Shown here piece after piece: positions 1 through 64,000 of a stretch of 64,000 nucleotides of DNA. The notes beneath the pieces are model-generated. The model was given only the letters and a program-made list of their open reading frames with translations. It was not told where the DNA came from and did not search any database. Each line of letters opens with the position of its first letter. The first letter of the stretch is position 1. The DNA is from Marinifilum flexuosum (GTDB taxonomy: Bacteria; Bacteroidota; Bacteroidia; Bacteroidales; Marinifilaceae): the NCBI RefSeq assembly GCF_003610555.1, contig NZ_RAPQ01000011.1, positions 1 to 64,000 of the forward strand, in the 5' to 3' direction. The translations under genes were made by a program, and so were the position numbers.

Positions 1-121
1 TCCACTTTACCTGGAAATGCTTTTTCAATAATTCCAATATCCCCAAATTGTAGTCAAATGTGATCTTGACAACTTTTCGATTTCGATGAATATCCGGGGA
101 TAATAAAATTCTTGCTTTCAT
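1..121 (-). CDS. Tyrosine recombinase/integrase, N-terminal fragment (cut by window edge)
   Basis: Reading the minus strand from an ATG at 121-119 gives an open frame of 40 codons that runs off the window. It begins MKARILLSPDIHRNRKVVKI and continues with a short helix ending HFQVKW. This matches what I know of the N-terminal arm domain of Bacteroidota tyrosine recombinases, which start with a beta-hairpin carrying an H-R-N-K type motif and a following 'W' strand. The catalytic domain would lie left of base 1 and cannot be checked. If correct, an integrated element or integron-type recombinase borders this window. Family call is from N-terminal pattern only. Confidence 0.6.
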   Translation of the reverse strand, partial: MKARILLSPDIHRNRKVVKITFDYNLGILELLKKHFQVKW

Positions 122-206
122 TTCTTGTAAAACTAGATTCTCAAATTTAACAAGATCTTATCACATAACAAAACATATACTTATGAAAGGATATTTGTAA
201 CTTTTT

Positions 207-246
207 CCTTTCTCCCTTCTCCTTTCTCCTTTTTCCTTTCTCCTTT
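207..246. repeat. Polypyrimidine tract with repeated CTCCTTT units
   Basis: About 40 bases contain only C and T, built from near-repeats of TTTCTCC and TTCTCCT. It lies between the recombinase start and the end of the next gene. Such tracts can form unusual DNA structures or vary in length; nothing here shows a function. Confidence 0.6.
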
Positions 247-265
247 AACCCAAAAACACCCAACA

Positions 266-278
266 GCCCCAAAGGGGC
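266..278 (-). terminator. Short GC hairpin downstream of the 309-878 gene
   Basis: GCCCC-aaa-GGGGC lies 30 bases past the stop of the minus-strand gene, followed on that strand by a G/T-rich run ending in TTTTT. Compatible with a weak intrinsic terminator. Confidence 0.4.
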
Positions 279-308
279 CATCAGGTTTCTTTTTAAGCAA
301 AAGCACGA

Positions 309-878
309 TTATCCCAGCACAAATTCCTTATCCGTCTCATTTCCCGGATAATCGAATGCTTTTACCACAATCTTGTCGCCAGCGAATTCAGTATTGGCAA
401 CCGTGGCAGCATATTTCCATTCGAAATCGCTACCATTTTTACTGGCAAGTCCTTTTTCCACCAGGCTACCATCATTGTGATAAATCTCAATTTCAACATG
501 TTCAACTTTAAAATCGTCAAATGCGATAATTTCGATTTCATCTCCAACCTCACCATGGTAATCCTTGGAAATCAGCTTACCAATTTCAGGAGCATGAAAA
601 TAGTCGGCAACTGCCAAATTGTAGGCGCTGTACATTCCCTTCTCCTTAGCACTTTTTTTGTATTCCTCTTTGATTTCAGGAATACTCATTTGAACTTTAG
701 CGAACTGAATCGCCTTCTTAAATTTATCTTTGTGCAACTCTTGCGCGTTGGAATCTTCTCCTGTGCGCTGCGGTGCAGTAGATAAAATGGTACGACCATG
801 ACTCTGTCTGAATACAAGATCGCTTCCAAGCTTACCACTTAAACCTTTGGTAAGTGGATTGATTTTAAAAACAGCCAT
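309..878 (-). CDS. Hypothetical protein with C-terminal Ig-like half
   Basis: A 189-residue cytoplasmic-looking protein without signal peptide or membrane segment. The N-terminal half has a basic segment (GLSGKLGSDLVFRQSHGRT) resembling the G-K-x-G-x-x-V-F-R start seen in uncharacterised Bacteroidota proteins that often sit on mobile elements. The C-terminal half (from about residue 100) alternates short beta strands (EIEIIAFDD, VEIEIYHND, KIVVKAFDY) and ends FVLG, suggesting a beta-sandwich. It is preceded by a long gene-free stretch and lies next to the recombinase fragment, so it may be element-borne. Function unknown; the family resemblance is recollection, not a search result. Confidence 0.65.
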   Translation of the reverse strand: MAVFKINPLTKGLSGKLGSDLVFRQSHGRTILSTAPQRTGEDSNAQELHKDKFKKAIQFAKVQMSIPEIKEEYKKSAKEKGMYSAYNLAVADYFHAPEIGKLISKDYHGEVGDEIEIIAFDDFKVEHVEIEIYHNDGSLVEKGLASKNGSDFEWKYAATVANTEFAGDKIVVKAFDYPGNETDKEFVLG

Positions 879-1205
879 AAAATTGTGATTTGGTTAAGGC
901 TTTAATTTATTACTCATGTACCATCTCAATTCAAACGGTACCGTACAACACACACACAATTATTGCAGGATTACATATCACTTCAAGTAGTTTCGCATGA
1001 TAATATCATTCTAAATAATTGTCCGTATTGGATGAAAGGGAGCTAAATCCTGATTAAAGGATGAAAATGCATGATAAAGTTTCAAAGTAATTTTTAAAAT
1101 GTCAAGAGCATCACAAAACAATAATGAGGAACAAATGTCAAATAAAGAGCAAATAAGGCATTGGTATGTTTAACTATAATCTTGACTAATAGTATAGAAG
1201 GGTAG

Positions 1206-1249
1206 CCGTACTGTGTCCGTACTGTGCCTGTACTATGTCCGTACTATGC
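1206..1249. repeat. Four tandem 11-nt repeats
   Basis: Four exactly adjacent 11-mers: CCGTACTGTGT, CCGTACTGTGC, CTGTACTATGT, CCGTACTATGC. Each differs from the consensus CCGTACTRTGY by at most one base. The 11-nt period places each GTAC on nearly the same face of the helix, which would suit a cooperative DNA-binding protein, but no binding protein is identifiable. Confidence 0.8.
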
Positions 1250-1392
1250 CCTTTTGGTGTTTAAGAAAACATAAAAAATCTCTTAAGGAGCTGTAAATAT
1301 GATAAGTCAAATAAGGGCTGAAAATCAAGCGTATAAAATGTTATTTATTTTGCTTCTAAATAAGTGAACGCCGAAGAAAACTACCTTTTAAG

Positions 1393-1535
1393 TCACCTCA
1401 CCTCAATCCTTTACTTGAGGTGAGGAAGTGGTGCAAAGAAAGATTTAGGATCGTTATTTATTTGCACTGCATTCCCCTTCTCATCAAGGAGAAGGGGTTA
1501 GGGGATGAGGTAATAAATATTACAAAATGATGTAA
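1393..1535. repeat. REP-like inverted repeat pair (copy 1)
   Basis: Two arms. The first (1393-1440) reads CACCTCACCTCAATCC followed by a stem and then GTGCAAAGA. The second (about 1456-1535) reads TTTGCACTGC, a CCCCTTCTC/GAGAAGGGG stem, then GGGGATGAGGTAA. Both arms recur at 2381-2430 and 2939-3079. The two arms are approximately inverted copies of each other. Confidence 0.7.
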
Positions 1536-1591
1536 CAAGACCTAAATCAACACAACTATGCACTTTGAGTGTGGGTGATGAATCAAATAAA

Positions 1592-1623
1592 ATGCCAATC
1601 TCAATGTTTGTGATGATTGGCAT
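1592..1623 (-). terminator. Intrinsic terminator of the 1666-2292 gene
   Basis: ATGCCAAT and ATTGGCAT form a perfect 8-bp stem around a 16-nt loop; on the minus strand it is followed by TTTTATTT. It lies about 45 bases past the stop codon at 1666. Confidence 0.6.
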
Positions 1624-1665
1624 CAGCTAGGAAACTGGAGGCTTCAGTTTTATTATGCCTCCAAT

Positions 1666-2292
1666 TCAGATGGGAAATTTCTCCATTTGCAATTCCGCTT
1701 TTAGCTCTTGCTTTTCGGCGTACAGGTAGTGCTTTTTAAACAGGAAGGTCCTTTCAATTCCTTGCTCGGGATCGCCAGTATACTTTTCTTCAATCTTAAT
1801 TTTTTGCTTGTAATATGCCTTAAGTACCGCGCCCAACTCATTAAACTGCTCTTCCTCTTCAATCAGAATAACATATTTCTTTTCCCTTCCATCTTTTAGC
1901 AGGATTTCGAAACAAAGCAATCCGTTGTACATAGGTTCGTGGCTGTAGCTTAGTTTTTTATCGCGTTGCTTGTTAAAAAGTATCACAATGGATGAGATAT
2001 CATCGGTATAAATATCACCGATTTTTTCTTCTCGAAATAGGAGAGAGCCTCTAAAATCTGATTCTTTGGCCCAATCGGGGTGTTTGATTCTAAAGTAGAT
2101 AAAGATTCGTTTTAAAAAGGAATAAGCAACAATGAGGAATAAAATTCCGAGGATGTAATAATCAAGAGTCATAATTACAGCAAAGATTCCAAACATCGCC
2201 AGTACTGTTGTTACACCTTCTTTAAAAGGAGTATTGTTTTTTAGTGGGATATCGTTTCTTACCTGTTTGGCTTTAAAAGTTAATGTGTTCAT
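1666..2292 (-). CDS. Hypothetical membrane protein with PH-like cytoplasmic tail
   Basis: A 208-residue protein with one hydrophobic block of two closely spaced membrane segments (about residues 28-62, FGIFAVIMTLDYYILGILFLIVAYSF without charges) followed by a soluble C-terminal part of mixed strands and a final helix rich in K and E. This layout, two N-terminal helices plus a region such as KEKYVILIEEEEQF, resembles bacterial PH-domain-like membrane proteins, but no diagnostic motif is visible. It stands alone with repeats on both sides. Function unknown. Confidence 0.7.
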   Translation of the reverse strand: MNTLTFKAKQVRNDIPLKNNTPFKEGVTTVLAMFGIFAVIMTLDYYILGILFLIVAYSFLKRIFIYFRIKHPDWAKESDFRGSLLFREEKIGDIYTDDISSIVILFNKQRDKKLSYSHEPMYNGLLCFEILLKDGREKKYVILIEEEEQFNELGAVLKAYYKQKIKIEEKYTGDPEQGIERTFLFKKHYLYAEKQELKAELQMEKFPI

Positions 2293-2380
2293 GCTTTGGC
2301 TTTCATAAAATAGAAGCGTAAAGGTAATTACTGTTAAGTATTAATTCAATGTTTTTTGTGAATTTAAATCGTCTCAGATT

Positions 2381-2430
2381 AATCACCTCACCTCAATCCT
2401 CTCCTGAAGAAGAGGAAGTAGTTCAAAGAG
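2381..2430. repeat. REP-like arm (copy 2, single arm)
   Basis: Carries the CACCTCACCTCAATCC motif, a short CTCTCC/GAGAGG-type stem disturbed by substitutions, and GTTCAAAGAG. It is a solitary copy of one arm of the elements at 1393-1535 and 2939-3079. Confidence 0.65.
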
Positions 2431-2938
2431 TAGGGGGATTTGTTATGACAAAATTTATTCAAACTACCGTTTATATAATGCAGTAGTTGTGACATCCAAA
2501 AATTTGTTGGGAACCCATAGATGAAAAAGTCGTTAAGAACAGAATTCCATGAACGAGGTACGAGTGAATATTATTTTATTCACAGAATAATTATATCTGT
2601 AAGGTGTTCATGAGCTCACTTCGTTCGGTTGTTTAGACTTTAAGTCGTTATGGGTAACTACATTTTTGGCGTCTAGATCTTTTGGTTCTTTTATAGCAAT
2701 GATAAAAGAACAGCCTGTCTGGCTCGAAGACAAAACAAACAATCCAAATCAAATAACATTAACCGTTGCGACGATAACCAATCCGTACTATAATCCAGGG
2801 CGACGTTCATTATCATTCCCTTCCACTGGGCTATATGATATTTGCCTTTCAGGCAATTTCAATGTGTCTCATTTACATTAGGAATTCTTTTCTCTTCAAG
2901 GAGGAAGCTGGAACCATAAAGTAAGATAGGAACGCTAG
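2431..2938. other. Gene-free stretch with perfect hairpin
   Basis: No gene supported. A perfect 10-bp stem GTTCTTTTAT/ATAAAAGAAC (2685-2694 and 2702-2711) encloses AGCAATG. A similar hairpin with the loop ATCAATG occurs at 5664-5692. A 71-codon open frame at 2666-2881 has no start context and overlaps this hairpin. Confidence 0.55.
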
Positions 2939-3079
2939 TTATTTGCAATGTATTTCCCTTCTCATAAAGGAGAAGGGGGTAGGGGATGAGGTAATTAATA
3001 TTGCAAATCGGTGTAACAATAGCCCAATCACCTCACCTCAATCCTCTCCTTGAGGAGAGGAAGTTGTGCAAAGAATAGA
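2939..3079. repeat. Complete REP/MITE-like element (copy 3)
   Basis: About 140 bp with imperfect terminal inverted repeats: the left end TTTGCAATGTATTTCCCTTC matches the complement of the right end, which reads GAGAGGAAGTTGTGCAAAG. Each arm contains its own stem (CTTCTC/GAGAAG and CCTCTCC/GGAGAGG), and the inner edges GATGAGGTAA and CACCTCACC are again inverted. No open frame inside, so it would need a transposase in trans. Confidence 0.7.
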
Positions 3080-3117
3080 CCTTTAGGAGAAAGATAGAAT
3101 GAGGTGTTAATAAAAAA

Positions 3118-3143
3118 AAGGCCATCCCTTTCGAGATGACCTT
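3118..3143 (-). terminator. Terminator of the secreted zinc peptidase gene
   Basis: On the minus strand AAGGTCATC pairs imperfectly with GATGGCCTT and is followed by a run of eight T, 40 bases beyond the stop codon. A second small stem (ATGGC/GCCAT) lies between it and the gene. Confidence 0.75.
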
Positions 3144-3183
3144 CAATTCTATAATAACAATGGCAAAAGCCATCACCAATAGC

Positions 3184-5226
3184 TTACTTTAACTCTTGTA
3201 AAGCCTCTTTAGCCGCATTCAACAATGGCTCTGCCGATAAATCATTACCAGTAGCCTCAACCATCCATTGGTTAGGAGTTAAACGACCTTGCTTAAAGAT
3301 ACGATCAACCTCAGCGGGGAAGCTTCTTCCTTTTAATTGTTGCTCCAATTGGAACTCAATTACATTACCAAATGCGTAGTTCGACAGGTACAACGGACTG
3401 TTCAACATGTGCGAGTATACCGCCAAAATTGGTTGATCCTTCACACCATAAACAGGAGCATAGAACTCATTCCAAACCGCTTTCGCGATATCCATAGTTG
3501 CATCGCGCAATTCAGCAGCGGTAGCATCAGGATTGGCATACAACCATCTCCACATGCGAATGTCTACCAACGAAACACCCATAATTTCGTAAGCACTCCA
3601 GAAAAGATCCAGTTTCTTTAAAGCTTCTTTTTGTGGCGAATCATCTTTAACGTCCAATAGCAACATGTCGCGCTTCTGGAAGATAAATGCCAAAGCCTCG
3701 GTAAATGCAGTATTAGGAACACCATTCATTACAAAGTTGTCCACATCATATAGCGAGATGGTTTGCTCAACATTGTGTCCAAACTCGTGGATCGCGATGT
3801 TGTAACCCTTGTAATCCATACCCTTTGCACCAACTCTGGTACGCAAGTGAGCTTTTTGTCCTTTTGCAGCGCCACCCCAGGCGTGACCTGAACCTCTTGC
3901 AGGATCAACAGCAATTCTGTCTGCCAACCACTGAGCTCTTTCCTTGTCGTAACCCAATTTTACCAATAGGTTCGCCAAATCAGCTTCCAAAGCAGCAGCA
4001 TTAGGATACAAACCTCTGGTTTGAGCATCTAACTTCGACTCATCCATTCCGCTACGAGCCTTGAAACCATCGTACCAAATATCGAATGGCTGTAGCTTAC
4101 GACCCAATCTCTTCTGGATTAGTTTACCCACTTTTTTGGTCTCTTCAGAGCTTAAGAATGCAGAGAAAATCTTTTCAGTTGCTTCTGCAGAGATTTCTTT
4201 TGCTCCGTCGTACTGTCTTTTGATAAATGTATTCTGATCTGGATAGTAAGGATCAATTGCTTTGTTTGCGTGGAAGTTATTCAGGATTTGCTGATATCTC
4301 TCGTTTGGTTCCGGAGTAGCATCAATAGTTTTACCAGCCTTGTAAACCACGTTGGTGTATGGATCCCATTCGAAATCACCCGAGTTAATTACCTTTTCAG
4401 GGATTTCCTGAGAGATGATTCTCTTCATCACCTGGTAAATCATCTTTTGCTTGTCTAAACCATCTTTTTTGTTGGCATAGTTGGCTTTGATTTCATCACG
4501 TAGGTTCCAGTGAGAAAGCAATACCTTATCTTCAGGGAAGAAACGGTTTCCTTTCTTATCAGTAAGGTGACCTACATAAATATTGTAGTCTGCGATGTAC
4601 ACATCAGAACCTGCAGCAGCTGTTCCGGCAGCTTGTAACAATTCCGAAGGAACTCTTGCTGTAAAGTAGTCACCCAAACGAGCGTATGCCCATTCTTCTC
4701 GAGTCCAGTTCTTTGCATTAGCTTCTTTCTCAGCCAGGCTAAACGATGGGAAGTTCAATGCAATAGTGAAAGCAATTTTGTTGTTGTAGAAATCATTCAT
4801 CCAGTGCGAACCAACGCTATAAGCACCAAAAGCATTGTCGATAGGGTGCTGCTCGAAGGTATTCAAATGAACAGGCTCCAATAAATCAAGAGTAATCTTG
4901 TTAAAGTGTCCTGTGATGATCTCAAGGTTTCTTGAAATTTTCTGGAACACAACTTCTTTTTCCGCCTTATCGGCGATATAGCTTTTCTTACAGAAGTTCT
5001 TAAAATCTGCTTCTGTTCCGTCGCTCATGCGCCAAAGACTCGCAGCGTGTTTTACGCCTTTCTCAAGTAAAGCTTTATCCAAACAATTGGCGCTCAACTC
5101 CTCAATAGTCGATTTGATTGTTTCGGCAGTAATGTTAGAGGTTTCTGCCTTCTTTTCTGCAATAACTTGATTAGTAGTTGATACTAAAGTTAAAAATGCA
5201 GCACAAAGAATAAAAATTTTCTTCAT
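3184..5226 (-). CDS. Secreted zinc metallopeptidase (gluzincin type)
   Basis: A 680-residue exported protein with a Sec signal peptide (MKKIFILCAAFLTLVSTTNQVIA). The zinc-binding motif HEFGH is at residues 480-484 and a glutamate in FTEALAF at 510 is correctly spaced for the third ligand of gluzincins such as the M2/M3 families. It is preceded by KGYNIAIHE and a conserved-looking block of G, W and H (GSGHAWGG). The N-terminal 450 residues are mostly helical, as expected for a peptidase with a closed, channel-like active site acting on peptides. Expected in the periplasm or outer-membrane space. No operon partner: REP-like elements flank it on both sides. Precise MEROPS family uncertain. Confidence 0.85.
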   Translation of the reverse strand: MKKIFILCAAFLTLVSTTNQVIAEKKAETSNITAETIKSTIEELSANCLDKALLEKGVKHAASLWRMSDGTEADFKNFCKKSYIADKAEKEVVFQKISRNLEIITGHFNKITLDLLEPVHLNTFEQHPIDNAFGAYSVGSHWMNDFYNNKIAFTIALNFPSFSLAEKEANAKNWTREEWAYARLGDYFTARVPSELLQAAGTAAAGSDVYIADYNIYVGHLTDKKGNRFFPEDKVLLSHWNLRDEIKANYANKKDGLDKQKMIYQVMKRIISQEIPEKVINSGDFEWDPYTNVVYKAGKTIDATPEPNERYQQILNNFHANKAIDPYYPDQNTFIKRQYDGAKEISAEATEKIFSAFLSSEETKKVGKLIQKRLGRKLQPFDIWYDGFKARSGMDESKLDAQTRGLYPNAAALEADLANLLVKLGYDKERAQWLADRIAVDPARGSGHAWGGAAKGQKAHLRTRVGAKGMDYKGYNIAIHEFGHNVEQTISLYDVDNFVMNGVPNTAFTEALAFIFQKRDMLLLDVKDDSPQKEALKKLDLFWSAYEIMGVSLVDIRMWRWLYANPDATAAELRDATMDIAKAVWNEFYAPVYGVKDQPILAVYSHMLNSPLYLSNYAFGNVIEFQLEQQLKGRSFPAEVDRIFKQGRLTPNQWMVEATGNDLSAEPLLNAAKEALQELK

Positions 5227-5278
5227 TGATTTAGGTTTTGTTATCTAATACTATTTTAATTCAGCAATCTTGTATGTA

Positions 5279-5357
5279 TTATGCCGATAGATTTCTAAAG
5301 GGGCAGTGCGAGAGAAACGAAGCAATGCGGCATTTTAGAAACAAATCGGTATAATTA
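5279..5357. repeat. 79-bp imperfect inverted repeat
   Basis: The ends ATTATGCCGAT..TTTCTAAA and TTTAGAAA..ATCGGTATAAT are inverted copies with few mismatches, enclosing a GC-richer centre (GCAGTGCG, GCAATGCGGC). It lies just upstream of the zinc peptidase gene, outside any coding frame. It resembles a small non-autonomous element or a REP doublet. Confidence 0.65.
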
Positions 5358-5509
5358 TTGAATTAACAGGGCTAAGATAAGAAATCGCTCACCCGTAAAC
5401 AATGAGCAATCTCAGTTTACAATCACAATAATGATATAGAGAGTGGACAACTTTGAATTGTTAATATTGTTCTTTGATAGATATTTAAAGAGACCCATTA
5501 ATATCTAGC

Positions 5510-5720
5510 TACCTTGTCGGTGGGCATGGGAATGACAAACTGCTTATCCGCAAAAAAAACTTTTAGAAAGAAGGGGAAGCTTCGAAGAATTGAGAAGATC
5601 ACCCCGCCGCACTTAAAGTTTTTAAGTAGAAGAAGTTTGGGCTTACTCGCCCTAGATTTTTTGCTGACTTTTTTATCAATGAAAAAAGTCAGAGCCTTCC
5701 GGCTTGAGGATGATAATAAA
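5510..5720. repeat. Repeat-like segment with long hairpin
   Basis: This 210-bp segment contains a perfect 11-bp stem CTGACTTTTTT/AAAAAAGTCAG (5664-5692, loop ATCAATG) embedded in text that resembles interspersed repeats common in Bacteroidota genomes. A related hairpin is at 2685-2711. It creates open frames on both strands (for example 5514-5867) that look spurious: arginine/lysine-rich, no start context, and running into yebC. Confidence 0.5.
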
Positions 5721-5772
5721 TTAAAGGAATTTAAATCATTAACTGGATTAACCAATAAAAATTCCAGATTCG

Positions 5773-5804
5773 TTTCACAGATTGAATTACATGTGTTATT
5801 TTTG
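5773..5804 (+). promoter_or_regulatory. Candidate promoter of yebC
   Basis: TATTTTTG at 5797-5804 fits the Bacteroidota -7 consensus TAnnTTTG exactly; TTTC at 5773-5776, 20 bases upstream, is a one-mismatch -33 element. Start of yebC follows 23 bases later. Confidence 0.5.
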
Positions 5805-5827
5805 CGGAAAAATTTTATACATAAATT

Positions 5828-6535
5828 ATGGGAAGAGCATTCGAATTTAGAAAAGCGCGTAAAATGAAGCGTTGGGATAAGATGGCCAAAGCCTTTACCC
5901 GAATTGGGAAGGATATTGTTATTGCAGTAAAAGAAGGTGGCCCTGATCCGTCAACTAATGCTCGTTTGCGTGCGGTTATTCAAAATGCTAAGGCAGCTAA
6001 CATGCCTAAGGATAATGTTGAGCGTGCCATTAAGAAAGCTTCTTCAAAGGAGCAGAAGGATTTCAAAGAGATTGTTTACGAAGGATACGCACCACATGGT
6101 ATCGCTATTCTTGTTGAAACAGCAACTGATAATCATACCAGAACAGTAGCAGATGTTCGTTCATATTTTAACAAATGCAAAGGTAGTTTAGGTACTGCTG
6201 GTAGTGTTGAATTTATGTTCGAGCGCAAGTGTCACTTCAAAATTGAAAATAAAGAATACGATATTGAAGAATTAGAATTCGAATTGATCGATCTTGGAGT
6301 TGAAGAAGTATTTGCAGAAGAAGATGGTGTTATGCTTTATGGTGAGTTTACCGATTTTGGAAAGATTCAGGCTTATCTTGAAGAGAATGACATGACAGTG
6401 ATCTCATCAGGTTTTGAAAGAATTCCAATGGATACCAAAGAGTTGCCTGAAGATCAGGTAGCTGATGTTGAAAAGTTATTGGAAAAGTTAGAAGATAACG
6501 ATGATGTACAAAACGTATATCACAACATGGCTTAA
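5828..6535 (+). CDS. yebC: YebC/PmpR family protein
   Basis: 235 residues, the normal family length. The N-terminus MGRAFEFRKARKMKRWDKMAKAFTRIG and the block NARLRAVIQNAKAANMPKDN are the family signatures, followed by ERAIKKAS and the glycine-rich EGYAPHGIAILVE segment. Members were described as transcriptional regulators (PmpR), mitochondrial TACO1-type translation activators, and more recently factors that relieve ribosome stalling; which applies here cannot be told. It has its own predicted promoter and terminator and so appears monocistronic. The ATG at 5828 gives the canonical MGRA start. Confidence 0.95.
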   Translation: MGRAFEFRKARKMKRWDKMAKAFTRIGKDIVIAVKEGGPDPSTNARLRAVIQNAKAANMPKDNVERAIKKASSKEQKDFKEIVYEGYAPHGIAILVETATDNHTRTVADVRSYFNKCKGSLGTAGSVEFMFERKCHFKIENKEYDIEELEFELIDLGVEEVFAEEDGVMLYGEFTDFGKIQAYLEENDMTVISSGFERIPMDTKELPEDQVADVEKLLEKLEDNDDVQNVYHNMA

Positions 6536-6564
6536 GTAAAGAAAGTTTATTTCTTATTATAGTT

Positions 6565-6597
6565 AACCCGGTTCAAACTTGAATCGGGTTTTTTATT
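6565..6597 (+). terminator. Terminator of yebC
   Basis: AACCCGGTTCAA pairs with TTGAATCGGGTT (one bulge) and is followed by TTTTATTTT, 30 bases after the yebC stop. Confidence 0.85.
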
Positions 6598-6773
6598 TTA
6601 AAAATTCATTAAAAGAATAAGAGGTCTTTTTTTGATTTTTTTAATATCTCTAAAGCCCTGTAAATCTAGGTGGTGTAGGCTAATTGGTTGAATGCATGAT
6701 AAATTAGCTTTTGAGAGTTAAGAGTTTTTGTTATATTTAAATATGTAGATGAAAAAAAGTCTTACTCACACCT

Positions 6774-7547
6774 ATGAAGTACAATTATTTAAAATTTGAA
6801 AAAAGAGATAGAATTGGGATTCTAACTCTTGATCGTCCTAAAGCCCTAAATGCCTTAAACGAAGAGGTTTTTAAGGATTTGACTTGCTTTTTGGAAAGCG
6901 AGAATGTGAATGACATTCGAGTATTAATCATTACCGGAGAAGGCAAAGCCTTTATTGCTGGAGCCGATATCAAAGCCATGCAGGAATACTCTCCTCAAAA
7001 TGCCTACGATTTTTCTGAAACAGGCAAACGAGTATTCGATCTGATTGCGAATTTAAAAATTCCCGTAATTGCAGCCATTAATGGATTTGCCCTTGGTGGA
7101 GGATTGGAATTGGCATTAGCTTGCGATATTAGAGTTGCCAGTGAAAAAGCTCGCTTGGGTTTGCCTGAGGTCAACCTGGGATTGATTCCTGGATTTAACG
7201 GAACACAACGTTTGCCAAGATTGGTAGGAGCTGGTAATGCCATGTATTTAATGATGCTCGGAGAAGGAATAACTGCACAGGAAGCTTATAACCTGGGAGT
7301 TGTTCAGAAACTATCTGAACCAGATCTGGTTCTGGAGGATACCATAAAACTTGCTGAAAAGATTGCGGGTAAAAGTCCGAACGCATTGCGCCTTGTAAAA
7401 GAGATGGTTCGCGAAGGACTAGAGCTGAATAGCAAAGATGCAGGAAAAATGGAATCGAAGGAGTTTGGAAGGTTGTTCAAGGAGGATCAGAAGGAACGCG
7501 AAGAAGGGGTTAGTGCCTTCTTAGAGAAGCGTCAGCCTAATTGGTAA
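6774..7547 (+). CDS. Enoyl-CoA hydratase (crotonase family)
   Basis: 257 residues, full length. Both catalytic glutamates of true hydratases are present: E112 in GGGLELALACD and E132 in LPEVNLGLIPG; the oxyanion-hole segment IAGADIKAM is at 61-69. It hydrates a 2-enoyl-CoA such as crotonyl-CoA to 3-hydroxyacyl-CoA in the cytoplasm. It heads the beta-oxidation run with 3-hydroxyacyl-CoA dehydrogenase, thiolase and acyl-CoA dehydrogenase downstream, so short-chain (crotonyl-CoA) use is likely. The C-terminus FLEKRQPNW is shared with the second crotonase at 20602, suggesting common ancestry. Confidence 0.93.
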   Translation: MKYNYLKFEKRDRIGILTLDRPKALNALNEEVFKDLTCFLESENVNDIRVLIITGEGKAFIAGADIKAMQEYSPQNAYDFSETGKRVFDLIANLKIPVIAAINGFALGGGLELALACDIRVASEKARLGLPEVNLGLIPGFNGTQRLPRLVGAGNAMYLMMLGEGITAQEAYNLGVVQKLSEPDLVLEDTIKLAEKIAGKSPNALRLVKEMVREGLELNSKDAGKMESKEFGRLFKEDQKEREEGVSAFLEKRQPNW

Positions 7548-7680
7548 CATTCAATTTTAGTGGGGAAGCTTATCGCCGTAAAGGGGATTTGTAGGTAGTG
7601 ATGATGGGTTTTTAAAGTTGACTCAATTGGGTGAATTACACCATGAACTGATTAAGAAAATTAAATAAAACAATAAACGT

Positions 7681-9009
7681 ATGGATTTAGTCCCTAAAAT
7701 GAAAAATGTGAGTGTATTGGGAGCTGCTGGGAAAATGGGTAGCGGAATTCTGGTATTACTTTCATTCGAAATGGCCAAGCTTAAGATTGGCAAAAAATCG
7801 AACGAACAATTTGTATTGAATGCGATTGATGTATCGCAGCCTGCTTTGGTAAATTTATTAGGCTATGTTAGATCTCAGTTGCTGAAACATGCAGAAAAGA
7901 ATATTGTAGAGCTTCGTGACTGGTATGCCGACAAGGAAAACCTTGTTGACAATGAAGATGTCATCAATCAATTTGTTGAAGATGTGATGGCAATGATTCA
8001 AACATCAACCAGAATTGAAACTACTTATGAATCAGAGTTGATTTTTGAGGCGATTAAGGAAGACAAAGACCTTAAGGTTAAATTGTTCTCTCAAATCAAA
8101 CAAAACAATCCAAATGCCTGGTTCCTTACCAATACTTCTTCCATTCCAATTGGGGAGATTGAAAAGGAAGCTGGTTTGAATGGAGATATCGTTGGATATC
8201 ATTTCTATAATCCTCCTGTAATTCAGAAATTATTAGAAATTATCAAGTGTGATAATACAGGAGATGAATTGAATGAATTCTCAATTGCATTGGCAAAATC
8301 GATGCGTAAAATTATCGTTCCATCGAAAGACGTTGCTGGTTTTATTGGTAATGGTCACTTCATGCGCGATGCTTTGTATGCTCTAAATCAAGCTCAAAAA
8401 TTGGCGGAGACTGAAGGATGGGCAAAATCTTTCTTCATGATTGATACCATTAGTAGAGATTTATTGGTTCGACCAATGGGTATCTTCCAGTTAATCGATT
8501 ATGTAGGTGTGGATGTTACCAAATTTATCTTGGCTAGCATGCAGCCTTCATTCCCAAATGAAACTTTATCGCATGGTGTATTGAATGAATTGTTTGATAG
8601 AGAAGTGAAGGGTGGACAGTATGCCGACGGATCTCAAAAGGATGGTGTTTTCAAATATCAGAAAGGTAGAATCACACACGTATATGATTTTGGTACTGGA
8701 AAATATGTTTCTAAAGAAGATATTGAAATGGATTGTGCAGCGAAAATGGGTGAGTTGCCAACATTGAAAATCTATTGGAAAACAGTTGTAAGAGATAAGA
8801 ATAAGGCTGAGTATTTGGAAAAATTCTTCAAAGAACTGCATCAGATTGATAGTGTAGGGGCAAACCTTGCAGTAGCATATGGACAGAACTCTAAGGCAAT
8901 CGGACAAATGCTGGTTGATACAGAGGTTGCAGCCTCAGCTGATGATGTAAATACAGTATTGGAAACAGGATTTTTCCATGCTTATGGGCCAATTAACGAT
9001 TATTTCTAA
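7681..9009 (+). CDS. 3-Hydroxyacyl-CoA dehydrogenase
   Basis: 442 residues. The NAD-binding Rossmann motif VLGAAGKMGSG is at about 12-22. The catalytic region NTSSIPIGEI and GYHFYNPPVIQKLLEII (His174) corresponds to the S/H/E active-site set of the family, and DVAGFIGNGHFMRDA matches the GFIxNR-like helix opening the C-terminal dimerisation domain. It is longer than the 280-residue short-chain enzymes, with an extended C-terminal half. It oxidises 3-hydroxyacyl-CoA to 3-ketoacyl-CoA with NAD+ and lies 21 bp before the thiolase, so the two are probably co-translated partners. Confidence 0.92.
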   Translation: MDLVPKMKNVSVLGAAGKMGSGILVLLSFEMAKLKIGKKSNEQFVLNAIDVSQPALVNLLGYVRSQLLKHAEKNIVELRDWYADKENLVDNEDVINQFVEDVMAMIQTSTRIETTYESELIFEAIKEDKDLKVKLFSQIKQNNPNAWFLTNTSSIPIGEIEKEAGLNGDIVGYHFYNPPVIQKLLEIIKCDNTGDELNEFSIALAKSMRKIIVPSKDVAGFIGNGHFMRDALYALNQAQKLAETEGWAKSFFMIDTISRDLLVRPMGIFQLIDYVGVDVTKFILASMQPSFPNETLSHGVLNELFDREVKGGQYADGSQKDGVFKYQKGRITHVYDFGTGKYVSKEDIEMDCAAKMGELPTLKIYWKTVVRDKNKAEYLEKFFKELHQIDSVGANLAVAYGQNSKAIGQMLVDTEVAASADDVNTVLETGFFHAYGPINDYF

Positions 9010-9030
9010 AAAGTACTAACAAACACAACA

Positions 9031-10275
9031 ATGAAAGCTTTACGCAAAAAAGTATATATGGTAGCTGGTTACAATACAGTGTCAATGGGAACCGGCCGAA
9101 AAGAGTTTCACCCGAAGAAGCCACGTCCGGATCTTGAGCATTACATCAAGGAAGCTGGACAGGCTACATTGAAAATGATTGGAGGTGCTGAAAATGTAGA
9201 TGAAGGAGTAATTGGAAACTTTATGGCATCTCGATTTAACAAGCAGGCCAATTTGCCAGCATTTTTACCAATGATTGATGAAGGTTTAAAGTACAAACCA
9301 GCCATTAGTGTTGAAGGAGCCTGTGCTTCAGGTGGCTTGGCATTGGCTAGTGGAATAAAATCGATTTTGGCTGAAACTGCGGATGTTGTTTTAGCAGTTG
9401 GTTTCGAGGTTCAGAATACCATGAAAGCCATGTATGGTGCCGATGTGTTGGCAGGTGCTGGCTGGATGAAAACCAGAAAAGAGGGGCATGCTTATTTCTT
9501 TCCAGGTGTATTTAGTAACAGAGCAGGTGCTTATTACGAAAAGTTTGGAAAGGAAAAGACCAGAGAAGCTATGGCAAAGTGGTATTGCAATGCCATTGAA
9601 AATGCTCGTTTGTGCGAAACTGCTCAGGAATTTCATAATAAAAATAAGGATCTTGAAGGAACGGCAAAAATGCCATTGAATCCTAAGAAGTTTGTTGATC
9701 ATCTGAACTATTCCGATTGTTCAAAAGTTTCTGACGGAGCATCTGCTATTGCGATTGTATCCGAAGAAGGGTTAAAGAATGTTGGAATTGATCCAAAAGA
9801 TGCTGTTGAAGTTGTAGGTATTGGTCAGGCTGCTTCTGATATTACTAAGGAACCAGAAAACATGACTTGTTTGACTACCATGAAAGCAGCAGCTGCCAAA
9901 GCGATGGAAATGGCTGGTATTACAGTTGATCAGATTGGTACTGTTGAAGTACATGACTGTTTCTCGATTGCCGGTATCATGGGTGCTGAAGCCATTGGTT
10001 TTGCAGAGGAAGGCAAGGGTGTAGATTTTGTATTGGAAGGACATACATCACGCTGTGGTAAGGTGCCATTTAATACAACAGGTGGTCTTATTGGTTGGGG
10101 ACATCCAACAGGAGCTACAGGAGTACATCAGGCAGTTACAATTTGGGAACAATTAACAGGTAAAGCTGGCGATGCCCAAATTGAAATGAAAGAAGACAGA
10201 CCTTACGGTATGACCGTAAATATGGGGGGAGATGATAAATCTCTTGTGGCAATTGTTTACAAGAGAGGTGAGTAG
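9031..10275 (+). CDS. Thiolase (acetyl-CoA acyltransferase, SCPx-like type)
   Basis: 414 residues. Nucleophilic Cys98 in SVEGACASGG, the HDCF motif at 309-312 and GHPTG with His358 are as in the SCPx/archaeal-type thiolase subfamily, in which the second catalytic cysteine lies in HDCF and the classical C-terminal CxGGG is absent (here NMGGDD). It cleaves 3-ketoacyl-CoA with CoA to give acetyl-CoA. Directly downstream of the 3-hydroxyacyl-CoA dehydrogenase. Substrate length is not readable, but context favours acetoacetyl-CoA. Confidence 0.9.
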   Translation: MKALRKKVYMVAGYNTVSMGTGRKEFHPKKPRPDLEHYIKEAGQATLKMIGGAENVDEGVIGNFMASRFNKQANLPAFLPMIDEGLKYKPAISVEGACASGGLALASGIKSILAETADVVLAVGFEVQNTMKAMYGADVLAGAGWMKTRKEGHAYFFPGVFSNRAGAYYEKFGKEKTREAMAKWYCNAIENARLCETAQEFHNKNKDLEGTAKMPLNPKKFVDHLNYSDCSKVSDGASAIAIVSEEGLKNVGIDPKDAVEVVGIGQAASDITKEPENMTCLTTMKAAAAKAMEMAGITVDQIGTVEVHDCFSIAGIMGAEAIGFAEEGKGVDFVLEGHTSRCGKVPFNTTGGLIGWGHPTGATGVHQAVTIWEQLTGKAGDAQIEMKEDRPYGMTVNMGGDDKSLVAIVYKRGE

Positions 10276-10310
10276 GAATTAAAAAGAATAAAATGAAGTA
10301 GAATATAATG

Positions 10311-10354
10311 AAAACAGGCTAATTGCTAAATGCTGAAAGCCGTTAGCCTGTTTT
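10311..10354 (+). terminator. Hairpin after the thiolase gene
   Basis: AAAACAGGCTAA and TTAGCCTGTTTT form a perfect 12-bp stem around a 20-nt loop. The trailing T run is part of the stem, so it may act as a partial terminator or RNA-stability element inside the catabolic run. Confidence 0.6.
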
Positions 10355-10376
10355 ATCACACCTAAAAACAAACACT

Positions 10377-11516
10377 ATGAATTTTGAATTCACCGAAGAA
10401 CAATTGATGATTCGAGATGCGGCTCGGGATTTTGCTCAAAGAGAATTGTTACCTGGAGTAATTGAACGAGACGAAAAAGCGATATATCCAACTGAACAAG
10501 TAAAGAAGCTTGGAGAACTTGGTTTTCTGGGAATGCTTGTAGGTCTTGATTATGATGGAGGAGGAATGGATACCATTTCTTATGTATTGGCTATGGAAGA
10601 AATTTCTAAGATTGACTCATCGGTTTCTGTAATCATGTCGGTAAACAATTCATTGGTTTGTTGGGGGGTTGAAAAGTTTGGAACCGAAGAGCAGAAGCAG
10701 AAATATTTAAAGCCAATGGCTCGAGGCGAAAAGATTGGTGCTTTCCTTTTATCAGAACCTGAAGCCGGATCAGATGCTACATCTCAGCGCACCACTGCTG
10801 TTGATATGGGCGATCATTATCTGCTAAACGGAACCAAAAATTGGATTACAAGTGGTAAAAGTGCTTCTACCTATATTGTAATCGCTCAAACTCATCCTGA
10901 ACTAAAACACAGGGGAATTAATGCTTTAATTGTGGAAGCAGATTCGGAAGGAATTTCGGTTGGACCACATGAAAATAAAATGGGAATGCGTGCATCCGAC
11001 ACACATTCAGTAATGTTCAATAATGTAAAAGTACCAAAGGAGAATTTACTGGGAGAAGAAGGATTCGGATTCAAATTCGCAATGAAATCCCTTGAAGGAG
11101 GAAGAATTGGGATTGCATCTCAGGCATTGGGAATTGCTTCGGGAGCCTACGAGTTGGCACTGAAATATGCCCAAGAAAGAAAAACATTCGGAAAAGAAAT
11201 TATAAACCACCAGGCAATTGCCTTTAAACTAGCGGATATGGCTACGGAAATTGAGGCTGCTCGTTTTTTCTGCTTAAAAGCGGCTTGGCTGAAAGATCAG
11301 GGTAAACCATATGGACATGCAAGTGCAATGGCTAAACTATATGCGGCAGAAACAGCTATGAAAGTTACTACGGAAGCAGTTCAGATTCATGGCGGATATG
11401 GCTATGTGAAAGAATATCATGTTGAAAGATTGATGAGAGATGCCAAGTTAACGCAAATCTACGAAGGGACTTCAGAAATTCAAAAGATTGTAATTTCTAG
11501 AGGTTTGGTGGATTAA
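10377..11516 (+). CDS. Short-chain acyl-CoA dehydrogenase
   Basis: 379 residues, standard length. FAD-binding segments SEPEAGSDA and NGTKNWITSG are present, and the catalytic base Glu363 sits in IYEGTSEIQ, the position used by short- and medium-chain and glutaryl-type enzymes. It removes two hydrogens from an acyl-CoA, passing electrons to ETF encoded just downstream. With the hydratase, 3-hydroxyacyl-CoA dehydrogenase and thiolase it completes a beta-oxidation cycle, most simply for butyryl-CoA. The opposite, reductive direction is conceivable but the adjoining quinone-linked ETF dehydrogenase argues for oxidation. Confidence 0.93.
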   Translation: MNFEFTEEQLMIRDAARDFAQRELLPGVIERDEKAIYPTEQVKKLGELGFLGMLVGLDYDGGGMDTISYVLAMEEISKIDSSVSVIMSVNNSLVCWGVEKFGTEEQKQKYLKPMARGEKIGAFLLSEPEAGSDATSQRTTAVDMGDHYLLNGTKNWITSGKSASTYIVIAQTHPELKHRGINALIVEADSEGISVGPHENKMGMRASDTHSVMFNNVKVPKENLLGEEGFGFKFAMKSLEGGRIGIASQALGIASGAYELALKYAQERKTFGKEIINHQAIAFKLADMATEIEAARFFCLKAAWLKDQGKPYGHASAMAKLYAAETAMKVTTEAVQIHGGYGYVKEYHVERLMRDAKLTQIYEGTSEIQKIVISRGLVD

Positions 11517-11532
11517 AAATTTGAAAAAATAA

Positions 11533-11559
11533 AAGAGAAAGGAATCTTCTATTTCTCTT
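11533..11559 (+). terminator. A/T-rich hairpin between acyl-CoA dehydrogenase and etfB
   Basis: AAGAGAAA and TTTCTCTT form an 8-bp stem; no T run follows. Weak; possibly an intercistronic stability element. Confidence 0.35.
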
Positions 11560-11584
11560 ATATCATATGTAAAAAAGATCGCTT

Positions 11585-12334
11585 ATGAAAATATTAGTAT
11601 GTATAAGTAATGTTCCAGATACAACCACCAAAGTTAAATTTAAAGAGGGAGATAGCCTGTTTGATGACTCTGGTGTGCAGTGGATCATTAATCCTTGGGA
11701 TGAGTTGGCTTTGACTCGTGCCATGGAACTAAAGGAAGATGCTGGTAATTCAGTGAATGAAATATGTGTAATTCATGTTGGTGGTGCAAGTGCAGATGCT
11801 ACTCTTAGAAAGGCTCTTGCCATTGGCGCTGACAAAGCAGTAAGAATTGATGCATGTCCTGCAGATGCTTATCATGTAGCTGGACAAATTGCAGAATATC
11901 TAAAAGAGAATCCATTTGAGATCATTTTTAGTGGTATTGAATCGAGCGATTACAATGGATCCTCTGTTGGAGCCATGATTGCTGAGTTTATGGATTATCC
12001 GGGAATCTCATCTGTTACATCAGTTAATCTGGATGATGATGATATTCAGGTGAATCGTGCAATTCCAGGTGGAAAGCAGGTACTAAAAACTGAAACTCCA
12101 TTTGTAGCGGTTGTTCAAAAGGGAATCGCAATGGAACCTAGAATTCCTTCTATGCGTGGTATCATGATGGCACGTAAGAAACCTCTGGAAGTTAAACCAG
12201 CTGCTGAATTGGAAGTGTTAACTGAGTCGATAAAGTTTGAATTGCCACAGGAAAAAGGTGCATGTAAAATGATTGATTCAGAATCGGCAGAACAACTGGT
12301 TGATCTGTTAAAGAATGAAGCAAAAGTGCTTTAA
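11585..12334 (+). CDS. etfB: Electron transfer flavoprotein, beta subunit
   Basis: 249 residues. Typical start MKILVCISNVPD, the WIINPWDELAL segment and the signature around VNRAIPGGKQVLKTETPFVAVVQ followed by PRIPSMRGIMMARKKP are all present. It binds AMP or a second flavin and pairs with EtfA encoded 98 bp downstream. It accepts electrons from the acyl-CoA dehydrogenases at 10377 and 25792. Confidence 0.95.
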   Translation: MKILVCISNVPDTTTKVKFKEGDSLFDDSGVQWIINPWDELALTRAMELKEDAGNSVNEICVIHVGGASADATLRKALAIGADKAVRIDACPADAYHVAGQIAEYLKENPFEIIFSGIESSDYNGSSVGAMIAEFMDYPGISSVTSVNLDDDDIQVNRAIPGGKQVLKTETPFVAVVQKGIAMEPRIPSMRGIMMARKKPLEVKPAAELEVLTESIKFELPQEKGACKMIDSESAEQLVDLLKNEAKVL

Positions 12335-12431
12335 TAAAAAATGAAGTAGGTGTGAGAATGAGCGCATTGATTTATAGTAAATGCCTTCGCCTCAAATCTA
12401 AAACTAAGTAGTAACATTTAAAACTTAGCCT

Positions 12432-13400
12432 ATGTCTGTAATTGCATTTGCCAAGAATTGGAATGGGAAATTTAAGAATTCCTCCTTTGAATTGGTTTCA
12501 TATACAAAAGCTTTAGCGAATCAGCTAAATACAAATATGGTAGTTCTTTCTATTGGAGAGGTTGCCGAAGAAGAATTAAAATTATTAGGAAACTATGGTG
12601 CGGATAAAGTTCTCACTGTTAGTGATCCGCAATTGAATACATTAACGAGTAGAGCTTACGCAGATATTGTTGCAAAGGCTGCAGAGTCTGTGGGAGCTGA
12701 AGTAATTGTTTTGTCTGATAACAACAGTGGAAAAGCAATTGCTCCCAGAGTTTCAGTGAAATTAAAAGCAGGACTTGTAGCTGCAGTTCAAGAATTACCG
12801 GTTTCGTTCGAACCATTTGTGGTGAAGAAAAGAGTTTTCTCTGGAAAAGCATTTGGGCATGTTCAAATCAAGTCTGACAAAAAGGTACTTACCATTGCAA
12901 AAAATTGTTTTGGATTATTAGAAGCTTCTTGTGTTGTAGCTATTGAAGAGTTCGCTGTAGACATTGATACAAGCTTGTTTAAAGTAAAGATTGTTGAAGA
13001 GGAAGAGCAAAAAGATAAAGTGATTCTATCTGATGCTGATGTTGTGGTTTCTGCTGGTAGAGGAATGCGTAGTCCTGAAAATTGGGCACCAGTGGAAGAG
13101 TTGGCAGAGGTACTAGGCGCTGCAACAGCTTGTTCTCGTCCGGTTTCTGATGAAGGTTGGCGCGGACATGAAGAGCATGTTGGTCAAACAGGAAAAGTGA
13201 TTGCTCCAAACTTGTATATTGCTGCAGGTATATCTGGTGCAATTCAGCATGTTGCTGGTATTAGTAGAAGCAAGTGCATTGTTGCGATTAATACAGATCC
13301 TGAGGCACCAATATTCGGTGTGGCCGATTATGGTATTGTTGGAGATGTGATGGATGTATTACCAAGATTAACGGAGGCTTTTAGGAATTCAAAATCATAA
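12432..13400 (+). CDS. etfA: Electron transfer flavoprotein, alpha subunit
   Basis: 322 residues. The C-terminal FAD domain is clear: SAGRGMRSPENW, ACSRPVSDEGW, the HVGQTGKVIAPNLYIAAGISGAIQH block split over its conserved stretches, and NTDPEAPIFGVADYGIVGD. The N-terminal domain is short, as usual. Partner of EtfB; together they shuttle electrons to the membrane oxidoreductase encoded immediately downstream. Confidence 0.95.
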   Translation: MSVIAFAKNWNGKFKNSSFELVSYTKALANQLNTNMVVLSIGEVAEEELKLLGNYGADKVLTVSDPQLNTLTSRAYADIVAKAAESVGAEVIVLSDNNSGKAIAPRVSVKLKAGLVAAVQELPVSFEPFVVKKRVFSGKAFGHVQIKSDKKVLTIAKNCFGLLEASCVVAIEEFAVDIDTSLFKVKIVEEEEQKDKVILSDADVVVSAGRGMRSPENWAPVEELAEVLGAATACSRPVSDEGWRGHEEHVGQTGKVIAPNLYIAAGISGAIQHVAGISRSKCIVAINTDPEAPIFGVADYGIVGDVMDVLPRLTEAFRNSKS

Positions 13401-13422
13401 ATAAAGACTAACTCTAAAAACA

Positions 13423-14685
13423 ATGACAAAACAGATCCTCTTCATTATTTCATTGGCAATAACCTTGGGTGTTTTTGCCTGGTCGGTGAAACGATTATGG
13501 GCTTTCTTTAAACTGACCAAGCCATCGTATCCGATCAAAAACATTGGAGCCAGAATTTCTCATACCCTGGATGTGGCTTTTGGCCAAACCAAAATCTTCA
13601 GAAAGCCTGTAATTGGTTTAATGCATGCCCTGGTGTTTTGGGGATTTCTGGTAATTACCCTGGGAAGTATTGAGATTGTGATTGATGGAGTGTTTGGATT
13701 GGAGCGATCATTTGCTTTTACCGGGTGGTTTTATGATTTTGTAATGGCTTCGGGAGATGTGTTTGCCTTGCTAATTATTGTCTTTATAAAAGCTTTCAGT
13801 TTACGAAGAAGCATTCTTCGCATTAAGCGATTTACCGGAGTTGAGATGTCGTCCAAATCTTATTGGGATGCACAAATTGCCTTGTCTTTCATCGGTTTAT
13901 TAATGCTTTCCTTATTGGCTTTTAATGTTGGATACATTAGTAATCATCCCAATGGATACGAAGGAGTTTATCCCGTATCAGCAGCAATTGTAAACCTGGT
14001 TAATTTGGATTTAGGTTGGTTGCAGGAACCTGGTTGGTGGATACACATTTTACTGATTTTTGTATTTGCAAACTATCTTCCATACTCCAAGCATTTTCAT
14101 GTATTTCTTTCAGTCCCTAATGTATTTCTTGCCAATCTGGAGCCGCTTACCAAATATCCCAATCTGGAAAGCATTACAAAAGAAGTTAAGCTAATGCTAG
14201 ATCCAGAAGCTGCTTATGATGAAAGTGAAGAAGTAGCAAGGTTTGGTGTAAAGGATGTGGAGGATGTAAGCTGGAAAAATTATATGGATTCCCTGGCTTG
14301 TACGCAATGTGGCCGTTGTACGGATGTTTGTCCTGCCAATATCACAGGAAAACTATTATCTCCTAGAAAGATATTTGTGGATTTACGAAAGCGAATGGAT
14401 GAAAAAGGGCCGATTGCCATTAAAGGAGAAGATGACGGCAAGTCCTTGTTGAGAGATTACATTACCGAAGAGGAACTTTGGGCTTGTACAACTTGTAATG
14501 CATGTGCCCAGGAATGTCCAATTGATATCAGTCATCCAAATTTAATAATGGATATGAGAAGGTACCTGGTGATGGAAGAAGCAGCAGCACCTGCAGAATT
14601 GAATACCATGTTTACCAATATCGAAAACAATGGTGCACCATGGCAATTTTCACCTGAAGATCGCTTGAAATGGACAGAAGGTTAG
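13423..14685 (+). CDS. Membrane ETF:menaquinone oxidoreductase, cytochrome b/4Fe-4S subunit
   Basis: 420 residues. The N-terminal half has five to six membrane helices of the nitrate-reductase-gamma/HdrE fold with candidate haem ligands H68, H208, H224 and H226. The C-terminal half carries two 4Fe-4S motifs, C293/296/299/303 (CTQCGRCTDVCP) and C355/358/361/365 (CTTCNACAQECP). This matches the N-terminal part of the EtfD-type electron-bifurcation-free ETF dehydrogenase (for example mycobacterial EtfD), in which the CCG-domain part is fused; here it is a separate gene 66 bp downstream. Its place right behind etfBA supports delivery of ETF electrons to menaquinone. Confidence 0.88.
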   Translation: MTKQILFIISLAITLGVFAWSVKRLWAFFKLTKPSYPIKNIGARISHTLDVAFGQTKIFRKPVIGLMHALVFWGFLVITLGSIEIVIDGVFGLERSFAFTGWFYDFVMASGDVFALLIIVFIKAFSLRRSILRIKRFTGVEMSSKSYWDAQIALSFIGLLMLSLLAFNVGYISNHPNGYEGVYPVSAAIVNLVNLDLGWLQEPGWWIHILLIFVFANYLPYSKHFHVFLSVPNVFLANLEPLTKYPNLESITKEVKLMLDPEAAYDESEEVARFGVKDVEDVSWKNYMDSLACTQCGRCTDVCPANITGKLLSPRKIFVDLRKRMDEKGPIAIKGEDDGKSLLRDYITEEELWACTTCNACAQECPIDISHPNLIMDMRRYLVMEEAAAPAELNTMFTNIENNGAPWQFSPEDRLKWTEG

Positions 14686-14707
14686 AAAATATTCAATGAT
14701 ATTACTG

Positions 14708-14733
14708 TAGAGACGCAAGGCCTTACGTCTCTA
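14708..14733. repeat. 26-bp palindrome
   Basis: TAGAGACG-c-AAGGCCTT-a-CGTCTCTA is palindromic except for one position. It sits between the two subunit genes of the ETF dehydrogenase. The TAGAGACG..CGTCTCTA form resembles interspersed palindromes widespread in bacterial genomes. Confidence 0.7.
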
Positions 14734-14751
14734 ACAAAAAAAATATATTAA

Positions 14752-15546
14752 ATGACAGATAAAAAACTACATGTACCAGTAATGGCCGACTTGGCGGCAA
14801 AAGGAGAAAAACCGGAATACCTATACTGGGTTGGATGTGCAGGAGCTTTTGATGATAGATATCAAAAGGTGGCACGTGCATTTGCCAAAATTTTAAACCA
14901 CCTTGAAATTAGCTATGCTGTTCTTGGGAAAGAAGAAAGTTGTACAGGCGATGCTGCTAAGCGGGCTGGCAATGAAATGCTTTTTCAAATGCAAGCCATG
15001 CAAAATATTGAAGTATTGAATGCTTATGAAGTCGATAAAATCATTTGTACTTGTCCTCACTGTTACAATACACTCAAGAATGAGTATCCGGAATTGGGTG
15101 GCAATTACAATGTTATCAATTATACCGAGTTCTTGGATGAAATGATTCAGGATGGTAAGTTGAAGCTTGAAAATAATCCATTCAAAGGAGAATCGATCAC
15201 CTATCATGACCCTTGTTATTTGGGAAGGGGAAATAAGATATATGACGCACCAAGAAATGTGGTTAAGGCTGTGTTTGGTGATGTGAAAGAATTAAAGAGA
15301 TCCAGAAGTTTTGGATTGTGTTGTGGTGCTGGTGGAGCACAAATGTTTAAGGAGGCTGAAAAGGGAGATAAGGAAGTAAACATTGAACGAACTGAGGAAA
15401 TTATCGAAAGAAAGGTGGATAAGGTGGCCTCGGCCTGTCCCTTCTGCATGACCATGTTGACTGATGGTATCAAATTAAAAAATAAGGAATCTGAGCTTCA
15501 GAATTTAGATGTTGCTGAAATTATAGAGAAAGCACTTGAATTGTAG
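14752..15546 (+). CDS. ETF:menaquinone oxidoreductase, CCG-domain subunit (HdrB-like)
   Basis: 264 residues with two CCG domains. The first uses C29, C64 and C99/C101/C104 (CTCPHC); the second is DPCYLGRG (C155), CCGAGGAQMF (C190, C191) and ACPFC (C229, C232). In heterodisulfide reductase HdrB and EtfD such domains ligate cubane or noncubane iron-sulfur clusters. It would form a complex with the preceding membrane subunit and receive electrons from ETF. No membrane segment of its own. Confidence 0.88.
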   Translation: MTDKKLHVPVMADLAAKGEKPEYLYWVGCAGAFDDRYQKVARAFAKILNHLEISYAVLGKEESCTGDAAKRAGNEMLFQMQAMQNIEVLNAYEVDKIICTCPHCYNTLKNEYPELGGNYNVINYTEFLDEMIQDGKLKLENNPFKGESITYHDPCYLGRGNKIYDAPRNVVKAVFGDVKELKRSRSFGLCCGAGGAQMFKEAEKGDKEVNIERTEEIIERKVDKVASACPFCMTMLTDGIKLKNKESELQNLDVAEIIEKALEL

Positions 15547-15558
15547 AAATTAAGTATC

Positions 15559-18500
15559 ATGAACACACCTGCCACATACAAACTGAAAAATGCTGTAAGA
15601 ATAGTAACTGCTACATCACTATTTGATGGTCATGATGCTTCTATAAACATCATGCGCAGAATTATTCAGGCTTCTGGTGCAGAGGTCATTCACCTTGGGC
15701 ACAATCGCTCTGCCGAAGAGATTGTTGATTGTGCCATACAGGAAGATGCTCAGGCCATTGCAATTAGCTCTTATCAAGGAGGGCATATCGAGTTTTTCAA
15801 GTATATGTATGATTTATTACAGGAGAAAAATGCAGGTCATATCCAGATTTTTGGAGGTGGTGGCGGTGTAATTTTGCCAGAAGAAATTAAGGAGTTGCAA
15901 GCCTATGGTATTGCAGGCCTATATTCTCCTGATGATGGCAGAAACCTTGGTTTACAAGGGATGATTAATGAAGTTTTGGAGCAGTCGGATTATGAATTGA
16001 GTACGATTGAATTGCCTAAAATAGAAGAGATTTCATTTGCTGATATTAATACTTTAGCCAGGCTAATAAGTTTGGCGGAACATGATGAAATTCAAGGATC
16101 TGATTTGTATTTGAAGTTAAAGAATCATGTTAAAGTTAATCATACTCCGGTAATTGGAATAACAGGTACAGGAGGTGCAGGAAAATCATCTCTAACAGAT
16201 GAATTGATTCGTAGATTCCAGATCGATTATCCAAATTTGAAATTGGCCATTCTATCTGTCGATCCATCTCGAAAGAAAAGTGGAGGAGCATTATTAGGAG
16301 ATAGAATCAGAATGAATGCCATTCATAAGTCCAATGTCTATTTGAGGTCATTGGCAACAAGAAGAGCAAACCTGGCTTTATCAAAACATGTAGATGATGC
16401 CTTGATGATTATGAAAGCGGCTAATTTTGACTGCATCTTTTTAGAAAGTTCAGGTATCGGGCAATCGGATACCGAAATTGTGGATTACAGCGATGTGAAA
16501 CTTTATGTGATGACTCCCGAATTTGGCGCAGCAACTCAATTGGAAAAAATCGATATGCTTGATTTTGCCGATTTGGTTGCCATCAATAAATTCGACAAGC
16601 AAGGGGCTCAGGATGCATTAAGAGATGTAAAAAAACAATATCAACGCAATCACATGCTTTTTGATCAGGATCCTGAAGAAATGCCTGTGTTCGGAACGGT
16701 TGCATCTCAATTTAATGATCATGGTGTAAATGATTTGTACCATGCATTAATCAATTTACTTGGCAAACAAGGATTGAAGCAGTTTGAGATCGACGGAAAA
16801 CCATTATTAGAGGCAAGCAAGAAGATTGAGATCGTTCCTCCTTCAAGGGTTCGTTACTTATCTGATATTTCAGAGACAGTTCGAAAATACAATCGAAAAG
16901 TGGAAGATCAGGCCGAAATAGCGGATCAGTTATATGCTTTAAGAAAGTCTTCTGATTTGGTAGATGATGAAATTGCTCAAAGATCAATTGAGAAGGAGTT
17001 TACCAAACTTTCAACGGATTTTAAGCATAAGGATATTGTTGAGGGGTGGAAGGAAAAAGTAAAAAGATACAAGGAAGATATTTTCAAATATGAAGTGAGA
17101 GGAAAGGAAATTTGTGTGGATACACATACCGAAACCCTATCTCACAATAGAATACCAAAGATTGTTTTGCCTGATTATAAAAGTTGGGGTGATATTGTAA
17201 AATGGTCTTTGAAAGAGAATGTACCAGGAGAATTCCCTTTTGCAGCTGGTGTATTTCCATTTAAAAGAGAAGGAGAAGATCCCACCAGAATGTTTGCAGG
17301 TGAAGGTGCCCCTGAACGTACCAATAAACGATTTCATTATTTGGCAATGGGACAACCTGCTGTTCGATTGTCAACAGCATTCGATTCGGTAACCTTATAT
17401 GGGGCTGATCCTGATGTTCGTCCGGATATATATGGAAAAGTTGGAAACTCAGGTGTTTCAATTGCTTCTTTAGATGATGCCAAAAAACTCTATTCAGGAT
17501 TTGACCTGGTAGATCCTAAAACATCCGTATCCATGACGATTAATGGTCCAGCACCGATGTTAGTTGGATATTTTATGAATGTTGCCATTGATCAACAATG
17601 TGAGAAATACATTCATGAAAATGGGTTGGAAGATGAAATTGAGACCAAAATTCAGGAAATCTATAAGGAAAAGGAGAGAGTACAATACATCGGAGATCTA
17701 CCGGAAGGAAATAACGGATTGGGATTGATGTTGCTTGGTGTAACAGGTGATCAAGTGCTTCCAAAAGAAGTATATGAAAGGATAAAAACTGAAACAATTT
17801 GCAGAGTTCGAGGTACAGTGCAAGCAGATATGTTGAAGGAAGATCAGGCACAGAATACTTGCATATTCTCAATTGATTTTGCTTTGAAGATGATGGGAGA
17901 TATTCAGGAATATTTTATCCAGAATCAGGTAAGGAATTTCTACTCGGTTTCTATATCAGGATATCACATTGCAGAAGCTGGAGCCAATCCAATTAGTCAG
18001 TTGGCATTTACATTGGCAAACGGTTTTACCTTGGTTGAATACTACATTTCGAGAGGAATGAATGTGGATGATTTCGCACCTAACCTGTCTTTCTTCTTCT
18101 CCAATGGAATGGATCCTGAGTATACCGTCATTGGTCGTGTAGCTCGAATCATCTGGGCCAAAGCCATGAAGTATTTGTACAAGGCCAACGAGCGTTCTCA
18201 GAAATTGAAATATCACATTCAAACTTCAGGCAGATCACTACATGCGCAGGAAATAGAGTTCAACGATATTCGTACGACTTTACAAGCGCTTACAGGAATT
18301 TATGACAATTGCAATTCACTTCACACCAATGCTTACGATGAGGCAATAACAACACCAACTGAAGAATCGGTTCGCAGGGCAATGGCCATTCAGTTGATTA
18401 TTAATAACGAATTGGGATTGGCGAAGAATCAAAATCCACTTCAAGGGGCATTTATTATCGATGAGTTGACAGAACTGGTTGAAGAAGCAGTAATGATAGA

Positions 18501-18909
18501 ATTTGATAGACTTACTGAACGTGGTGGAGTTTTGGGTGCGATGGAAACCATGTATCAGCGTAGTAAAATTCAATCGGAATCTTTGCATTATGAGAGCTTG
18601 AAGCACAACGGAAAGTTACCGATTATTGGTGTGAATACCTTCTTAAGCTCTGTTGGTTCTCCAACGATTCAGCCGAAAGAGGTGATTCGTTCAGATGAAT
18701 CAGAGAAAGAAAATCAGGTGAAATTCAAAGAAATGATTCAGAAGAATCATAAGGAGCAAGCAGACTTAGCTTTAGGTAAGTTAAAAGAGACTGCTTTAAG
18801 GAATGATAACATTTTTGCTGAGTTAATGGAGGTCTGTAAGTATTGCACACTTGGACAGATTACCAATGCCTTGTACGAAGTAGGCGGCCAATATAGACGT
18901 AATATGTAA
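15559..18909 (+). CDS. icmF: Fused isobutyryl-CoA mutase with G-protein chaperone
   Basis: 1116 residues, matching the IcmF fusion. An N-terminal B12-binding domain ([11 protein letters not shown], His25 as lower cobalt ligand; [11 protein letters not shown] at the base of the fold), a MeaB-like GTPase (Walker [10 protein letters not shown] near 199-210, NKFD further on) and the C-terminal mutase barrel from about residue 545. The substrate segment reads [17 protein letters not shown], with phenylalanine where methylmalonyl-CoA mutases have the YPTMY tyrosine, pointing to isobutyryl-/isovaleryl-CoA rather than methylmalonyl-CoA. It interconverts isobutyryl- and n-butyryl-CoA, linking valine or isobutyrate breakdown to the beta-oxidation genes upstream. 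Needs adenosylcobalamin. Confidence 0.92.
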
Positions 18910-18922
18910 ATTATATACGTAG

Positions 18923-18946
18923 AGCCGCAAGGTTTTGCGGCTTTTT
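18923..18946 (+). terminator. Terminator-like hairpin after icmF
   Basis: AGCCGCAA and TTGCGGCT form an 8-bp stem with a 4-nt loop followed by TTTTT. Only 15 bases separate it from the next start codon, so it probably attenuates rather than ends transcription of the leucine module. Confidence 0.7.
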
Positions 18947-18960
18947 CATAAGATATATAG

Positions 18961-20568
18961 ATGAAACAATTAAAATCAAAAATAAACACCAAATCCGAAG
19001 ACTTTATTAAGAATAAAGAGTCTTATAATCTCTTGATGAATGAGTATCGTGATCGTTTAAACTATGTTTTGAATGGAGTAGACGAAAAGGCTCGCGAAAG
19101 ACACTTAAAGAGAGGAAAGTTATTGGTGCGTGATAGAATAGAACTTCTTTTAGACAAGAATACTCCTTTCCTTGAATTATCTGCAATGGCTGCTTGTGAT
19201 CAGTATGAGAATCAGTTTCCATCAGCAGGAATTGTAACAGGAATTGGAGTGGTTCATGGACGTGAATGTGTGATTGTAGCCAATGATGCTACGGTAAAAG
19301 GGGGAACCTACATTAAGGAAACCATTAAAAAGCACATTCGTGCACAAGAAGTAGCCATGGAAAATCACTTGCCATGTATTTATATGGTGGATTCCGGAGG
19401 TGTGTTTCTTCCGGAGCAGTCGAAAGTGTTTCCTGATAAATATGATTTTGGTCGATTTTTCTTTAATCAATCCAAGATGTCAGCTAAAGGGATTCCACAA
19501 ATCTCCATTGTAATGGGATCCTGCACTGCCGGAGGTGCTTATGTTCCTGCCATGAGTGACGAAACCATTATTGTGAAGGGACAAGGGACCATTTTTATTG
19601 GAGGACCACCCTTGGTAAAAGCTGCAACAGGAGAAGAAGTAAGTGCAGAAGAATTAGGCGGAGCAGAGATTCATACCTCCATTTCTGGTGTTGCTGACCA
19701 TTTGGCAGCAGATGATCGACATGCCATTCAGATTTGTAGAGATATTTTCGAATCCATGCCTAAAGTGCAAAAATATCCTTTGGAGCGAGAAAATTTTAAG
19801 GAACCACAATATCCAGCTGAAGATTTGTATGGATTGGCTCCTTTAGATTTGAAAAAGCCTATTGATGCGAGGGAGTTAATTGCCCGAATTGTTGATGATA
19901 GTTCTTTCCAGGAATTTAAGGAGCGATATGCGCCTACCATTGTTACTGGATTTGCAAAAATCATGGGGTATCCCGTTGGGATTATCGCTAACAATGGAAT
20001 CATTTTTTCAGAGACTTCATTAAAAGCAGCTCATTTTATTGAGTTGTGTAGCTTCCGTAAAATTCCACTAGTATTTCTACAGAATATCACTGGTTTTATG
20101 GTGGGTAAGGAATACGAACACAAAGGAATTGCACGCGATGGTGCAAAAATGGTTCATGCAGTGGCCAATGCTCAGGTTCCAAAGTTTACTGTGATCGTTG
20201 GTGGATCGTTTGGAGCAGGGAATTATGCCATGGCTGGTCGTGCCTACGAACCTCGCTTGTTGTTCATGTGGCCTAATGCGAAAATATCTGTAATGGGTGG
20301 CGAACAGGCTGCAGGAGTATTGGTTCAGGTGAAAGAACAACAACTGAAGAAACAAGGAAAAGAATTCGATGCTGAAGAAAGAATCACTTTGCGTGAAAAG
20401 ATTCTTAAAAAATATGAGGAAGAAGGATCTGCATATTTCAGTACCTCACGATTGTGGGATGATGGAATTATCGATCCAGCCGACACGCGAAAAGTGCTTG
20501 CCATGGGAATTTCAGCATCCTTGAACAAAGAATTTGGAGAACCAGATTTTGGAGTATTTAGAATGTAA
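18961..20568 (+). CDS. liuB: Methylcrotonyl-CoA carboxylase, carboxyltransferase (beta) subunit
   Basis: 535 residues, the MCC-beta length (propionyl-CoA carboxylase beta subunits are usually a little shorter). Acyl-CoA and biotin pockets are seen in GTYIKETIKKHIRAQ, YMVDSGGVFLPEQ, MGSCTAGGAYVPAMSDE, IFIGGPPLVKAATGE and the C-terminal GGSFGAGNYAMAGRAY. The leading sequence GVFLPEQ and the adjacent liuC-type hydratase and biotin subunit make 3-methylcrotonyl-CoA the most likely substrate, giving 3-methylglutaconyl-CoA in leucine degradation. Confidence 0.9.
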   Translation: MKQLKSKINTKSEDFIKNKESYNLLMNEYRDRLNYVLNGVDEKARERHLKRGKLLVRDRIELLLDKNTPFLELSAMAACDQYENQFPSAGIVTGIGVVHGRECVIVANDATVKGGTYIKETIKKHIRAQEVAMENHLPCIYMVDSGGVFLPEQSKVFPDKYDFGRFFFNQSKMSAKGIPQISIVMGSCTAGGAYVPAMSDETIIVKGQGTIFIGGPPLVKAATGEEVSAEELGGAEIHTSISGVADHLAADDRHAIQICRDIFESMPKVQKYPLERENFKEPQYPAEDLYGLAPLDLKKPIDARELIARIVDDSSFQEFKERYAPTIVTGFAKIMGYPVGIIANNGIIFSETSLKAAHFIELCSFRKIPLVFLQNITGFMVGKEYEHKGIARDGAKMVHAVANAQVPKFTVIVGGSFGAGNYAMAGRAYEPRLLFMWPNAKISVMGGEQAAGVLVQVKEQQLKKQGKEFDAEERITLREKILKKYEEEGSAYFSTSRLWDDGIIDPADTRKVLAMGISASLNKEFGEPDFGVFRM

Positions 20569-20575
20569 TGAATAG

Positions 20576-20595
20576 CCCTGATATTTATGTCAGGG
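20576..20595 (+). promoter_or_regulatory. Hairpin deciding the start of liuC
   Basis: CCCTGA-tatttatg-TCAGGG overlaps the first possible start codon at 20587, which would then be buried in the stem. The next ATG codons, at 20602 and 20611, lie outside it. Confidence 0.5.
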
Positions 20596-20601
20596 GTTAA
20601 A

Positions 20602-21411
20602 ATGAATCAGATGAAACAATATCAAACCATAGAATTCAGCATCGATAACAAAATTGGAACGATTACTTTGAATCGTCCTGATATCCATAATGCATTCAAT
20701 GAAGCCATGATTGCAGAGATTATTGAGTGCTTTCAAGAGATTGAGAAATTGGATTATAAAACAATACGAGTAGTGATTTTACAGGGCAAAGGAAAATCGT
20801 TTTGTGCGGGTGCCGACTTGAACTGGATGAAGGGAGTTGCAAATTACTCATACGAGGAAAACTACCTTGAGAGCTACAAATTATCCATGTGTTTCAATGC
20901 AGTGTATTCTTGCAAATTCCCTACCATTGCAATGGTTCATGGGGCTGCAATTGGAGGGGCAAATGGTTTGCTGGCTGCTTGCGATTTTGTATTGGCCCAT
21001 AGAGATACAGTCTTTTCTCTAAGCGAGGTAAAGATTGGAATTGTACCAGCCTGTATTTCTCCATACGTAATTAAGCGTGTTGGTGAATACAAATCAAAAG
21101 AGTTGATGCTAACGGGAATGCGCTTTAATGGCAAAGAAGCGCAACAAGCGGGATTGGCAAATTGGTCGCACGCAGAGAAGAAATTAAAGTCGAAGTTATC
21201 TGATTTGATTTCCAAGCTAAAAACCAGTGGTCCCGTTGCAGTATCAACATGTAAGCAATTGATATATGATGTGGAAAATCAATGGACACATGAAGAAGCC
21301 ATGCAAAACACTGCAAAAATGATTGCTGATTTGCGTCAATCCGAAGAAGGACAAGAAGGAATGAGTTCATTTTTGGAGAAACGCAAACCAAATTGGACTG
21401 AAGACAATTAA
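20602..21411 (+). CDS. liuC: 3-Methylglutaconyl-CoA hydratase (LiuC-like crotonase)
   Basis: About 269 residues. The crotonase fold is clear (FCAGADLNWMKG oxyanion segment). The first catalytic Glu of ordinary hydratases is replaced: GGANGLLAACD stands where GGGLELALACD is in the paralogue at 6774. The second is kept in LSEVKIGIVPACISPYV. This single-Glu pattern, with PA-x-ISPYV, is what I recall for bacterial LiuC methylglutaconyl-CoA hydratases, and fits its place between the two MCC subunits. Start codon: 20602 or 20611 preferred over 20587 because the latter lies in a hairpin. Product would be HMG-CoA. Confidence 0.85.
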   Translation: MNQMKQYQTIEFSIDNKIGTITLNRPDIHNAFNEAMIAEIIECFQEIEKLDYKTIRVVILQGKGKSFCAGADLNWMKGVANYSYEENYLESYKLSMCFNAVYSCKFPTIAMVHGAAIGGANGLLAACDFVLAHRDTVFSLSEVKIGIVPACISPYVIKRVGEYKSKELMLTGMRFNGKEAQQAGLANWSHAEKKLKSKLSDLISKLKTSGPVAVSTCKQLIYDVENQWTHEEAMQNTAKMIADLRQSEEGQEGMSSFLEKRKPNWTEDN

Positions 21412-21583
21412 TAATTAACAATGAATAATGAGTAATTGAAAATAGTAAAATGATTCTGGCTTTATCCCGGAAGGATTCGAAAATAAATCAGATAAATCTT
21501 TAAGAACAAATAGAATTCAAAGAATGAAATCGAAATAAAGGTTTATTGATAATTGCTCATTATTAATTACTAATTGATTAAGC

Positions 21584-23563
21584 ATGTATTACAAACGAAT
21601 ATTAATAGCAAACCGTGGTGAAATTGCCTTAAGGGTAATGAAAACCGCAAAAAATTTGGGGATACACACCGTAGCACTTTATTCAGAACAGGATAGAGAT
21701 GCTGAGCATGTATTGCAGGCCGATGAGGCTTTTCCATTAAAAGGTGTTGGTTTGCAGGAAACTTATTTGAATGCTCAGCAAATTGTTGATGTAGCTCAAA
21801 AAGCAAAAGCAGATGCCATTCATCCTGGCTATGGATTCTTGGCTGAGAATGCTGAGTTTTCAAAGCTTTGTGCGGATTCGGTAATCGATTTTGTCGGCCC
21901 TGATGCAAAAGCCATTGAATTGATGGGGAACAAGGTTAATGCGCGTGAGTTTGCCAAATCAATTGGTGTGCCTGTATTGGAAGGTGTTGTTGGTGATCAT
22001 CAAACTTTACTGGAGGCGAGCAAGAGCTTGAAATTTCCGCTATTGATAAAAGCTGCAGCAGGAGGTGGTGGGAAAGGAATGCGCATTGTTCACGAACTTA
22101 AGGATATGGAAGCCGACTTGGAATCAACGTCACGCGAAGCAGCCAGTTATTTTGGCGATGGAGCAGTGTTGATTGAAAGATACATTGAGAATCCAAGACA
22201 TATTGAAGTTCAGATCTTGGCTGATAGGCATGGTAATGTGATTCATTTGTTCGAAAGAGAGTGTTCCATTCAAAGGCGATTCCAGAAAGTAATTGAGGAA
22301 GCACCTTCTCCAACGCTTACCTCCGATTTAAGAGATAAGATGGGTGAAACTGCAGTACTGTTAGCTCAGAAAATGAATTATAGCAATGCGGGAACCGTAG
22401 AGTTTTTGGTTGATGAAGACTTGAATTATTATTTTCTAGAAATGAATACCCGAATTCAGGTGGAGCATCCGGTAACGGAAATGATTACTGGTATTGATCT
22501 GGTTGAACAACAATTGTTGGTTGCATCGGGAAGAAATTTGCCGTTAAAACAGGATCAGGTTCAACTAAAAGGTCATGCCATTGAGGCAAGGATTTATGCC
22601 GAAGATCCGGAGAAAGATTTTATTCCTTCGCCTGGAGAAATTAGCTTTTATAAAGCTCCTAAATTGTTTGAGGGTAGGCTGCGATTGGATTCAGCCATCA
22701 CGGGGCCTTGTATGATTCATCCGGATTTTGATCCGATGATTGCCAAATTGGTGGTTTGGGATGAAAATCGCGATCTGGCCATTGAGCGTTTGCATTTGGC
22801 ATTGCACGATTATCAGATACATGGTATCAAAAACAATATCATGTACTTACATACACTTTTAAATACCGATGCTTTCAAGCAGAATAATATTTCAACTCAT
22901 TTTTGCCAGCATCATGCTGATGATTTGAATCAAATCATGCTCAAGGAAAAGGAAGAGGTGCCTTCTTTCCTGTTTCATATCAGCTTTGCTTTGTTCGAAT
23001 TGTGTCATAAAGTGTCTGATTCTGTATGGGATCAGATTGGCTATTGGCGCATGAATGGAACAAGACTTCGGGTATTGGATGAAGAAACTCTTGATGTTGA
23101 AATTCTGGAACAGAATCCTTACCGAATAAAAATAGGAGAGAGCAAGTATGTTTTGGAGAACCTTCAGATGGATGAGAATTACATGACTTTTGAATTTGAA
23201 AGTACGAGATATCGATTTTATCGATCGAAAAATTCGGAAGGAAAAAGTTTTGTGAGTTGCAGGGGAATTGTACGTCAATTGGAGCGCTGGTCCGAGATTC
23301 AGGCCAAACCAGGAGAATCATCAACAGATAGTTCAGGAGCTAGCGATGGAAGGATTCTGTCGCCAATGCCGGGCAAAATTGTGAAGGTGGAAGCACAAGC
23401 AGGTCAATCTGTTGCGAAGGGTGAGGTGTTGCTTATTGTAGAAGCTATGAAAATGGAAAACAGCATATTGGCTCCTTTCGAAGGAAAAATTGAAAAGGTG
23501 TTTGTTGAAGAGGGTGAGCAGGTAATGAATGAAACAGAGTTGATTCGTTTGTCAGCGAACTAG
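21584..23563 (+). CDS. liuD: Methylcrotonyl-CoA carboxylase, biotin-containing (alpha) subunit
   Basis: 659 residues. Biotin carboxylase domain in the first 450: N-terminal YKRILIANRGEIALRVMKTA without gaps, ATP-grasp loop AAGGGGKGMR near 160 and EMNTRIQVEHPVTE near 286. A linker of about 120 residues follows, then the biotinyl domain with EAMKMEN, biotin lysine K623. Length and linker fit MCC-alpha. It carboxylates its own biotin with ATP and bicarbonate and hands the carboxyl to LiuB. Separated from liuC by 172 bp containing an inverted repeat (AATAATGAG/CTCATTATT). Confidence 0.9.
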   Translation: MYYKRILIANRGEIALRVMKTAKNLGIHTVALYSEQDRDAEHVLQADEAFPLKGVGLQETYLNAQQIVDVAQKAKADAIHPGYGFLAENAEFSKLCADSVIDFVGPDAKAIELMGNKVNAREFAKSIGVPVLEGVVGDHQTLLEASKSLKFPLLIKAAAGGGGKGMRIVHELKDMEADLESTSREAASYFGDGAVLIERYIENPRHIEVQILADRHGNVIHLFERECSIQRRFQKVIEEAPSPTLTSDLRDKMGETAVLLAQKMNYSNAGTVEFLVDEDLNYYFLEMNTRIQVEHPVTEMITGIDLVEQQLLVASGRNLPLKQDQVQLKGHAIEARIYAEDPEKDFIPSPGEISFYKAPKLFEGRLRLDSAITGPCMIHPDFDPMIAKLVVWDENRDLAIERLHLALHDYQIHGIKNNIMYLHTLLNTDAFKQNNISTHFCQHHADDLNQIMLKEKEEVPSFLFHISFALFELCHKVSDSVWDQIGYWRMNGTRLRVLDEETLDVEILEQNPYRIKIGESKYVLENLQMDENYMTFEFESTRYRFYRSKNSEGKSFVSCRGIVRQLERWSEIQAKPGESSTDSSGASDGRILSPMPGKIVKVEAQAGQSVAKGEVLLIVEAMKMENSILAPFEGKIEKVFVEEGEQVMNETELIRLSAN

Positions 23564-23752
23564 AGTTTTGTTTAGGAAGATCTTAAGATGGCCTAAAAGA
23601 ATAATGAGTTCATCTTGAAACACTTTGAGATGGTCTATAAGGACACAAAGTTCATCTTGAAACATTTTGAAGTGATTTAGAAAGACTCTGAGATTATCTT
23701 TAAGGATATTGAAATAGGCTAGACGGATATTGATTTGCTTAGGATAGAGTTC
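23564..23752. repeat. Degenerate 21-nt tandem array, nine units
   Basis: Starting on the base after the liuD stop codon, nine consecutive segments of exactly 21 nt align without any gap. Best pair: GAGTTCATCTTGAAACACTT at 23606 and AAGTTCATCTTGAAACATTT at 23648 (42 apart); intervening and later units fit a consensus like GAGTTGGTCTTGAAGGATAT plus one T. Read in the liuD frame the units give heptads such as EFILKHF and EIIFKDI, but several contain TAG, so it is not coding now. Confidence 0.8.
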
Positions 23753-23836
23753 AATACTAAAAAAGAAGAATTAGAGATTTACAGAAATCTGTAGAATCGA
23801 TAGAAGATGGAATACTAAATACTAAAACATACCAAA

Positions 23837-25654
23837 ATGAAGACCAAAATCAGAATTGCAAATGCCGGAGGTTTCTGGGGAGATGACCTGGGAGTATTGC
23901 GCCGACAACTTGAAGGTGGAGAGGTGGATTACATCTCGTCCGATTTTTTAGCTGAAGTTACCATGAGTATCCTTCGAAAACAGCAGCTAAAGAACGAGGC
24001 ACTGGGATATGTTACTGATTTTGTCGATCAGATTGTAGATGTGGCTGATTTGATGAAATCAAAAGGCGTTCGAATGATAACCAATGCAGGAGGTATTAAC
24101 CCAATTGCATGTGCCCGAAAGATTTTATCGGAACTTGAAAAAAAAGGTGTTTCCCTGAAAATTGCTGTGGTTGATGGCGACAATATCGTTGATCGCATAG
24201 ATGAATTTTATCCGGCGAAAGCCAATTTTAAAAATATGGATTCGGGTGATGATTTTGAATCAATTATCAAAAACATTCAAAGTGCAAATGTGTACCTGGG
24301 CGTACCTCCATTGCTTAAGGCTTTGGAAAGTGGAGCCGATTTGATTTTGGCAGGTCGTGTTACCGATACTTCGGTTACCATGGCGCCAATGATTTATGAA
24401 TTGGGCTGGGAGCTGAACGATTGGGACAAGCTTGCGGCAGGTTTGGTGGCTGGCCATATTATCGAGTGTGGAGCACAGTCGACAGGCGGAAACTTTACCG
24501 ATTGGCAAAAAGTGGAGCGTTGGGACAATATGGGTTACCCAATAGTTGAAATGAACCAAAATGGTGATTTCACTGTCTATAAGCATGAGAATACGGGTGG
24601 ATTAATTAGTGTAGATACCATTCGGGAACAATTGGTATACGAAATGGGTAATCCCGATCAATACATCAGTCCTGATGTGGTTGCTGATTTTACACAGCTG
24701 AAGCTGGAGGAATTGGAATACAATAAAGTATTGGTGTGTGGGGCTAAAGGATATCCGTCTACTCCTTACCTAAAAGTTTCAATGGCTTACGAGGATGGCT
24801 ACAAAGCTACAAGTTCCATTGTAATAAGTGGAGGTAGGGTATTGAATAAGGCTCAGGAATTTGAAAAGATTTTCTGGGATAGATTAGATACGGATTTCTT
24901 AAAGAAAAATACCGAGTTTGTTGGATACAATGCATGTCATCAACACCTGGCAGAACATATCGATCCTAATGAGATTTTACTTCGATTATCGGTTTATGAT
25001 ACTGATGTTGATAAAATCAGAGATTTTTCGATGAGTATTGCTCCCCTGATTTTGAGCGGCCCTCCTGGCGTTGCAGTAACGGGAGGACGAGCCAGAATGC
25101 AACAGGTAATTACCTATTGGCCAACATTGATTCCTAAAGAATGTATCACATCAACCGTTCATGTGCTGAATGAAAAGGGTGAGCTTATTGAATCTAAAGA
25201 AATAGGTTCTGTGCTGGGCTATGAAGAGGAATTAAAGGCTATAGAAGCTGTTGAGCATACCGAATATGTTGATCCTGCCTGGGAGGAGGACCGATTGATA
25301 ACGGTTGCTTTGCGTGATATCTGTTTAGGTCGCTCTGGCGATAAGGGAGATACCGTAAATATTGGAGTTTTGGCTCGATCAGAAGAGATATATCAATACT
25401 TGAAACATGATTTGACAGCAGAAAAGCTTTCCGAGATGTTTTTTGGAATGGTTAAAGGAAGAATACATCGATATGAGATTGATAATTTATTGGCATTAAA
25501 CTTTCTATTGGAAGAATCGCTGGATGGAGGTGGAACAAAATCCTTAATGATTGATGCACAGGGGAAAACATTTGCCACTGCACTCTTGAATCAGGAAATC
25601 ATGATTCCTGAAAAATTACTTTCGTCAAAGATGAAGGTTGAATCGCAAAAATAA
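23837..25654 (+). CDS. AtuA-like (DUF1446) protein
   Basis: 605 residues. The N-terminal two-thirds match the acyclic terpene utilisation protein AtuA family (RIANAGGFWGDD, MITNAGGINPIACA, LILAGRVTDTSVTMAP, GHIIECGAQSTGGNF). The C-terminal 110 residues form the AtuA-like ferredoxin-fold domain (RDICLGRSGDKGDTVNIGVLAR). The family is found beside MCC-like carboxylases in citronellol/leucine clusters; its reaction is not established to my knowledge. Here it occupies the place where an HMG-CoA lyase would be expected. Preceded by the 21-nt array. Confidence 0.88.
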   Translation: MKTKIRIANAGGFWGDDLGVLRRQLEGGEVDYISSDFLAEVTMSILRKQQLKNEALGYVTDFVDQIVDVADLMKSKGVRMITNAGGINPIACARKILSELEKKGVSLKIAVVDGDNIVDRIDEFYPAKANFKNMDSGDDFESIIKNIQSANVYLGVPPLLKALESGADLILAGRVTDTSVTMAPMIYELGWELNDWDKLAAGLVAGHIIECGAQSTGGNFTDWQKVERWDNMGYPIVEMNQNGDFTVYKHENTGGLISVDTIREQLVYEMGNPDQYISPDVVADFTQLKLEELEYNKVLVCGAKGYPSTPYLKVSMAYEDGYKATSSIVISGGRVLNKAQEFEKIFWDRLDTDFLKKNTEFVGYNACHQHLAEHIDPNEILLRLSVYDTDVDKIRDFSMSIAPLILSGPPGVAVTGGRARMQQVITYWPTLIPKECITSTVHVLNEKGELIESKEIGSVLGYEEELKAIEAVEHTEYVDPAWEEDRLITVALRDICLGRSGDKGDTVNIGVLARSEEIYQYLKHDLTAEKLSEMFFGMVKGRIHRYEIDNLLALNFLLEESLDGGGTKSLMIDAQGKTFATALLNQEIMIPEKLLSSKMKVESQK

Positions 25655-25791
25655 TTAGTGAAAGTATCCAATTTTATTGGGATAGTTAAGAATTGTTATT
25701 AACTTAAATAGTGTAAAATGTAACTAAGTAAGACTGGATTGATAAACAAAATGGAGTCCTTACTTGGTGTTTTTTAATTAGTACATAGAAA

Positions 25792-26940
25792 ATGAATTTC
25801 GAATTAAACGAAGAACATAATATCATAAGGAAAGCTGTTCGCGACTTTGCAGAGCGTGAAATTAAGCCATTGGCAAAAGAGCTTGATGAGAAGGAGGAAT
25901 TTTCTTTAGAATTAACGAAGAAAATGGGAGAGATGGGATTGTTTGGAATGTTTCTTCCGGAAAAATATGGTGGACAAGGTTCAGATTATCTTTCTTACAT
26001 CATTGCTGTTGAGGAAATAGCAAGAGTTGATGGATCTCATGCGGCAACATTGGCTGCTCATAATTCTTTGGGGATTGGACCATTGTATATGTTTGGAACG
26101 GAAGATCAGAAAATGAAGTATTTGCCATCTCTTTGTGGTGGCGAAGAGCTTTGGGCATTTGGGCTTACTGAGCCTGATGCTGGATCTGATTCGCGTGGAT
26201 CAAAAACTTTTGCAAAGGACAATGGAGCGAACTGGGAAATTAACGGTTCCAAGATATTTATTACCAATGGATCTACTTCCATGTGTTCTGGCGTAACGGT
26301 TCAGGCAGTTACAAGTATTAATGGAGATAAAAAGGAATTTTCAACCTTTATTGTAGAAAAAGATGCTCCTGGATGGTCGTCGAGAGCAATGCACGGAAAA
26401 TTGATGTGGAGAGCTTCGGATACTGCTGAAATGTTTTTTGACACCTGTTGTATTCCAAAGGGAAACATGCTTGGGGAACGTGGTATGGGATCAAAAATCA
26501 TGTTGAAAACATTGGATTCAGGAAGATTATCAATTGCTGCGATGGGATTGGGATTGGCTCAAGGTGCTTTTGAAATGGCTTTGCAATATTCAAAGGAGAG
26601 AAAGCAGTTTGGAAAACCAATTGGTAAATTTCAGGCTATCTCATTCAAACTAGCTGATATGGCTACCAAAATTGAATTGGCAAGGAATCTTTTATACAAG
26701 GCATGTTGGCTAAAAGACAATGGAAAACCTTTTGCCAAAGAGGCTGCAATGTCGAAATTGTACTGTTCCGAAATCGCCAAAGAAGTAGCCGATGAGGCAG
26801 TTCAAATTCATGGAGGATATGGATTAATGAAAGAATATCCGGTGGAACGCTTTTACAGAGATCAAAGATTGTTACAAATTGGGGAAGGAACTTCGGAAAT
26901 TCAACGATTGGTGATTTCTAGATACATTATGGATGAATAA
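25792..26940 (+). CDS. Acyl-CoA dehydrogenase of the leucine/branched-chain module
   Basis: 382 residues. FAD/substrate segments GLTEPDAGSDSRG and NGSKIFITNGS are typical. The catalytic base is Glu365 in IGEGTSEIQR, the canonical short-chain position. Isovaleryl-CoA dehydrogenases characteristically use a glutamate on another helix and have a small residue here, so the call as isovaleryl-CoA dehydrogenase rests on context (liuBCD just upstream), not on the active site. 2-Methylbutyryl- or isobutyryl-CoA are alternatives. Electrons would go to EtfAB. Confidence 0.9.
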   Translation: MNFELNEEHNIIRKAVRDFAEREIKPLAKELDEKEEFSLELTKKMGEMGLFGMFLPEKYGGQGSDYLSYIIAVEEIARVDGSHAATLAAHNSLGIGPLYMFGTEDQKMKYLPSLCGGEELWAFGLTEPDAGSDSRGSKTFAKDNGANWEINGSKIFITNGSTSMCSGVTVQAVTSINGDKKEFSTFIVEKDAPGWSSRAMHGKLMWRASDTAEMFFDTCCIPKGNMLGERGMGSKIMLKTLDSGRLSIAAMGLGLAQGAFEMALQYSKERKQFGKPIGKFQAISFKLADMATKIELARNLLYKACWLKDNGKPFAKEAAMSKLYCSEIAKEVADEAVQIHGGYGLMKEYPVERFYRDQRLLQIGEGTSEIQRLVISRYIMDE

Positions 26941-26961
26941 GGAGAATTGAATATATACAGG

Positions 26962-26990
26962 CTGCAAATTCCTAACCATTTGCAGTTTGT
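26962..26990 (+). terminator. Terminator-like hairpin before butyrate kinase
   Basis: CTGCAAAT and ATTTGCAG form a perfect 8-bp stem followed by TTTGTTT, 21 bases after the acyl-CoA dehydrogenase stop. Confidence 0.6.
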
Positions 26991-27011
26991 TTAACCCAAA
27001 ATACCAACAAT

Positions 27012-28088
27012 ATGAGTAGAGAACTAATTCTGGCATTGAATCCTAGAATGCAATTTACCCGAATTGCTGTATATAGGATGAATACAACTGTTTTTCTAAA
27101 AAAGATAAATCATAAACCTGAAGACTTTAATGGCTTCGATCGTTATGTAGATCAAGCTGCTTTGCGTGCAAAAATCATTCTGGATGAGTTAAAGAGCAAT
27201 GATATTAGAGTTGAGGACATAGCAGTTGTTATTGGGCGTGGTGGTTTGCTTAAACCAGTTAAATCTGGAGTTTATAAAGTAAACGATTCCATGGTAAAAG
27301 ATTTGGCAAATTGTGAATATGGCGATGATGTGGTGAATCTAGGTGGACTTTTGGCCAATACTATCGCATCTGAATTAACCAATGCTGATGCATTTATTGC
27401 GGATCCTGTAGTTGTTGACGAGCTTGAAGACATTGCGCGAATTACTGGTCGTCCTGAATTCAAGAAGAAATCTATTTTTCATGCACTAAACCAAAAAATT
27501 GCAGCGAGAAAATATGCGAAGAGTGTTTACAAGGAATATGAAGAAATGAATATTATTGTAGCACACTTGGGTGGTGGGATTAGTATTGGTGCTCACCGAA
27601 AAGGAAGAGTTATAGATGCCAATCAGGCTTATGATGGGGATGGTCCATTCTCACCAATTCGTAGTGGAAGTTTACCAATGGGAGATGTGATTAGAGAATG
27701 TTTCTCAGGCAAGTACACACAGGAAGAAATGCTGAACAGGCAAACTGGTAAAGGTGGGTTATATGCTCATTTCAATACCTATAGTGGTTATGATGTTTGT
27801 AAAAAGAGAGATGCTGGTGATGCCAAGGCAACAGAAGTTTTAGCTGCTATGGCATATCAGGTTTCTAAATCAATTGCCTCTATGTATGCAGTATTTGAAG
27901 GAGAAACTGTGGATGCTATTATCATTACTGGTGGAATGGCCAAAGATGAGCAGTTTGTAAAAGAAATAAAAACTCGCGTAGATAAAATTGCACCTGTTTC
28001 TATTCAGCCGGGAGCTGAGGTTCTAGGAGCGCTTTCCTATTATGGAAAAATGATACTCCGAAAAGAAACAGAGATACTTGAATATTAA
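27012..28088 (+). CDS. Butyrate kinase-family protein with altered phosphate loop
   Basis: 358 residues, normal length for butyrate/branched-chain fatty acid kinase (buk). Most of the acetokinase-fold core is intact: VIGRGGLLKPVKSGVY (R76), IADPVVVDE (D131), AHLGGGIS (H185), DGDGPFSPIRSGSLP (R217) and IITGGMAKDE. However the N-terminal loop, NPGSTSTK in ordinary butyrate kinases, reads NPRMQFTR (residues 10-17): both serines, the glycine and the lysine are changed. That loop contacts ATP phosphates, so activity or phosphoryl donor may differ. No phosphotransbutyrylase gene is adjacent. Terminator follows. Confidence 0.88.
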   Translation: MSRELILALNPRMQFTRIAVYRMNTTVFLKKINHKPEDFNGFDRYVDQAALRAKIILDELKSNDIRVEDIAVVIGRGGLLKPVKSGVYKVNDSMVKDLANCEYGDDVVNLGGLLANTIASELTNADAFIADPVVVDELEDIARITGRPEFKKKSIFHALNQKIAARKYAKSVYKEYEEMNIIVAHLGGGISIGAHRKGRVIDANQAYDGDGPFSPIRSGSLPMGDVIRECFSGKYTQEEMLNRQTGKGGLYAHFNTYSGYDVCKKRDAGDAKATEVLAAMAYQVSKSIASMYAVFEGETVDAIIITGGMAKDEQFVKEIKTRVDKIAPVSIQPGAEVLGALSYYGKMILRKETEILEY

Positions 28089-28090
28089 AC

Positions 28091-28118
28091 AAAAAAGCCG
28101 ACGAAAGTCGGCTTTTTT
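28091..28118 (+). terminator. Strong terminator ending the catabolic region
   Basis: AAAAAAGCCGAC-gaaa-GTCGGCTTTTTT: a 12-bp stem, half GC, with a GNRA-like tetraloop and T run. Confidence 0.92.
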
Positions 28119-28184
28119 AATGGTGATAAATTCCTCCATTTTCTACAGAATTATACAACTATAATGAACGATTTATTTGGTAAC

Positions 28185-28217
28185 GATAAAAATCGATTCA
28201 CACAAGATAAATATCGA
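28185..28217 (+). promoter_or_regulatory. Two Fnr-like boxes upstream of the hexaheme lipoprotein
   Basis: GATAAAAATCGA (28185-28196) and GATAAATATCGA (28206-28217) share the GAT-N4-ATC core of Crp/Fnr-type operators and are 21 bp apart centre to centre. A near-consensus -7 box TATTTTTA at 28238-28245 would put the second site about 40 bp and the first about 61 bp upstream of the start point, the usual activator positions. The second motif is identical to one at 36445-36456 next to the Crp/Fnr gene. Confidence 0.5.
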
Positions 28218-28330
28218 TTATAATAACCTGTTTCTCGTATTTTTAATGTAGTAAAACTCTTTATTCTGGGGTATAAATCTCGCTGAGCAATTATTGATAA
28301 GCTTTTTACATTGGTCTATATTTATTAGTG

Positions 28331-28349
28331 ATAAGAGTAGGGCTCTTAT
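28331..28349 (+). other. Leader hairpin before the hexaheme gene
   Basis: ATAAGAG-taggg-CTCTTAT: a perfect 7-bp stem in the presumed 5' leader, 47 bases before the start codon. No function assigned. The rest of 28246-28395 shows nothing further. Confidence 0.4.
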
Positions 28350-28395
28350 TCACTCTATCATAAACTAAAAAGTATTAACCTTATATTCTGGAATT

Positions 28396-29505
28396 ATGAA
28401 AAAAGCTCGTTTATTTTTTCAACTAATAGGAGTTGGAGTTTTAGCTATATCCTTATCAATAGCCAGTTGTACCAAAGAAGGGCCAATGGGACCTGCTGGA
28501 GCTGATGGAACTGACGGTAAAGATGGGGTAGATGGTAACTCAACATGTTTAGCTTGTCACGGTCAGGAAATCAAGACTACTATTGAAGCTCAATTTTCTC
28601 AATCTGTTCATGTAAGCGGATTAAACGCTGTGGATTATGCTGGAGGAAGATCTTATTGTGCAAGATGTCACTCACATCAGGGATATGTAGAATTTGCCGA
28701 AACAGGGGCTGTTTCAGGGAATATTACTAACCCAACGGCATGGGAATGTGCAACCTGTCATAGTTTGCATGAAACTATGGAAGCTGGTGATTATGCGCTA
28801 AGATTAAATGGAGCAGTAAACCTTCTTACTGATAATACTGTAGTTGTTGATGAAGGCAATAACAATACATGTCTAAACTGTCATCAGTCACGCAGGAATG
28901 GCGAGTACTATGACAAGTATACTGAGGCCCAAACCTTCACGAGAGAGTTTACAGAAGATGATATTGCAGTGTACCAAACTGCAGCATTTGGGCCAGCGGG
29001 TTCTGCCACATTAAATGCAACTTCAGATACATTAACTGTTGTGTTTGATGTACCAACAACTCACGTTTATATTAGTAGTACACATGCAGGACCACATCCT
29101 AGTTCTCAAGGGAATACCTGGATAGGTATTGGTGGTTACACTACTTCAGAAGGAACAATATTTTCGGGACATAGTGATGGTTGTGTGAAATGTCATATGG
29201 GCGAAGCTAGTGGACATACTTTCAAGCCTGAATTAGACAATTGTACGAGTTGTCATGGTGAAAAGAATGTTTATATGGATGCTATTGCTGGTCGAGTTGA
29301 GGCTATTGGTGAGGCATTAGAAGCTATTCATGCGATTCATAAAGAAGATGGAGAGTATCATCCAATGTACGCTTCCATAACAAGAGAACAATTTCAGGCA
29401 TTCTGGAATTTTATGATTCTTCTTGAAGATAGAAGTAATGGAGCTCACAATCCAACTTATACAGAAGCATTATTAGATCAGGCTGAAGCTTTATTAGGAT
29501 TATAA
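28396..29505 (+). CDS. Hexaheme c-type cytochrome lipoprotein with collagen-like segment
   Basis: 369 residues. A lipoprotein signal (lipobox SIASC, Cys25) is followed at once by Gly-X-Y repeats (GPMGPAGADGTDGKDGVDG), a flexible stalk often seen on Bacteroidota surface lipoproteins. Six CxxCH haem motifs follow: CLACH, CARCH, CATCH, CLNCH, CVKCH, CTSCH, with extra His residues that could be distal ligands. The last 80 residues are helical without haem. Expected at the outer membrane, perhaps on the cell surface, in electron transfer. Preceded by the two Fnr-like boxes and followed by a terminator, so monocistronic. Confidence 0.88.
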   Translation: MKKARLFFQLIGVGVLAISLSIASCTKEGPMGPAGADGTDGKDGVDGNSTCLACHGQEIKTTIEAQFSQSVHVSGLNAVDYAGGRSYCARCHSHQGYVEFAETGAVSGNITNPTAWECATCHSLHETMEAGDYALRLNGAVNLLTDNTVVVDEGNNNTCLNCHQSRRNGEYYDKYTEAQTFTREFTEDDIAVYQTAAFGPAGSATLNATSDTLTVVFDVPTTHVYISSTHAGPHPSSQGNTWIGIGGYTTSEGTIFSGHSDGCVKCHMGEASGHTFKPELDNCTSCHGEKNVYMDAIAGRVEAIGEALEAIHAIHKEDGEYHPMYASITREQFQAFWNFMILLEDRSNGAHNPTYTEALLDQAEALLGL

Positions 29506-29524
29506 CGGAAAAAAATAATTAAAA

Positions 29525-29557
29525 AAAAGCTTGTCTCCACACTGGGGACAAGCTTTT
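29525..29557. terminator. Bidirectional terminator between convergent genes
   Basis: AAAAGCTTGTC..CC / GG..GACAAGCTTTT stem with T runs on both strands, serving the hexaheme gene and the minus-strand HMA gene. Confidence 0.85.
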
Positions 29558-29577
29558 GTTTTATAATAGAAAAGGAA

Positions 29578-29892
29578 TTATCCTTTTACTTCTTCCACTT
29601 TGAATTTCAGTTTCTCAATTGCTTTCTTCAAGTTTTCCTTGCTTGTTTTATCAGCTTTATAAGAAATTGTAACTTTTTGTGCTTTAAAGTCAACATCTAA
29701 TTTCTTAACACCTTTTTCGAAAGGAATGTTTTTTTCAATCTTACCAGCACATCCCATACAATCCATTTCTACTTTAAAAACAACGGTTTCAACTTTTTTG
29801 TCGCTTTTATTCGCTGCGTAAGATAAAGTAGATGTAATTACAATGCTTAATACTAATAGAGTGCTTTTGAAAATTTTTGATAAATTCTTCAT
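29578..29892 (-). CDS. Exported heavy-metal-associated (HMA) domain protein
   Basis: 104 residues: a signal peptide (about 26 residues, ending SYAA) and one HMA ferredoxin-like domain with the metal motif MDCMGC (C45, C48). Such domains bind Cu(I) or similar ions. In the periplasm it would act as a metal-binding or hand-over protein. It is the last gene of a module with a TonB receptor and a Cys-rich protein, 39 bp downstream of the receptor gene. Confidence 0.88.
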   Translation of the reverse strand: MKNLSKIFKSTLLVLSIVITSTLSYAANKSDKKVETVVFKVEMDCMGCAGKIEKNIPFEKGVKKLDVDFKAQKVTISYKADKTSKENLKKAIEKLKFKVEEVKG

Positions 29893-29931
29893 TTGTTTAA
29901 TTTTTATTGGTTTAGATATGTTAGTGTTTGT

Positions 29932-32157
29932 TTATTCAATTGTTAATCGTAATCCTACATAGAACTTTCTTTCCTGGATTGGTCCCCATATCATCGAGGC
30001 ATCGAAATATTCTCCAAAAGGATCAGTTGCACCAATTATTGGATTCTTCTGAGTATAGTTTCCAAGGTTCTCAGCTCCAACATATATTTCCCAGATTTTA
30101 AATCTCTTTGTGACTTGAGCATTCATTATTGCATAAACAGGAGATTTTTCGCGTCTTTGGTATTGTTCCGGATTTGCCTTTGTTGAAGGAATTCTCATAT
30201 CACCATTAAACTGCGTTGTGAAATCGAACTGCCATTTATTAAAGTTTGTGGCATAGGATGTTGTAATCAATCCCTTAAATCGATTTACATATGGTACCTT
30301 TTGGAATTGGTTATTAATGTCAGCTTTAACATCAGAAAAACGAATTGCTGTTGTTACGTCAAACCTGTCAACAGGAGCAAATTTTAATTCAACCTGGTAG
30401 TTGTTTGCCCATGATTTGCCATCCAAATTATAGAATCTTACTTTGTCAACGCTATTGTCTAAATCGGTTATGATTTGATTATCAAATACAGTTCTATAGA
30501 AATCAGCCGAAAGGGTAAACCCTCTATCAAATAAATCAAAATACTGAGTTAAGCTTAAGCCAAAGTTCCATGCTTTTTCCTGTTTTAGATCTTCTGCAAT
30601 TTCCAAAGATCTGCTAGAGGCTAATAAAAAGCTGTTTTCAGCAATTGGATTTGAAGTTCTTCTACCACTACCAACAGCCAAACGTGCCGTAGTTTTAGGT
30701 GCAAATTGATATCTAAAATGCAAACGTGGGGTTACAAATCCACCGTAAATGTTGTGATCATCGTAACGTAATCCGGTCTGCAAAGTAATGTTATCATTAG
30801 GCAACCAGGTATATTCGATGTATGCACCTGCTACTTTCTCGGTTCTGTCTGTTCCCAGGTTATCTATGCTTAAATGATCTTTAAAATCATCGTACACATA
30901 GGATAAACCAGCAGTATATTTATGCTTTAAATTACCAATATAGGATTGAAACAAAAGATTAGCATAGAAGTACTTTTGTTCTGCATCGTAATTTCTTAAG
31001 CCATAAAATGAGTTTTGCTCATGTGATGCGAAGTTGGTGATTAAAGCAATACTTTTATCATCATCTTTGGGCATGATATAACCAAACTTTGCAAAAGCTT
31101 CGTATCTTCTGGTATCAATATTAATGCGATAAGCATTGTTTAAATCGTTGGGTTGATCCTTTTTAAATCCTTTTTGCCCACCAATTCTTTGTTCATCGAT
31201 AAATTTAGCACCGAACTGTACTTTGAAGAATTCACTGGCATCCCAGTTCCAGCGATTAATGAAATTGTATTGAGTAACCATTGGATCATCAAGAAACATG
31301 TCATGGTTGTGATCGATTTCTCTATCATTATCTTGTCCATGGGCTAAGATAGCAGTACTTAGTTTAGGTGATAATTTTGCAGAAGCTATCATGTTTACTT
31401 CTGCCATTCCCATACTGTTTGCAAAAGTATTTAAATAGAATTTTGGAGCAGTTTGCGGTCTTTGGTAATTGATATTAATTTGCCCGGTAATGGATTCATA
31501 ACCGTTAATTACCGAACCTACACCTTTCGAAACCTGTATGGACTCCATCCATGGTCCAGGAACATATACCATACCATAAACAGAAGCTAATCCTTTAAAG
31601 TTTGGATTCTTTTCTGTCATCATTTCGATATATTTTCCGGTTAAACCCAGAAGTTTAATCGATTTTGCACCTGTTGCTGCATCTGCATATGATACATCAA
31701 CAGAGGCATTGGTTTCGAAGCTTTCTGAAAGATTACAACATGCAGCTTTACAAAGTTCAGCTCCAGTTATATTTTGAGATTGAATAGGATTGTCTCTATC
31801 CAATATGGTGCCTAGTTTTCTTTCAGAAACGATAACTTCGTTCAGTTCAATGTTTGGGACTAGTTCAATTAACAATTCCTTATTTTTGTAATCTTCGATA
31901 CTGATTTCTTTGGTTTTATAACCAACGAATTGAACTACCAGTGTTTTGGAATCATTTATAACATCAATAGTGAAGTTACCATCCATATTGGCAGCCGTAC
32001 CAATACTTGTGTTTTTCCAAAATACTGATGCTCCTGCTAAAGGAACTGTATCTCCTGAATTTTGCTTTTCAACAATTTTACCCTTTATAACTGTACCATT
32101 TGCCATTGATATAAATGGTACAAATAAGAGCATGAGTGTTATTATTTTAATCTTCAT
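29932..32157 (-). CDS. TonB-dependent receptor, probable metal-related
   Basis: 741 residues. Signal peptide, then a carboxypeptidase-regulatory-like domain (about 23-105, GTVIKGKIVE..AGASVFWKNT), a plug domain and a 22-strand-type barrel ending in an aromatic-rich strand (RKFYVGLRLTIE). The plug starts with an unusual cysteine cluster, ELCKAACCNLSESFE (C136, C140, C141), which I recall as typical of the receptors that sit beside HMA proteins in Bacteroidota. Transport of copper or another chelated metal is inferred from that neighbourhood, not proven. A palindromic operator candidate lies 26-50 bp upstream. Confidence 0.88.
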   Translation of the reverse strand: MKIKIITLMLLFVPFISMANGTVIKGKIVEKQNSGDTVPLAGASVFWKNTSIGTAANMDGNFTIDVINDSKTLVVQFVGYKTKEISIEDYKNKELLIELVPNIELNEVIVSERKLGTILDRDNPIQSQNITGAELCKAACCNLSESFETNASVDVSYADAATGAKSIKLLGLTGKYIEMMTEKNPNFKGLASVYGMVYVPGPWMESIQVSKGVGSVINGYESITGQININYQRPQTAPKFYLNTFANSMGMAEVNMIASAKLSPKLSTAILAHGQDNDREIDHNHDMFLDDPMVTQYNFINRWNWDASEFFKVQFGAKFIDEQRIGGQKGFKKDQPNDLNNAYRINIDTRRYEAFAKFGYIMPKDDDKSIALITNFASHEQNSFYGLRNYDAEQKYFYANLLFQSYIGNLKHKYTAGLSYVYDDFKDHLSIDNLGTDRTEKVAGAYIEYTWLPNDNITLQTGLRYDDHNIYGGFVTPRLHFRYQFAPKTTARLAVGSGRRTSNPIAENSFLLASSRSLEIAEDLKQEKAWNFGLSLTQYFDLFDRGFTLSADFYRTVFDNQIITDLDNSVDKVRFYNLDGKSWANNYQVELKFAPVDRFDVTTAIRFSDVKADINNQFQKVPYVNRFKGLITTSYATNFNKWQFDFTTQFNGDMRIPSTKANPEQYQRREKSPVYAIMNAQVTKRFKIWEIYVGAENLGNYTQKNPIIGATDPFGEYFDASMIWGPIQERKFYVGLRLTIE

Positions 32158-32182
32158 GATAAAAATAAATTAATACTATCGT

Positions 32183-32207
32183 AGCTGAAATTGTATACAA
32201 TACAGCT
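32183..32207 (-). promoter_or_regulatory. Palindromic operator candidate before the TonB receptor
   Basis: A perfect 12-bp palindrome ATTGTATACAAT (32190-32201) is flanked by AGCTG on one side and CAGCT on the other, offset by one base. Position just upstream of the start codon suits a repressor or metal sensor; no regulator gene is nearby. Confidence 0.45.
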
Positions 32208-32251
32208 TGATCTATTTTGTAAGTTTTGAATTTTTTGCACGCGAAATGCTA

Positions 32252-32280
32252 CACAATGATAGCAAGTGTATCATTATGTG
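32252..32280 (-). terminator. Stem-loop after the Cys-rich gene
   Basis: CACATAATGATA / TATCATTGTG stem around a 7-nt loop on the minus strand, no strong T run. May separate the Cys-rich gene from the receptor. Confidence 0.4.
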
Positions 32281-32303
32281 ATTTTAATATGGTAATTGTG
32301 AAA

Positions 32304-32756
32304 TCAACACAGGAAAGTGCACAACTTGCTCCTGTCAACTTGTAAATAGTCATCAGGATAATCATCAATATAACCACACTTGGTAATGGTAGCGATTGAA
32401 TCAGAAATTGTGCATAAAGTATTTGTGAAAAGAAGCAAAGTTTCAATAGCAATAGGAGCTTTGCTTGTTTCAACTAATGTAGTATTAGGATCTGTTTTAA
32501 GATAAACCAGATTGTAATCACAACAAAGAACAGGGCTACATTCTGAAATTTCAGAATGATGTTTTTTATTATGATTATGCTCGCTACAACAGCAATTGCA
32601 GTCTACGTGGTTAATACAATCAGTATCTACAGTGAAATGAATTTTTGAATGCTCGCAAGAAAAACAACTGTGCTTAATAAAGTGCACACCACAAAATCCT
32701 GTTAGGTAAAATCCTAATAGAATCAATGTGATTATATTTCGAAACATTTTTTTCAT
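32304..32756 (-). CDS. Cysteine/histidine-rich exported small protein
   Basis: 150 residues. An N-terminal hydrophobic segment (signal or anchor) is followed by HFIKHSCFSCEHSKIHF, then CINHVDCNCCCSEHNHNKKHH, a dense Cys/His cluster, and it ends KLCTFLC. The layout recalls the small 'HYC/CC' proteins encoded next to HMA proteins and TonB receptors in Bacteroidota. Metal binding (copper or zinc) is likely from composition. It is the first gene of the minus-strand metal module. Confidence 0.75.
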   Translation of the reverse strand: MKKMFRNIITLILLGFYLTGFCGVHFIKHSCFSCEHSKIHFTVDTDCINHVDCNCCCSEHNHNKKHHSEISECSPVLCCDYNLVYLKTDPNTTLVETSKAPIAIETLLLFTNTLCTISDSIATITKCGYIDDYPDDYLQVDRSKLCTFLC

Positions 32757-32884
32757 TTTCTGGACGTAAAAATAGATACTTTTTTTTAATCCTTTACGAT
32801 AATAAGACAGTTAAAGATTGAAAATGGGTGAAAAGAAAGTGAGAAAATTTGTTAAAATACTGTTAAAGAATTAATACACAGCAA

Positions 32885-32914
32885 AAAAAACAGACATATT
32901 TTTTTGTGTCTGTT
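32885..32914 (-). terminator. Terminator of the cytochrome set
   Basis: AACAGACA / TGTCTGTT stem; on the minus strand it is followed by eight T. It lies 24 bases past the cytochrome b stop and separates the cytochrome set from the metal module. Confidence 0.85.
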
Positions 32915-32937
32915 TGAATATTATATGTTTTAAGTTG

Positions 32938-33552
32938 TTAATGCCAACCGGTTAACATGCTTTTGAAATTACTTATTATAGAACTTCCAATTGTACAAAC
33001 ATAAATGTGAATGAATAAAAACAATGATAAAATAAATCCTATAACAACATGTAATAAGGCAGTTACCAATAATCCGCTAACTCCAAATAATTGAGGAATA
33101 ATAATTTCTGGGAATAACATTGCTATACCGCTTGCGATGATTATTGGAAAGCCAATATACATGGCTGTTGAGTATATAAATCGCTGCAAAGGATTAAATT
33201 TATTTTCTAATGAAATTGGGAATGGAGGAGCTTGTTTTTTAAACATTCCAAATAAATAAAACACAGATTGATCATATAATCTTTTAAACAATCCTTTCGT
33301 TTTCATTTTGTATTGTTTTCCATTCGAAGTAAATAAGTTTCCAAAAATAAATAGGAGGTAGTTAATACTTAATGCAATTCCACAAATGTTATGCAATTGA
33401 ACCGATAATTCGAATGATATGAGTAGTGGATTTTCTGGATTAGAGTACTGCATACTAATTCCGGTAAGCAATAGTACAATAAAAAGCACAGCATTTAACC
33501 AATGCCAAATTCTAATCCATAAAGGATACAAGTATAGTTTTTCGTTTGCCAT
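32938..33552 (-). CDS. Membrane diheme cytochrome b subunit
   Basis: 204 residues with four membrane helices. Histidines H17 (IWHW), H54 (LHNICG), H168 (LLHVV) and H182 (IHIYV) are at positions expected for two b haems in the cytochrome b561/hydrogenase-thiosulfate reductase b family. It would oxidise menaquinol and pass electrons to the periplasm. The start codon lies 2 bases downstream of the stop of the heptaheme gene, so the two are co-translated and probably form one complex. Confidence 0.85.
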   Translation of the reverse strand: MANEKLYLYPLWIRIWHWLNAVLFIVLLLTGISMQYSNPENPLLISFELSVQLHNICGIALSINYLLFIFGNLFTSNGKQYKMKTKGLFKRLYDQSVFYLFGMFKKQAPPFPISLENKFNPLQRFIYSTAMYIGFPIIIASGIAMLFPEIIIPQLFGVSGLLVTALLHVVIGFILSLFLFIHIYVCTIGSSIISNFKSMLTGWH

Positions 33553-33554
33553 AG

Positions 33555-34487
33555 TTATTTGCTTTTAAAAATTCTAAAAATAGTGTGAGTAAAGATTCCA
33601 ATTAATACTAATCCGAATATAACTACACTTAAAATATTAAGATATTTATTTCGGTTTGCACCAATTACATAGGATTCGTTAATAATTACCGCATTTAAAA
33701 AACCACTTCCTTTTCTCGACTCAAGACTTTTGTAACGATACAAACTAGCCATAAGGTGTGAGTTTGCAGAGTGACATGAAGTACATTCTCTTATTGCGCT
33801 ATCTTTAGACATTACAACATGACTAACCAGAAGACTATCTGAAAGTTGAGTATGGCACTCAATACATCTAACATTTTTAAAGTGAAGTTCCTGATTTGGA
33901 AGCCATTCATGAGATTTTAGAATATTAATGTTTTCTCTTTCCGTTAGCAATTCATATTTGCTTACATCTGCGTGACAGGAAAGACAAATATTATTGTCGT
34001 AACTTACGGTCTCACTAATTTTTTCTCCTATGCGAGCCTGAGTTTTGTAGGTATGAGGATTGTGACAACTCCAGCAAGTAAAAGCATCTGGAGAACGATT
34101 GTAATGCATGCTTTCGTAAAATGCTTCTTCAATTGCTTCGAAATGAAATTTAGCATATTCAGGATCACCTGCATGGCAATCATTACATGCATACATCAAT
34201 TCCATTCGAAGATTGCCTGCATGTGGGAATGTTTCATATTCAGGTGAGTGGCAATCAGTACATTTAAACATTCCATGATTCGATTGTTGGTAGGCTAGGG
34301 TATCAATCATTCGGTTCGAACACATGGATTCCTTAATTTCCATACCAAAATCCTCATTCATGTACTTGTAAGTGCGATGAGCATGACATTTAAGGCATGA
34401 ATGATTTTTATTGGTTTCTTTTTGAGCATATAAGCTGAAAGAAAGCAATAAACATATACATCCCAATATTAATTTTGATAGTTTCAT
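33555..34487 (-). CDS. Membrane-anchored heptaheme c-type cytochrome
   Basis: 310 residues. Signal peptide (about 21 residues), then seven CxxCH motifs: CLKCH, CTDCH, CNDCH, CWSCH, CLSCH, CIECH and CTSCH, and a single C-terminal membrane helix (YLNILSVVIFGLVLIGIF). The paired haems and tail anchor fit a periplasmic multihaem quinol-oxidase partner of the adjoining cytochrome b. No catalytic domain (nitrite, tetrathionate or similar) is recognisable, so it looks like an electron carrier rather than a reductase. Confidence 0.88.
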   Translation of the reverse strand: MKLSKLILGCICLLLSFSLYAQKETNKNHSCLKCHAHRTYKYMNEDFGMEIKESMCSNRMIDTLAYQQSNHGMFKCTDCHSPEYETFPHAGNLRMELMYACNDCHAGDPEYAKFHFEAIEEAFYESMHYNRSPDAFTCWSCHNPHTYKTQARIGEKISETVSYDNNICLSCHADVSKYELLTERENINILKSHEWLPNQELHFKNVRCIECHTQLSDSLLVSHVVMSKDSAIRECTSCHSANSHLMASLYRYKSLESRKGSGFLNAVIINESYVIGANRNKYLNILSVVIFGLVLIGIFTHTIFRIFKSK

Positions 34488-34530
34488 AAAGATTAGGCTT
34501 ATAGGTTTATGAGGATTGGGTGATATGACT

Positions 34531-34563
34531 AAAAAAGGGTATTATTTATTTTTAATACCCTTT
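34531..34563 (-). terminator. Internal terminator in the cytochrome set
   Basis: AAAGGGTATT / AATACCCTTT forms a perfect 10-bp stem followed on the minus strand by TTTAG. It lies between the monohaem cytochrome and the heptaheme gene and may lower expression of the latter two genes. Confidence 0.75.
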
Positions 34564-34582
34564 AATAATCTGAGATGCTATA

Positions 34583-34987
34583 TCATTTTTTGAAAGTTCT
34601 CATGTAATTTATCACAGACCATTGGTCTTTTTTACTAGGAATTTTCTTTTCGTAATTTGGCATTTCATCTCTACCAATTATCGACTTGTAAAATAATTCT
34701 CCATCACTTTGAGCTTGAAATTCGGCAGAAGTAAAATCTCCAGGGAAAGTTTTAAGTCTTGCAGCTTTTGGACCATCTCCTAAACCTGTATTCCCATGAC
34801 ATGAACGACAATGCTTCATATAAACCATTTTGCCTTTATTTACACTAGCCTTGTCATTTGCCAATGGATTCTCCATTTTTTTATATTCTGCTGGAATTTC
34901 CCAAGGACCTGCCTTTTTTTGTTGAACAGTGAACGAAAAGGCAAATAATGCAATGGCAACTAGGATAATAATTTTAAATGTTTTCAT
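34583..34987 (-). CDS. Periplasmic monohaem cytochrome c
   Basis: 134 residues: signal peptide, haem motif CRSCH followed by GNTGLGDGPKA, and a candidate axial methionine in GRDEMPNY, giving a class I cytochrome c. It would carry electrons across the periplasm between the inner-membrane cytochrome b/heptaheme pair and the outer-membrane proteins encoded upstream. Confidence 0.88.
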   Translation of the reverse strand: MKTFKIIILVAIALFAFSFTVQQKKAGPWEIPAEYKKMENPLANDKASVNKGKMVYMKHCRSCHGNTGLGDGPKAARLKTFPGDFTSAEFQAQSDGELFYKSIIGRDEMPNYEKKIPSKKDQWSVINYMRTFKK

Positions 34988-35012
34988 AATTAAATGTTTT
35001 TAATGAAGGATG

Positions 35013-35921
35013 TTAGAATCTAACCAGTATGTTGAATCCGAATAGAAAATCCCCATCATCTATTTTATTTTTGTTGTATAATATATTCCTCTGTGGGGTA
35101 ATTCCTTCATAGTTCGACATAAATACTTGGAATACATGAGTACTAGTACCAATTTCTATACCAAAAGATAGGTTAGCTTCCGGGTCGTTCTCATCCGAAG
35201 CAAATTCTCTCATATCATCAATGTTTAAAGGTTGATCATACTCAAAGAATATTGACATTGAGGGACTCACTTTTGCGCGACCTGCTAAAGAGAGTGCAAC
35301 TTTATCATGCTCAACCAAAGTATCTGTTTTATTAAAATGTGTAAAACTTGGTCCAAACTGTAAGGAAAAATTGTCGTTAAATTTATGAGCTATTAATAAT
35401 TGTGAAAAATAAGACAATCTATCCGAGAATTTATAATCATTCCCAAAGACTGATTTATCTTGAGAGTTGATTGCTAAATTTGCATATACTGCAACAGAAA
35501 CAGGAATAGAGTTGGATTCTGTTTGAGTTAGAACACGGTATTTACCATGAAATTCTTGTAATTTAAATTCTTTGGTGTAACCGTAACCAACCATAATTTT
35601 TTCAGTAATACCATAATTTAACCCCATTCTGATATTCGAAGTTGCATAAATTCCAAAAACATCTTCTAATCCGTTTTCTATAAGACCAAAACGATGTTGG
35701 ACGTGTAATTCGAATTCACCAGCAAATGGAGTGGCTACAGTTTGAGTTTCTGCAAGTAAACCAGTTTCGAATGTTCCGCTTACCGGTTCATTTGCAAACT
35801 CATCAGTTTGTGCATTTACATTTAGTGGATTTCCTAAAATCAGTAAAATAACAAACAGTCCGGTAATAGATCCGAATATGCTAATGTTTTTAGCTTTTTT
35901 GTGAATATATTTTGTACGCAT
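35013..35921 (-). CDS. Outer-membrane beta-barrel protein (DUF5777-like)
   Basis: 302 residues. After an N-terminal signal segment the sequence is a series of amphipathic strands with aromatic girdles (FELHVQHRFGL, IRMGLNYGITEKIMVGYGY, FSLQFGPSFTHF) and ends with an aromatic residue (FNILVRF), a barrel of roughly 12-14 strands. The HVQHRFG start matches what I recall of DUF5777, a family found near c-type cytochromes in Bacteroidota. It lies 25 bases from the monohaem gene. A role as the pore of an outer-membrane electron conduit is an inference. Confidence 0.8.
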   Translation of the reverse strand: MRTKYIHKKAKNISIFGSITGLFVILLILGNPLNVNAQTDEFANEPVSGTFETGLLAETQTVATPFAGEFELHVQHRFGLIENGLEDVFGIYATSNIRMGLNYGITEKIMVGYGYTKEFKLQEFHGKYRVLTQTESNSIPVSVAVYANLAINSQDKSVFGNDYKFSDRLSYFSQLLIAHKFNDNFSLQFGPSFTHFNKTDTLVEHDKVALSLAGRAKVSPSMSIFFEYDQPLNIDDMREFASDENDPEANLSFGIEIGTSTHVFQVFMSNYEGITPQRNILYNKNKIDDGDFLFGFNILVRF

Positions 35922-35933
35922 AGTCTGTAGTTT

Positions 35934-36302
35934 TTAGTCGTTGTTAGCACCTCTGGTTATCCATTCAAGTATCAGTTGTTTTTCAGTTGGACTCAAAGAA
36001 CCATGACCACTGTCTACTTTTTTAAATAATTTACTTTCTCCAGGATTTTCAGTGTTGATGTAATTACCGTCTATCAAGGAGTTATACGCTTTGGATGCAC
36101 TTAGATTAGGGGCAATTCCACCATTATCATGGCATTGTGTACAATTAGATGTGAAAATTGGAATAATGTCATTGCTAAAGCTTACTTCCTGATCTGGTGG
36201 AATAACAACTTCGTCAAACTCAACTGTGTCGTACTCACAAGAGACAAAGCAGAGCAGTGTCGCTAAAATCGTTATAAGATGTACAAATTTGCTCTTCTGC
36301 AT
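35934..36302 (-). CDS. Monohaem cytochrome c lipoprotein
   Basis: 122 residues. Lipobox FVSC (Cys22) and one haem motif CTQCH near 54-58 in the context SNDIIPIFTSN, typical of short 'planctomycete-type' c domains; no clear axial Met, so a second His or Lys may serve. First gene of the minus-strand set, 13 bases before the barrel gene. As a lipoprotein it could sit on the outer membrane next to the barrel. Confidence 0.85.
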   Translation of the reverse strand: MQKSKFVHLITILATLLCFVSCEYDTVEFDEVVIPPDQEVSFSNDIIPIFTSNCTQCHDNGGIAPNLSASKAYNSLIDGNYINTENPGESKLFKKVDSGHGSLSPTEKQLILEWITRGANND

Positions 36303-36444
36303 AGTATTAGATTTTAGATTATGAACTGTTTTCGGTTAATAAGGGCTTTTCACTCTCTTCTAAAGGTAAAGATTTGCAATGTGTACATCTATTATGGGGT
36401 GGCGAGATATCTTTCGAGAGAAAAAGGAATTTATCTAATTCAAA

Positions 36445-36456
36445 TCGATATTTATC
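36445..36456. promoter_or_regulatory. Fnr-like box between regulator and cytochrome set
   Basis: On the minus strand this reads GATAAATATCGA, within TTGATAAATATCGA, one mismatch from the Fnr consensus TTGAT-N4-ATCAA. It is identical over 12 bases to the site at 28206. For the regulator gene a -7-like TATTTTTC lies at 36482-36489, placing the site about 45 bp upstream of its start point; it could equally serve the cytochrome set. Confidence 0.5.
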
Positions 36457-36583
36457 AACAAATAACTAGGCTTATAACTGTTATTTTTCTATCTTTAGAA
36501 GAGATCATATCAACTAGAATTGTTTAATTAGATGATTGATTAAGAAAATATAGAGTAAGTACCCCTAAACCTCTAACCCTATT

Positions 36584-37288
36584 ATGGCAAAATTTACTAG
36601 AACAGACAATTGTAAAAATTGTGTTGATTGCAACAAGAAAATCCCCTTATTTCAACTGCTTTCGCAATCAGAATTAACCGATCTTAATACCAGTAGGTTT
36701 GAAGTGAAGTTTAAAGCTGGAGAGACCATTTTTAAACAAGGAACTTCTGCAACTCATTTGCTGATTATTACTTCAGGTTTGGCAAAGTTTTATGTTGAAG
36801 GTGTTCAGGAAAGGCAACTAATTATAAGGATTGTAAAACCTTGGGAAGTTGTTGGACAAGCATCATTGTATTTCGATAATCGTCACCACTATTCAGTGGC
36901 AGCCTTGGTAGATTGTACGGCTTGTTTTATTGAAATAGAATCATTTAAAAAAATGATTCGACAAAATTCGGCTTTTGCTGAAGAGTTTATTACTCAATGT
37001 ACACAGAAAGGTGTTTTTTCTTATGAAAAAATGGTCAGTCTATCACAAAAACAAATGCATGGTAGAATTGCAGATGGTATTTTATACCTTTCCAAAAAAA
37101 TATATGAAAGCAATCAGTTTTCGTTGCACCTATCCAGACAGGATATAGCTGATTTAACTGGAATGTCGAAAGACAGTGCAATTCGAATACTTAAGGAATT
37201 TCACCACGAAGGAATCATAGAATTGGATGGTAGAAATCTTAATGTATTAAATACCGATCAACTTGAACGAATCAGTGAAACAGGATAA
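36584..37288 (+). CDS. Crp/Fnr family regulator with cysteine cluster
   Basis: 234 residues. A cyclic-nucleotide-binding-like beta roll (about 25-140) and a C-terminal HTH_Crp domain with recognition segment LSRQDIADLTGMSKDSAIRILKEF. The N-terminus NCKNCVDC gives C10, C13 and C16, and C111/C114 lie in the roll, a spacing reminiscent of the four ligands of Fnr's oxygen-sensing 4Fe-4S cluster. It is divergent from the cytochrome set, with an Fnr-like box between. Likely controls respiratory genes by oxygen or redox state. Confidence 0.9.
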   Translation: MAKFTRTDNCKNCVDCNKKIPLFQLLSQSELTDLNTSRFEVKFKAGETIFKQGTSATHLLIITSGLAKFYVEGVQERQLIIRIVKPWEVVGQASLYFDNRHHYSVAALVDCTACFIEIESFKKMIRQNSAFAEEFITQCTQKGVFSYEKMVSLSQKQMHGRIADGILYLSKKIYESNQFSLHLSRQDIADLTGMSKDSAIRILKEFHHEGIIELDGRNLNVLNTDQLERISETG

Positions 37289-37316
37289 AAAACGAGAGCC
37301 TTAGCTCTCGTTTTTT
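37289..37316. terminator. Bidirectional terminator
   Basis: ACGAGAGC-ctta-GCTCTCGT with T run on the plus strand and A run before it. It serves both the regulator and the convergent CobW gene, whose stop codon begins inside the T run. Confidence 0.9.
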
Positions 37317-38284
37317 TATGCTTTTAAATCTAAAAGGTTTTTTTCGATGATTTCCTGATTCAAGTCTTTACCAATAATTACAATTTTTGATTCTCGTTTT
37401 TCATCGCCACTCCAGGCTTTTCCAACGGTTGCTTGAATTTGAGTATGAACAGACTGTAGAATGATTCTGTTGTCTACACCTGCTAAGTTCAAAATTCCTT
37501 TTACCCGGTAAATTGTATCCTGATTGAATTGCAGAAATGCGTCGAGCCACATGCCTATTTTCATTTGATCTAATGGTTCGTCACATTTAAATAGCATGTT
37601 TTGTATTCCATGATTATTTTCTGAAAAATTACCTTTCATTCTGGTTTCTAGTCCCAAGATGTGGTGAAAAATATTTTCAGGTTTGTATGAGAATTGATCA
37701 AGTAACTGATGATTTCCTAATTTAGAAAATTCACTTTTAATGATTTCTGCATGTTGATTTTTCTTTTTTATCAAATTTAAAATTGATTCGATTTTTTCTT
37801 CATTAACTAAATCTAGTTTGTTAAGAAGAATAGTATCTGAAATTGCTACCTGTTTAGATAGCACATTTTCTTTTTTCAAATCCGAATCAACATTTTTAGC
37901 ATCAACCAGACAAATTACACTATCCAGTTCAAATTGAGATTTAATAATTGGATCACTGATAAAAGAAGCCAAAATACTTCCTGGATCTGCAATCCCGGTA
38001 GTTTCAATAAGTAAATGATTGAAATCATGTTTTGACTCAACCAATTTTTGAAGAACTACAAACAATTCCTGGTTTAAGTTACAGCAGATACAACCATTGC
38101 TTAGCTCGAAAATATCTTCAGACTGAATATTTTCAACAAGAGTTGAATCGATGTTTTCTTCACCAAATTCATTCTCTATAATTGCAAACTTTTTATCCGA
38201 GTATTTAGCAATTAAATTATTGAGTAAACTTGTTTTTCCAGCTCCTAAAAAGCCTGTGATAACGGTTACGGGTATCTTACTCAT
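37316..38284 (-). CDS. CobW/COG0523 family GTP-binding metallochaperone
   Basis: 322 residues. Walker A GFLGAGKTS, the family metal site CICC (in ELSNGCICCNLNQEL), ETTGIADP and NKLD are all present; the C-terminal CobW domain follows. Members hand zinc, cobalt or iron to client enzymes using GTP. No histidine-rich loop is visible. It follows the nitroreductase gene by 3 bases and is presumably translated with it. Client unknown. Confidence 0.92.
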   Translation of the reverse strand: MSKIPVTVITGFLGAGKTSLLNNLIAKYSDKKFAIIENEFGEENIDSTLVENIQSEDIFELSNGCICCNLNQELFVVLQKLVESKHDFNHLLIETTGIADPGSILASFISDPIIKSQFELDSVICLVDAKNVDSDLKKENVLSKQVAISDTILLNKLDLVNEEKIESILNLIKKKNQHAEIIKSEFSKLGNHQLLDQFSYKPENIFHHILGLETRMKGNFSENNHGIQNMLFKCDEPLDQMKIGMWLDAFLQFNQDTIYRVKGILNLAGVDNRIILQSVHTQIQATVGKAWSGDEKRESKIVIIGKDLNQEIIEKNLLDLKA

Positions 38285-38287
38285 ACT

Positions 38288-38803
38288 TTAAAATTTTTCC
38301 CAATGCACAATCTTATCCAAAGATTTACGCTTTTTTACAGGTACCTTATCATCGCTTGGATAACCTAATGATAAGATTGTAATGGGTTCTATGTATTCTG
38401 GTAATTGAAAGAACTCTCTGCATTTTTCTACATAGAAATTACAAATCCAACAAGTTCCCAATCTCAATTCCGTAGCTTGTAAAGTCATGTGATCAATAGC
38501 AATTGCTGCATCAACATCGGTATGATCTTTACCATCTTCCTTTCTTTTCCATGCAGCATTGTGATCACCACAAACTATAATGTAAACCGGAGCTTTCTTA
38601 AACCAATCTCTGTGATAGATTTCTGAAAAATTTGCATGATTCTCAGGTTCACGTACAACTATAAAATGCCAAGGTTGATTATTGACAGCTGAAGGTGCAA
38701 GTTGACCTGCTTCCAGTATTTTAATTAGTTTTTCTTTCTCTACTTCTTTTTGCTGGTATGAGCGAACCGAGTAACGGTTTTCTATTATCGTTCTTAAATC
38801 CAT
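38288..38803 (-). CDS. Nitroreductase family protein
   Basis: 171 residues, short nitroreductase type. FMN-binding features ENRYSVRSYQ, LAPSAVNNQPWHFIVV and LGTCWICNFYVE are clear. It would reduce a quinone, nitro compound or related substrate with NAD(P)H. The coupling with the downstream CobW GTPase (3 bases apart) is unusual. Divergent from the MFS transporter. Confidence 0.9.
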   Translation of the reverse strand: MDLRTIIENRYSVRSYQQKEVEKEKLIKILEAGQLAPSAVNNQPWHFIVVREPENHANFSEIYHRDWFKKAPVYIIVCGDHNAAWKRKEDGKDHTDVDAAIAIDHMTLQATELRLGTCWICNFYVEKCREFFQLPEYIEPITILSLGYPSDDKVPVKKRKSLDKIVHWEKF

Positions 38804-38951
38804 GTGTTATAGGTTTAATTTGAATACAAAATTGAGAATTATTTAAAAAGAAGAAAAGAGAACTTAAAAGAATCTATTCTATGTGCCAAGAAACACTCGA
38901 ATTAATAAGCATTTTAGTAACTTTGCCACTCATTTTTATAGAGAGGTTAGA

Positions 38952-40094
38952 ATGACCAAAGATTGGAAGAAAAATATCATGTACCAGTATTTAATGTTGT
39001 TGGTAATAGCGGCAACAGCTGGGCATCAAGGGTGGAGAACTCTGTTTAATAACTTGGCTGTTGATGAAGTTGGAATTAATGGTTTTCAAGTTGGTATCAT
39101 TCAGTCGGTAAGAGAAATTCCTGGCTTTTTGGCTTTATTGGTTGTTTACCTTCTTTTAGTAATTAAGGAACATAAACTTTCTGCAATTTCAGTTTTATTT
39201 GTTGGTGTTGGCGTTGCATGTACGGGTTTTTTTCCAAGTTTTTGGGGTTTGATTTTTACTACGCTGGTTATGTCGGTAGGATTTCACTATTTTGAAACCA
39301 CCAACAAGTCTTTAACCTTGCAATACTTTTCTGTTGAGGATTCTCCTATGGTATTTGCCAAACAAAAGAGCTGGACGGCTGTGGCAAATGTGAGTATGGG
39401 AGCATTTATTTTCGGAATTGCACATGTGATGTCACTTCAGGCGAGTTTTATTTTGATTGGTATAGTCGTTTTTGCGCTAGGGATTTGGGCTTTGTTTTGG
39501 AAACCTGCAGATAAGAATATTATTCCTCAGAATAAAGGAATGGTATTACGAAAAAGATATTGGCTGTTTTATGTGCTCAATTTTTTAAGCGGTGCAAGAA
39601 GACAGATTTTTGTAGTTTTTGCAGTGTTTATGCTTGTTGAAAAATATAGCTATTCTGTGCAGGATATCGCAGTATTATTCGTTGTGAATAATATCATTAC
39701 TTATTTTATTTCGCCATATATTGCAAAGGGAATCAATAAATTTGGAGAACGAAAAATGTTATCAGCAGAGTATATTAGCTTGATATTCGTTTTCCTTGGA
39801 TATGCTTTTATCGATAATGCCTGGGTTGTTGCCGGGCTATACATCATCGATCATATATTCTTTGGCTTTTCAATGGGAATTAATACTTACTTCCAGAAGA
39901 CCGGAGATCAAAAAGATATTGCACCATCAATGGCGGTTGGTTTCACCATTAATCACATTTCAGCAGTTGTAATTCCTGTTTTAGGTGGAATGCTTTGGAT
40001 GATTGACAGACACATTCCTTTTTTGGCAGGAGCAGTATTAAGTGTAATATCTTTGGGATTTGTTCAATTAATAAAAGTAAAAAATACAATATAA
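38952..40094 (+). CDS. MFS transporter
   Basis: About 380 residues with 12 predicted membrane helices; FARKQ-like loops are weak but RxxGxR-type (KFGERKML) is seen between helices 8 and 9. I place the start at the ATG at 38952 (MTKDWKKNIMYQY), preceded by GAGAGG, rather than at the upstream GTG at 38883, which would add an uncharacteristic polar 23-residue tail. First gene of a three-gene group with 40095 and ychJ; the stop codon abuts the next ATG. Substrate unknown. Confidence 0.88.
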   Translation: MTKDWKKNIMYQYLMLLVIAATAGHQGWRTLFNNLAVDEVGINGFQVGIIQSVREIPGFLALLVVYLLLVIKEHKLSAISVLFVGVGVACTGFFPSFWGLIFTTLVMSVGFHYFETTNKSLTLQYFSVEDSPMVFAKQKSWTAVANVSMGAFIFGIAHVMSLQASFILIGIVVFALGIWALFWKPADKNIIPQNKGMVLRKRYWLFYVLNFLSGARRQIFVVFAVFMLVEKYSYSVQDIAVLFVVNNIITYFISPYIAKGINKFGERKMLSAEYISLIFVFLGYAFIDNAWVVAGLYIIDHIFFGFSMGINTYFQKTGDQKDIAPSMAVGFTINHISAVVIPVLGGMLWMIDRHIPFLAGAVLSVISLGFVQLIKVKNTI

Positions 40095-40949
40095 ATGCAG
40101 ACTAATAAAGAAACATATCAGGCTCTTATTGAATCGTATAATAAAGGTATTCAGGAAAAGAACCCAAGTTTAATCAGAGAATTTTTGGCTGATAATTCAG
40201 TAGAAATTTTGAAAGACGATGCAGCATACTATTTGGAAATACTGCAATTGCGTGCAGGTGCATTTTCTTTATTCGGAGAATTGAAAGAAGCAGGAGAGGA
40301 ATATCGAAAAGGTTACTCTTCATGTTCTAAAAATGGGAAATGGGTTTATGGATTAAATTGGGCTCTGCAATTTATGGCAGAGTTTTCCTTTAAAAGAGGC
40401 AATGAAAAGATTGAAGAAGCCATGAGCGAAGGAGTAAAGGTGCTTGATCAGGCTTTTCAGGATTTACCAGAAGACAAATATCAAGAGTTTTATCACTTGT
40501 GTTTGACAAATGTTAAGGCCTTTATGTTGCTAACATCAGGAAAGAGGGAAGAGGCATTGGCAATATTCAATGATTGCAAGTTTACGCCAGTTCCAATTCC
40601 TGAATACAATGATAAGGAATCTCTACAAATGCTATTTGCCAACTTTACAAAGGGGTTTGCTGTAGCTATAGAGCTTAAAAACCTTGATTTGTTGATGAAT
40701 CTTATGAAGGTAATCTCTATTGATGATCAGGTTTTATATAGCCAAGGAAACTTATTCCGTGTTTTCTATGAAACTTTGGTGTGTGCATTCGATATGAGAG
40801 CTGAATTTATTACAGAGTTCAATGCAATGTTTAAAATTAAGGATGCCCTTACCACATTGACTCCTGAGTTTTCAAAATTCTTGGGATTAATTGGGGAACA
40901 GGATTTCGATAAACTTGATGAATTCTTCCAAGGATTCGATAAGAAATAG
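40095..40949 (+). CDS. Hypothetical helical-repeat (TPR-like) protein
   Basis: 284 residues, no signal or membrane segment. Helical throughout, with alternating patterns (YYLEILQLRAGAFSLFGELKEAGEEYRK, LTNVKAFMLLTSGKREEALAIFND, each shown in part) like TPR pairs. Begins on the base after the MFS stop and ends 2 bases before the YchJ gene, so the three are co-translated. I do not recognise a family; an adaptor role is a guess. Confidence 0.75.
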   Translation: MQTNKETYQALIESYNKGIQEKNPSLIREFLADNSVEILKDDAAYYLEILQLRAGAFSLFGELKEAGEEYRKGYSSCSKNGKWVYGLNWALQFMAEFSFKRGNEKIEEAMSEGVKVLDQAFQDLPEDKYQEFYHLCLTNVKAFMLLTSGKREEALAIFNDCKFTPVPIPEYNDKESLQMLFANFTKGFAVAIELKNLDLLMNLMKVISIDDQVLYSQGNLFRVFYETLVCAFDMRAEFITEFNAMFKIKDALTTLTPEFSKFLGLIGEQDFDKLDEFFQGFDKK

Positions 40950-40951
40950 TT

Positions 40952-41437
40952 ATGAGTTCACCTTGTTATTGTGGCAAATCAAATTCCTACGAAGAGTGCT
41001 GTGGTGCCATTCATTCAGGAAAAAGGAAAGCTGAAACTGCCCAGGATTTAATGCGAAGTCGTTATTCGGCATTTGTAATTGCTGATATCACTTATATTTT
41101 AAAAACTTACTCATCGAAAACTCGTCCGCTTAATCAGGAAAAAGAGATTTTAGACTGGGCTAAATCGGTCGAATGGCAACGTTTAGAAGTTATAAATACC
41201 AATAAGGGCAATTCAACGGATGTTAATGGACATGTTGAGTTTAAAGCCTATTATAAGGAAGATGGAATAGATCAGTGCTTGCATGAAAATTCATTCTTTG
41301 AAAAGGAGAATGAGCAATGGGTATATGTTTCTGGGGAGTATCCTAAAGAAGAAAAACCAAATCTACCGAATCGAAATGATCCATGCTGTTGTGGTAGCGG
41401 TAAGAAATTTAAGAAGTGCTGTTTTGGCAAAATTTAG
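40952..41437 (+). CDS. ychJ: YchJ family SEC-C motif protein
   Basis: 161 residues with SEC-C zinc motifs at both ends: CYCGKSNSYEECCG at 5-18 and DPCCCGSGKKFKKCCFG at the C-terminus, separated by the YchJ central alpha/beta domain (RSRYSAFVIADITYIL; SVEWQRLEV). Family function is unknown beyond zinc binding. Last gene of its group; its stop codon lies in a palindromic bidirectional terminator. Confidence 0.92.
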   Translation: MSSPCYCGKSNSYEECCGAIHSGKRKAETAQDLMRSRYSAFVIADITYILKTYSSKTRPLNQEKEILDWAKSVEWQRLEVINTNKGNSTDVNGHVEFKAYYKEDGIDQCLHENSFFEKENEQWVYVSGEYPKEEKPNLPNRNDPCCCGSGKKFKKCCFGKI

Positions 41438-41458
41438 GGGAATAATTAATTATTCCCC
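41437..41458. terminator. Perfect 22-bp palindrome shared by two convergent stop codons
   Basis: GGGGAATA..TATTCCCC with a central AATTAATT half. It contains the last base of the ychJ stop and the whole stop codon of the minus-strand ACT-like gene, so both transcripts end in the same hairpin. T-rich sequence follows on the plus strand. Confidence 0.8.
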
Positions 41459-42105
41459 ATATTTTTTAGAACTGAAAATGTTTTATCGATATCAGAATCG
41501 TTTACAACTAAGGTAAATTCATTGGTTGTAGAAACTACCTCTTCGATGTTAATTCCTGCCCAAGCAATATTTTTTAGAATAAAATAATAAAATCCCAATT
41601 GCTGAGAGTTGGTTGCAGGAAGCTTTAAGGTTACCGAAGAGAGTTTTTCACTTTTGGCAACTAGTTCTTCGCCAGTAAATGCTTCTTCCACTTTTTGTTG
41701 TAAGGATCCGGAAACTACCAGGTTCGACTCAAAAACACCTTGCACCATGGTGTAGAAAAATTCCTGGTTTGGACCAATGGAACGCAAAAGTTCGGTGTGT
41801 TTTTCAATTAAAGTATTTGAATTTTTATAAGTGAAATCAACCAAATTAGAGCGTACAATAATATCGCCTACATTGGTAATTACATCTTTTAAACCTGGAT
41901 TGATTTTAACCTCAAGGTTTGGAGCCAATCTGTTTAATGCCATAATTATTGCACCGATTTTTACAGGTTTTTTTACTGTATCCTCAACTTGATTCTGTAT
42001 TTTGCGCGCTAAAGAAGAAACGTTAATTAATCCTTCGACCAATGCTTCTGCCAAAAATGGCTGAGTACTCACAATTTTCTCTACAACTTGTGGAATTGTT
42101 ATCAT
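41446..42105 (-). CDS. ACT-like regulatory protein
   Basis: 219 residues, soluble. The N-terminal 75 residues (IPQVVEKIVSTQPFLAEALVEGLINVSSLARKI in part) form a helical domain; two ACT-like beta-alpha units follow, the last ending INIEEVVSTTNEFTLVVNDSDIDKTFSVL, close to the ACT repeats of aspartate kinase but with no kinase domain. It is divergent from dapA, so a link to lysine/aspartate-family amino-acid sensing is plausible but unproven. Confidence 0.8.
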   Translation of the reverse strand: MITIPQVVEKIVSTQPFLAEALVEGLINVSSLARKIQNQVEDTVKKPVKIGAIIMALNRLAPNLEVKINPGLKDVITNVGDIIVRSNLVDFTYKNSNTLIEKHTELLRSIGPNQEFFYTMVQGVFESNLVVSGSLQQKVEEAFTGEELVAKSEKLSSVTLKLPATNSQQLGFYYFILKNIAWAGINIEEVVSTTNEFTLVVNDSDIDKTFSVLKNMGNN

Positions 42106-42193
42106 GTTTCTTGATATTTGTTGAATTTCTTTACAAAGATGTTGAAATTATCACAAAATGTAGAATTTTTGAATAAATTTTCTAAAAATTTTA

Positions 42194-42220
42194 TTGATTT
42201 ATTTACTGCATCTATATTTG
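42194..42220 (+). promoter_or_regulatory. Candidate dapA promoter
   Basis: TATATTTG at 42213-42220 is an exact TAnnTTTG match; TTG at 42194-42196 gives a slightly short spacing. It implies a leader of about 160 nt before dapA. Confidence 0.45.
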
Positions 42221-42237
42221 CCCACGTAAACCACAAC

Positions 42238-42302
42238 CCTACATTAACCAAGTAGGTTTTTAATCAAGGAGAATAATACTGGTAATCTTCTGAGTGAAGA
42301 TT
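42238..42302 (+). promoter_or_regulatory. Two hairpins in the dapA leader, the first terminator-like
   Basis: CCTAC-attaaccaa-GTAGG followed by TTTTT (42238-42261), then AATCTTC-tgagt-GAAGATT (42284-42302). The arrangement suggests attenuation in the leader; it does not look like the lysine riboswitch, which is longer and has a different core. Confidence 0.4.
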
Positions 42303-42386
42303 ATGATATTAAATATCTGATTTCAGAAGTTTATCGGGATTATTTTTAATGCTCTTTTAATTGTATAAAAGAATAAAAAAGTAAAA

Positions 42387-43307
42387 ATGAGAATGAATTG
42401 GCAAGGATCAATTGTAGCGATTGTAACACCTTTTAACGAAGATGGAAGTGTTGATTACAGAGCTTTAGATGATTTGATTGAATTTCATATCGAAAATCAA
42501 TCTGATGGGATCGTAGTTTGTGGAACCACGGGTGAAGCAGCAACATTATCTAAAGAAGAATATTCTGAGGTTATCAAATTCGTTATTGATAAGGTGAATA
42601 AACGCATCCCTGTTATAGCAGGGACCGGATCTAATTCTACAATTACAGCTGTAGCAAATTCTCAAATGGCAGAATCTTTGGGTGCAGATGCTATATTGGT
42701 AGTTTCTCCATATTACAACAAGCCTACCAGAAAAGGTCTTAAAGACTATTTTACTCAGGTTGCCAGTGCAATTTCAGTTCCTGTAATCATGTATAATGTC
42801 CCGGGAAGAACGGCTTCTAATATCCCAGCTGATTTGGTAGTTGAATTGGCAAATGAGATTGAAAATATTGCAGGAATAAAAGAAGCATCAGGAAACTTGG
42901 AGCAAATGGCTTGTATTTTACGTGATAAACCTGATGGCTTTATGGTATTTTCAGGTGATGATGCTCTTGCTTTTCCAGCAGTTTGCATGGGTGCTGATGG
43001 TGTGATTTCGGTTGCTGCAAACTTGTTTCCAAAAGAGTTTCATGACTTGATACAAGCTGCTTTAACAGGCGATTTAATCACTGCACGTGAATTGCATTTT
43101 AAATATTTGAATATCATTCAACTTTGTTTTATTGAGTCCAATCCAATTCCTGTAAAAACAGGATTAAGCTTGATGGGAAAAGTACAGGAAGAGTTCCGTT
43201 CACCAATGTGTAGAATGGAAGATGAGAATAAAACCAAATTGATGGTTGAACTGCAAAAATTATTGGTACAGACAAACACATATATGACAGAAATTGAAGA
43301 ATTGTAA
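42387..43307 (+). CDS. dapA: 4-Hydroxy-tetrahydrodipicolinate synthase
   Basis: 306 residues, normally 290-300. TIM-barrel active-site residues are present: GTTGEA (T47/T48), MYNVPGRT (Y136, R141) and Schiff-base lysine K165 in IKEASGN. It condenses pyruvate with aspartate semialdehyde in lysine/diaminopimelate biosynthesis. The ATG at 42393 (MNWQGS) is an equally good start. Divergent from the ACT-like gene, with a structured leader. Confidence 0.95.
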   Translation: MRMNWQGSIVAIVTPFNEDGSVDYRALDDLIEFHIENQSDGIVVCGTTGEAATLSKEEYSEVIKFVIDKVNKRIPVIAGTGSNSTITAVANSQMAESLGADAILVVSPYYNKPTRKGLKDYFTQVASAISVPVIMYNVPGRTASNIPADLVVELANEIENIAGIKEASGNLEQMACILRDKPDGFMVFSGDDALAFPAVCMGADGVISVAANLFPKEFHDLIQAALTGDLITARELHFKYLNIIQLCFIESNPIPVKTGLSLMGKVQEEFRSPMCRMEDENKTKLMVELQKLLVQTNTYMTEIEEL

Positions 43308-43346
43308 GTAATTCATTGATAATATTTCTCCCCACATGAAATATTC

Positions 43347-44651
43347 TTATGAAACCATCTCACCAGAGGTGGTTTCTTTGTTTTCGTACCTTTCTATAAT
43401 AGCAGCACCAACACTATCTCCCCAAACATTTACTGTAGTTCTGAATCGATCCAATAGCCAGTCTATTGTTAGAATAAGTCCAATTCCCTCAATTGGAAGG
43501 TGAACAGCTTTTAAAACAATTACCATGGTCACCAATCCGGCTTCGGGAATGCCTGCAGCACCAATGGCGGCAAGTGTTGCGGTTAAAAAAATGATTGTTT
43601 GCTGCGCAAAGCTTAATTCCAAGCCATACAACTGGGCGATAAATATGGCAGCAACAGCTTCGTAAATGGCGGTTCCATCCATATTTATGGTTGCGCCCAG
43701 GGGAAGCACAAAATTACTTGTCTTTTTTGATATTTTGTTCTGTTGCTGTACACCTTGCAGTGTAAGTGGAAGAGTGGCGGTGCTCGAAGCTGTTGAGAAA
43801 GCATTCATTAGTGCTGTAGCAACTCCTTTTGCAAAACTGATAGGATTTCTTTTTCCTATAAATTTCAAGAGTAAACACAAAACAAGTAATGCATGAATAG
43901 ATAGTCCTAAAAGTACAGTAAGGCTGAATTTACCAAGTGATATCAATTCAGGAAGAAAACCTTCATAACCACCAGTTTTCCCGATCCGTGCCGTAATTAA
44001 TCCAAAAATACCTAGAGGAGCAATATACATTACCCAATTTACCAATTGCATGATTCCATCGTTTAAAACGGAAAGAAACTGAATGGTTTTCTTTGCTTTC
44101 TTGCCTAGCGAAGATAAAGCTGCACCAAAAAACAATGAGAAGACGATTAAAGGTAATATGTCCATTTTTGCCATGGCAAGAAATAAATTGTATGCAATTA
44201 ATCCTTGCTGTTCTTGTTCTGGATTTCCAACGATTAGCTGTTTCAAAGTTTCAGAAATTGCCGTGCTTTTTGATATATACTGATTTGAATCATCAGGCAA
44301 CTGAATATTTAATCCGCTTCCCGGTTGAATTAAATTAACTAAAATAATTCCCAAACATACTGATATTGCCGTTGTTGAGAGATAATAAACCAGAGTTTTA
44401 CTTCCAATTTTTCCCAAGCTACGAAGATTGTCCAATTTTGAAATTCCAACCAGCATGGAGAGTATTACCATGGGAACTACCAGCATCATCAGAATATTCA
44501 AAAAGACTTCACCAAATATCGAGAATTTTAGAGCCAATTTTGGGAATATTCCTCCAACTAGGAAACCCAGGAAAATGGCAATCATAATGCTGATAAGAAG
44601 AGCATTAGCATTGCCCAAATTTGAACCCCGATTTTTATTTTTAAAAAACAT
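43347..44651 (-). CDS. Dicarboxylate/amino acid:cation symporter (DAACS family)
   Basis: About 434 residues, eight transmembrane helices with two re-entrant hairpins: serine-rich AFSTASSTATLPLT (HP1) and GAAGIPEAGLVTMVIVL region (HP2), plus the NMDGTAIYEAVAAIFIAQ motif of glutamate/dicarboxylate transporters. The ATG at 44651 (MFFKNKNRG) is preferred to an upstream TTG at 44678. Substrate glutamate, aspartate or a C4-dicarboxylate. Convergent with dapA; a hairpin at 43351-43376 covers its last codons. Confidence 0.92.
   Translation of the reverse strand: MFFKNKNRGSNLGNANALLISIMIAIFLGFLVGGIFPKLALKFSIFGEVFLNILMMLVVPMVILSMLVGISKLDNLRSLGKIGSKTLVYYLSTTAISVCLGIILVNLIQPGSGLNIQLPDDSNQYISKSTAISETLKQLIVGNPEQEQQGLIAYNLFLAMAKMDILPLIVFSLFFGAALSSLGKKAKKTIQFLSVLNDGIMQLVNWVMYIAPLGIFGLITARIGKTGGYEGFLPELISLGKFSLTVLLGLSIHALLVLCLLLKFIGKRNPISFAKGVATALMNAFSTASSTATLPLTLQGVQQQNKISKKTSNFVLPLGATINMDGTAIYEAVAAIFIAQLYGLELSFAQQTIIFLTATLAAIGAAGIPEAGLVTMVIVLKAVHLPIEGIGLILTIDWLLDRFRTTVNVWGDSVGAAIIERYENKETTSGEMVS
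43351..43376. terminator. Hairpin over the 3' end of the symporter gene
   Basis: GAAACCA / TGGTTTC stem with an internal CTC..GAGG pairing, inside the final codons of the minus-strand gene and about 45 bases after dapA. T-rich sequence follows on the plus strand. Confidence 0.6.
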
Positions 44652-44864
44652 TAGACTTTTATGCAACAAAATGAACAATATTTAGTACAATAGATTTTGT
44701 AAGAAAAGAAGTTTGACTTACGTCTAAGCAAAAATTTAATTTTATCGAAACATTGCAATTATAACATAAACTATTGAGTCAAGAATGTCAATTATTTTTG
44801 ATAAAACATATGTAAACCGTATTGTTTCTGTTTATTATGCTATTACTTAAGATTACTATACTCA

Positions 44865-45659
44865 ATGAATAAAGATTTACTCTTTGCACTAATACAAAAT
44901 CCTAACCTTATTTCCGGAATTTACAATTACTGTGATGGATGGTGTGAGCGTTGTAAATTCACTTCCAATTGTCTTAATTTTAAGATGATGGAGGAAGGTG
45001 TGCCTGACCTAAAATCAACGGAACATGATACTGAAGCAGAAGCTTCATCTGCAATGGATAATTTGGATGAGATGTTTCAATTGAGTATGGAGCTGTTGAA
45101 TCAGGCGGCAAAAGATTTGGGTATGGAATTGCCTCAACAATCAGCGGATTTTGATGCCGAAGAGGAAGAAGAAAAAGATGAGTTGATTTTTAAAAGCCAA
45201 TTGATGCTTCAGGCTGATAAGTATTCGGAATTGGTGGATGCTTGGTTCGCTGATTTTGAATCATTATTGTACGTTGGTTCTCACTCTTTAAAAGAAATTT
45301 TTGATTTTAAGGAAGAAGAGGAGATGAGCGATGCTGAATTGCTGATTTTCGATAAATCTGAAATTATTCGTTGGTTTCAATTTATCATCCCAAGTAAACT
45401 TTTTAGAGCACTTCGAAGTAAGGCAAATACGGAAGAAACTGGAAATGACTTTTATGCCCACGACAGTGTAGCTTCAGCAAAAGTAGCTCTGATTTCAATA
45501 GACAATTCGATTGATGCATGGACAAGTTACATGCACCAATTTCCAGGTGCAGAAGATAGAATGTTACCAATATTACTTCTTCTTTCGGGATTAAGAACTT
45601 TAGTAGAGGAGGTTTTTCCTGACTCCAGAAATTTTGTTCGTCCGGGATTCGATATTTAA
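44865..45659 (+). CDS. Hypothetical protein with N-terminal four-cysteine motif
   Basis: 264 residues, very acidic. A compact cysteine motif near the N-terminus, YCDGWCERCKFTSNCLNF (C23, C27, C30, C36; C-x3-C-x2-C-x5-C), suggests a metal or iron-sulfur site. A Glu/Asp-rich linker (EEEEEKDE) follows, then a helical domain (residues 110-264) with conserved-looking W and F. No signal peptide. Alone in its transcription unit and followed by a long tandem array. I do not recognise the family. Confidence 0.8.
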   Translation: MNKDLLFALIQNPNLISGIYNYCDGWCERCKFTSNCLNFKMMEEGVPDLKSTEHDTEAEASSAMDNLDEMFQLSMELLNQAAKDLGMELPQQSADFDAEEEEEKDELIFKSQLMLQADKYSELVDAWFADFESLLYVGSHSLKEIFDFKEEEEMSDAELLIFDKSEIIRWFQFIIPSKLFRALRSKANTEETGNDFYAHDSVASAKVALISIDNSIDAWTSYMHQFPGAEDRMLPILLLLSGLRTLVEEVFPDSRNFVRPGFDI

Positions 45660-45689
45660 TTGGAAAAATTGATTTTTTAATACCAAAAT

Positions 45690-46092
45690 GCTTTAAAGAA
45701 TTAATAAATAACACAAAGCTTTCGTTATATTATCAAATCCTTTAATAAATTAATGGAGAGTTTGATGATTTTGTCAAAACCTTTCGATTTTAGATTAATA
45801 CCTTTCAAGATCTTTATTAAAATTCTGGTTATTTTTATCAAAGCTTTTGATAAATTTATGAAACGTTTGATGATTTTACCAAAGCCTTTGGTGATTTAAT
45901 CAAGACCTTTAATAGCTTAGATTAAAGCTTTGGTTATTTTATTAAAGACTTTAATAAATTTATGAAGCGTTTGATGATTTTACCAAAACCTTTCGTTTTT
46001 TAATCAAGACCTTTAATAGTTTAGATGAAAGCTTTGATTATTTTATTAAAGACTTTCGATTTTAGATTAAGACCGTTCATACTTTCTAAGAA
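45690..46092. repeat. Degenerate 20-22-nt tandem array, about 19 units
   Basis: About 400 bp of units resembling AAGCCTTTGATGATTTTATT plus A. Clear neighbours are AAGACCTTTAATAGCTTAG, AAAGCTTTGGTTATTTTATT, AAGCGTTTGATGATTTTACC. Blocks of four or five units recur with high identity (45867-45930 against 45970-46030), indicating a higher-order duplication of about 104 bp. Starts about 30 bases after a stop codon. No reading frame stays open. Confidence 0.85.
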
Positions 46093-46134
46093 AGTAATTG
46101 ATTCTATTGGGAGAATTTGCTTTTTGAGAAATAT

Positions 46135-46166
46135 TTTGTTCTCTCCTAATAAAAAGTATATATTCG
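46135..46166 (+). promoter_or_regulatory. Candidate promoter of the DMT transporter gene
   Basis: TTTG at 46135-46138, 20 bases, then TATATTCG at 46159-46166 (one mismatch to TAnnTTTG). It would give a leader of about 240 nt. Confidence 0.4.
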
Positions 46167-46201
46167 CAGCAGATTGAGTGTTATTATAGGTAGATATTCC
46201 T

Positions 46202-46366
46202 GCTATGGAAGATTTTGAATATCACCTTTGCTCATCACAGACCTTCTCTGTGTACCATAGCTTCATTGTTGAATCATTGATTTGTGAAGCTATATTGGTA
46301 CGATTACTTCAAACACATTTATACCAATTTTAATCTGGAAGAGATGTTGTATCTCGTATCGGAGAT
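46202..46366 (+). promoter_or_regulatory. Multi-stem, partly alternative leader structure
   Basis: Perfect stems in order: GCTATGG/CCATAGC (46202-46261) enclosing CACAGA/TCTGTG; TAGCTTCA/TGAAGCTA (46258-46292), which shares bases with the first and so excludes it; ATTGGTA/TACCAAT (46294-46328); and GAGAT/ATCTC/GAGAT (46341-46366), where the middle strand can pair either way. Such mutually exclusive stems in front of a transporter gene resemble a cis-regulatory RNA. It does not match a riboswitch class I know. Confidence 0.4.
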
Positions 46367-46415
46367 TCACTTCAATGGAAGCTAATTTGAGTATTAATTT
46401 TAAAATCTATTTGTG

Positions 46416-47297
46416 ATGAGTTTGAAATTTAAAGCAATTTTTCTACTTCTTTTTGGAACTATTTTCTGGGGAATGACCTTTGTTTTCATTAAGGATGCTG
46501 TGTCATTAATGAGTGTAGCAGGATTTTTAGGATATCGTTTTCTGTTGGCAGGAATTGTACTTAGCCTGATATTTTACAGAAGGCTCAAGCTAATAAATAA
46601 AACGACTTTAAAGTATGGATTATTGATGTCTGTGCCATTGCTAACAAGTTTTCTGGCACAAACCATAGGTTTACAGTATACCAGTGCTTCGAAAGGAGGT
46701 TTTATAACCGGGCTTTCAGTTGTATTCGTTCCTGTTATTCTCTCAATCATTCAGAGAAAGTTACCTTCCAGTAATATTTTTATTGCAGTTCTTATGGCAA
46801 CAATGGGTTTGGCCATGCTAACCTTAAGCAGTAGTCTGGATTTAAATATTGGTGATTCTTGGGTGTTTTTTTCAGCCATCTTGTTTGCGATCTATATTAT
46901 CATGGTTGGAAAAATAAGTCGTAAATGTGATGGTATTTTACTTTCGCTTACACAGTTTCTGATTGTTGGTATAGTTTGTACACTTTATGCAGGAATCAAT
47001 GGCGATTTATTTGTTCCTACTCAGTACAAATTATGGCAGGCCATACTGTTTACAGCACTTTTTGCAACAGCATTCATGTATACCGTGCAGAACTACTATC
47101 AAAAGTATATCTCAGAAATTACGACCTCCATTATTTTCTCTTTCGAGCCTTTATTTGCAGCGGTAACCGCATTTTTCTATTTAAATGAAGAGCTTACAGA
47201 GAAAACGATTATTGGTGGATTATTAATATTTGTGGGAATTCTATTTGCAGAATTAAAACTGAAAGATATAAAAACTCTTCTAAGCGTAGGAAAATAA
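46416..47297 (+). CDS. EamA/DMT family permease
   Basis: About 293 residues, ten membrane helices in two EamA repeats (GTIFWGMTFVFIKDA at the start of repeat 1; IIFSFEPLFAAVTAFFYLNEEL in repeat 2, in part). Drug/metabolite exporter, substrate unknown. The ATG at 46416 is preferred over the GTG one codon earlier. Preceded by a long leader with several stems, followed by a terminator. Confidence 0.9.
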   Translation: MSLKFKAIFLLLFGTIFWGMTFVFIKDAVSLMSVAGFLGYRFLLAGIVLSLIFYRRLKLINKTTLKYGLLMSVPLLTSFLAQTIGLQYTSASKGGFITGLSVVFVPVILSIIQRKLPSSNIFIAVLMATMGLAMLTLSSSLDLNIGDSWVFFSAILFAIYIIMVGKISRKCDGILLSLTQFLIVGIVCTLYAGINGDLFVPTQYKLWQAILFTALFATAFMYTVQNYYQKYISEITTSIIFSFEPLFAAVTAFFYLNEELTEKTIIGGLLIFVGILFAELKLKDIKTLLSVGK

Positions 47298-47306
47298 AAA
47301 AAGAAA

Positions 47307-47333
47307 AAAGTCGGAAACCACCCCGACTTTTCT
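47307..47333 (+). terminator. Terminator of the DMT permease gene
   Basis: AAAGTCGG-aaaccacc-CCGACTTT followed by TCT; 8-bp stem starting 10 bases after the stop. Confidence 0.8.
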
Positions 47334-47498
47334 ATATTCACTTTATAACCCTATAACTCTATGAAAAAACCACTTTTCTCTTTTGTTATAGTACAAATGT
47401 AGGCTCAAAAACGGTTAAGCATTGCGAAAAAGTGTTAAAGAAGTTTAAAAGTTTAATTATCTTGCTTTTTTAGGTTCAATCAGAATAAATTAAAAGCT

Positions 47499-47981
47499 AT
47501 GAAACTTATTAAATATGGGCTTTTTATTGCCTTTGGTTTCTTTTTGTCGTGTTCATCTAATCAACCTACTGACAATAAAGTAAAAAACGGATATAATGTT
47601 GAATTGGCAACTAAATTGAATGCCGATCAGTATGGTATGAGTAAGTATGTTATGGCATTTTTAAAGCGAGGGCCTGTTCGCAGTCAAGATTCTATTACCG
47701 CTGCCGAACTACAGAAAGCTCATTTAGAAAATATTGAAAGCTTGGCAGATGTAGGTAAGTTGGTTTTGGCTGGTCCATTTTTCGATGATGGTGAAATTCG
47801 GGGGATTTATATTTTTAATGTTGAAACCATTGAAGAAGCTAAGGCCTTAACAGAGACAGATCCGGCAATAAAAGCAGGTAGGTTGGTAATGGAATTACAT
47901 CCTTGGTATGGTTCTGCTGCATTGAAGCAGGTAAATGAAATTCACAAGAGTTTACAAAAGCAAAATGTAAGTGAACAATAG
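47499..47981 (+). CDS. YciI-like lipoprotein
   Basis: 160 residues. A lipoprotein signal ending FFLSC (Cys18) precedes a ferredoxin-like YCII-related domain: YVMAFLKRGPVRSQDS, HLENIESLADVGKLVLAGPF, GIYIFNVETIEEAKALTETDP. Function of exported YciI-like proteins is unknown. Single gene. Confidence 0.82.
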   Translation: MKLIKYGLFIAFGFFLSCSSNQPTDNKVKNGYNVELATKLNADQYGMSKYVMAFLKRGPVRSQDSITAAELQKAHLENIESLADVGKLVLAGPFFDDGEIRGIYIFNVETIEEAKALTETDPAIKAGRLVMELHPWYGSAALKQVNEIHKSLQKQNVSEQ

Positions 47982-48039
47982 AGTTAATACGGTACATATA
48001 GAATAGTTTATTAAATTTGCTACATAAAAAAGAATAAAG

Positions 48040-50133
48040 TTGGATATTTCTCTGGTTACCGAATACTCATTGTGGTGGATATTACCGATATTTTTGCTTT
48101 CGATAGCAATTGTATATCGCTTATATTTTTACAAACAAATCTTGATAAAAGAAATGGCTGTTTGGAAAACTGCCATACTTGCTGGTTTACGTTTTTTAGT
48201 TGTTTTTTTATTGTTGTTTTTATTAATAGGTCCAAGGATTAAGTACCAAAAGAGAATTAAAAATAAACCAGTTTTAATTGTTGCTCAGGATAATTCAATG
48301 TCCTTGAAATTAGGACAGGACTCATCTTATTATTTAAATCAATACCCTTCTGATCTGAACGAATTGATAAATTCCTTACAAGATGATTATGATGTAAAAA
48401 CTTTAAGTTTTGGTGAAAAGGTTTCAGCCTTATCAAAATTGGATTTTAATGAACCTTTAAGCGATTTTTCTTCCCTATTTCAGTTTGTAAAAGACAATTA
48501 TGGAAGTTTGGAAAATGTTCGAATGCTTTTGGCTAGTGATGGATTATACAATTCAGGTGCAAATCCTCGTTATTTGAGCTCTGATATTGGTATGCCAATT
48601 CATACTATTCAGCTAGGAGATACATTGGAAATTAATGATGTGTCGATTTTTTCGTTAAAATCGAATCAAATTGGTTTTACAAACACCAAATTGCCAGTAA
48701 AAATAGGAATTAAGGCCTTAAATTTTAACAATAAAAAACTCCTTGTAGAGATAAGAAATAAGGCTAAACTCTTATTACAAGAGGAAATAAATGTTGCGGG
48801 AGAGAGCTTTCATCTTGAAAAAAATTATTTGTTAGATGCTGAGCAAAAAGGCTTGCAAAGATATAATGTAAAAGTTAGTTCCGCTTTCGAAGAATATACT
48901 CTAAAGAATAATTCTGCCGACTTTGTTGTCGATATTTTAGATTCCAAAAGAAAAATTGTAATCGCTTTCGATCAATATCATCCAGACATTGCAGCCATTA
49001 AATCAGCAATATTGGAAAATTCTAATTTCGACTATGAATTGGTTAATTTAAATCAAAAGCAATTAAGTTTTGAAGAAACCAATTTGATTGTATTGTACCA
49101 AATACCATCCAAAAGAAAGAATTATAAGGATTTGTTCAAGAAAATTGAATTGGCTAAAATTCCAGCTTTAATTGTTGTGGGAGCAAGTTCAGATTTAAAT
49201 GTATTGAACTCTTTAAATCTTGGAGTTCGTTTAAATAGCGAAAATGAGTATTATCAGGATGCTGTTTATTTGGAGAATCAGAATTTTTCTTTGTTTAATC
49301 TGCAATCGAAAGAAAAAAATGTATTTGAGAAATTACCACCGATTCGAACTCCTTTTGGAGATATTAATTTGAACAGTGAATTTCAAACATTAGCTTACCA
49401 GAAAATAAAAGGAGTAGATACACAATATCCATTAATTGCATTTGGCTCTGTTCAAGATCGAAAAATGGGTTGGATATTTGGAGAAGGGATGTGGCGTTGG
49501 AAATTGAGTGAATTTCAATTGTTTAATTCAAATACACATTTTAATGATATTGTCAATAGGACCATACAGTATTTGGCTTTAAAAGAGAAGAAGGATCAGT
49601 TGATTATTAGGCATGATAATGACTTTGCAGAAGGAAAACAAGTGAAAATTCAAGCCGAATTGTATAATGATAGTTATGAGTTAATAAACAAATTAGACCT
49701 TCAATTTGTATTAACTAATGAAGATGGAAAGACATATAATTATCAGTTTTCAAGAAATGAAAATGACTATGATTTAACAATCAGTAGTTTAAAAAATGGA
49801 AGATATAATTATAAAGTTCAGACAGTTGGATTGGATGAGAATCTGGTACGTTCCGGTGAATTTATAGTTCGTTCCAATATTATTGAATCGAAACGATTGC
49901 AAGCGGAAACTATAACATTAAAACAAATTTCAGGAAGTACGAATGGAACCTACTTTCGTAGTTTTGATTCCAAGAAGATAAAAACTCACTTTCTGAATGA
50001 TATAGATATAAAACCAACAATTTCTTATGAATCTAATTATGGTAATGCAGTAAGTTTAATATATTTATTAAGTTTTATTATCATATTAATGATTTTGGAA
50101 TGGTTTTTGAGAAAATACTGGCTAGGAAATTAA
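48040..50133 (+). CDS. Membrane protein with VWA/BatA-like architecture
   Basis: 697 residues. Two N-terminal membrane helices (about 10-28 and 43-63), a VWA-like domain in which the canonical DxSxS is reduced to AQDNSMSLK, a glutamine-amidotransferase-like middle part, and a C-terminal membrane helix (SLIYLLSFIIILMILEWFL). This matches uncharacterised Bacteroidota relatives of BatA. Translation must begin at TTG (48040) to keep the first helix; a -7-like TAAATTTG at 48012-48019 places the start point just upstream. Next gene begins 26 bases later. Confidence 0.8.
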   Translation: MDISLVTEYSLWWILPIFLLSIAIVYRLYFYKQILIKEMAVWKTAILAGLRFLVVFLLLFLLIGPRIKYQKRIKNKPVLIVAQDNSMSLKLGQDSSYYLNQYPSDLNELINSLQDDYDVKTLSFGEKVSALSKLDFNEPLSDFSSLFQFVKDNYGSLENVRMLLASDGLYNSGANPRYLSSDIGMPIHTIQLGDTLEINDVSIFSLKSNQIGFTNTKLPVKIGIKALNFNNKKLLVEIRNKAKLLLQEEINVAGESFHLEKNYLLDAEQKGLQRYNVKVSSAFEEYTLKNNSADFVVDILDSKRKIVIAFDQYHPDIAAIKSAILENSNFDYELVNLNQKQLSFEETNLIVLYQIPSKRKNYKDLFKKIELAKIPALIVVGASSDLNVLNSLNLGVRLNSENEYYQDAVYLENQNFSLFNLQSKEKNVFEKLPPIRTPFGDINLNSEFQTLAYQKIKGVDTQYPLIAFGSVQDRKMGWIFGEGMWRWKLSEFQLFNSNTHFNDIVNRTIQYLALKEKKDQLIIRHDNDFAEGKQVKIQAELYNDSYELINKLDLQFVLTNEDGKTYNYQFSRNENDYDLTISSLKNGRYNYKVQTVGLDENLVRSGEFIVRSNIIESKRLQAETITLKQISGSTNGTYFRSFDSKKIKTHFLNDIDIKPTISYESNYGNAVSLIYLLSFIIILMILEWFLRKYWLGN

Positions 50134-50159
50134 TTCTAACCACAAGAAATTTCACACTA

Positions 50160-51233
50160 ATGACAAAACAAATATCTTTTACAAAGCGTAATTTTCGAAA
50201 ATTTCTTTTATTAGGTGTTTTACCCATTATTTTTGCTGGTTGCCAAACCATGGCATTATATGATTTTGAAGGGCTAAAGGCACCCAAAGTAATTATTCCA
50301 CCTGATGTTAAGACCATTGGATTTGTTGATCGAAATTTGAGTTTTGATTTGGATACTTTATCGAAATACTATAAAGTAAATAATATGAGTGTAAAAGATA
50401 GTGTCGATTATTCTGAAATTCGTGCTATTAATTGTCATTTAGGTTTAAATGAAAATCTCTCTGCATATTTTGAATTGGACAGTGTTTCATATACACGATT
50501 ACCAGAAAATCATGTTGTAGGGGATAGACATTATGATCCCATGTCTTGGGATAGAGTTGATAGTATTTGTGAGTCTAACGGTTCAGATATTTTAATATGC
50601 CTGGAAGACCTTCAAATATCTAATGAATATGAAATCATAGAAGGCGAAGAAAACTGGGGAATAACAGATGTAAAGTATTTTGCTGTCTGGAGAATTTATG
50701 ACCCATTGTCCCAAAAATTTCATGATGTAAGAATGATTGCGGATAGTTTATTTACAGAAACTAGTTCTTACTCCTACACAAAATTGATAGAGGAGAAAAT
50801 GCCTAAACGTACAGAGATAAATGCCGAAGTAGCGTATAATATAGGTCGAGATTATGCTGATTTAATTTCTCCAAAATGGATTTCCTTCACAAGAAAGTAT
50901 TTTATTGCAGGGCATCAGGATTTTTCTTTGGCTAGTTATTATTTGAATAATGATAGTGTTGATCAGGCAATTGAAATGTGGAAAAAACATGTAGATTCAG
51001 AAGATAAGAAATTAGCAGGTAGGGCATGTTACAACATGGCATTGGCATACGAATTAAAGGAAGAATATCAAGAGGCGAGTAGTTGGGTGAGAAGAGCAAT
51101 TAAAAAGTATAGAGAGATTGATAAAGAGCCAAAGGAATTTAAATATGTAAAAGAGTATTACAAAGAATTAATCGGTAGAACGCAAAATAATTATTTACTC
51201 GACAAATTCTTTGGAAAAGAGAAAACAGAATAA
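50160..51233 (+). CDS. DUF6340-like lipoprotein
   Basis: About 357 residues from the ATG at 50160; an in-frame ATG at 50100 lies inside the previous gene and would hide the lipoprotein signal (LPIIFAGC). The mature part has an alpha/beta N-terminal domain (VKTIGFVDRNLSF; SDILICLEDLQIS; FAVWRIYDP) and a C-terminal TPR-like segment (AGRACYNMALAYELKEEYQEA). I believe this is the DUF6340 family of Bacteroidota; function unknown. Likely co-transcribed with the VWA-like membrane protein. Confidence 0.78.
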   Translation: MTKQISFTKRNFRKFLLLGVLPIIFAGCQTMALYDFEGLKAPKVIIPPDVKTIGFVDRNLSFDLDTLSKYYKVNNMSVKDSVDYSEIRAINCHLGLNENLSAYFELDSVSYTRLPENHVVGDRHYDPMSWDRVDSICESNGSDILICLEDLQISNEYEIIEGEENWGITDVKYFAVWRIYDPLSQKFHDVRMIADSLFTETSSYSYTKLIEEKMPKRTEINAEVAYNIGRDYADLISPKWISFTRKYFIAGHQDFSLASYYLNNDSVDQAIEMWKKHVDSEDKKLAGRACYNMALAYELKEEYQEASSWVRRAIKKYREIDKEPKEFKYVKEYYKELIGRTQNNYLLDKFFGKEKTE

Positions 51234-51241
51234 AAAAAGAT

Positions 51242-51271
51242 CCCCTGGAAGTGTATAGTTTCAGGGGTTTT
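51242..51271 (+). terminator. Terminator after the lipoprotein gene
   Basis: CCCCTGGAA / TTTCAGGGG stem followed by TTTTTT. Confidence 0.85.
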
Positions 51272-51272
51272 T

Positions 51273-51280
51273 TAATTTTG
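51273..51280 (+). promoter_or_regulatory. Candidate -7 box of the M48 protease gene
   Basis: TAATTTTG, exact TAnnTTTG match, 23 bases before the start codon and directly after the terminator T run. No good -33 element. Confidence 0.35.
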
Positions 51281-51303
51281 TTTTCTAGACTAAAAACAAG
51301 AAC

Positions 51304-52551
51304 ATGACAGCAGCTACAATTTTATATATCATACTTTTTATCTTAAGTTTTGATTTTATTCTTGAAAGAGTATTAGATATTTTAAATCTAAAAAAATGGA
51401 CCCCAACGCTTCCTAAGATTTTAGAAGGTATCTATGAGAAAGAGAAGTACCTGAAATCACAGGAGTATCAGAAAGAGAAATACAAGTTGAGCTTTATTTC
51501 ATCGGTAATTAGTTTTGCAACAAGCTTTTTAATGATTGCTTTGGGGGGATTTGCCTGGGTTGATGAGCTGGTACGCGAATATACTACCAATCCAATCTGG
51601 TTAGCCTTGCTTTTCTTCGGAGTAATCATGATGGCATCGAGCATCATTAGCTTGCCATTTTCGTATTATTCAACCTTTGTGATTGAAGAAAAGTATGGTT
51701 TTAACAGAACTACACTAAAAACTTTCATCCTGGATTTGATCAAGGGAGGGATATTGGGTATGCTAATTGGTGGAGGATTACTTGCACTGTTAATTTGGAT
51801 TTATCTTCAAACTACCAATAATTTCTGGTGGATGGCTTGGGCTGTTTTGGCAGTATTCATGATTTTTATGACGATGTTTTATTCCTCATTAATTGTTCCT
51901 TTATTTAATAAACAGACCCCATTAGAGGATGGTGAATTGAAAGATGAGATTCAAAAGTTTGCCCACAAGACAGGCTTTAAGCTTGATAATGTATTTGTGA
52001 TGGATGGCTCAAAAAGATCATCGAAAGGAAATGCCTATTTCAGTGGCCTAGGAGCAAAGAAACGAATTGTACTATTTGATACTTTAATTAGTGAATTATC
52101 AACCAAGGAGATTGTTGCGGTTTTAGCGCATGAAATTGGACATTACAAGAAAAAACATACCCGAAGTGGAATCATTTTGTCATTGCTTCAAACCGGATTG
52201 ATGTTTTACATCTTTTCTCTATTTATTGGCAATGAAAACTTATCGTCAGCTCTTGGAGCTGAACAACATGGTTTCCATTTGGGTTTAATTGCTTTCGGTA
52301 TTTTATATTCTCCAATTTCCACTGTTTTAGGATTAGGGATGAATCTACTTTCAAGAGCTAACGAATATCAGGCAGATGAGTATGCAAAACAAAATTACGA
52401 TGGACAATCATTGGGGGATGCTTTAATAAAGCTTTCGGTAAGTACATTAAGTAATCTTACACCACATAAGGCATATGTGTTTTTCTATTATTCGCATCCA
52501 ACTTTACTGCAAAGATTGAAATCAATAAATTTTACAAAGAACAAAGACTAA
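51304..52551 (+). CDS. M48 family membrane metallopeptidase (Ste24-like)
   Basis: 415 residues, the length of CAAX prenyl protease 1/Ste24. Several membrane helices, zinc motif HEIGH near 276-280 (AVLAHEIGHYKKKHT) and the third ligand in SRANEYQADEYA. Bacterial members act in membrane protein quality control or processing since prenylated CAAX proteins are not expected. cinA starts 12 bases downstream, so they may be co-transcribed. Confidence 0.93.
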   Translation: MTAATILYIILFILSFDFILERVLDILNLKKWTPTLPKILEGIYEKEKYLKSQEYQKEKYKLSFISSVISFATSFLMIALGGFAWVDELVREYTTNPIWLALLFFGVIMMASSIISLPFSYYSTFVIEEKYGFNRTTLKTFILDLIKGGILGMLIGGGLLALLIWIYLQTTNNFWWMAWAVLAVFMIFMTMFYSSLIVPLFNKQTPLEDGELKDEIQKFAHKTGFKLDNVFVMDGSKRSSKGNAYFSGLGAKKRIVLFDTLISELSTKEIVAVLAHEIGHYKKKHTRSGIILSLLQTGLMFYIFSLFIGNENLSSALGAEQHGFHLGLIAFGILYSPISTVLGLGMNLLSRANEYQADEYAKQNYDGQSLGDALIKLSVSTLSNLTPHKAYVFFYYSHPTLLQRLKSINFTKNKD

Positions 52552-52563
52552 TTATAAAAAGGA

Positions 52564-53802
52564 ATGCAAGCAGAAATTATCACCATTGGGGATGAGATAT
52601 TGATTGGGCAAGTTGTAGATACAAATTCTGCCTGGATGGCGAAAGAGCTAAATAAATATGGAATCGGCGTATCCAAGATCACAAGTATATCAGACGAGGC
52701 AGATGACATTGTAAAAACAATTGAAGCTGCAATGAAGAGATCACCTCTTGTATTAATGACTGGAGGTTTAGGTCCAACAAATGACGATATCACAAAGAAG
52801 ACTTTGAGTGATTATTTTGGAATGAAGCTCATTCAGGATGATGAATTGTATCAAAAGATTCAGGATCGACTTGCTAAGTATGGAATTCCAATGAATCGTT
52901 TCAATAGAGAACAAGCCTTGATACCTGATAGAGCGAGAATCATTCCTAATGATTTTGGTTCTGCACCATGCATGTGGTTCGAGAAAGATAAGCGTATCCT
53001 GGTATCGATGCCTGGCGTGCCATTCGAAATGAAAGGAATCATGCAAAATGGATTGATTCCAGCAATAACAGATTATTTTATAACTTCCGAAATTGTTCAC
53101 AAAACCATTATGACGGATGGAATAGGTGAGTCGGTTTTGGCACAAATGTTAAGTGATTGGGAGGAAAATTTACCTCAGGGTATGAAGTTGGCTTATTTGC
53201 CTTCGCCTGGAAAAGTAAGACTTAGATTAAGCATTACAGGTGATAGTAAACCTGAACTTGAAAAAATGGTTGATGCGGAAGTTCAAAAATTGAAAAAGAT
53301 ATTACCAGATAATATTTTTGCTTACGACGAAATTGCTATTGAGGAACGTATAGCTGAACTTTTATTGGAAAAAGGGAAAACTTTAGGAACCGCCGAGAGT
53401 TGTACTGGTGGATATATTGCTCATTTAATTACATCTCACGCTGGCAGTTCAGCTTATTTTAAAGGGAGTGTAGTTTCTTATTCCAATGAAATAAAAGAAA
53501 ATGTTTTAGGTGTAAATTCCAAAGATTTGGAGGAATTTGGTGCGGTAAGTCAAGAGATAGTTGAGCAAATGGTTACAGGGGCCAGGAAAGTTTTGAATAC
53601 TGATTATGCGGTAGCAACTTCTGGCATTGCAGGCCCTGATGGAGGAACTGATGAAAAACCAGTGGGAACTGTTTGGATTGCACTTGCAGGAGATTTTGGT
53701 GTGCGATCGGAGAAGCTTGAACTTTATAAAGTGAGAGAAAGAAATATAAAGGTTTCAGCTTTTAAAGTATTGAATTTACTTCGAAAGGAACTGGAGAAAT
53801 AA
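52564..53802 (+). CDS. cinA: CinA family protein (NMN deamidase-type)
   Basis: 412 residues with both domains: the N-terminal MoCF-like domain (ITIGDEILIGQVVDTNSAWMA in part; TGGLGPTNDDITK) and the C-terminal amidase domain (LGTAESCTGGYIAHLITSHAG in part; ATSGIAGPDGGTDEKPVGTVW). It converts nicotinamide mononucleotide to nicotinic acid mononucleotide in pyridine-nucleotide salvage, and the N-terminal domain may hydrolyse ADP-ribose. Terminator follows. Confidence 0.95.
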   Translation: MQAEIITIGDEILIGQVVDTNSAWMAKELNKYGIGVSKITSISDEADDIVKTIEAAMKRSPLVLMTGGLGPTNDDITKKTLSDYFGMKLIQDDELYQKIQDRLAKYGIPMNRFNREQALIPDRARIIPNDFGSAPCMWFEKDKRILVSMPGVPFEMKGIMQNGLIPAITDYFITSEIVHKTIMTDGIGESVLAQMLSDWEENLPQGMKLAYLPSPGKVRLRLSITGDSKPELEKMVDAEVQKLKKILPDNIFAYDEIAIEERIAELLLEKGKTLGTAESCTGGYIAHLITSHAGSSAYFKGSVVSYSNEIKENVLGVNSKDLEEFGAVSQEIVEQMVTGARKVLNTDYAVATSGIAGPDGGTDEKPVGTVWIALAGDFGVRSEKLELYKVRERNIKVSAFKVLNLLRKELEK

Positions 53803-53823
53803 AATGATATTGGATATTATTGG

Positions 53824-53852
53824 AAGGCTTGCTTTATGGCAAGCCTTTTTTT
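53824..53852 (+). terminator. Terminator of cinA
   Basis: AAGGCTTGC-tttatg-GCAAGCCTT followed by TTTTTT. Confidence 0.92.
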
Positions 53853-54083
53853 GTGCTAGAAAGTGGAATTCAATTTGATATTTACATTCAGATTTCAATA
53901 GAATAGATAATGTTATATAAAGTATTTGTTGGTTTTTCTTTTTTAATGTGCTAAATTTCAGTAACTAATCTTGTTTTGTGTTTTAACATATAGATTTAAA
54001 TAACAGTCAATCATATCTAGATGTTTGGATATATAGATGGAAGTATATACATTTGAATCAAAATCAATAAACAATCAATAAAC

Positions 54084-55418
54084 ATGCGAAACATTACCTA
54101 TCTATTGACTTTTGTTCTGGTGATGACAAATGCCCCAATGGTATTTTCTCAGCAATCGGAACTTAAATTGAGTTTAAAAGATGCTTTGCAAAAAGCCGAA
54201 GAAAATAACAGGCAAATAAATAAAGCGAAAGAGAAAGGGAAGGCTGCAAAGGCAGAATATCGTCAGACCAATTCGGTTTTTCTTCCCAATTTAAATTTAT
54301 CTCATACGGCAATAACAACAAATGATCCGTTGGCAGCATTTGGCTTTAAGCTGAAGCAGGAAATTACAACGCAAGCTGATTTTAATCCTGTTTTGTTGAA
54401 TGATCCGGATCGAATCGAGAACTACAATACCAAAATTGAAGTTCAGCAACCCATAATTAATATTGATGGTTTGTATGGTAGGAAAGCAGCCAATGCGAAA
54501 ATGCAGGCTGTAGATTATACTACGGAGCGAACCATAAACTTTACAAAGTTTGAAGTTAAGAAGGCGTACTACCAATTAGAACTGGCACATGAAGCAGTTA
54601 ATGTGATTGGAAAATCTTTGGAAACAGCAAAATCTGCTTTACAATTAACCAAAGACAATCTGGAGCAAGGATATGTAAAGGAGGCTGATTTGTTATCTGC
54701 AAAAGTTCGTGTACTTGAATTAAAAAATCAGCTGGCGGATGCTAAAAATGCCCAAATGCAGGCAGGTGAATTATTAGCTTATATATTAGGATTGGACATT
54801 CGAACTGAAATTGTGACCACCGAGAAATTAGATCAAAAGCCTTCTCTTTTGCAAGCTATAAACAAGGATCAGGATGAAGGAATACGTTCCGATATAATGG
54901 CTTACAAAAAAAGTTTAGAAGCTCGCGAGAATATGCTGAAATCAGAAAAAATGAGATTCCTTCCGCGATTGAATGCCTTTGGAGCTTATGAATGGAATGA
55001 TTCTCAGCTGCTGGGAACATCAGCCAATAATTACCTGATTGGAGCAAGTTTATCCTGGGATATTTTTAAGGGCTATAAAAATGTTGGTAAAGTGCAGAAA
55101 GCAAGGGCAGAGTTAAAGATTGCAGAATTGGATCTTGCCGACTATCAATCCAAATCGAGTATGGAGATACAAGCTGCCAAAAGAAACTTAAAAGTTGCCT
55201 TCGATAGAATTGAAATGAGCAAATTGGCAAAGGATCAGGCCGAAGAAGCATATAGAATCAGAACCAACAGGTACAAGCAGGGAATGGAAAAAACAACTGA
55301 TGTATTGCAGTCTGAATCGATGGCAATGATGAAAAATTTGGATTATATCAACTCATTATATCAATATCATGTAGCAGTTTCCCACTTGGAATTATTGCTC
55401 GAGAAAGAATTACAATAA
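54084..55418 (+). CDS. TolC family outer-membrane efflux protein
   Basis: 444 residues with a signal peptide ending VFSQQ. Two OEP repeats of long coiled helices (LKLSLKDALQKAEENNRQINKAK in part; NLEQGYVKEADLLSAKVRVLEL in part) and beta strands that insert in the outer membrane (RLNAFGAYEW; NYLIGASLSWDIFKG). First gene of a five-gene efflux operon; the outer duct of the tripartite pump. No regulator gene adjoins it. Confidence 0.93.
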   Translation: MRNITYLLTFVLVMTNAPMVFSQQSELKLSLKDALQKAEENNRQINKAKEKGKAAKAEYRQTNSVFLPNLNLSHTAITTNDPLAAFGFKLKQEITTQADFNPVLLNDPDRIENYNTKIEVQQPIINIDGLYGRKAANAKMQAVDYTTERTINFTKFEVKKAYYQLELAHEAVNVIGKSLETAKSALQLTKDNLEQGYVKEADLLSAKVRVLELKNQLADAKNAQMQAGELLAYILGLDIRTEIVTTEKLDQKPSLLQAINKDQDEGIRSDIMAYKKSLEARENMLKSEKMRFLPRLNAFGAYEWNDSQLLGTSANNYLIGASLSWDIFKGYKNVGKVQKARAELKIAELDLADYQSKSSMEIQAAKRNLKVAFDRIEMSKLAKDQAEEAYRIRTNRYKQGMEKTTDVLQSESMAMMKNLDYINSLYQYHVAVSHLELLLEKELQ

Positions 55419-55447
55419 GCAAAACAAATCTCAAAAAAATAATAAAG

Positions 55448-56530
55448 ATGAACTCTAAGACAATATTATTGATTGCAATAACTGCCACACTAGCTTGGGG
55501 ATTCCAATCGTGCGGTAGTGAATCAAATGTAAAGGAAAATCAGAAAGTGGATATTACCGTAAGTGTACAAACTGTTAAAATGACAAATCAACCTGAACTT
55601 TTGAATTTTTCGGGAAAGATTGAAGCTGAGACTCATTCTAACTTAAGTACACGTATTATGGGGCAAATTGCCAGGATATTTGTAGAACCTGGACAAAAAG
55701 TAAGCAAAGGTCAGTTGTTGGTTCAGATTAAGGATCAGGACATACAGGCCAAAAAGGCACAGGTGAAAGCCAATATGATTAAGGCCGAAGCAGCTTTTGA
55801 AAATGCCCAAAAGGATTACAAAAGATTTAAAGTGCTGTTCGAGCAAAAAAGTGCTTCGCAAAAAGAAATGGATGATGTGACGACACATTACAATATGGCC
55901 AAAGCCGAATTGGAAGCCGTGAAGCAAATGGAAGCTGAAGTTAACGAAATGCTAAGTTATTCAGCAATTAAAGCACCTTATGATGGAATTATTGCCAGAA
56001 AATATATGAACGAAGGAGATTTGGCTTCTCCGGGGATGCCATTGGTGGCTATTGAAAAGCCGGGAGAGTATAAGGTGATGGCAAGAATTCCTGAAACTGA
56101 GATTGCAAAAATTCAAAAGAATGATCCTGTAAAAGTAAAAATAGCTGCTCTGAAAGAAATCGTAAATGGTAAAATCACAGAAGTAAATCCTTCAGCACTA
56201 TATACCGGGAACCAGTTTGAAGCCAAGGTTGTTTTGGAACCAGCTGATGATCAAAAAGCCAAATTATTTAGTGGCATGTATGCACAGGTTAGTCTCGAAA
56301 AAGGAGGGATGCCAGGTATTTTGATTCCAAATAATGTGTTGGTGAGAAAAGGGCAACTAACTGGTGTTTATACAGTGAGTCAAATGGGTACAGCGATGTT
56401 ACGCTGGGTGCGAGTTGGCAAAACCATAGATAATATGACAGAAATATTATCAGGATTAAGCGATGGAGAAAAGTACATCGTTTCGTACCAGGGTAAAATT
56501 TGGGATGGTGCAAAAATAAGTATTAAGTAG
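55448..56530 (+). CDS. RND efflux periplasmic adaptor (membrane fusion protein)
   Basis: 360 residues. Probably a lipoprotein (Cys22 in GFQSCG). Biotinyl-lipoyl halves IEAETHSNLSTRIMGQIARIFV (in part) and YSAIKAPYDGIIARKYMNEGD flank a coiled hairpin (AEAAFENAQKDYKRFKVLFE in part); a beta-barrel and membrane-proximal domain follow. It links the RND pump to TolC. Confidence 0.93.
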   Translation: MNSKTILLIAITATLAWGFQSCGSESNVKENQKVDITVSVQTVKMTNQPELLNFSGKIEAETHSNLSTRIMGQIARIFVEPGQKVSKGQLLVQIKDQDIQAKKAQVKANMIKAEAAFENAQKDYKRFKVLFEQKSASQKEMDDVTTHYNMAKAELEAVKQMEAEVNEMLSYSAIKAPYDGIIARKYMNEGDLASPGMPLVAIEKPGEYKVMARIPETEIAKIQKNDPVKVKIAALKEIVNGKITEVNPSALYTGNQFEAKVVLEPADDQKAKLFSGMYAQVSLEKGGMPGILIPNNVLVRKGQLTGVYTVSQMGTAMLRWVRVGKTIDNMTEILSGLSDGEKYIVSYQGKIWDGAKISIK

Positions 56531-56579
56531 TTCGATCATCAAAAAGTAAAATTAAGTTCTAACATCAAATGTTTAGAAA

Positions 56580-59500
56580 ATGAAAACAGGATTTGCAGGC
56601 GGTATCGCCAACTTATTTATAAAATCAAAATTGACTCCTCTTTTAATGGTCGCTTTCATGATTATTGGAATGTATAGCGCTTACCTCACACCAAGAGAGG
56701 AAGAACCACAAATAGATGTTCCCATTGCTGATATTTTTTTAATGTATCCGGGAGCGAGCCCATCGGAAATTGAATCACGTGTAATGCAACCGCTTGAGAA
56801 AGTTGTTGCAAACATACCTGGGGTAGAATATGTTTACTCTACATCCATGCCGGGACAAGCTATGTTAATTGTTCAGTTTTATGTAGGAGAAGATGTTGAA
56901 AGATCTCTTGTTAAAATGTATAATGAGATTATGAAACACATGGATGAAATGCCGAAAGGAACTTCCATGCCATTGATCAAAACTCGTGCAATAGATGATG
57001 TTCCGGTACTTGGACTGACATTTTGGAGCGAAACTTACGATGATTTTCAGTTAAAGAGAATTGCACAGGAAGTAAACAATGAAATTGAAAAGGTAAATGA
57101 AGTATCAGAAACCAAAGTAATTGGTGGACGTTCGCGTCAAGTTCGTGTGGTTTTAAATCGCGAACAAATGGCTGGTTATAATATTGATGCATTAAGCATC
57201 TCTCAACAAATTCAGGTGTCAAATCAGCAAATTGGTTCAGGATCATTTAATAGTCACGATAAGGAATACCTTGTTGAAACGGGTAAATTCCTGGAAAATG
57301 CTGATGATGTTTCCAATTTGGTGGTAGGAGTTTACAAGGGAAGTCCAATCTATCTAAAACAGGTAGCAGAAGTAATAGATGGACCAGAAATACCATCGCA
57401 ATATGTAAGTTTTGGTTATGGTAAAATTAATGATGCAAAGGTGCAGTTTAAGGGAGAATATCCCGCAATTACCATTTCGGTAGCAAAACGCCGCGGTGCT
57501 GATGCAATGAAAGTGTCTGAACAAATTCTGACAAAGATAGAATCCCTAAAAAAAGATTTGATCCCTTCTGATGTGCAGATTGATGTAACTAGGAATTATG
57601 GAGAAACTGCCTCGGATAAGGTAGCTGAGTTGTTACTACACCTTCTTGGTGCAATTGTAGCCGTAACATTTGTGGTAATGCTGGCTATGGGTTGGCGTGG
57701 AGGATTGGTTGTATTTCTTTCGGTTCCGATTACTTTTGCATTAACCATGTTTAGTTATTACTTCCTCGATTACACATTAAATCGAATTACGCTTTTTGCG
57801 TTGGTTTTTGTAACTGGGATTGTGGTTGACGATTCCATTATCATTGCAGAGAATATGCACAGGCACTTTAAAATGAAGCGTCTGCCATTTATGCAAGCTG
57901 CTTTACGTTCCATCGATGAAGTGGGAAATCCAACAATTCTGGCAACTTTTACGGTAATTGCAGCCGTTTTGCCTATGGTTTTTGTTTCAGGATTAATGGG
58001 GCCTTACATGAGTCCAATGCCAATAGGTGCATCCATTGCCATGATATTCTCATTGCTTGTGGCCCTTACCATTACCCCTTACCTTGCATATCGATTGCTT
58101 CACCATGAAGAGAAGGAAGGCAAAGAGGAAAAAGCTTTTAAGCTTGAAGATTCTTTAATCTATAAAATGTATGCTGCCACCATTCGTCCAATGTTGGAAT
58201 CGCGATTGAAGCGATGGGGATTTATTAGCATTGTAAGTGTACTTCTGTTGGCTTCAACTACTTTAATCTATTTTAAAATGGTTGCAGTAAAGATGTTGCC
58301 GTTCGATAACAAGAACGAATTTCAGGTAGTGATTGACATGCCTGAAGGAACAACATTAGAACGTACAGCTGTTGTGGCTAAGGAGTTGGCAGCTTATATC
58401 GCTCAACAAGAAAATGTAGTGGATTACCAAACTTATGTTGGAACTGCTGCACCAATTAATTTTAATGGTTTGGTTCGTCATTACGATTTAAGAAAAGGAT
58501 CGAATGTTGCGGATATACAGGTAAACCTTACGCATAAGCACGACAGGGAACTGCAAAGTCATGATATTGCCAAGGCCATGAGACCGGGATTACAGGAAAT
58601 CGGAAAGAAATTTAATGCCAATGTAAAAGTGGTTGAAGTTCCCCCGGGACCACCTGTAATGTCAACCTTGGTAGCTGAAATTTACGGACCAGATAGTGAA
58701 GGTCAGATTAATGTGGCTAAGCAGGTAAAAGGAATATTTGGAAAGACCAATGATGTTGTTGATGTAGATTGGTTGGTTGAGGATGATCAGACCGAATTTC
58801 AGTTCAATGTGGATAAAGAAAAGGCCATGTTGGCAGGAGTTTCAACTCAACAGGTGGTTCATACTTTAAATATGGCATTGCGAGGGCATGAAGTTTCTCA
58901 ATTGTACCAGGAACATGAACATGAGCAAGTAGGAATTGATTTGCGACTTCAGGAGAAGGACAGAAGTAGCTTGACTGATCTAAAGAAAGTAAATATTCTT
59001 ACTCAATCGGGCCAACTGATTCCTTTGGGAGATATTGTTGACATCCAGAAAAAAATCAAAGAGAAAAGCATTTACAGGAAAAACCAAAAAAGAGTGGTTT
59101 ATGTAACTGCTGATGTTGCCGGAAAATTGGAAAGTCCTGTTTATGGTATTATGGAAATATCCGATAATCTTACTGATGTTAAAGTACCGGAAGGATATGA
59201 ATTAATGGAAGAGTATACACAACAACCATTTTTCGAAGACAATTACAGTTTAAAGTGGGATGGCGAATGGCAAATTACCTACGAAGTATTCCGTGATTTG
59301 GGAGCTGCTTTTGCCGTGGTATTGTTGGTGATTTACATGTTGATTATTGGCTGGTTCCAGAACTTTAAAGTCCCATTTGTAATGATGGTTTCCATACCAC
59401 TTTCTCTTGTAGGGATATTGATTGGACATTGGTTGATGGGTGCATTTTTTACCGCAACTTCCATGATTGGTATGATTGCCCTGGCAGGAATTATGGTCCG

Positions 59501-59804
59501 TAATGCGATATTACTGATAGATTTTATCAACCTACGACTGGCCGAAGGAGTACCATTAAAGGAAGCAGTAATTGAAGCTGGTGCAGTTCGAACTACACCG
59601 ATTCTACTGACAGCCGGAACTGTGGTAATTGGTGCTGTAGTGATCTTGTTTGATCCTATTTTCCAGGGACTTGCAATTTCCTTAATGGGAGGGTCAATAG
59701 CTTCAACATTCTTAACCTTAGTGATTGTACCATTGATTTATTACATGACCGAGAAGAAGAAATATCCGGAAGCAAAAGAAGAAATAGAAGTTTCCAATGA
59801 ATAA
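56580..59804 (+). CDS. RND efflux permease
   Basis: 1074 residues, full length with two six-helix halves. Porter-domain start YPGASPSEIESRVMQPLEK, TM4 segment FVTGIVVDDSIIIAENMHRH carrying the acidic pair of proton translocation, and the second-half motif GIMVRNAILLIDF. Drug or metabolite exporter of the HAE type rather than a metal pump, which usually has charged residues at other TM4 positions; substrate unknown. Confidence 0.94.
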   Translation: MKTGFAGGIANLFIKSKLTPLLMVAFMIIGMYSAYLTPREEEPQIDVPIADIFLMYPGASPSEIESRVMQPLEKVVANIPGVEYVYSTSMPGQAMLIVQFYVGEDVERSLVKMYNEIMKHMDEMPKGTSMPLIKTRAIDDVPVLGLTFWSETYDDFQLKRIAQEVNNEIEKVNEVSETKVIGGRSRQVRVVLNREQMAGYNIDALSISQQIQVSNQQIGSGSFNSHDKEYLVETGKFLENADDVSNLVVGVYKGSPIYLKQVAEVIDGPEIPSQYVSFGYGKINDAKVQFKGEYPAITISVAKRRGADAMKVSEQILTKIESLKKDLIPSDVQIDVTRNYGETASDKVAELLLHLLGAIVAVTFVVMLAMGWRGGLVVFLSVPITFALTMFSYYFLDYTLNRITLFALVFVTGIVVDDSIIIAENMHRHFKMKRLPFMQAALRSIDEVGNPTILATFTVIAAVLPMVFVSGLMGPYMSPMPIGASIAMIFSLLVALTITPYLAYRLLHHEEKEGKEEKAFKLEDSLIYKMYAATIRPMLESRLKRWGFISIVSVLLLASTTLIYFKMVAVKMLPFDNKNEFQVVIDMPEGTTLERTAVVAKELAAYIAQQENVVDYQTYVGTAAPINFNGLVRHYDLRKGSNVADIQVNLTHKHDRELQSHDIAKAMRPGLQEIGKKFNANVKVVEVPPGPPVMSTLVAEIYGPDSEGQINVAKQVKGIFGKTNDVVDVDWLVEDDQTEFQFNVDKEKAMLAGVSTQQVVHTLNMALRGHEVSQLYQEHEHEQVGIDLRLQEKDRSSLTDLKKVNILTQSGQLIPLGDIVDIQKKIKEKSIYRKNQKRVVYVTADVAGKLESPVYGIMEISDNLTDVKVPEGYELMEEYTQQPFFEDNYSLKWDGEWQITYEVFRDLGAAFAVVLLVIYMLIIGWFQNFKVPFVMMVSIPLSLVGILIGHWLMGAFFTATSMIGMIALAGIMVRNAILLIDFINLRLAEGVPLKEAVIEAGAVRTTPILLTAGTVVIGAVVILFDPIFQGLAISLMGGSIASTFLTLVIVPLIYYMTEKKKYPEAKEEIEVSNE

Positions 59805-59822
59805 TCACATAAAACAGAAAAT

Positions 59823-60131
59823 ATGAAAGTTGTTATCATTTTTTGTGTGAAAGCATTTTACAAAGAGTTAAAACAGGTATACAATAAAGCAGGTATTGAT
59901 GCCTACAGTGAATTTGATGTAAGAGGCTATACCAATAAACGTAGTGGGAAATGTGAGGCGCCAAATTGGTTTGCCTCAAGTAAAGATCATTACGACTCTA
60001 TCGCTACTTTTTCATTTTTAAACCAGGAAAAAGGGGATGTATTAATGAAGCAGATCGAAGAGTTCAACAAGGGAATTGATTGTTGCAGCCCGATTCATGC
60101 ATATATGCTTGATGTTGAAAAGTTTATTTAA
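59823..60131 (+). CDS. Small PII-like/ferredoxin-fold protein of the efflux operon
   Basis: 102 residues, no signal. Beta-alpha-beta pattern: MKVVIIFCVKAFYKELKQVY, a central loop with RGYTNKRSGKC and a second unit SIATFSFLNQEKGDVLMKQI, ending in a strand with CCSPIHAYMLDVE. This resembles a trimeric PII-like domain. It lies 18 bp after the permease gene and may sense or modulate the pump. Family not named with certainty. Confidence 0.75.
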   Translation: MKVVIIFCVKAFYKELKQVYNKAGIDAYSEFDVRGYTNKRSGKCEAPNWFASSKDHYDSIATFSFLNQEKGDVLMKQIEEFNKGIDCCSPIHAYMLDVEKFI

Positions 60132-60142
60132 ATAAAATAGAT

Positions 60143-60331
60143 ATGAGAGAAAGAATCATAAGAGGAATTGCCGGTACCCTTGTACTAATAAGTATTGTTT
60201 TGGCAATTTATGTTAATATTAACTGGTTGTTTTTAACAGCATTTGTAGGTTTAAACCTCTTACAATCCTCAATCACCAAATGGTGTTTAATGGATGATAT
60301 TTTGAGAAAGCTTTTTAAAGTGGATAATTAA
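60143..60331 (+). CDS. DUF2892 family small membrane protein
   Basis: 62 residues with two membrane helices (IAGTLVLISIVLAIYV and WLFLTAFVGLNLLQSS) and the conserved FVGLNLLQSSITKWC ending typical of DUF2892/YgaP-like membrane segments. Begins 11 bp after the previous gene and closes the efflux operon before a strong terminator. Function unknown. Confidence 0.82.
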   Translation: MRERIIRGIAGTLVLISIVLAIYVNINWLFLTAFVGLNLLQSSITKWCLMDDILRKLFKVDN

Positions 60332-60357
60332 TCCGCAAGTTTTGTTTATTGATAGAG

Positions 60358-60391
60358 AATCCCGAAACAAATGTTTGTTTCGGGATTTTTT
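60358..60391 (+). terminator. Terminator of the efflux operon
   Basis: AATCCCGAAACAAA / TTTGTTTCGGGATT, a 14-bp perfect stem followed by TTTT. Confidence 0.93.
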
Positions 60392-60510
60392 AAATATTCA
60401 AATGTAGATTTATTTGTACTGGTTATACTTTAGTGGGAAATATTAAAGGTAAGATTGATTTTACGGAAATTGGCTTGGTTTGATAGTGGAATTGAAGCAC
60501 AAATCAAAAA

Positions 60511-60617
60511 CTTAGTATACTAAGTCTTGAAAAGATAGTATACTAAGTTTCCAACAAGAAGCATACTAAGTCTTCGACCAGAAGCATACTAAGTTTTGGA
60601 TATCAAGTATACCCTAA
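60511..60617. repeat. Degenerate 23-nt tandem array with palindromic core
   Basis: Units at 60513, 60536, 60560, 60583 and a partial one at 60606, each with (A/G)(T/C)ATACTAAGT followed by about 11 variable bases. The first copy forms a 14-bp perfect palindrome CTTAGTATACTAAG (60511-60524). Spacing 23-24 nt. Confidence 0.8.
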
Positions 60618-60927
60618 TTTTATTTAGGCATAAAAACATGAGGAATCATATAGATTATAAGTTTTCTTAAATATTCTTGTGGAATTCTTTTTGTCAGATT
60701 ATCAGACACTAGTGATGCGTTTTGAGTGTTTTAAGTGTGCTGAGAATTCAATGAAATATTATGCCTGAGTGATTGTGCATAGATTTTTAGCTCTAATAGG
60801 ACATTTATTAGAATATGGACACCAAGAAAAGTTAGTCTGATTAATAAAGATGATAAGTTAATATCATGTATTTGTAATTGTTGAAGTTGATGTTTAAATT
60901 TAGTAGGTTTAAAAGAACTCCACCTAG
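60618..60927. other. Upstream region of the sensor kinase
   Basis: No gene. A TCTAATA/TATTAGA stem (60792-60812) and a dyad ATGATA-agttaa-TATCAT near 60850-60867 are the only structures seen; the latter could be an operator. No convincing promoter. Confidence 0.45.
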
Positions 60928-62991
60928 ATGAAATATGTATTCCAATTAATATCAATTATTTTTTTGTTTGGCTGTAGCAACGAGAAAACAGCTAGTTTCT
61001 TAAATAAGGATGAACAAAAATGGCTTTCGGAGAATGGCGATTCAATTAGGGTAGTTCAAGATCCTTTATTTGCTCCTCTTGATTTTATAAATTCAGAGAA
61101 TGAAGTTGTTGGTATTTCTGATGATTATTTAGATTTAATTGAAAAGAAACTAAATATCAAATTCATTCGAACACATCGTAGCAGCTTAGAAGAAAATCTA
61201 AATTTAATTAAGAATAAAAAAGTTGAAATTGCGACTTCTATAGCAAAAACTCCACAGCGTAGTAAATATTTACTTTTTACAGAACCTTATTATCAATCAC
61301 CCGCAGTAATCATTAGTAATAAAAACAAAAAGCTTTTTATTAATGATTTACGAGGGAAAAAGGTTAGTGTAGGTAATTTATTTGCAGTACATGAATATTT
61401 GGTGAAAAATTATCCTGAATTAGAATTAGATCCAGTACCAGATGATTTAACTGGATTGAAAAAATTAGTTTTCAATGAAACAGATGTGATGATAGCGGAT
61501 TTAGCGTCGGTTTCATTTCATTTAGAGAATTTGGGCATTGTGAAGCTTCATGTAGCTGGTGAGGTAGATTTTACCTACAGAATTGCAATGGGAGTACGTG
61601 ACGATATGCCAATTTTAAGGGATATTCTGAATAAGACAATTCGTTCAATTAATAGAAGTGAAAAAAACAAAATACGGAAAGATTGGGTTTTCCTTACAAC
61701 ACGAGAATTTTGGGAACGTAAAAACTTTTGGTATTGGTCGAGTGCTATCATTCTGGTTTTGTTAATCGTATTTTCAGTTATTTTGTTTTTTAATCGAAGG
61801 TTGCAAAAATTGGTTAAGCGACGTACCTCAGAGCTAAATAAAGAACTTCAACATAGGCTGATTGCAGAAAACTCTTTACGAGAAAGTGAAGAAAAATATA
61901 GGATTGTTGCAGAACAGAGAGGGCAGATTGTATATGATTATAATATATTGAATGATTGTGTTCTTTGGTCTGGAGATTTGAAGAATACTATAGGAGTAAG
62001 TCCAAAGGAATATGAATCAATTACCATAAAGGATTGGGAGAAATTTGTTCATCCGGATGATGTGATTGAGGCCACGGAATTGCTGGAAAAATCAATAGCC
62101 AATGGAGAAAACTATGACGTAATATATAGATATCAAAGAAAAGATGGTTCTTATGTTCCTATTAATGACAAGGGTACTTTTTTGAAAGATAAAGACAATA
62201 AGGTTTATCGAATGCTTGGAATAATGAGTGATATATCAATGCAAATTGAAAGAGAAGAGCAGCTAAAAGAGGCAACAATTATTGCTAAAAATGCAGATCG
62301 TCTAAAAACGCAGTTTCTTGCTAATATGTCACATGAAATAAGAACACCAATGAATAGTATAGTTGGCTTTTCTTCACTATTGGCTGCACCAAATTTATCT
62401 AAAGATAAACAGCTTAAATATTGTAATGTAATTCAGAAAAGTTCCGACTATTTGCAAAAAATAATTGATGATATTATGGATATTTCCATGATTGAGAGTG
62501 AACAAATTAAATTGTTTCATGAAAAGGTGAATATTAAAAATGTAATTGATAATATTAAGGATACTTTTGAAAATCATGATAAAATTAAAAATTATTGCAT
62601 TGAGTTGAAGGTTCAAATTGATTTGGATGAAATTCATGAGAATGTTTATACTGATGAGGTAAGATTAAAGCAAATACTGATTAATTTAGTAGGAAATGCA
62701 TGTAAATTTACCAGTATTGGAACCATACTAATTCATTGCTCGAAAAGAGATAGTACCTCTTTATTATTTAAAATTAAAGATACTGGTATGGGAATTCCTG
62801 AAGATCAAATAGAGGTTATATTTGATCGATTTTTACAAGTTAAAAATCAAGGAATGGAGAACAATAGTGGAACAGGTCTTGGTTTATCTATTTCGAAAGG
62901 TTTGGTTGAATTATTAGGTGGAGAAATTTGGTGTGAATCTGAAGTTGGAGTTGGTACAACTTTTTATTTTACAATTCCTGTAAGGCTTTGA
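60928..62991 (+). CDS. Sensor histidine kinase with periplasmic solute-binding domain
   Basis: 687 residues. N-terminal signal with a lipobox-like LFGC (Cys16), a periplasmic SBP_bac_3-type domain (about 30-255: DSIRVVQDPLFAPLDF, TSIAKTPQRSKYLLFTEPYY), a membrane helix near 268-290, a PAS domain (about 320-440), HisKA with phospho-acceptor His469 (MSHEIRTPMN), and HATPase (N-box NLVGNACKF, DTGMGIPED, GTGLGLSISKG). BvgS-like but without receiver or Hpt domains, and no response regulator gene adjoins. Ligand probably an amino acid or similar small solute. Confidence 0.92.
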   Translation: MKYVFQLISIIFLFGCSNEKTASFLNKDEQKWLSENGDSIRVVQDPLFAPLDFINSENEVVGISDDYLDLIEKKLNIKFIRTHRSSLEENLNLIKNKKVEIATSIAKTPQRSKYLLFTEPYYQSPAVIISNKNKKLFINDLRGKKVSVGNLFAVHEYLVKNYPELELDPVPDDLTGLKKLVFNETDVMIADLASVSFHLENLGIVKLHVAGEVDFTYRIAMGVRDDMPILRDILNKTIRSINRSEKNKIRKDWVFLTTREFWERKNFWYWSSAIILVLLIVFSVILFFNRRLQKLVKRRTSELNKELQHRLIAENSLRESEEKYRIVAEQRGQIVYDYNILNDCVLWSGDLKNTIGVSPKEYESITIKDWEKFVHPDDVIEATELLEKSIANGENYDVIYRYQRKDGSYVPINDKGTFLKDKDNKVYRMLGIMSDISMQIEREEQLKEATIIAKNADRLKTQFLANMSHEIRTPMNSIVGFSSLLAAPNLSKDKQLKYCNVIQKSSDYLQKIIDDIMDISMIESEQIKLFHEKVNIKNVIDNIKDTFENHDKIKNYCIELKVQIDLDEIHENVYTDEVRLKQILINLVGNACKFTSIGTILIHCSKRDSTSLLFKIKDTGMGIPEDQIEVIFDRFLQVKNQGMENNSGTGLGLSISKGLVELLGGEIWCESEVGVGTTFYFTIPVRL

Positions 62992-63302
62992 ATTTTGAAA
63001 ATTAAAGTAAAAAAGTAATACATATAAAAAAGTCATTGATTTTTCAATGGCTTTTTTCTGAGTTCTTAAATCTGGAATATATAAATACCACACGATTAAA
63101 AAATGTGAATATTGAGTATTCAAATCATTGGTAACTAAATTTTTCAGATCAATTTATAAAATTCCTTTGTTTTTTTGACAAAACTAATGCTTAATTTAAT
63201 AATGCATGTAAAGGTAAATAAAGAAAAGATTGTGTTAAGAAGCTGGAAATATAGAGTAATATTTTAATTGTATGTTGATGAGTAGGTTTAAAGGAGTGAT
63301 TA
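62992..63302. other. Intergenic region after the kinase
   Basis: Holds the kinase terminator (63026-63057) and A/T-rich sequence. AAAGGAG at 63289-63295, seven bases before the next ATG, is a good ribosome-binding site, rare in this window. Confidence 0.5.
63026..63057 (+). terminator. Terminator of the sensor kinase gene
   Basis: AAAAAAGTCATTGA / TCAATGGCTTTTTT stem with T run, 35 bases after the stop. Confidence 0.88.
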
Positions 63303-63500
63303 ATGAAGTTTGATTCTGGTATTTTCATTTCCTCACAAGATTATGATGCTAAACATAGTGTTTCTGCTGGATTTACAGGGCTTTACGATGAAAAAAACTT
63401 ATTAAAAAAGCTTTGTGATTTTTATAGAACTTATATTTTTGCCGTTCAAATTATAGCAATTTTATATGATCCGAAAGATTCAATACTTATTTGCAATTAG
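63303..63500 (+). CDS. Small hypothetical ORF
   Basis: 65 codons beginning MKFDSGIFISSQDYDAKHS. It has a strong AAAGGAG ribosome-binding site but no recognisable domain, and its 3' end overlaps the acyltransferase start by 35 bases in another frame. It may be a small protein translated ahead of, and coupled to, the acyltransferase, or the remnant start of a longer gene. Low certainty. Confidence 0.4.
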   Translation: MKFDSGIFISSQDYDAKHSVSAGFTGLYDEKNLLKKLCDFYRTYIFAVQIIAILYDPKDSILICN

Positions 63501-64000
63501 CTCAAAAGAGCGATTTCACCGATATCTTTTAAAGAAAGGTGTTAAAATTGGCAAGAATGTTAATTTTAAGAATAGAAAGACCTTGGATTTTGATTTATCA
63601 AAGCCATCTTTAATAGAAATTGGGGATAATGTATTTTTCAATAAATATTTTACACTCTTAACTCATGATGCAGTATCAAGATTGTACAGGGTGAAATACA
63701 AGGATTATATGCCTTATTCTATCGGAAAAGTAAAAATTGGAAATAACGTTTCTTTTGCCCGTAGGGTTACTGTTCTTAAAGGTGTGACCATTGGTGACAA
63801 TGTATTTATTGGACATGGTTCTCTGGTTTCAAAAGATATTCCATCAAACTGTATTGCTGTAGGCAGACCGGCTAAACCTGTGTGCTCGCTGGATGAATAC
63901 TACGAAAGATCAAGAAGAAAATATATGGAAGAAATGAAGGAGTATTATTATCATATTAAGAATAAAGAGAATAGAACTCCTACAGTTGAAGATTTTAAAA
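63466..64000 (+). CDS. Hexapeptide-repeat acyltransferase (incomplete at window edge)
   Basis: Translation from ATG 63466 is open to the last base (178 codons). It contains left-handed beta-helix hexapeptides (KIGKNVNF, IEIGDNVFF, VKIGNNVSF, VTIGDNVFIGHGSLVSKDI) and the typical end AVGRPAKPV, followed by a helical tail. This is the O-/N-acetyltransferase type of polysaccharide or lipopolysaccharide genes; His in LTHDA may be catalytic. An in-frame stop at 63454 fixes the start. It probably opens a surface-polysaccharide region to the right. Confidence 0.88.
   Translation, partial: MIRKIQYLFAISSKERFHRYLLKKGVKIGKNVNFKNRKTLDFDLSKPSLIEIGDNVFFNKYFTLLTHDAVSRLYRVKYKDYMPYSIGKVKIGNNVSFARRVTVLKGVTIGDNVFIGHGSLVSKDIPSNCIAVGRPAKPVCSLDEYYERSRRKYMEEMKEYYYHIKNKENRTPTVEDFK

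Follow-up and report, generated by a model that had tools for sequence, protein, structure and literature searches.

Gene content and regulatory sites of the locus

The window analysed here, a 64 kb stretch of DNA from the marine Bacteroidota bacterium Marinifilum flexuosum (genome of 5.17 Mb), carries a set of five minus-strand genes, all of which were found as open reading frames at 36302-32938, where a previous sequence-only reading had placed them. The set begins with a monohaem c-type lipoprotein of 122 aa with lipobox Cys22 and the haem motif CTQCH (35934..36302), followed by an outer-membrane beta-barrel of the DUF5777 family (PF19089; 302 aa, 12 predicted strands; 35013..35921), a soluble periplasmic monohaem cytochrome c of 134 aa (34583..34987), which has a single hydrophobic segment, at its N-terminus, and matches PF13442 and PF00034 over the cut-off, a heptahaem c-type cytochrome of 310 aa with seven CXXCH motifs and a C-terminal membrane helix (33555..34487), and a dihaem, PhsC-like cytochrome b of 204 aa (PF01292; 32938..33552). 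All the layers claimed by that reading, from dihaem cytochrome b and C-terminally anchored heptahaem c through soluble monohaem c to barrel and monohaem lipoprotein, are present and, also in agreement with it, the family matches of the five proteins, taken up to E 1, include no domain of a terminal reductase. As the full extent of the system, however, this interval is too short, and two plus-strand genes also belong to it: a divergent Crp/Fnr-family regulator (36584..37288; PF00027 and PF13545), whose N-terminal CxxCxxC is shortened to CxxC in some distant relatives, and a hexahaem c-type lipoprotein of 369 aa with a collagen-like stalk, assigned to the OcwA/NrfA superfamily (28396..29505).

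The operator said to be shared by both units proved to be real. Counting exact matches alone, the genome holds GATAAATRTCGATT at only two places, which precede the five-gene and hexahaem units; the 14-bp pattern has 2 sites in 5.17 Mb and its reversed control none. The copies, read as GATAAATATCGATT, lie at 36443..36456 (minus strand) before the five-gene set and at 28206..28219 (plus strand) before the hexahaem gene. Two more matches within two mismatches were found in the window, one of which, a one-mismatch copy, stands beside the hexahaem site (28185-28198). The position of the operator, about 155 bp before the start of the five-gene set, is kept across Marinifilum/Labilibaculum loci, which are related and not independent, and the shuffles of operator sites kept two-base blocks only. 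Taking into account that the operator is private to both units, and that the heptahaem and hexahaem genes are found in an identical set of 19 out of 57 related genomes, the hexahaem gene is considered to belong with the five genes. The FNR-box-like appearance of the sites would fit anaerobic use, and the divergent regulator, by binding to them, could switch both units together.

The genes for soluble monohaem c and heptahaem are separated by a terminator-like hairpin (34528..34570, minus strand; -14.5 kcal/mol, z -4.2), so that the five genes are not necessarily transcribed as a uniform unit. Similar elements are present in 11 of 13 loci of the Marinifilum/Labilibaculum group and in 14 of the 33 loci examined. 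Elsewhere in the window, ETF subunits and an HdrD/CCG-type membrane iron-sulfur oxidoreductase (11585..15546, plus strand; identified from sequence and from the Pfam matches of one relative) are encoded, presumably constituting a menaquinone-reducing entry. These genes are 52-70% identical to genes in 12 distant loci carrying the module (blastp).

The inner-membrane pair

Cytochrome b matches PF01292 with 96.2 bits (cut-off 30.1), and its residues His 17, 54, 168 and 182, invariant in the alignment of relatives, would fit room for two haems b. It scores 170.3 bits against the PhsC family NF011582, below the NCBIfam cut-off of 204, and its identity to PhsC is 37.6-40.4% in the 15 plasmid records listed out of 59; the same search gave no match for the heptahaem protein. 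The latter has an N-terminal signal helix and one C-terminal hydrophobic helix (residues 285-303), with 15 His invariant in a 14-sequence alignment (A1). The two genes are neighbours, separated by 2 bp, and in one relative (L258) they are fused into a single 515-aa protein matching both profiles. On account of this gene order and natural fusion, it is proposed that the two proteins act as one quinol:cytochrome c oxidoreductase, which would oxidise menaquinol.

CbcA, in the CbcBA complex of Geobacter, is also a heptahaem cytochrome. The resemblance to CbcBA (PMC12307469), which also exists in syntrophic sulfate reducers (PMC10553843), is drawn by description alone, without sequence comparison with CbcA or CbcB. 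The combination of a multihaem c with a dihaem b-type membrane domain is likewise that of Geobacter CbcL, in which menaquinol is oxidised for extracellular respiration (PMC6295460, PMC12307469). CbcL is a nonahaem fusion, whereas the heptahaem and cytochrome b studied here are encoded by separate genes, joined only in L258.

The putative outer-membrane pair

The barrel matches PF19089 (DUF5777) with 254.7 bits (Pfam cut-off 23.1), and its AlphaFold2 model (mean pLDDT 86.4) shows 12 long strands. The nearest solved folds by VIA-align are FapF, KdgM, NanC and autotransporter barrels, with such close Z values that only the fold class was taken; by profile, the best sequence match among solved structures had E 0.74. 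In the lipoprotein, neither Cys22 nor the residues of the haem motif vary over 44 aligned sequences (A8), and the sixth-ligand column holds mainly His or Met. A few relatives show a C-X4-CH haem motif. Among solved structures, the lipoprotein profile matches hydrazine synthase alpha over the haem-motif region (E 2e-7), and then 4rlr, which we take to be the monohaem c PccH of Geobacter, and FoxE (both E about 2e-4). Judging from gene order, barrel and lipoprotein appear to form a unit. No paper on DUF5777 was found in the open literature.

That the barrel houses a haem wire is unlikely for 12 predicted strands. Such a barrel is probably too narrow for a wire of the MtrA type, and an arrangement like MtrAB, in which the wire lies within a wide barrel (PMC8406198), was set aside on this predicted size. 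In MtrCAB, MtoAB and PioAB, a 26-stranded barrel surrounds a decahaem protein (PMC8406198), in contrast to the 12 predicted strands and the set without a decahaem described here. Nor is a single haem with a porin a new design, with Cyc2 as precedent (PMC8406198). In both cases one c-type haem works with an outer-membrane barrel unable to house a haem wire, which makes entry of a small partner into the pore necessary. Cyc2, however, is a cytochrome fused to a 16-stranded porin and works inward (PMC8406198), whereas here lipoprotein and predicted 12-stranded barrel are two gene products and the direction predicted is outward. Inspection of the lipoprotein by eye did not reveal the Cyc2 motif AXPXFAR[Q/K][T/Y] before CXXCH.

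If a porin-cytochrome conduit is defined by the three elements of PMC6148476 (periplasmic multihaem c, barrel and outer-membrane redox lipoprotein), two have counterparts: the integral beta-barrel, by its PF19089 match and 12-stranded model, and the redox lipoprotein, by its invariant lipobox Cys and haem motif, both with a predicted location. No periplasmic multihaem c-type cytochrome is found among the five proteins, the sole multihaem c being membrane-anchored and the soluble c having one haem. The OmcB and Ext clusters of Geobacter also join a barrel and redox lipoprotein(s) in one cluster, but have the periplasmic multihaem cytochrome that the present operon lacks (PMC6148476). Near some relatives of the module (best 80 of 281), further multihaem proteins are encoded, NapC-like in 25/80 loci and 14-haem-like in 11/80. 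Porin-cytochromes are described in Ignavibacteria in PMC7399161, the available sections of which hold no statement on Bacteroidetes conduits.

The hexahaem lipoprotein

The hexahaem protein has six CXXCH motifs, a lipobox (Cys25), a PF22113 match over the cut-off and a collagen match below it. In an alignment of 52 sequences all six motifs are invariant and six other His are conserved at 98-100%, a pattern that suits electron transfer. Its best match is OcwA (Foldseek E 6.7e-5, VIA-align Z 14.1, profile E 4e-18), followed more weakly by NrfA, at a profile E of 1e-13 and a Z of about 12; OcwA and a Carboxydothermus S-layer cytochrome outrank NrfA by all three measures, and the profile also matches octahaem reductases. 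The profile match weighs more than the structural one, since a Z near 14 can arise by chance for mostly helical models; the AlphaFold2 model (pLDDT 77.8), built without haem, nevertheless points to the NrfA-like fold of a multihaem cytochrome. The CXXCK catalytic haem of most NrfA proteins is absent, all six motifs ending in an invariant His in the 52 sequences. The six extra conserved His could make all haems bis-His, although OcwA, with nine haems and also enough His, has two haems with open distal sites (PMC6703420).

OcwA is the cell-surface terminal reductase of Thermincola potens (PMC6703420), and both proteins would be cell-surface multihaem cytochromes of the NrfA-like fold class. They differ in that OcwA has nine haems and resides in a Gram-positive wall (PMC6703420), while the hexahaem protein has six haems and a lipid-anchored collagen-like stalk. 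In the open literature, no description of a collagen-like multihaem cytochrome lipoprotein was found.

Distribution across Bacteroidota

Relatives of the module were compared in 80 loci, the best of 281 and thus favouring close homologues, with greedy ATG open reading frames, which overlook short genes, those starting with GTG or TTG, and truncated ends. As for the co-occurrence of the genes across Bacteroidota, proposed earlier as a check, nearly all these loci keep the same gene order, which argues against a chance grouping. Among those sufficiently long, the barrel lies upstream of the heptahaem gene in 60/61 and the lipoprotein in 59/61, cytochrome b lies downstream in 75/76, and the hexahaem gene is found upstream, in the same run, in 19/61. 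Flanks of 7 kb or more on each side were available for 38 of the 80 loci; in these, the hexahaem gene is nearby in 31 and not nearby in 7, and a relative of the Crp/Fnr regulator is present in 33. In the 57 related genomes, heptahaem and hexahaem share the same 19, and the barrel occurs in all of these plus 3 more. A recurring soluble reductase, which would have explained the cytochromes otherwise, was not found among neighbour families present in at least four of 67 loci (L152-L218, labelled proteins removed; families assigned by visual inspection and, in some cases, Pfam).

In a survey of 395 Bacteroidota genomes, with at most five candidates scored per genome, the heptahaem profile matched 55 at E 1e-3 and 9 below 1e-40; three of these nine (G000, G252, G445) also match DUF5777. 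DUF5777 itself occurs in 153 of the 395, against nine with a strong heptahaem match. The pairing of the barrel with a small monohaem protein, believed to be peculiar to this operon, turned out to be common without the heptahaem: within 1.5 kb of the best 30 DUF5777 loci, a monohaem protein is found in 23, a YceI-cluster protein in 27 (assignment Pfam-confirmed for one representative) and the heptahaem in none.

In four of seven distant genomes of family f58 (L261-L264), a row of genes encodes a hexahaem, a one-haem barrel-like protein, a Rieske-type protein (Pfam-supported for L261 and L262), one or more small monohaem proteins, a 13-haem c and cytochrome b. The one-haem protein stands where the barrel/lipoprotein pair would be, and its barrel nature is deduced from signal peptide, length and terminal aromatic residue. 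It resembles the lipoprotein around the haem motif (hhalign 65%); kinship with DUF5777 was considered and is unsupported (hhalign probability 5%). Two tested proteins gave no Pfam family, and the Cyc2 motif AXPXFAR[QK][TY] was not seen, these proteins reading RP[QE]YSILQ[ST][FY]GTKC. In the other three (G252, G445, G216), the 13-haem c and cytochrome b are present, but the stretch covered shows neither hexahaem nor barrel.

Occurrence in metal-reducing strains

Bacteroidota are common in anoxic sediments. The five genes and the regulator are present in Labilibaculum manganireducens 59.10-2M (L148) and L. filiforme 59.16B (L147); the hexahaem gene was seen in L147, while the contig of L148 is too short to reach its place. 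Both strains reduce Fe(III) oxides, and 59.10-2M also Mn(IV), without gene assignment; this takes 2-16% of electrons during fermentation, the candidates of the authors being a predicted ferric reductase and NrfHA (PMC5760507). The gene set is thus a candidate for Fe(III)/Mn(IV) reduction in Labilibaculum. The genus has been moved to Marinifilum in PMC12325347, whose available text holds no mention of iron, manganese, cytochrome or manganireducens, and Marinifilum is enriched in electrotroph/electrode reactors, with no mechanism given (PMC11830809). In the sections available of the open literature on extracellular electrons in Bacteroidota, no description of the present operon was found, with one possible exception, the EET-like cluster of Bacteroidetes_1 from an anode biofilm (PMC8258643). 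It also groups cytochromes with a beta-barrel, but its seven genes encode six multihaem cytochromes and the barrel; it is likened by description and could be kin.

Proposed function and alternatives

The gene set probably constitutes an anaerobically controlled route conveying menaquinol electrons to an acceptor outside the cell, that is, extracellular electron transfer. Electrons leaving the oxidoreductase would be carried across the periplasm by the soluble monohaem c. The outer-membrane unit, formed by the predicted 12-stranded DUF5777 barrel and the predicted monohaem lipoprotein, would be Cyc2-like, the single haem gating a pore that a small soluble redox partner enters, and less like the MtrAB wire; electron passage over the outer membrane is what we infer from this arrangement. 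The hexahaem protein, from its fold, lipobox, stalk and co-distribution, may reduce Fe(III), Mn(IV), humics or shuttles at the cell surface. Of the trans-envelope route proposed from the sequence alone, the inner-to-outer course with a hexahaem terminus is supported, the terminus being favoured by identical genome distribution, private operator, upstream position in 19/61 loci and OcwA as best match, while the novelty of the barrel/monohaem pair is not.

Export is the best reading; it agrees with the conserved module order, the shared genome distribution, the private operator, the OcwA match, the fusion in L258, the gene row of L261-L264, the Fe(III)-reducing carriers, the ETF genes and the existence of other genes in the genome, NrfHA-like and Nap-like as read from sequence, serving soluble acceptors. 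The lack of a bridging periplasmic multihaem, the widespread DUF5777 pair, the NrfA match, the 7/38 loci without hexahaem, the three f58 genomes lacking hexahaem and barrel in the stretch covered, the minor electron share of Labilibaculum metal reduction and the other candidates named by its authors count against it. If true, a narrow barrel together with a lipoprotein bearing one haem would let electrons exit a Gram-negative cell, more simply than in Mtr or Pcc conduits. The genes could then serve as markers of extracellular respiration in many Bacteroidales that are still uncultured, and would hint at what DUF5777 does. A more specific version is put forward tentatively, in which barrel and lipoprotein would be a two-gene Cyc2-like gate within an outer-membrane redox system found throughout Bacteroidota. 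A small diffusible mediator or metal complex would pass into the 12-stranded pore and exchange electrons with the single haem, with the OcwA-like hexahaem on its collagen-like stalk reducing solids, giving anaerobic Bacteroidota a metal-reducing pathway without a wire across the membrane.

Since the hexahaem also matches NrfA, a small-molecule reductase has to be weighed. It would be a surface enzyme of the NrfA superfamily, fed by the other proteins and acting on hydroxylamine, NO, nitrite or a sulfur oxyanion. The profile matches to NrfA and octahaem reductases, the model alignment with NrfA, the PhsC-like cytochrome b and the slow nitrite reduction by OcwA itself (PMC6703420) speak for it; but the higher rank of OcwA and the S-layer cytochrome by all three measures, six CXXCH motifs with none CXXCK, the six further conserved His and the NrfHA-like genes already in the genome make it unlikely.

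The widespread occurrence of DUF5777, monohaem and YceI proteins without heptahaem suggests that barrel and lipoprotein may primarily serve some other function. They could be a module for envelope protection or small molecules, recruited next to a periplasmic quinol oxidase, no electrons crossing the outer membrane through the pair. YceI lipocalins are known to bind ubiquinone-8 or isoprenoids, and in Burkholderia a YceI lipocalin and cytochrome b561 detoxify lipid peroxyl radicals (PMC9113575). This seems quite improbable for the present loci, which keep barrel and lipoprotein almost without exception, carry FNR-box-like sites fitting anaerobic use and, in L261-L264, have a one-haem barrel-like protein, not a DUF5777 relative, in the corresponding place.

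Compared with the outward route preferred here, an inward run of the same chain, in which Fe(II), a cathode or a sulfide-derived source would feed the quinone pool, is very improbable: the lipoprotein matches to 4rlr and FoxE (after hydrazine synthase alpha), the inward operation of Cyc2 (PMC8406198) and the enrichment of Marinifilum in electrotroph reactors (PMC11830809) would agree with it, but two carriers reduce Fe(III)/Mn(IV) while fermenting (PMC5760507) and electron-delivering acyl-CoA oxidation genes lie near the module.

Gene Set and Its Control

On the minus strand, from 36302 to 32938, a monohaem lipoprotein, a DUF5777 (PF19089) barrel, a soluble monohaem cytochrome c, a heptahaem cytochrome c whose C terminus carries a membrane helix, and a PF01292 cytochrome b are encoded consecutively, as the sequence-only reading had described, and this recurrent order exceeds chance. 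The family matches of the five genes also bear out its claim that a terminal reductase domain is absent. Among the loci listed, the nearest named heptahaem, from Marinifilum sp. D737, is 99% identical. Divergent from these genes is a regulator of the Crp/Fnr family (36584-37288) that has CxxCxxC at its N-terminal end, some distant relatives retaining only CxxC.

The gene set extends beyond these coordinates, since a collagen-stalked hexahaem lipoprotein (28396-29505, plus strand) shares the operator of the five genes. GATAAATRTCGATT has two copies in the whole 5.17-Mb genome, one preceding the hexahaem gene (28206) and the other the five-gene set (36443); its reversed control pattern has none. 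Within the 13 close loci of the Marinifilum/Labilibaculum group, the 14-mer of the window is found with at most two mismatches in 21 of the 23 lipoprotein or hexahaem upstream regions (shuffles average 0.26). The five-gene copy, TTGATAAATATCGA, is near the FNR box, TTGAT-N4-ATCAA, which appears exactly in 9 of 48 distant hexahaem upstreams (shuffles, 0.1) and in 4 of 58 distant lipoprotein upstreams (shuffles, 0.08). Taking into account this private genomic pair, its conservation in close loci and the FNR-box excess, the operator is indeed common to both units and would fit anaerobic control, with binding predicted from the sequence.

A terminator-like hairpin (34528-34570, minus strand; z -4.2) lies between the soluble monohaem c and heptahaem genes. 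Of the 13 close loci, 11 have a like hairpin, its stems changed yet still paired, as do 14 of the 33 loci examined; the inner-membrane genes may thereby be expressed at a lower level. The stem changes compensate between Marinifilum and Labilibaculum loci. In loci of these two genera the set is followed by genes for an HMA-like small protein, a TonB-dependent receptor and a Cys-rich small protein (29578-32756, minus strand), probably a separate metal-handling unit.

Distribution in Bacteroidota

The heptahaem is encoded in 19 of 57 related genomes, and the hexahaem (E <=1e-15) in the identical 19; DUF5777 is found in 22, including all of these. The 19 carriers belong to 12 genera and do not represent 19 independent events, because their ancestry is shared. 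The co-occurrence of the five genes proposed as a check was followed in 80 Bacteroidota loci from titled records (the best 80 of 281), only loci long enough being scored. The gene order recurs, with the barrel upstream of the heptahaem in 60/61 loci, the lipoprotein upstream in 59/61 and the cytochrome b downstream in 75/76. Of the 38 loci flanked by at least 7 kb on both sides, 31 contain a hexahaem, 33 a relative of the regulator and 29 a soluble monohaem c. In 19/61 loci the hexahaem belongs to the run itself, upstream, and in others it is on the opposite strand, beyond the module.

A Putative Pathway for Extracellular Electron Transfer

The function best supported for this gene set is extracellular electron transfer, which we regard as moderately probable. 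The parts of the set seem to be of known kinds, namely a CbcL-type quinol oxidase, an OcwA-like surface cytochrome and a Cyc2-like pairing of one haem with a barrel, in a combination that appears to be new; no description of it was found in searches of the literature on Bacteroidota multihaem cytochromes and extracellular electron transfer. Labilibaculum filiforme 59.16B and L. manganireducens 59.10-2M carry the regulator and all five genes; the hexahaem is present in the former, and the contig of the latter stops before that point. The two strains share the ability to reduce Fe(III) citrate and oxides, to which 59.10-2M adds Mn(IV) oxide, and metal reduction takes 2-16% of their electrons (PMC5760507). 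In that paper, no genes are assigned to the process, the suspects being a predicted ferric reductase and NrfHA. The presence of the gene set in two phenotype-bearing strains makes extracellular electron transfer a testable reading. The title of a 2025 paper transfers Labilibaculum to Marinifilum (PMC12325347).

At the inner membrane, the invariant His residues in the alignment of the cytochrome b fit two haems. This protein shares 37.6-40.4% identity with the PhsC cytochromes of thiosulfate reductase that enterobacterial plasmids encode (15 listed of 59 records) and falls below the NCBIfam cut-off for PhsC. In one locus (L258, 8797-10344), heptahaem and cytochrome b form a single 515-aa protein, a natural fusion with the architecture of CbcL, although CbcL is described as having nine haems fused to its dihaem b domain (PMC6295460). 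An eight-haem protein follows this fusion.

Elsewhere in the M. flexuosum genome (C1:569000-580000), a domain like the soluble monohaem c appears from sequence to be fused to a membrane protein near Nap-type genes, and this carrier family may also serve nitrate reduction. Another locus of the genome (L076, 2360-4663) encodes a 767-aa protein with, by eye, eight haem motifs and then TPR-like repeats, adjoining a cytochrome-b-like protein.

The Putative Surface Cytochrome

Besides a lipobox Cys and a short stalk of collagen-like sequence, the hexahaem contains six CXXCH motifs, all invariant, and six other His that are 98-100% conserved. Its model (mean pLDDT 77.8) retrieved OcwA first in Foldseek (E 6.7e-5) and the Carboxydothermus S-layer undecahaem second (E 4.8e-4). 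In VIA-align these gave Z 14.1 (223 residues, rmsd 3.4) and Z 13.9 (229 residues, rmsd 3.8), respectively, although a best Z near 14 can reflect a common arrangement in mostly helical models, so that the profile matches (E 4e-18 to OcwA and 4e-14 to the undecahaem) are the firmer result. NrfA comes after these two, with Z about 12 and profile E 1e-13. OcwA is a terminal reductase of the cell surface whose substrates include shuttles and, at a slow rate, nitrite (PMC6703420). Since only CXXCH motifs are present and distal His suffice for all haems, electron transfer may be favoured over catalysis, although OcwA is likewise His-sufficient and yet has open sites. The alternative that the hexahaem is a surface reductase of small molecules could draw on the NrfA match and on the nitrite reduction by OcwA; we consider it unlikely.

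The Outer-Membrane Step

The DUF5777 barrel is modelled with 12 strands (mean pLDDT 86.4) and resembles KdgM (Z 17.8, rmsd 2.0 over 166), as well as NanC and FapF. MtrB-type conduits have 26 strands and Cyc2 has 16; the haem domain of Cyc2 is considered to close no more than the mouth of the pore, which would oblige Fe2+ to move into it (PMC8406198). With only 12 predicted strands, a haem wire inside the barrel is unlikely.

The pairing of the barrel with a small monohaem protein had been read as a feature of the conduit. As stated, this is not supported, as the barrel is not specific to the pathway: DUF5777 is found in 153 of 395 Bacteroidota genomes, and strong heptahaem matches (E <1e-40) in 9. 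Within 1.5 kb of the barrel, the 30 best DUF5777 loci show a YceI-cluster protein in 27, a monohaem protein in 23 and a heptahaem in none. Across the phylum survey and 30 compared loci (L079-L108), DUF5777, a YceI lipocalin and a monohaem protein form a widespread cluster with no heptahaem nearby, occasionally with Rieske, DOMON or tRNA_anti-like proteins. That the barrel pair is a protective unit recruited beside the quinol oxidase would suit this wide occurrence, and is improbable beside the near-constant gene order around the heptahaem.

Returning to extracellular electron transfer, eight stretches were surveyed from seven genomes of f58, a distant family in which the heptahaem profile finds a 13-haem protein. 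In four genomes, one gene product combines a signal peptide, an N-terminal CXXCH as its single haem motif and a remainder that resembles a barrel (L261, 12065-13339; L262, 6537-7736; L263, 6028-7212; L264, 5778-7046), and is located between a hexahaem and a Rieske-type protein (Pfam, L261 and L262). The same row holds one or more small monohaem proteins and also the 13-haem c and the cytochrome b, the latter fused to a NapC-like domain in L262. This one-gene unit occupies the place of the two-gene unit, suggesting that the pathway requires one haem together with a barrel. It shares the layout of Cyc2 but not its motif, and the two proteins tested (L261, L262) matched no Pfam family; hhalign gave no support for kinship with DUF5777 (5%). 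In genomes G252, G445 and G216, hexahaem and barrel are absent beside the 13-haem c and cytochrome b in the stretch seen.

Neighbouring Genes and a Possible Electron Source

Unlabelled proteins of 67 loci (L152-L218) were grouped, and families in at least four loci were identified by eye and, for some representatives, with Pfam. No soluble reductase, which as a constant member of homologous operons would have explained the cytochromes otherwise, was seen among these families. They include a ferredoxin-type protein (28/67), NrfD (25/67), ResB/CcsA-type cytochrome c assembly proteins (24/67), a third recurring membrane protein (22/67) and a small four-haem protein (4/67); others have no evident link. 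Among the 80 loci, NapC-like neighbours occur in 25 and 14-haem-like neighbours in 11.

A cluster of acyl-CoA dehydrogenase, ETF and iron-sulfur oxidoreductase is found in 9 to 17 of the 67 loci. The ETF and iron-sulfur oxidoreductase genes of the window (11585-15546), which presumably have a menaquinone-reducing role, have homologues in 12 distant module loci, and this suggests acyl-CoA oxidation as an electron source for menaquinone.
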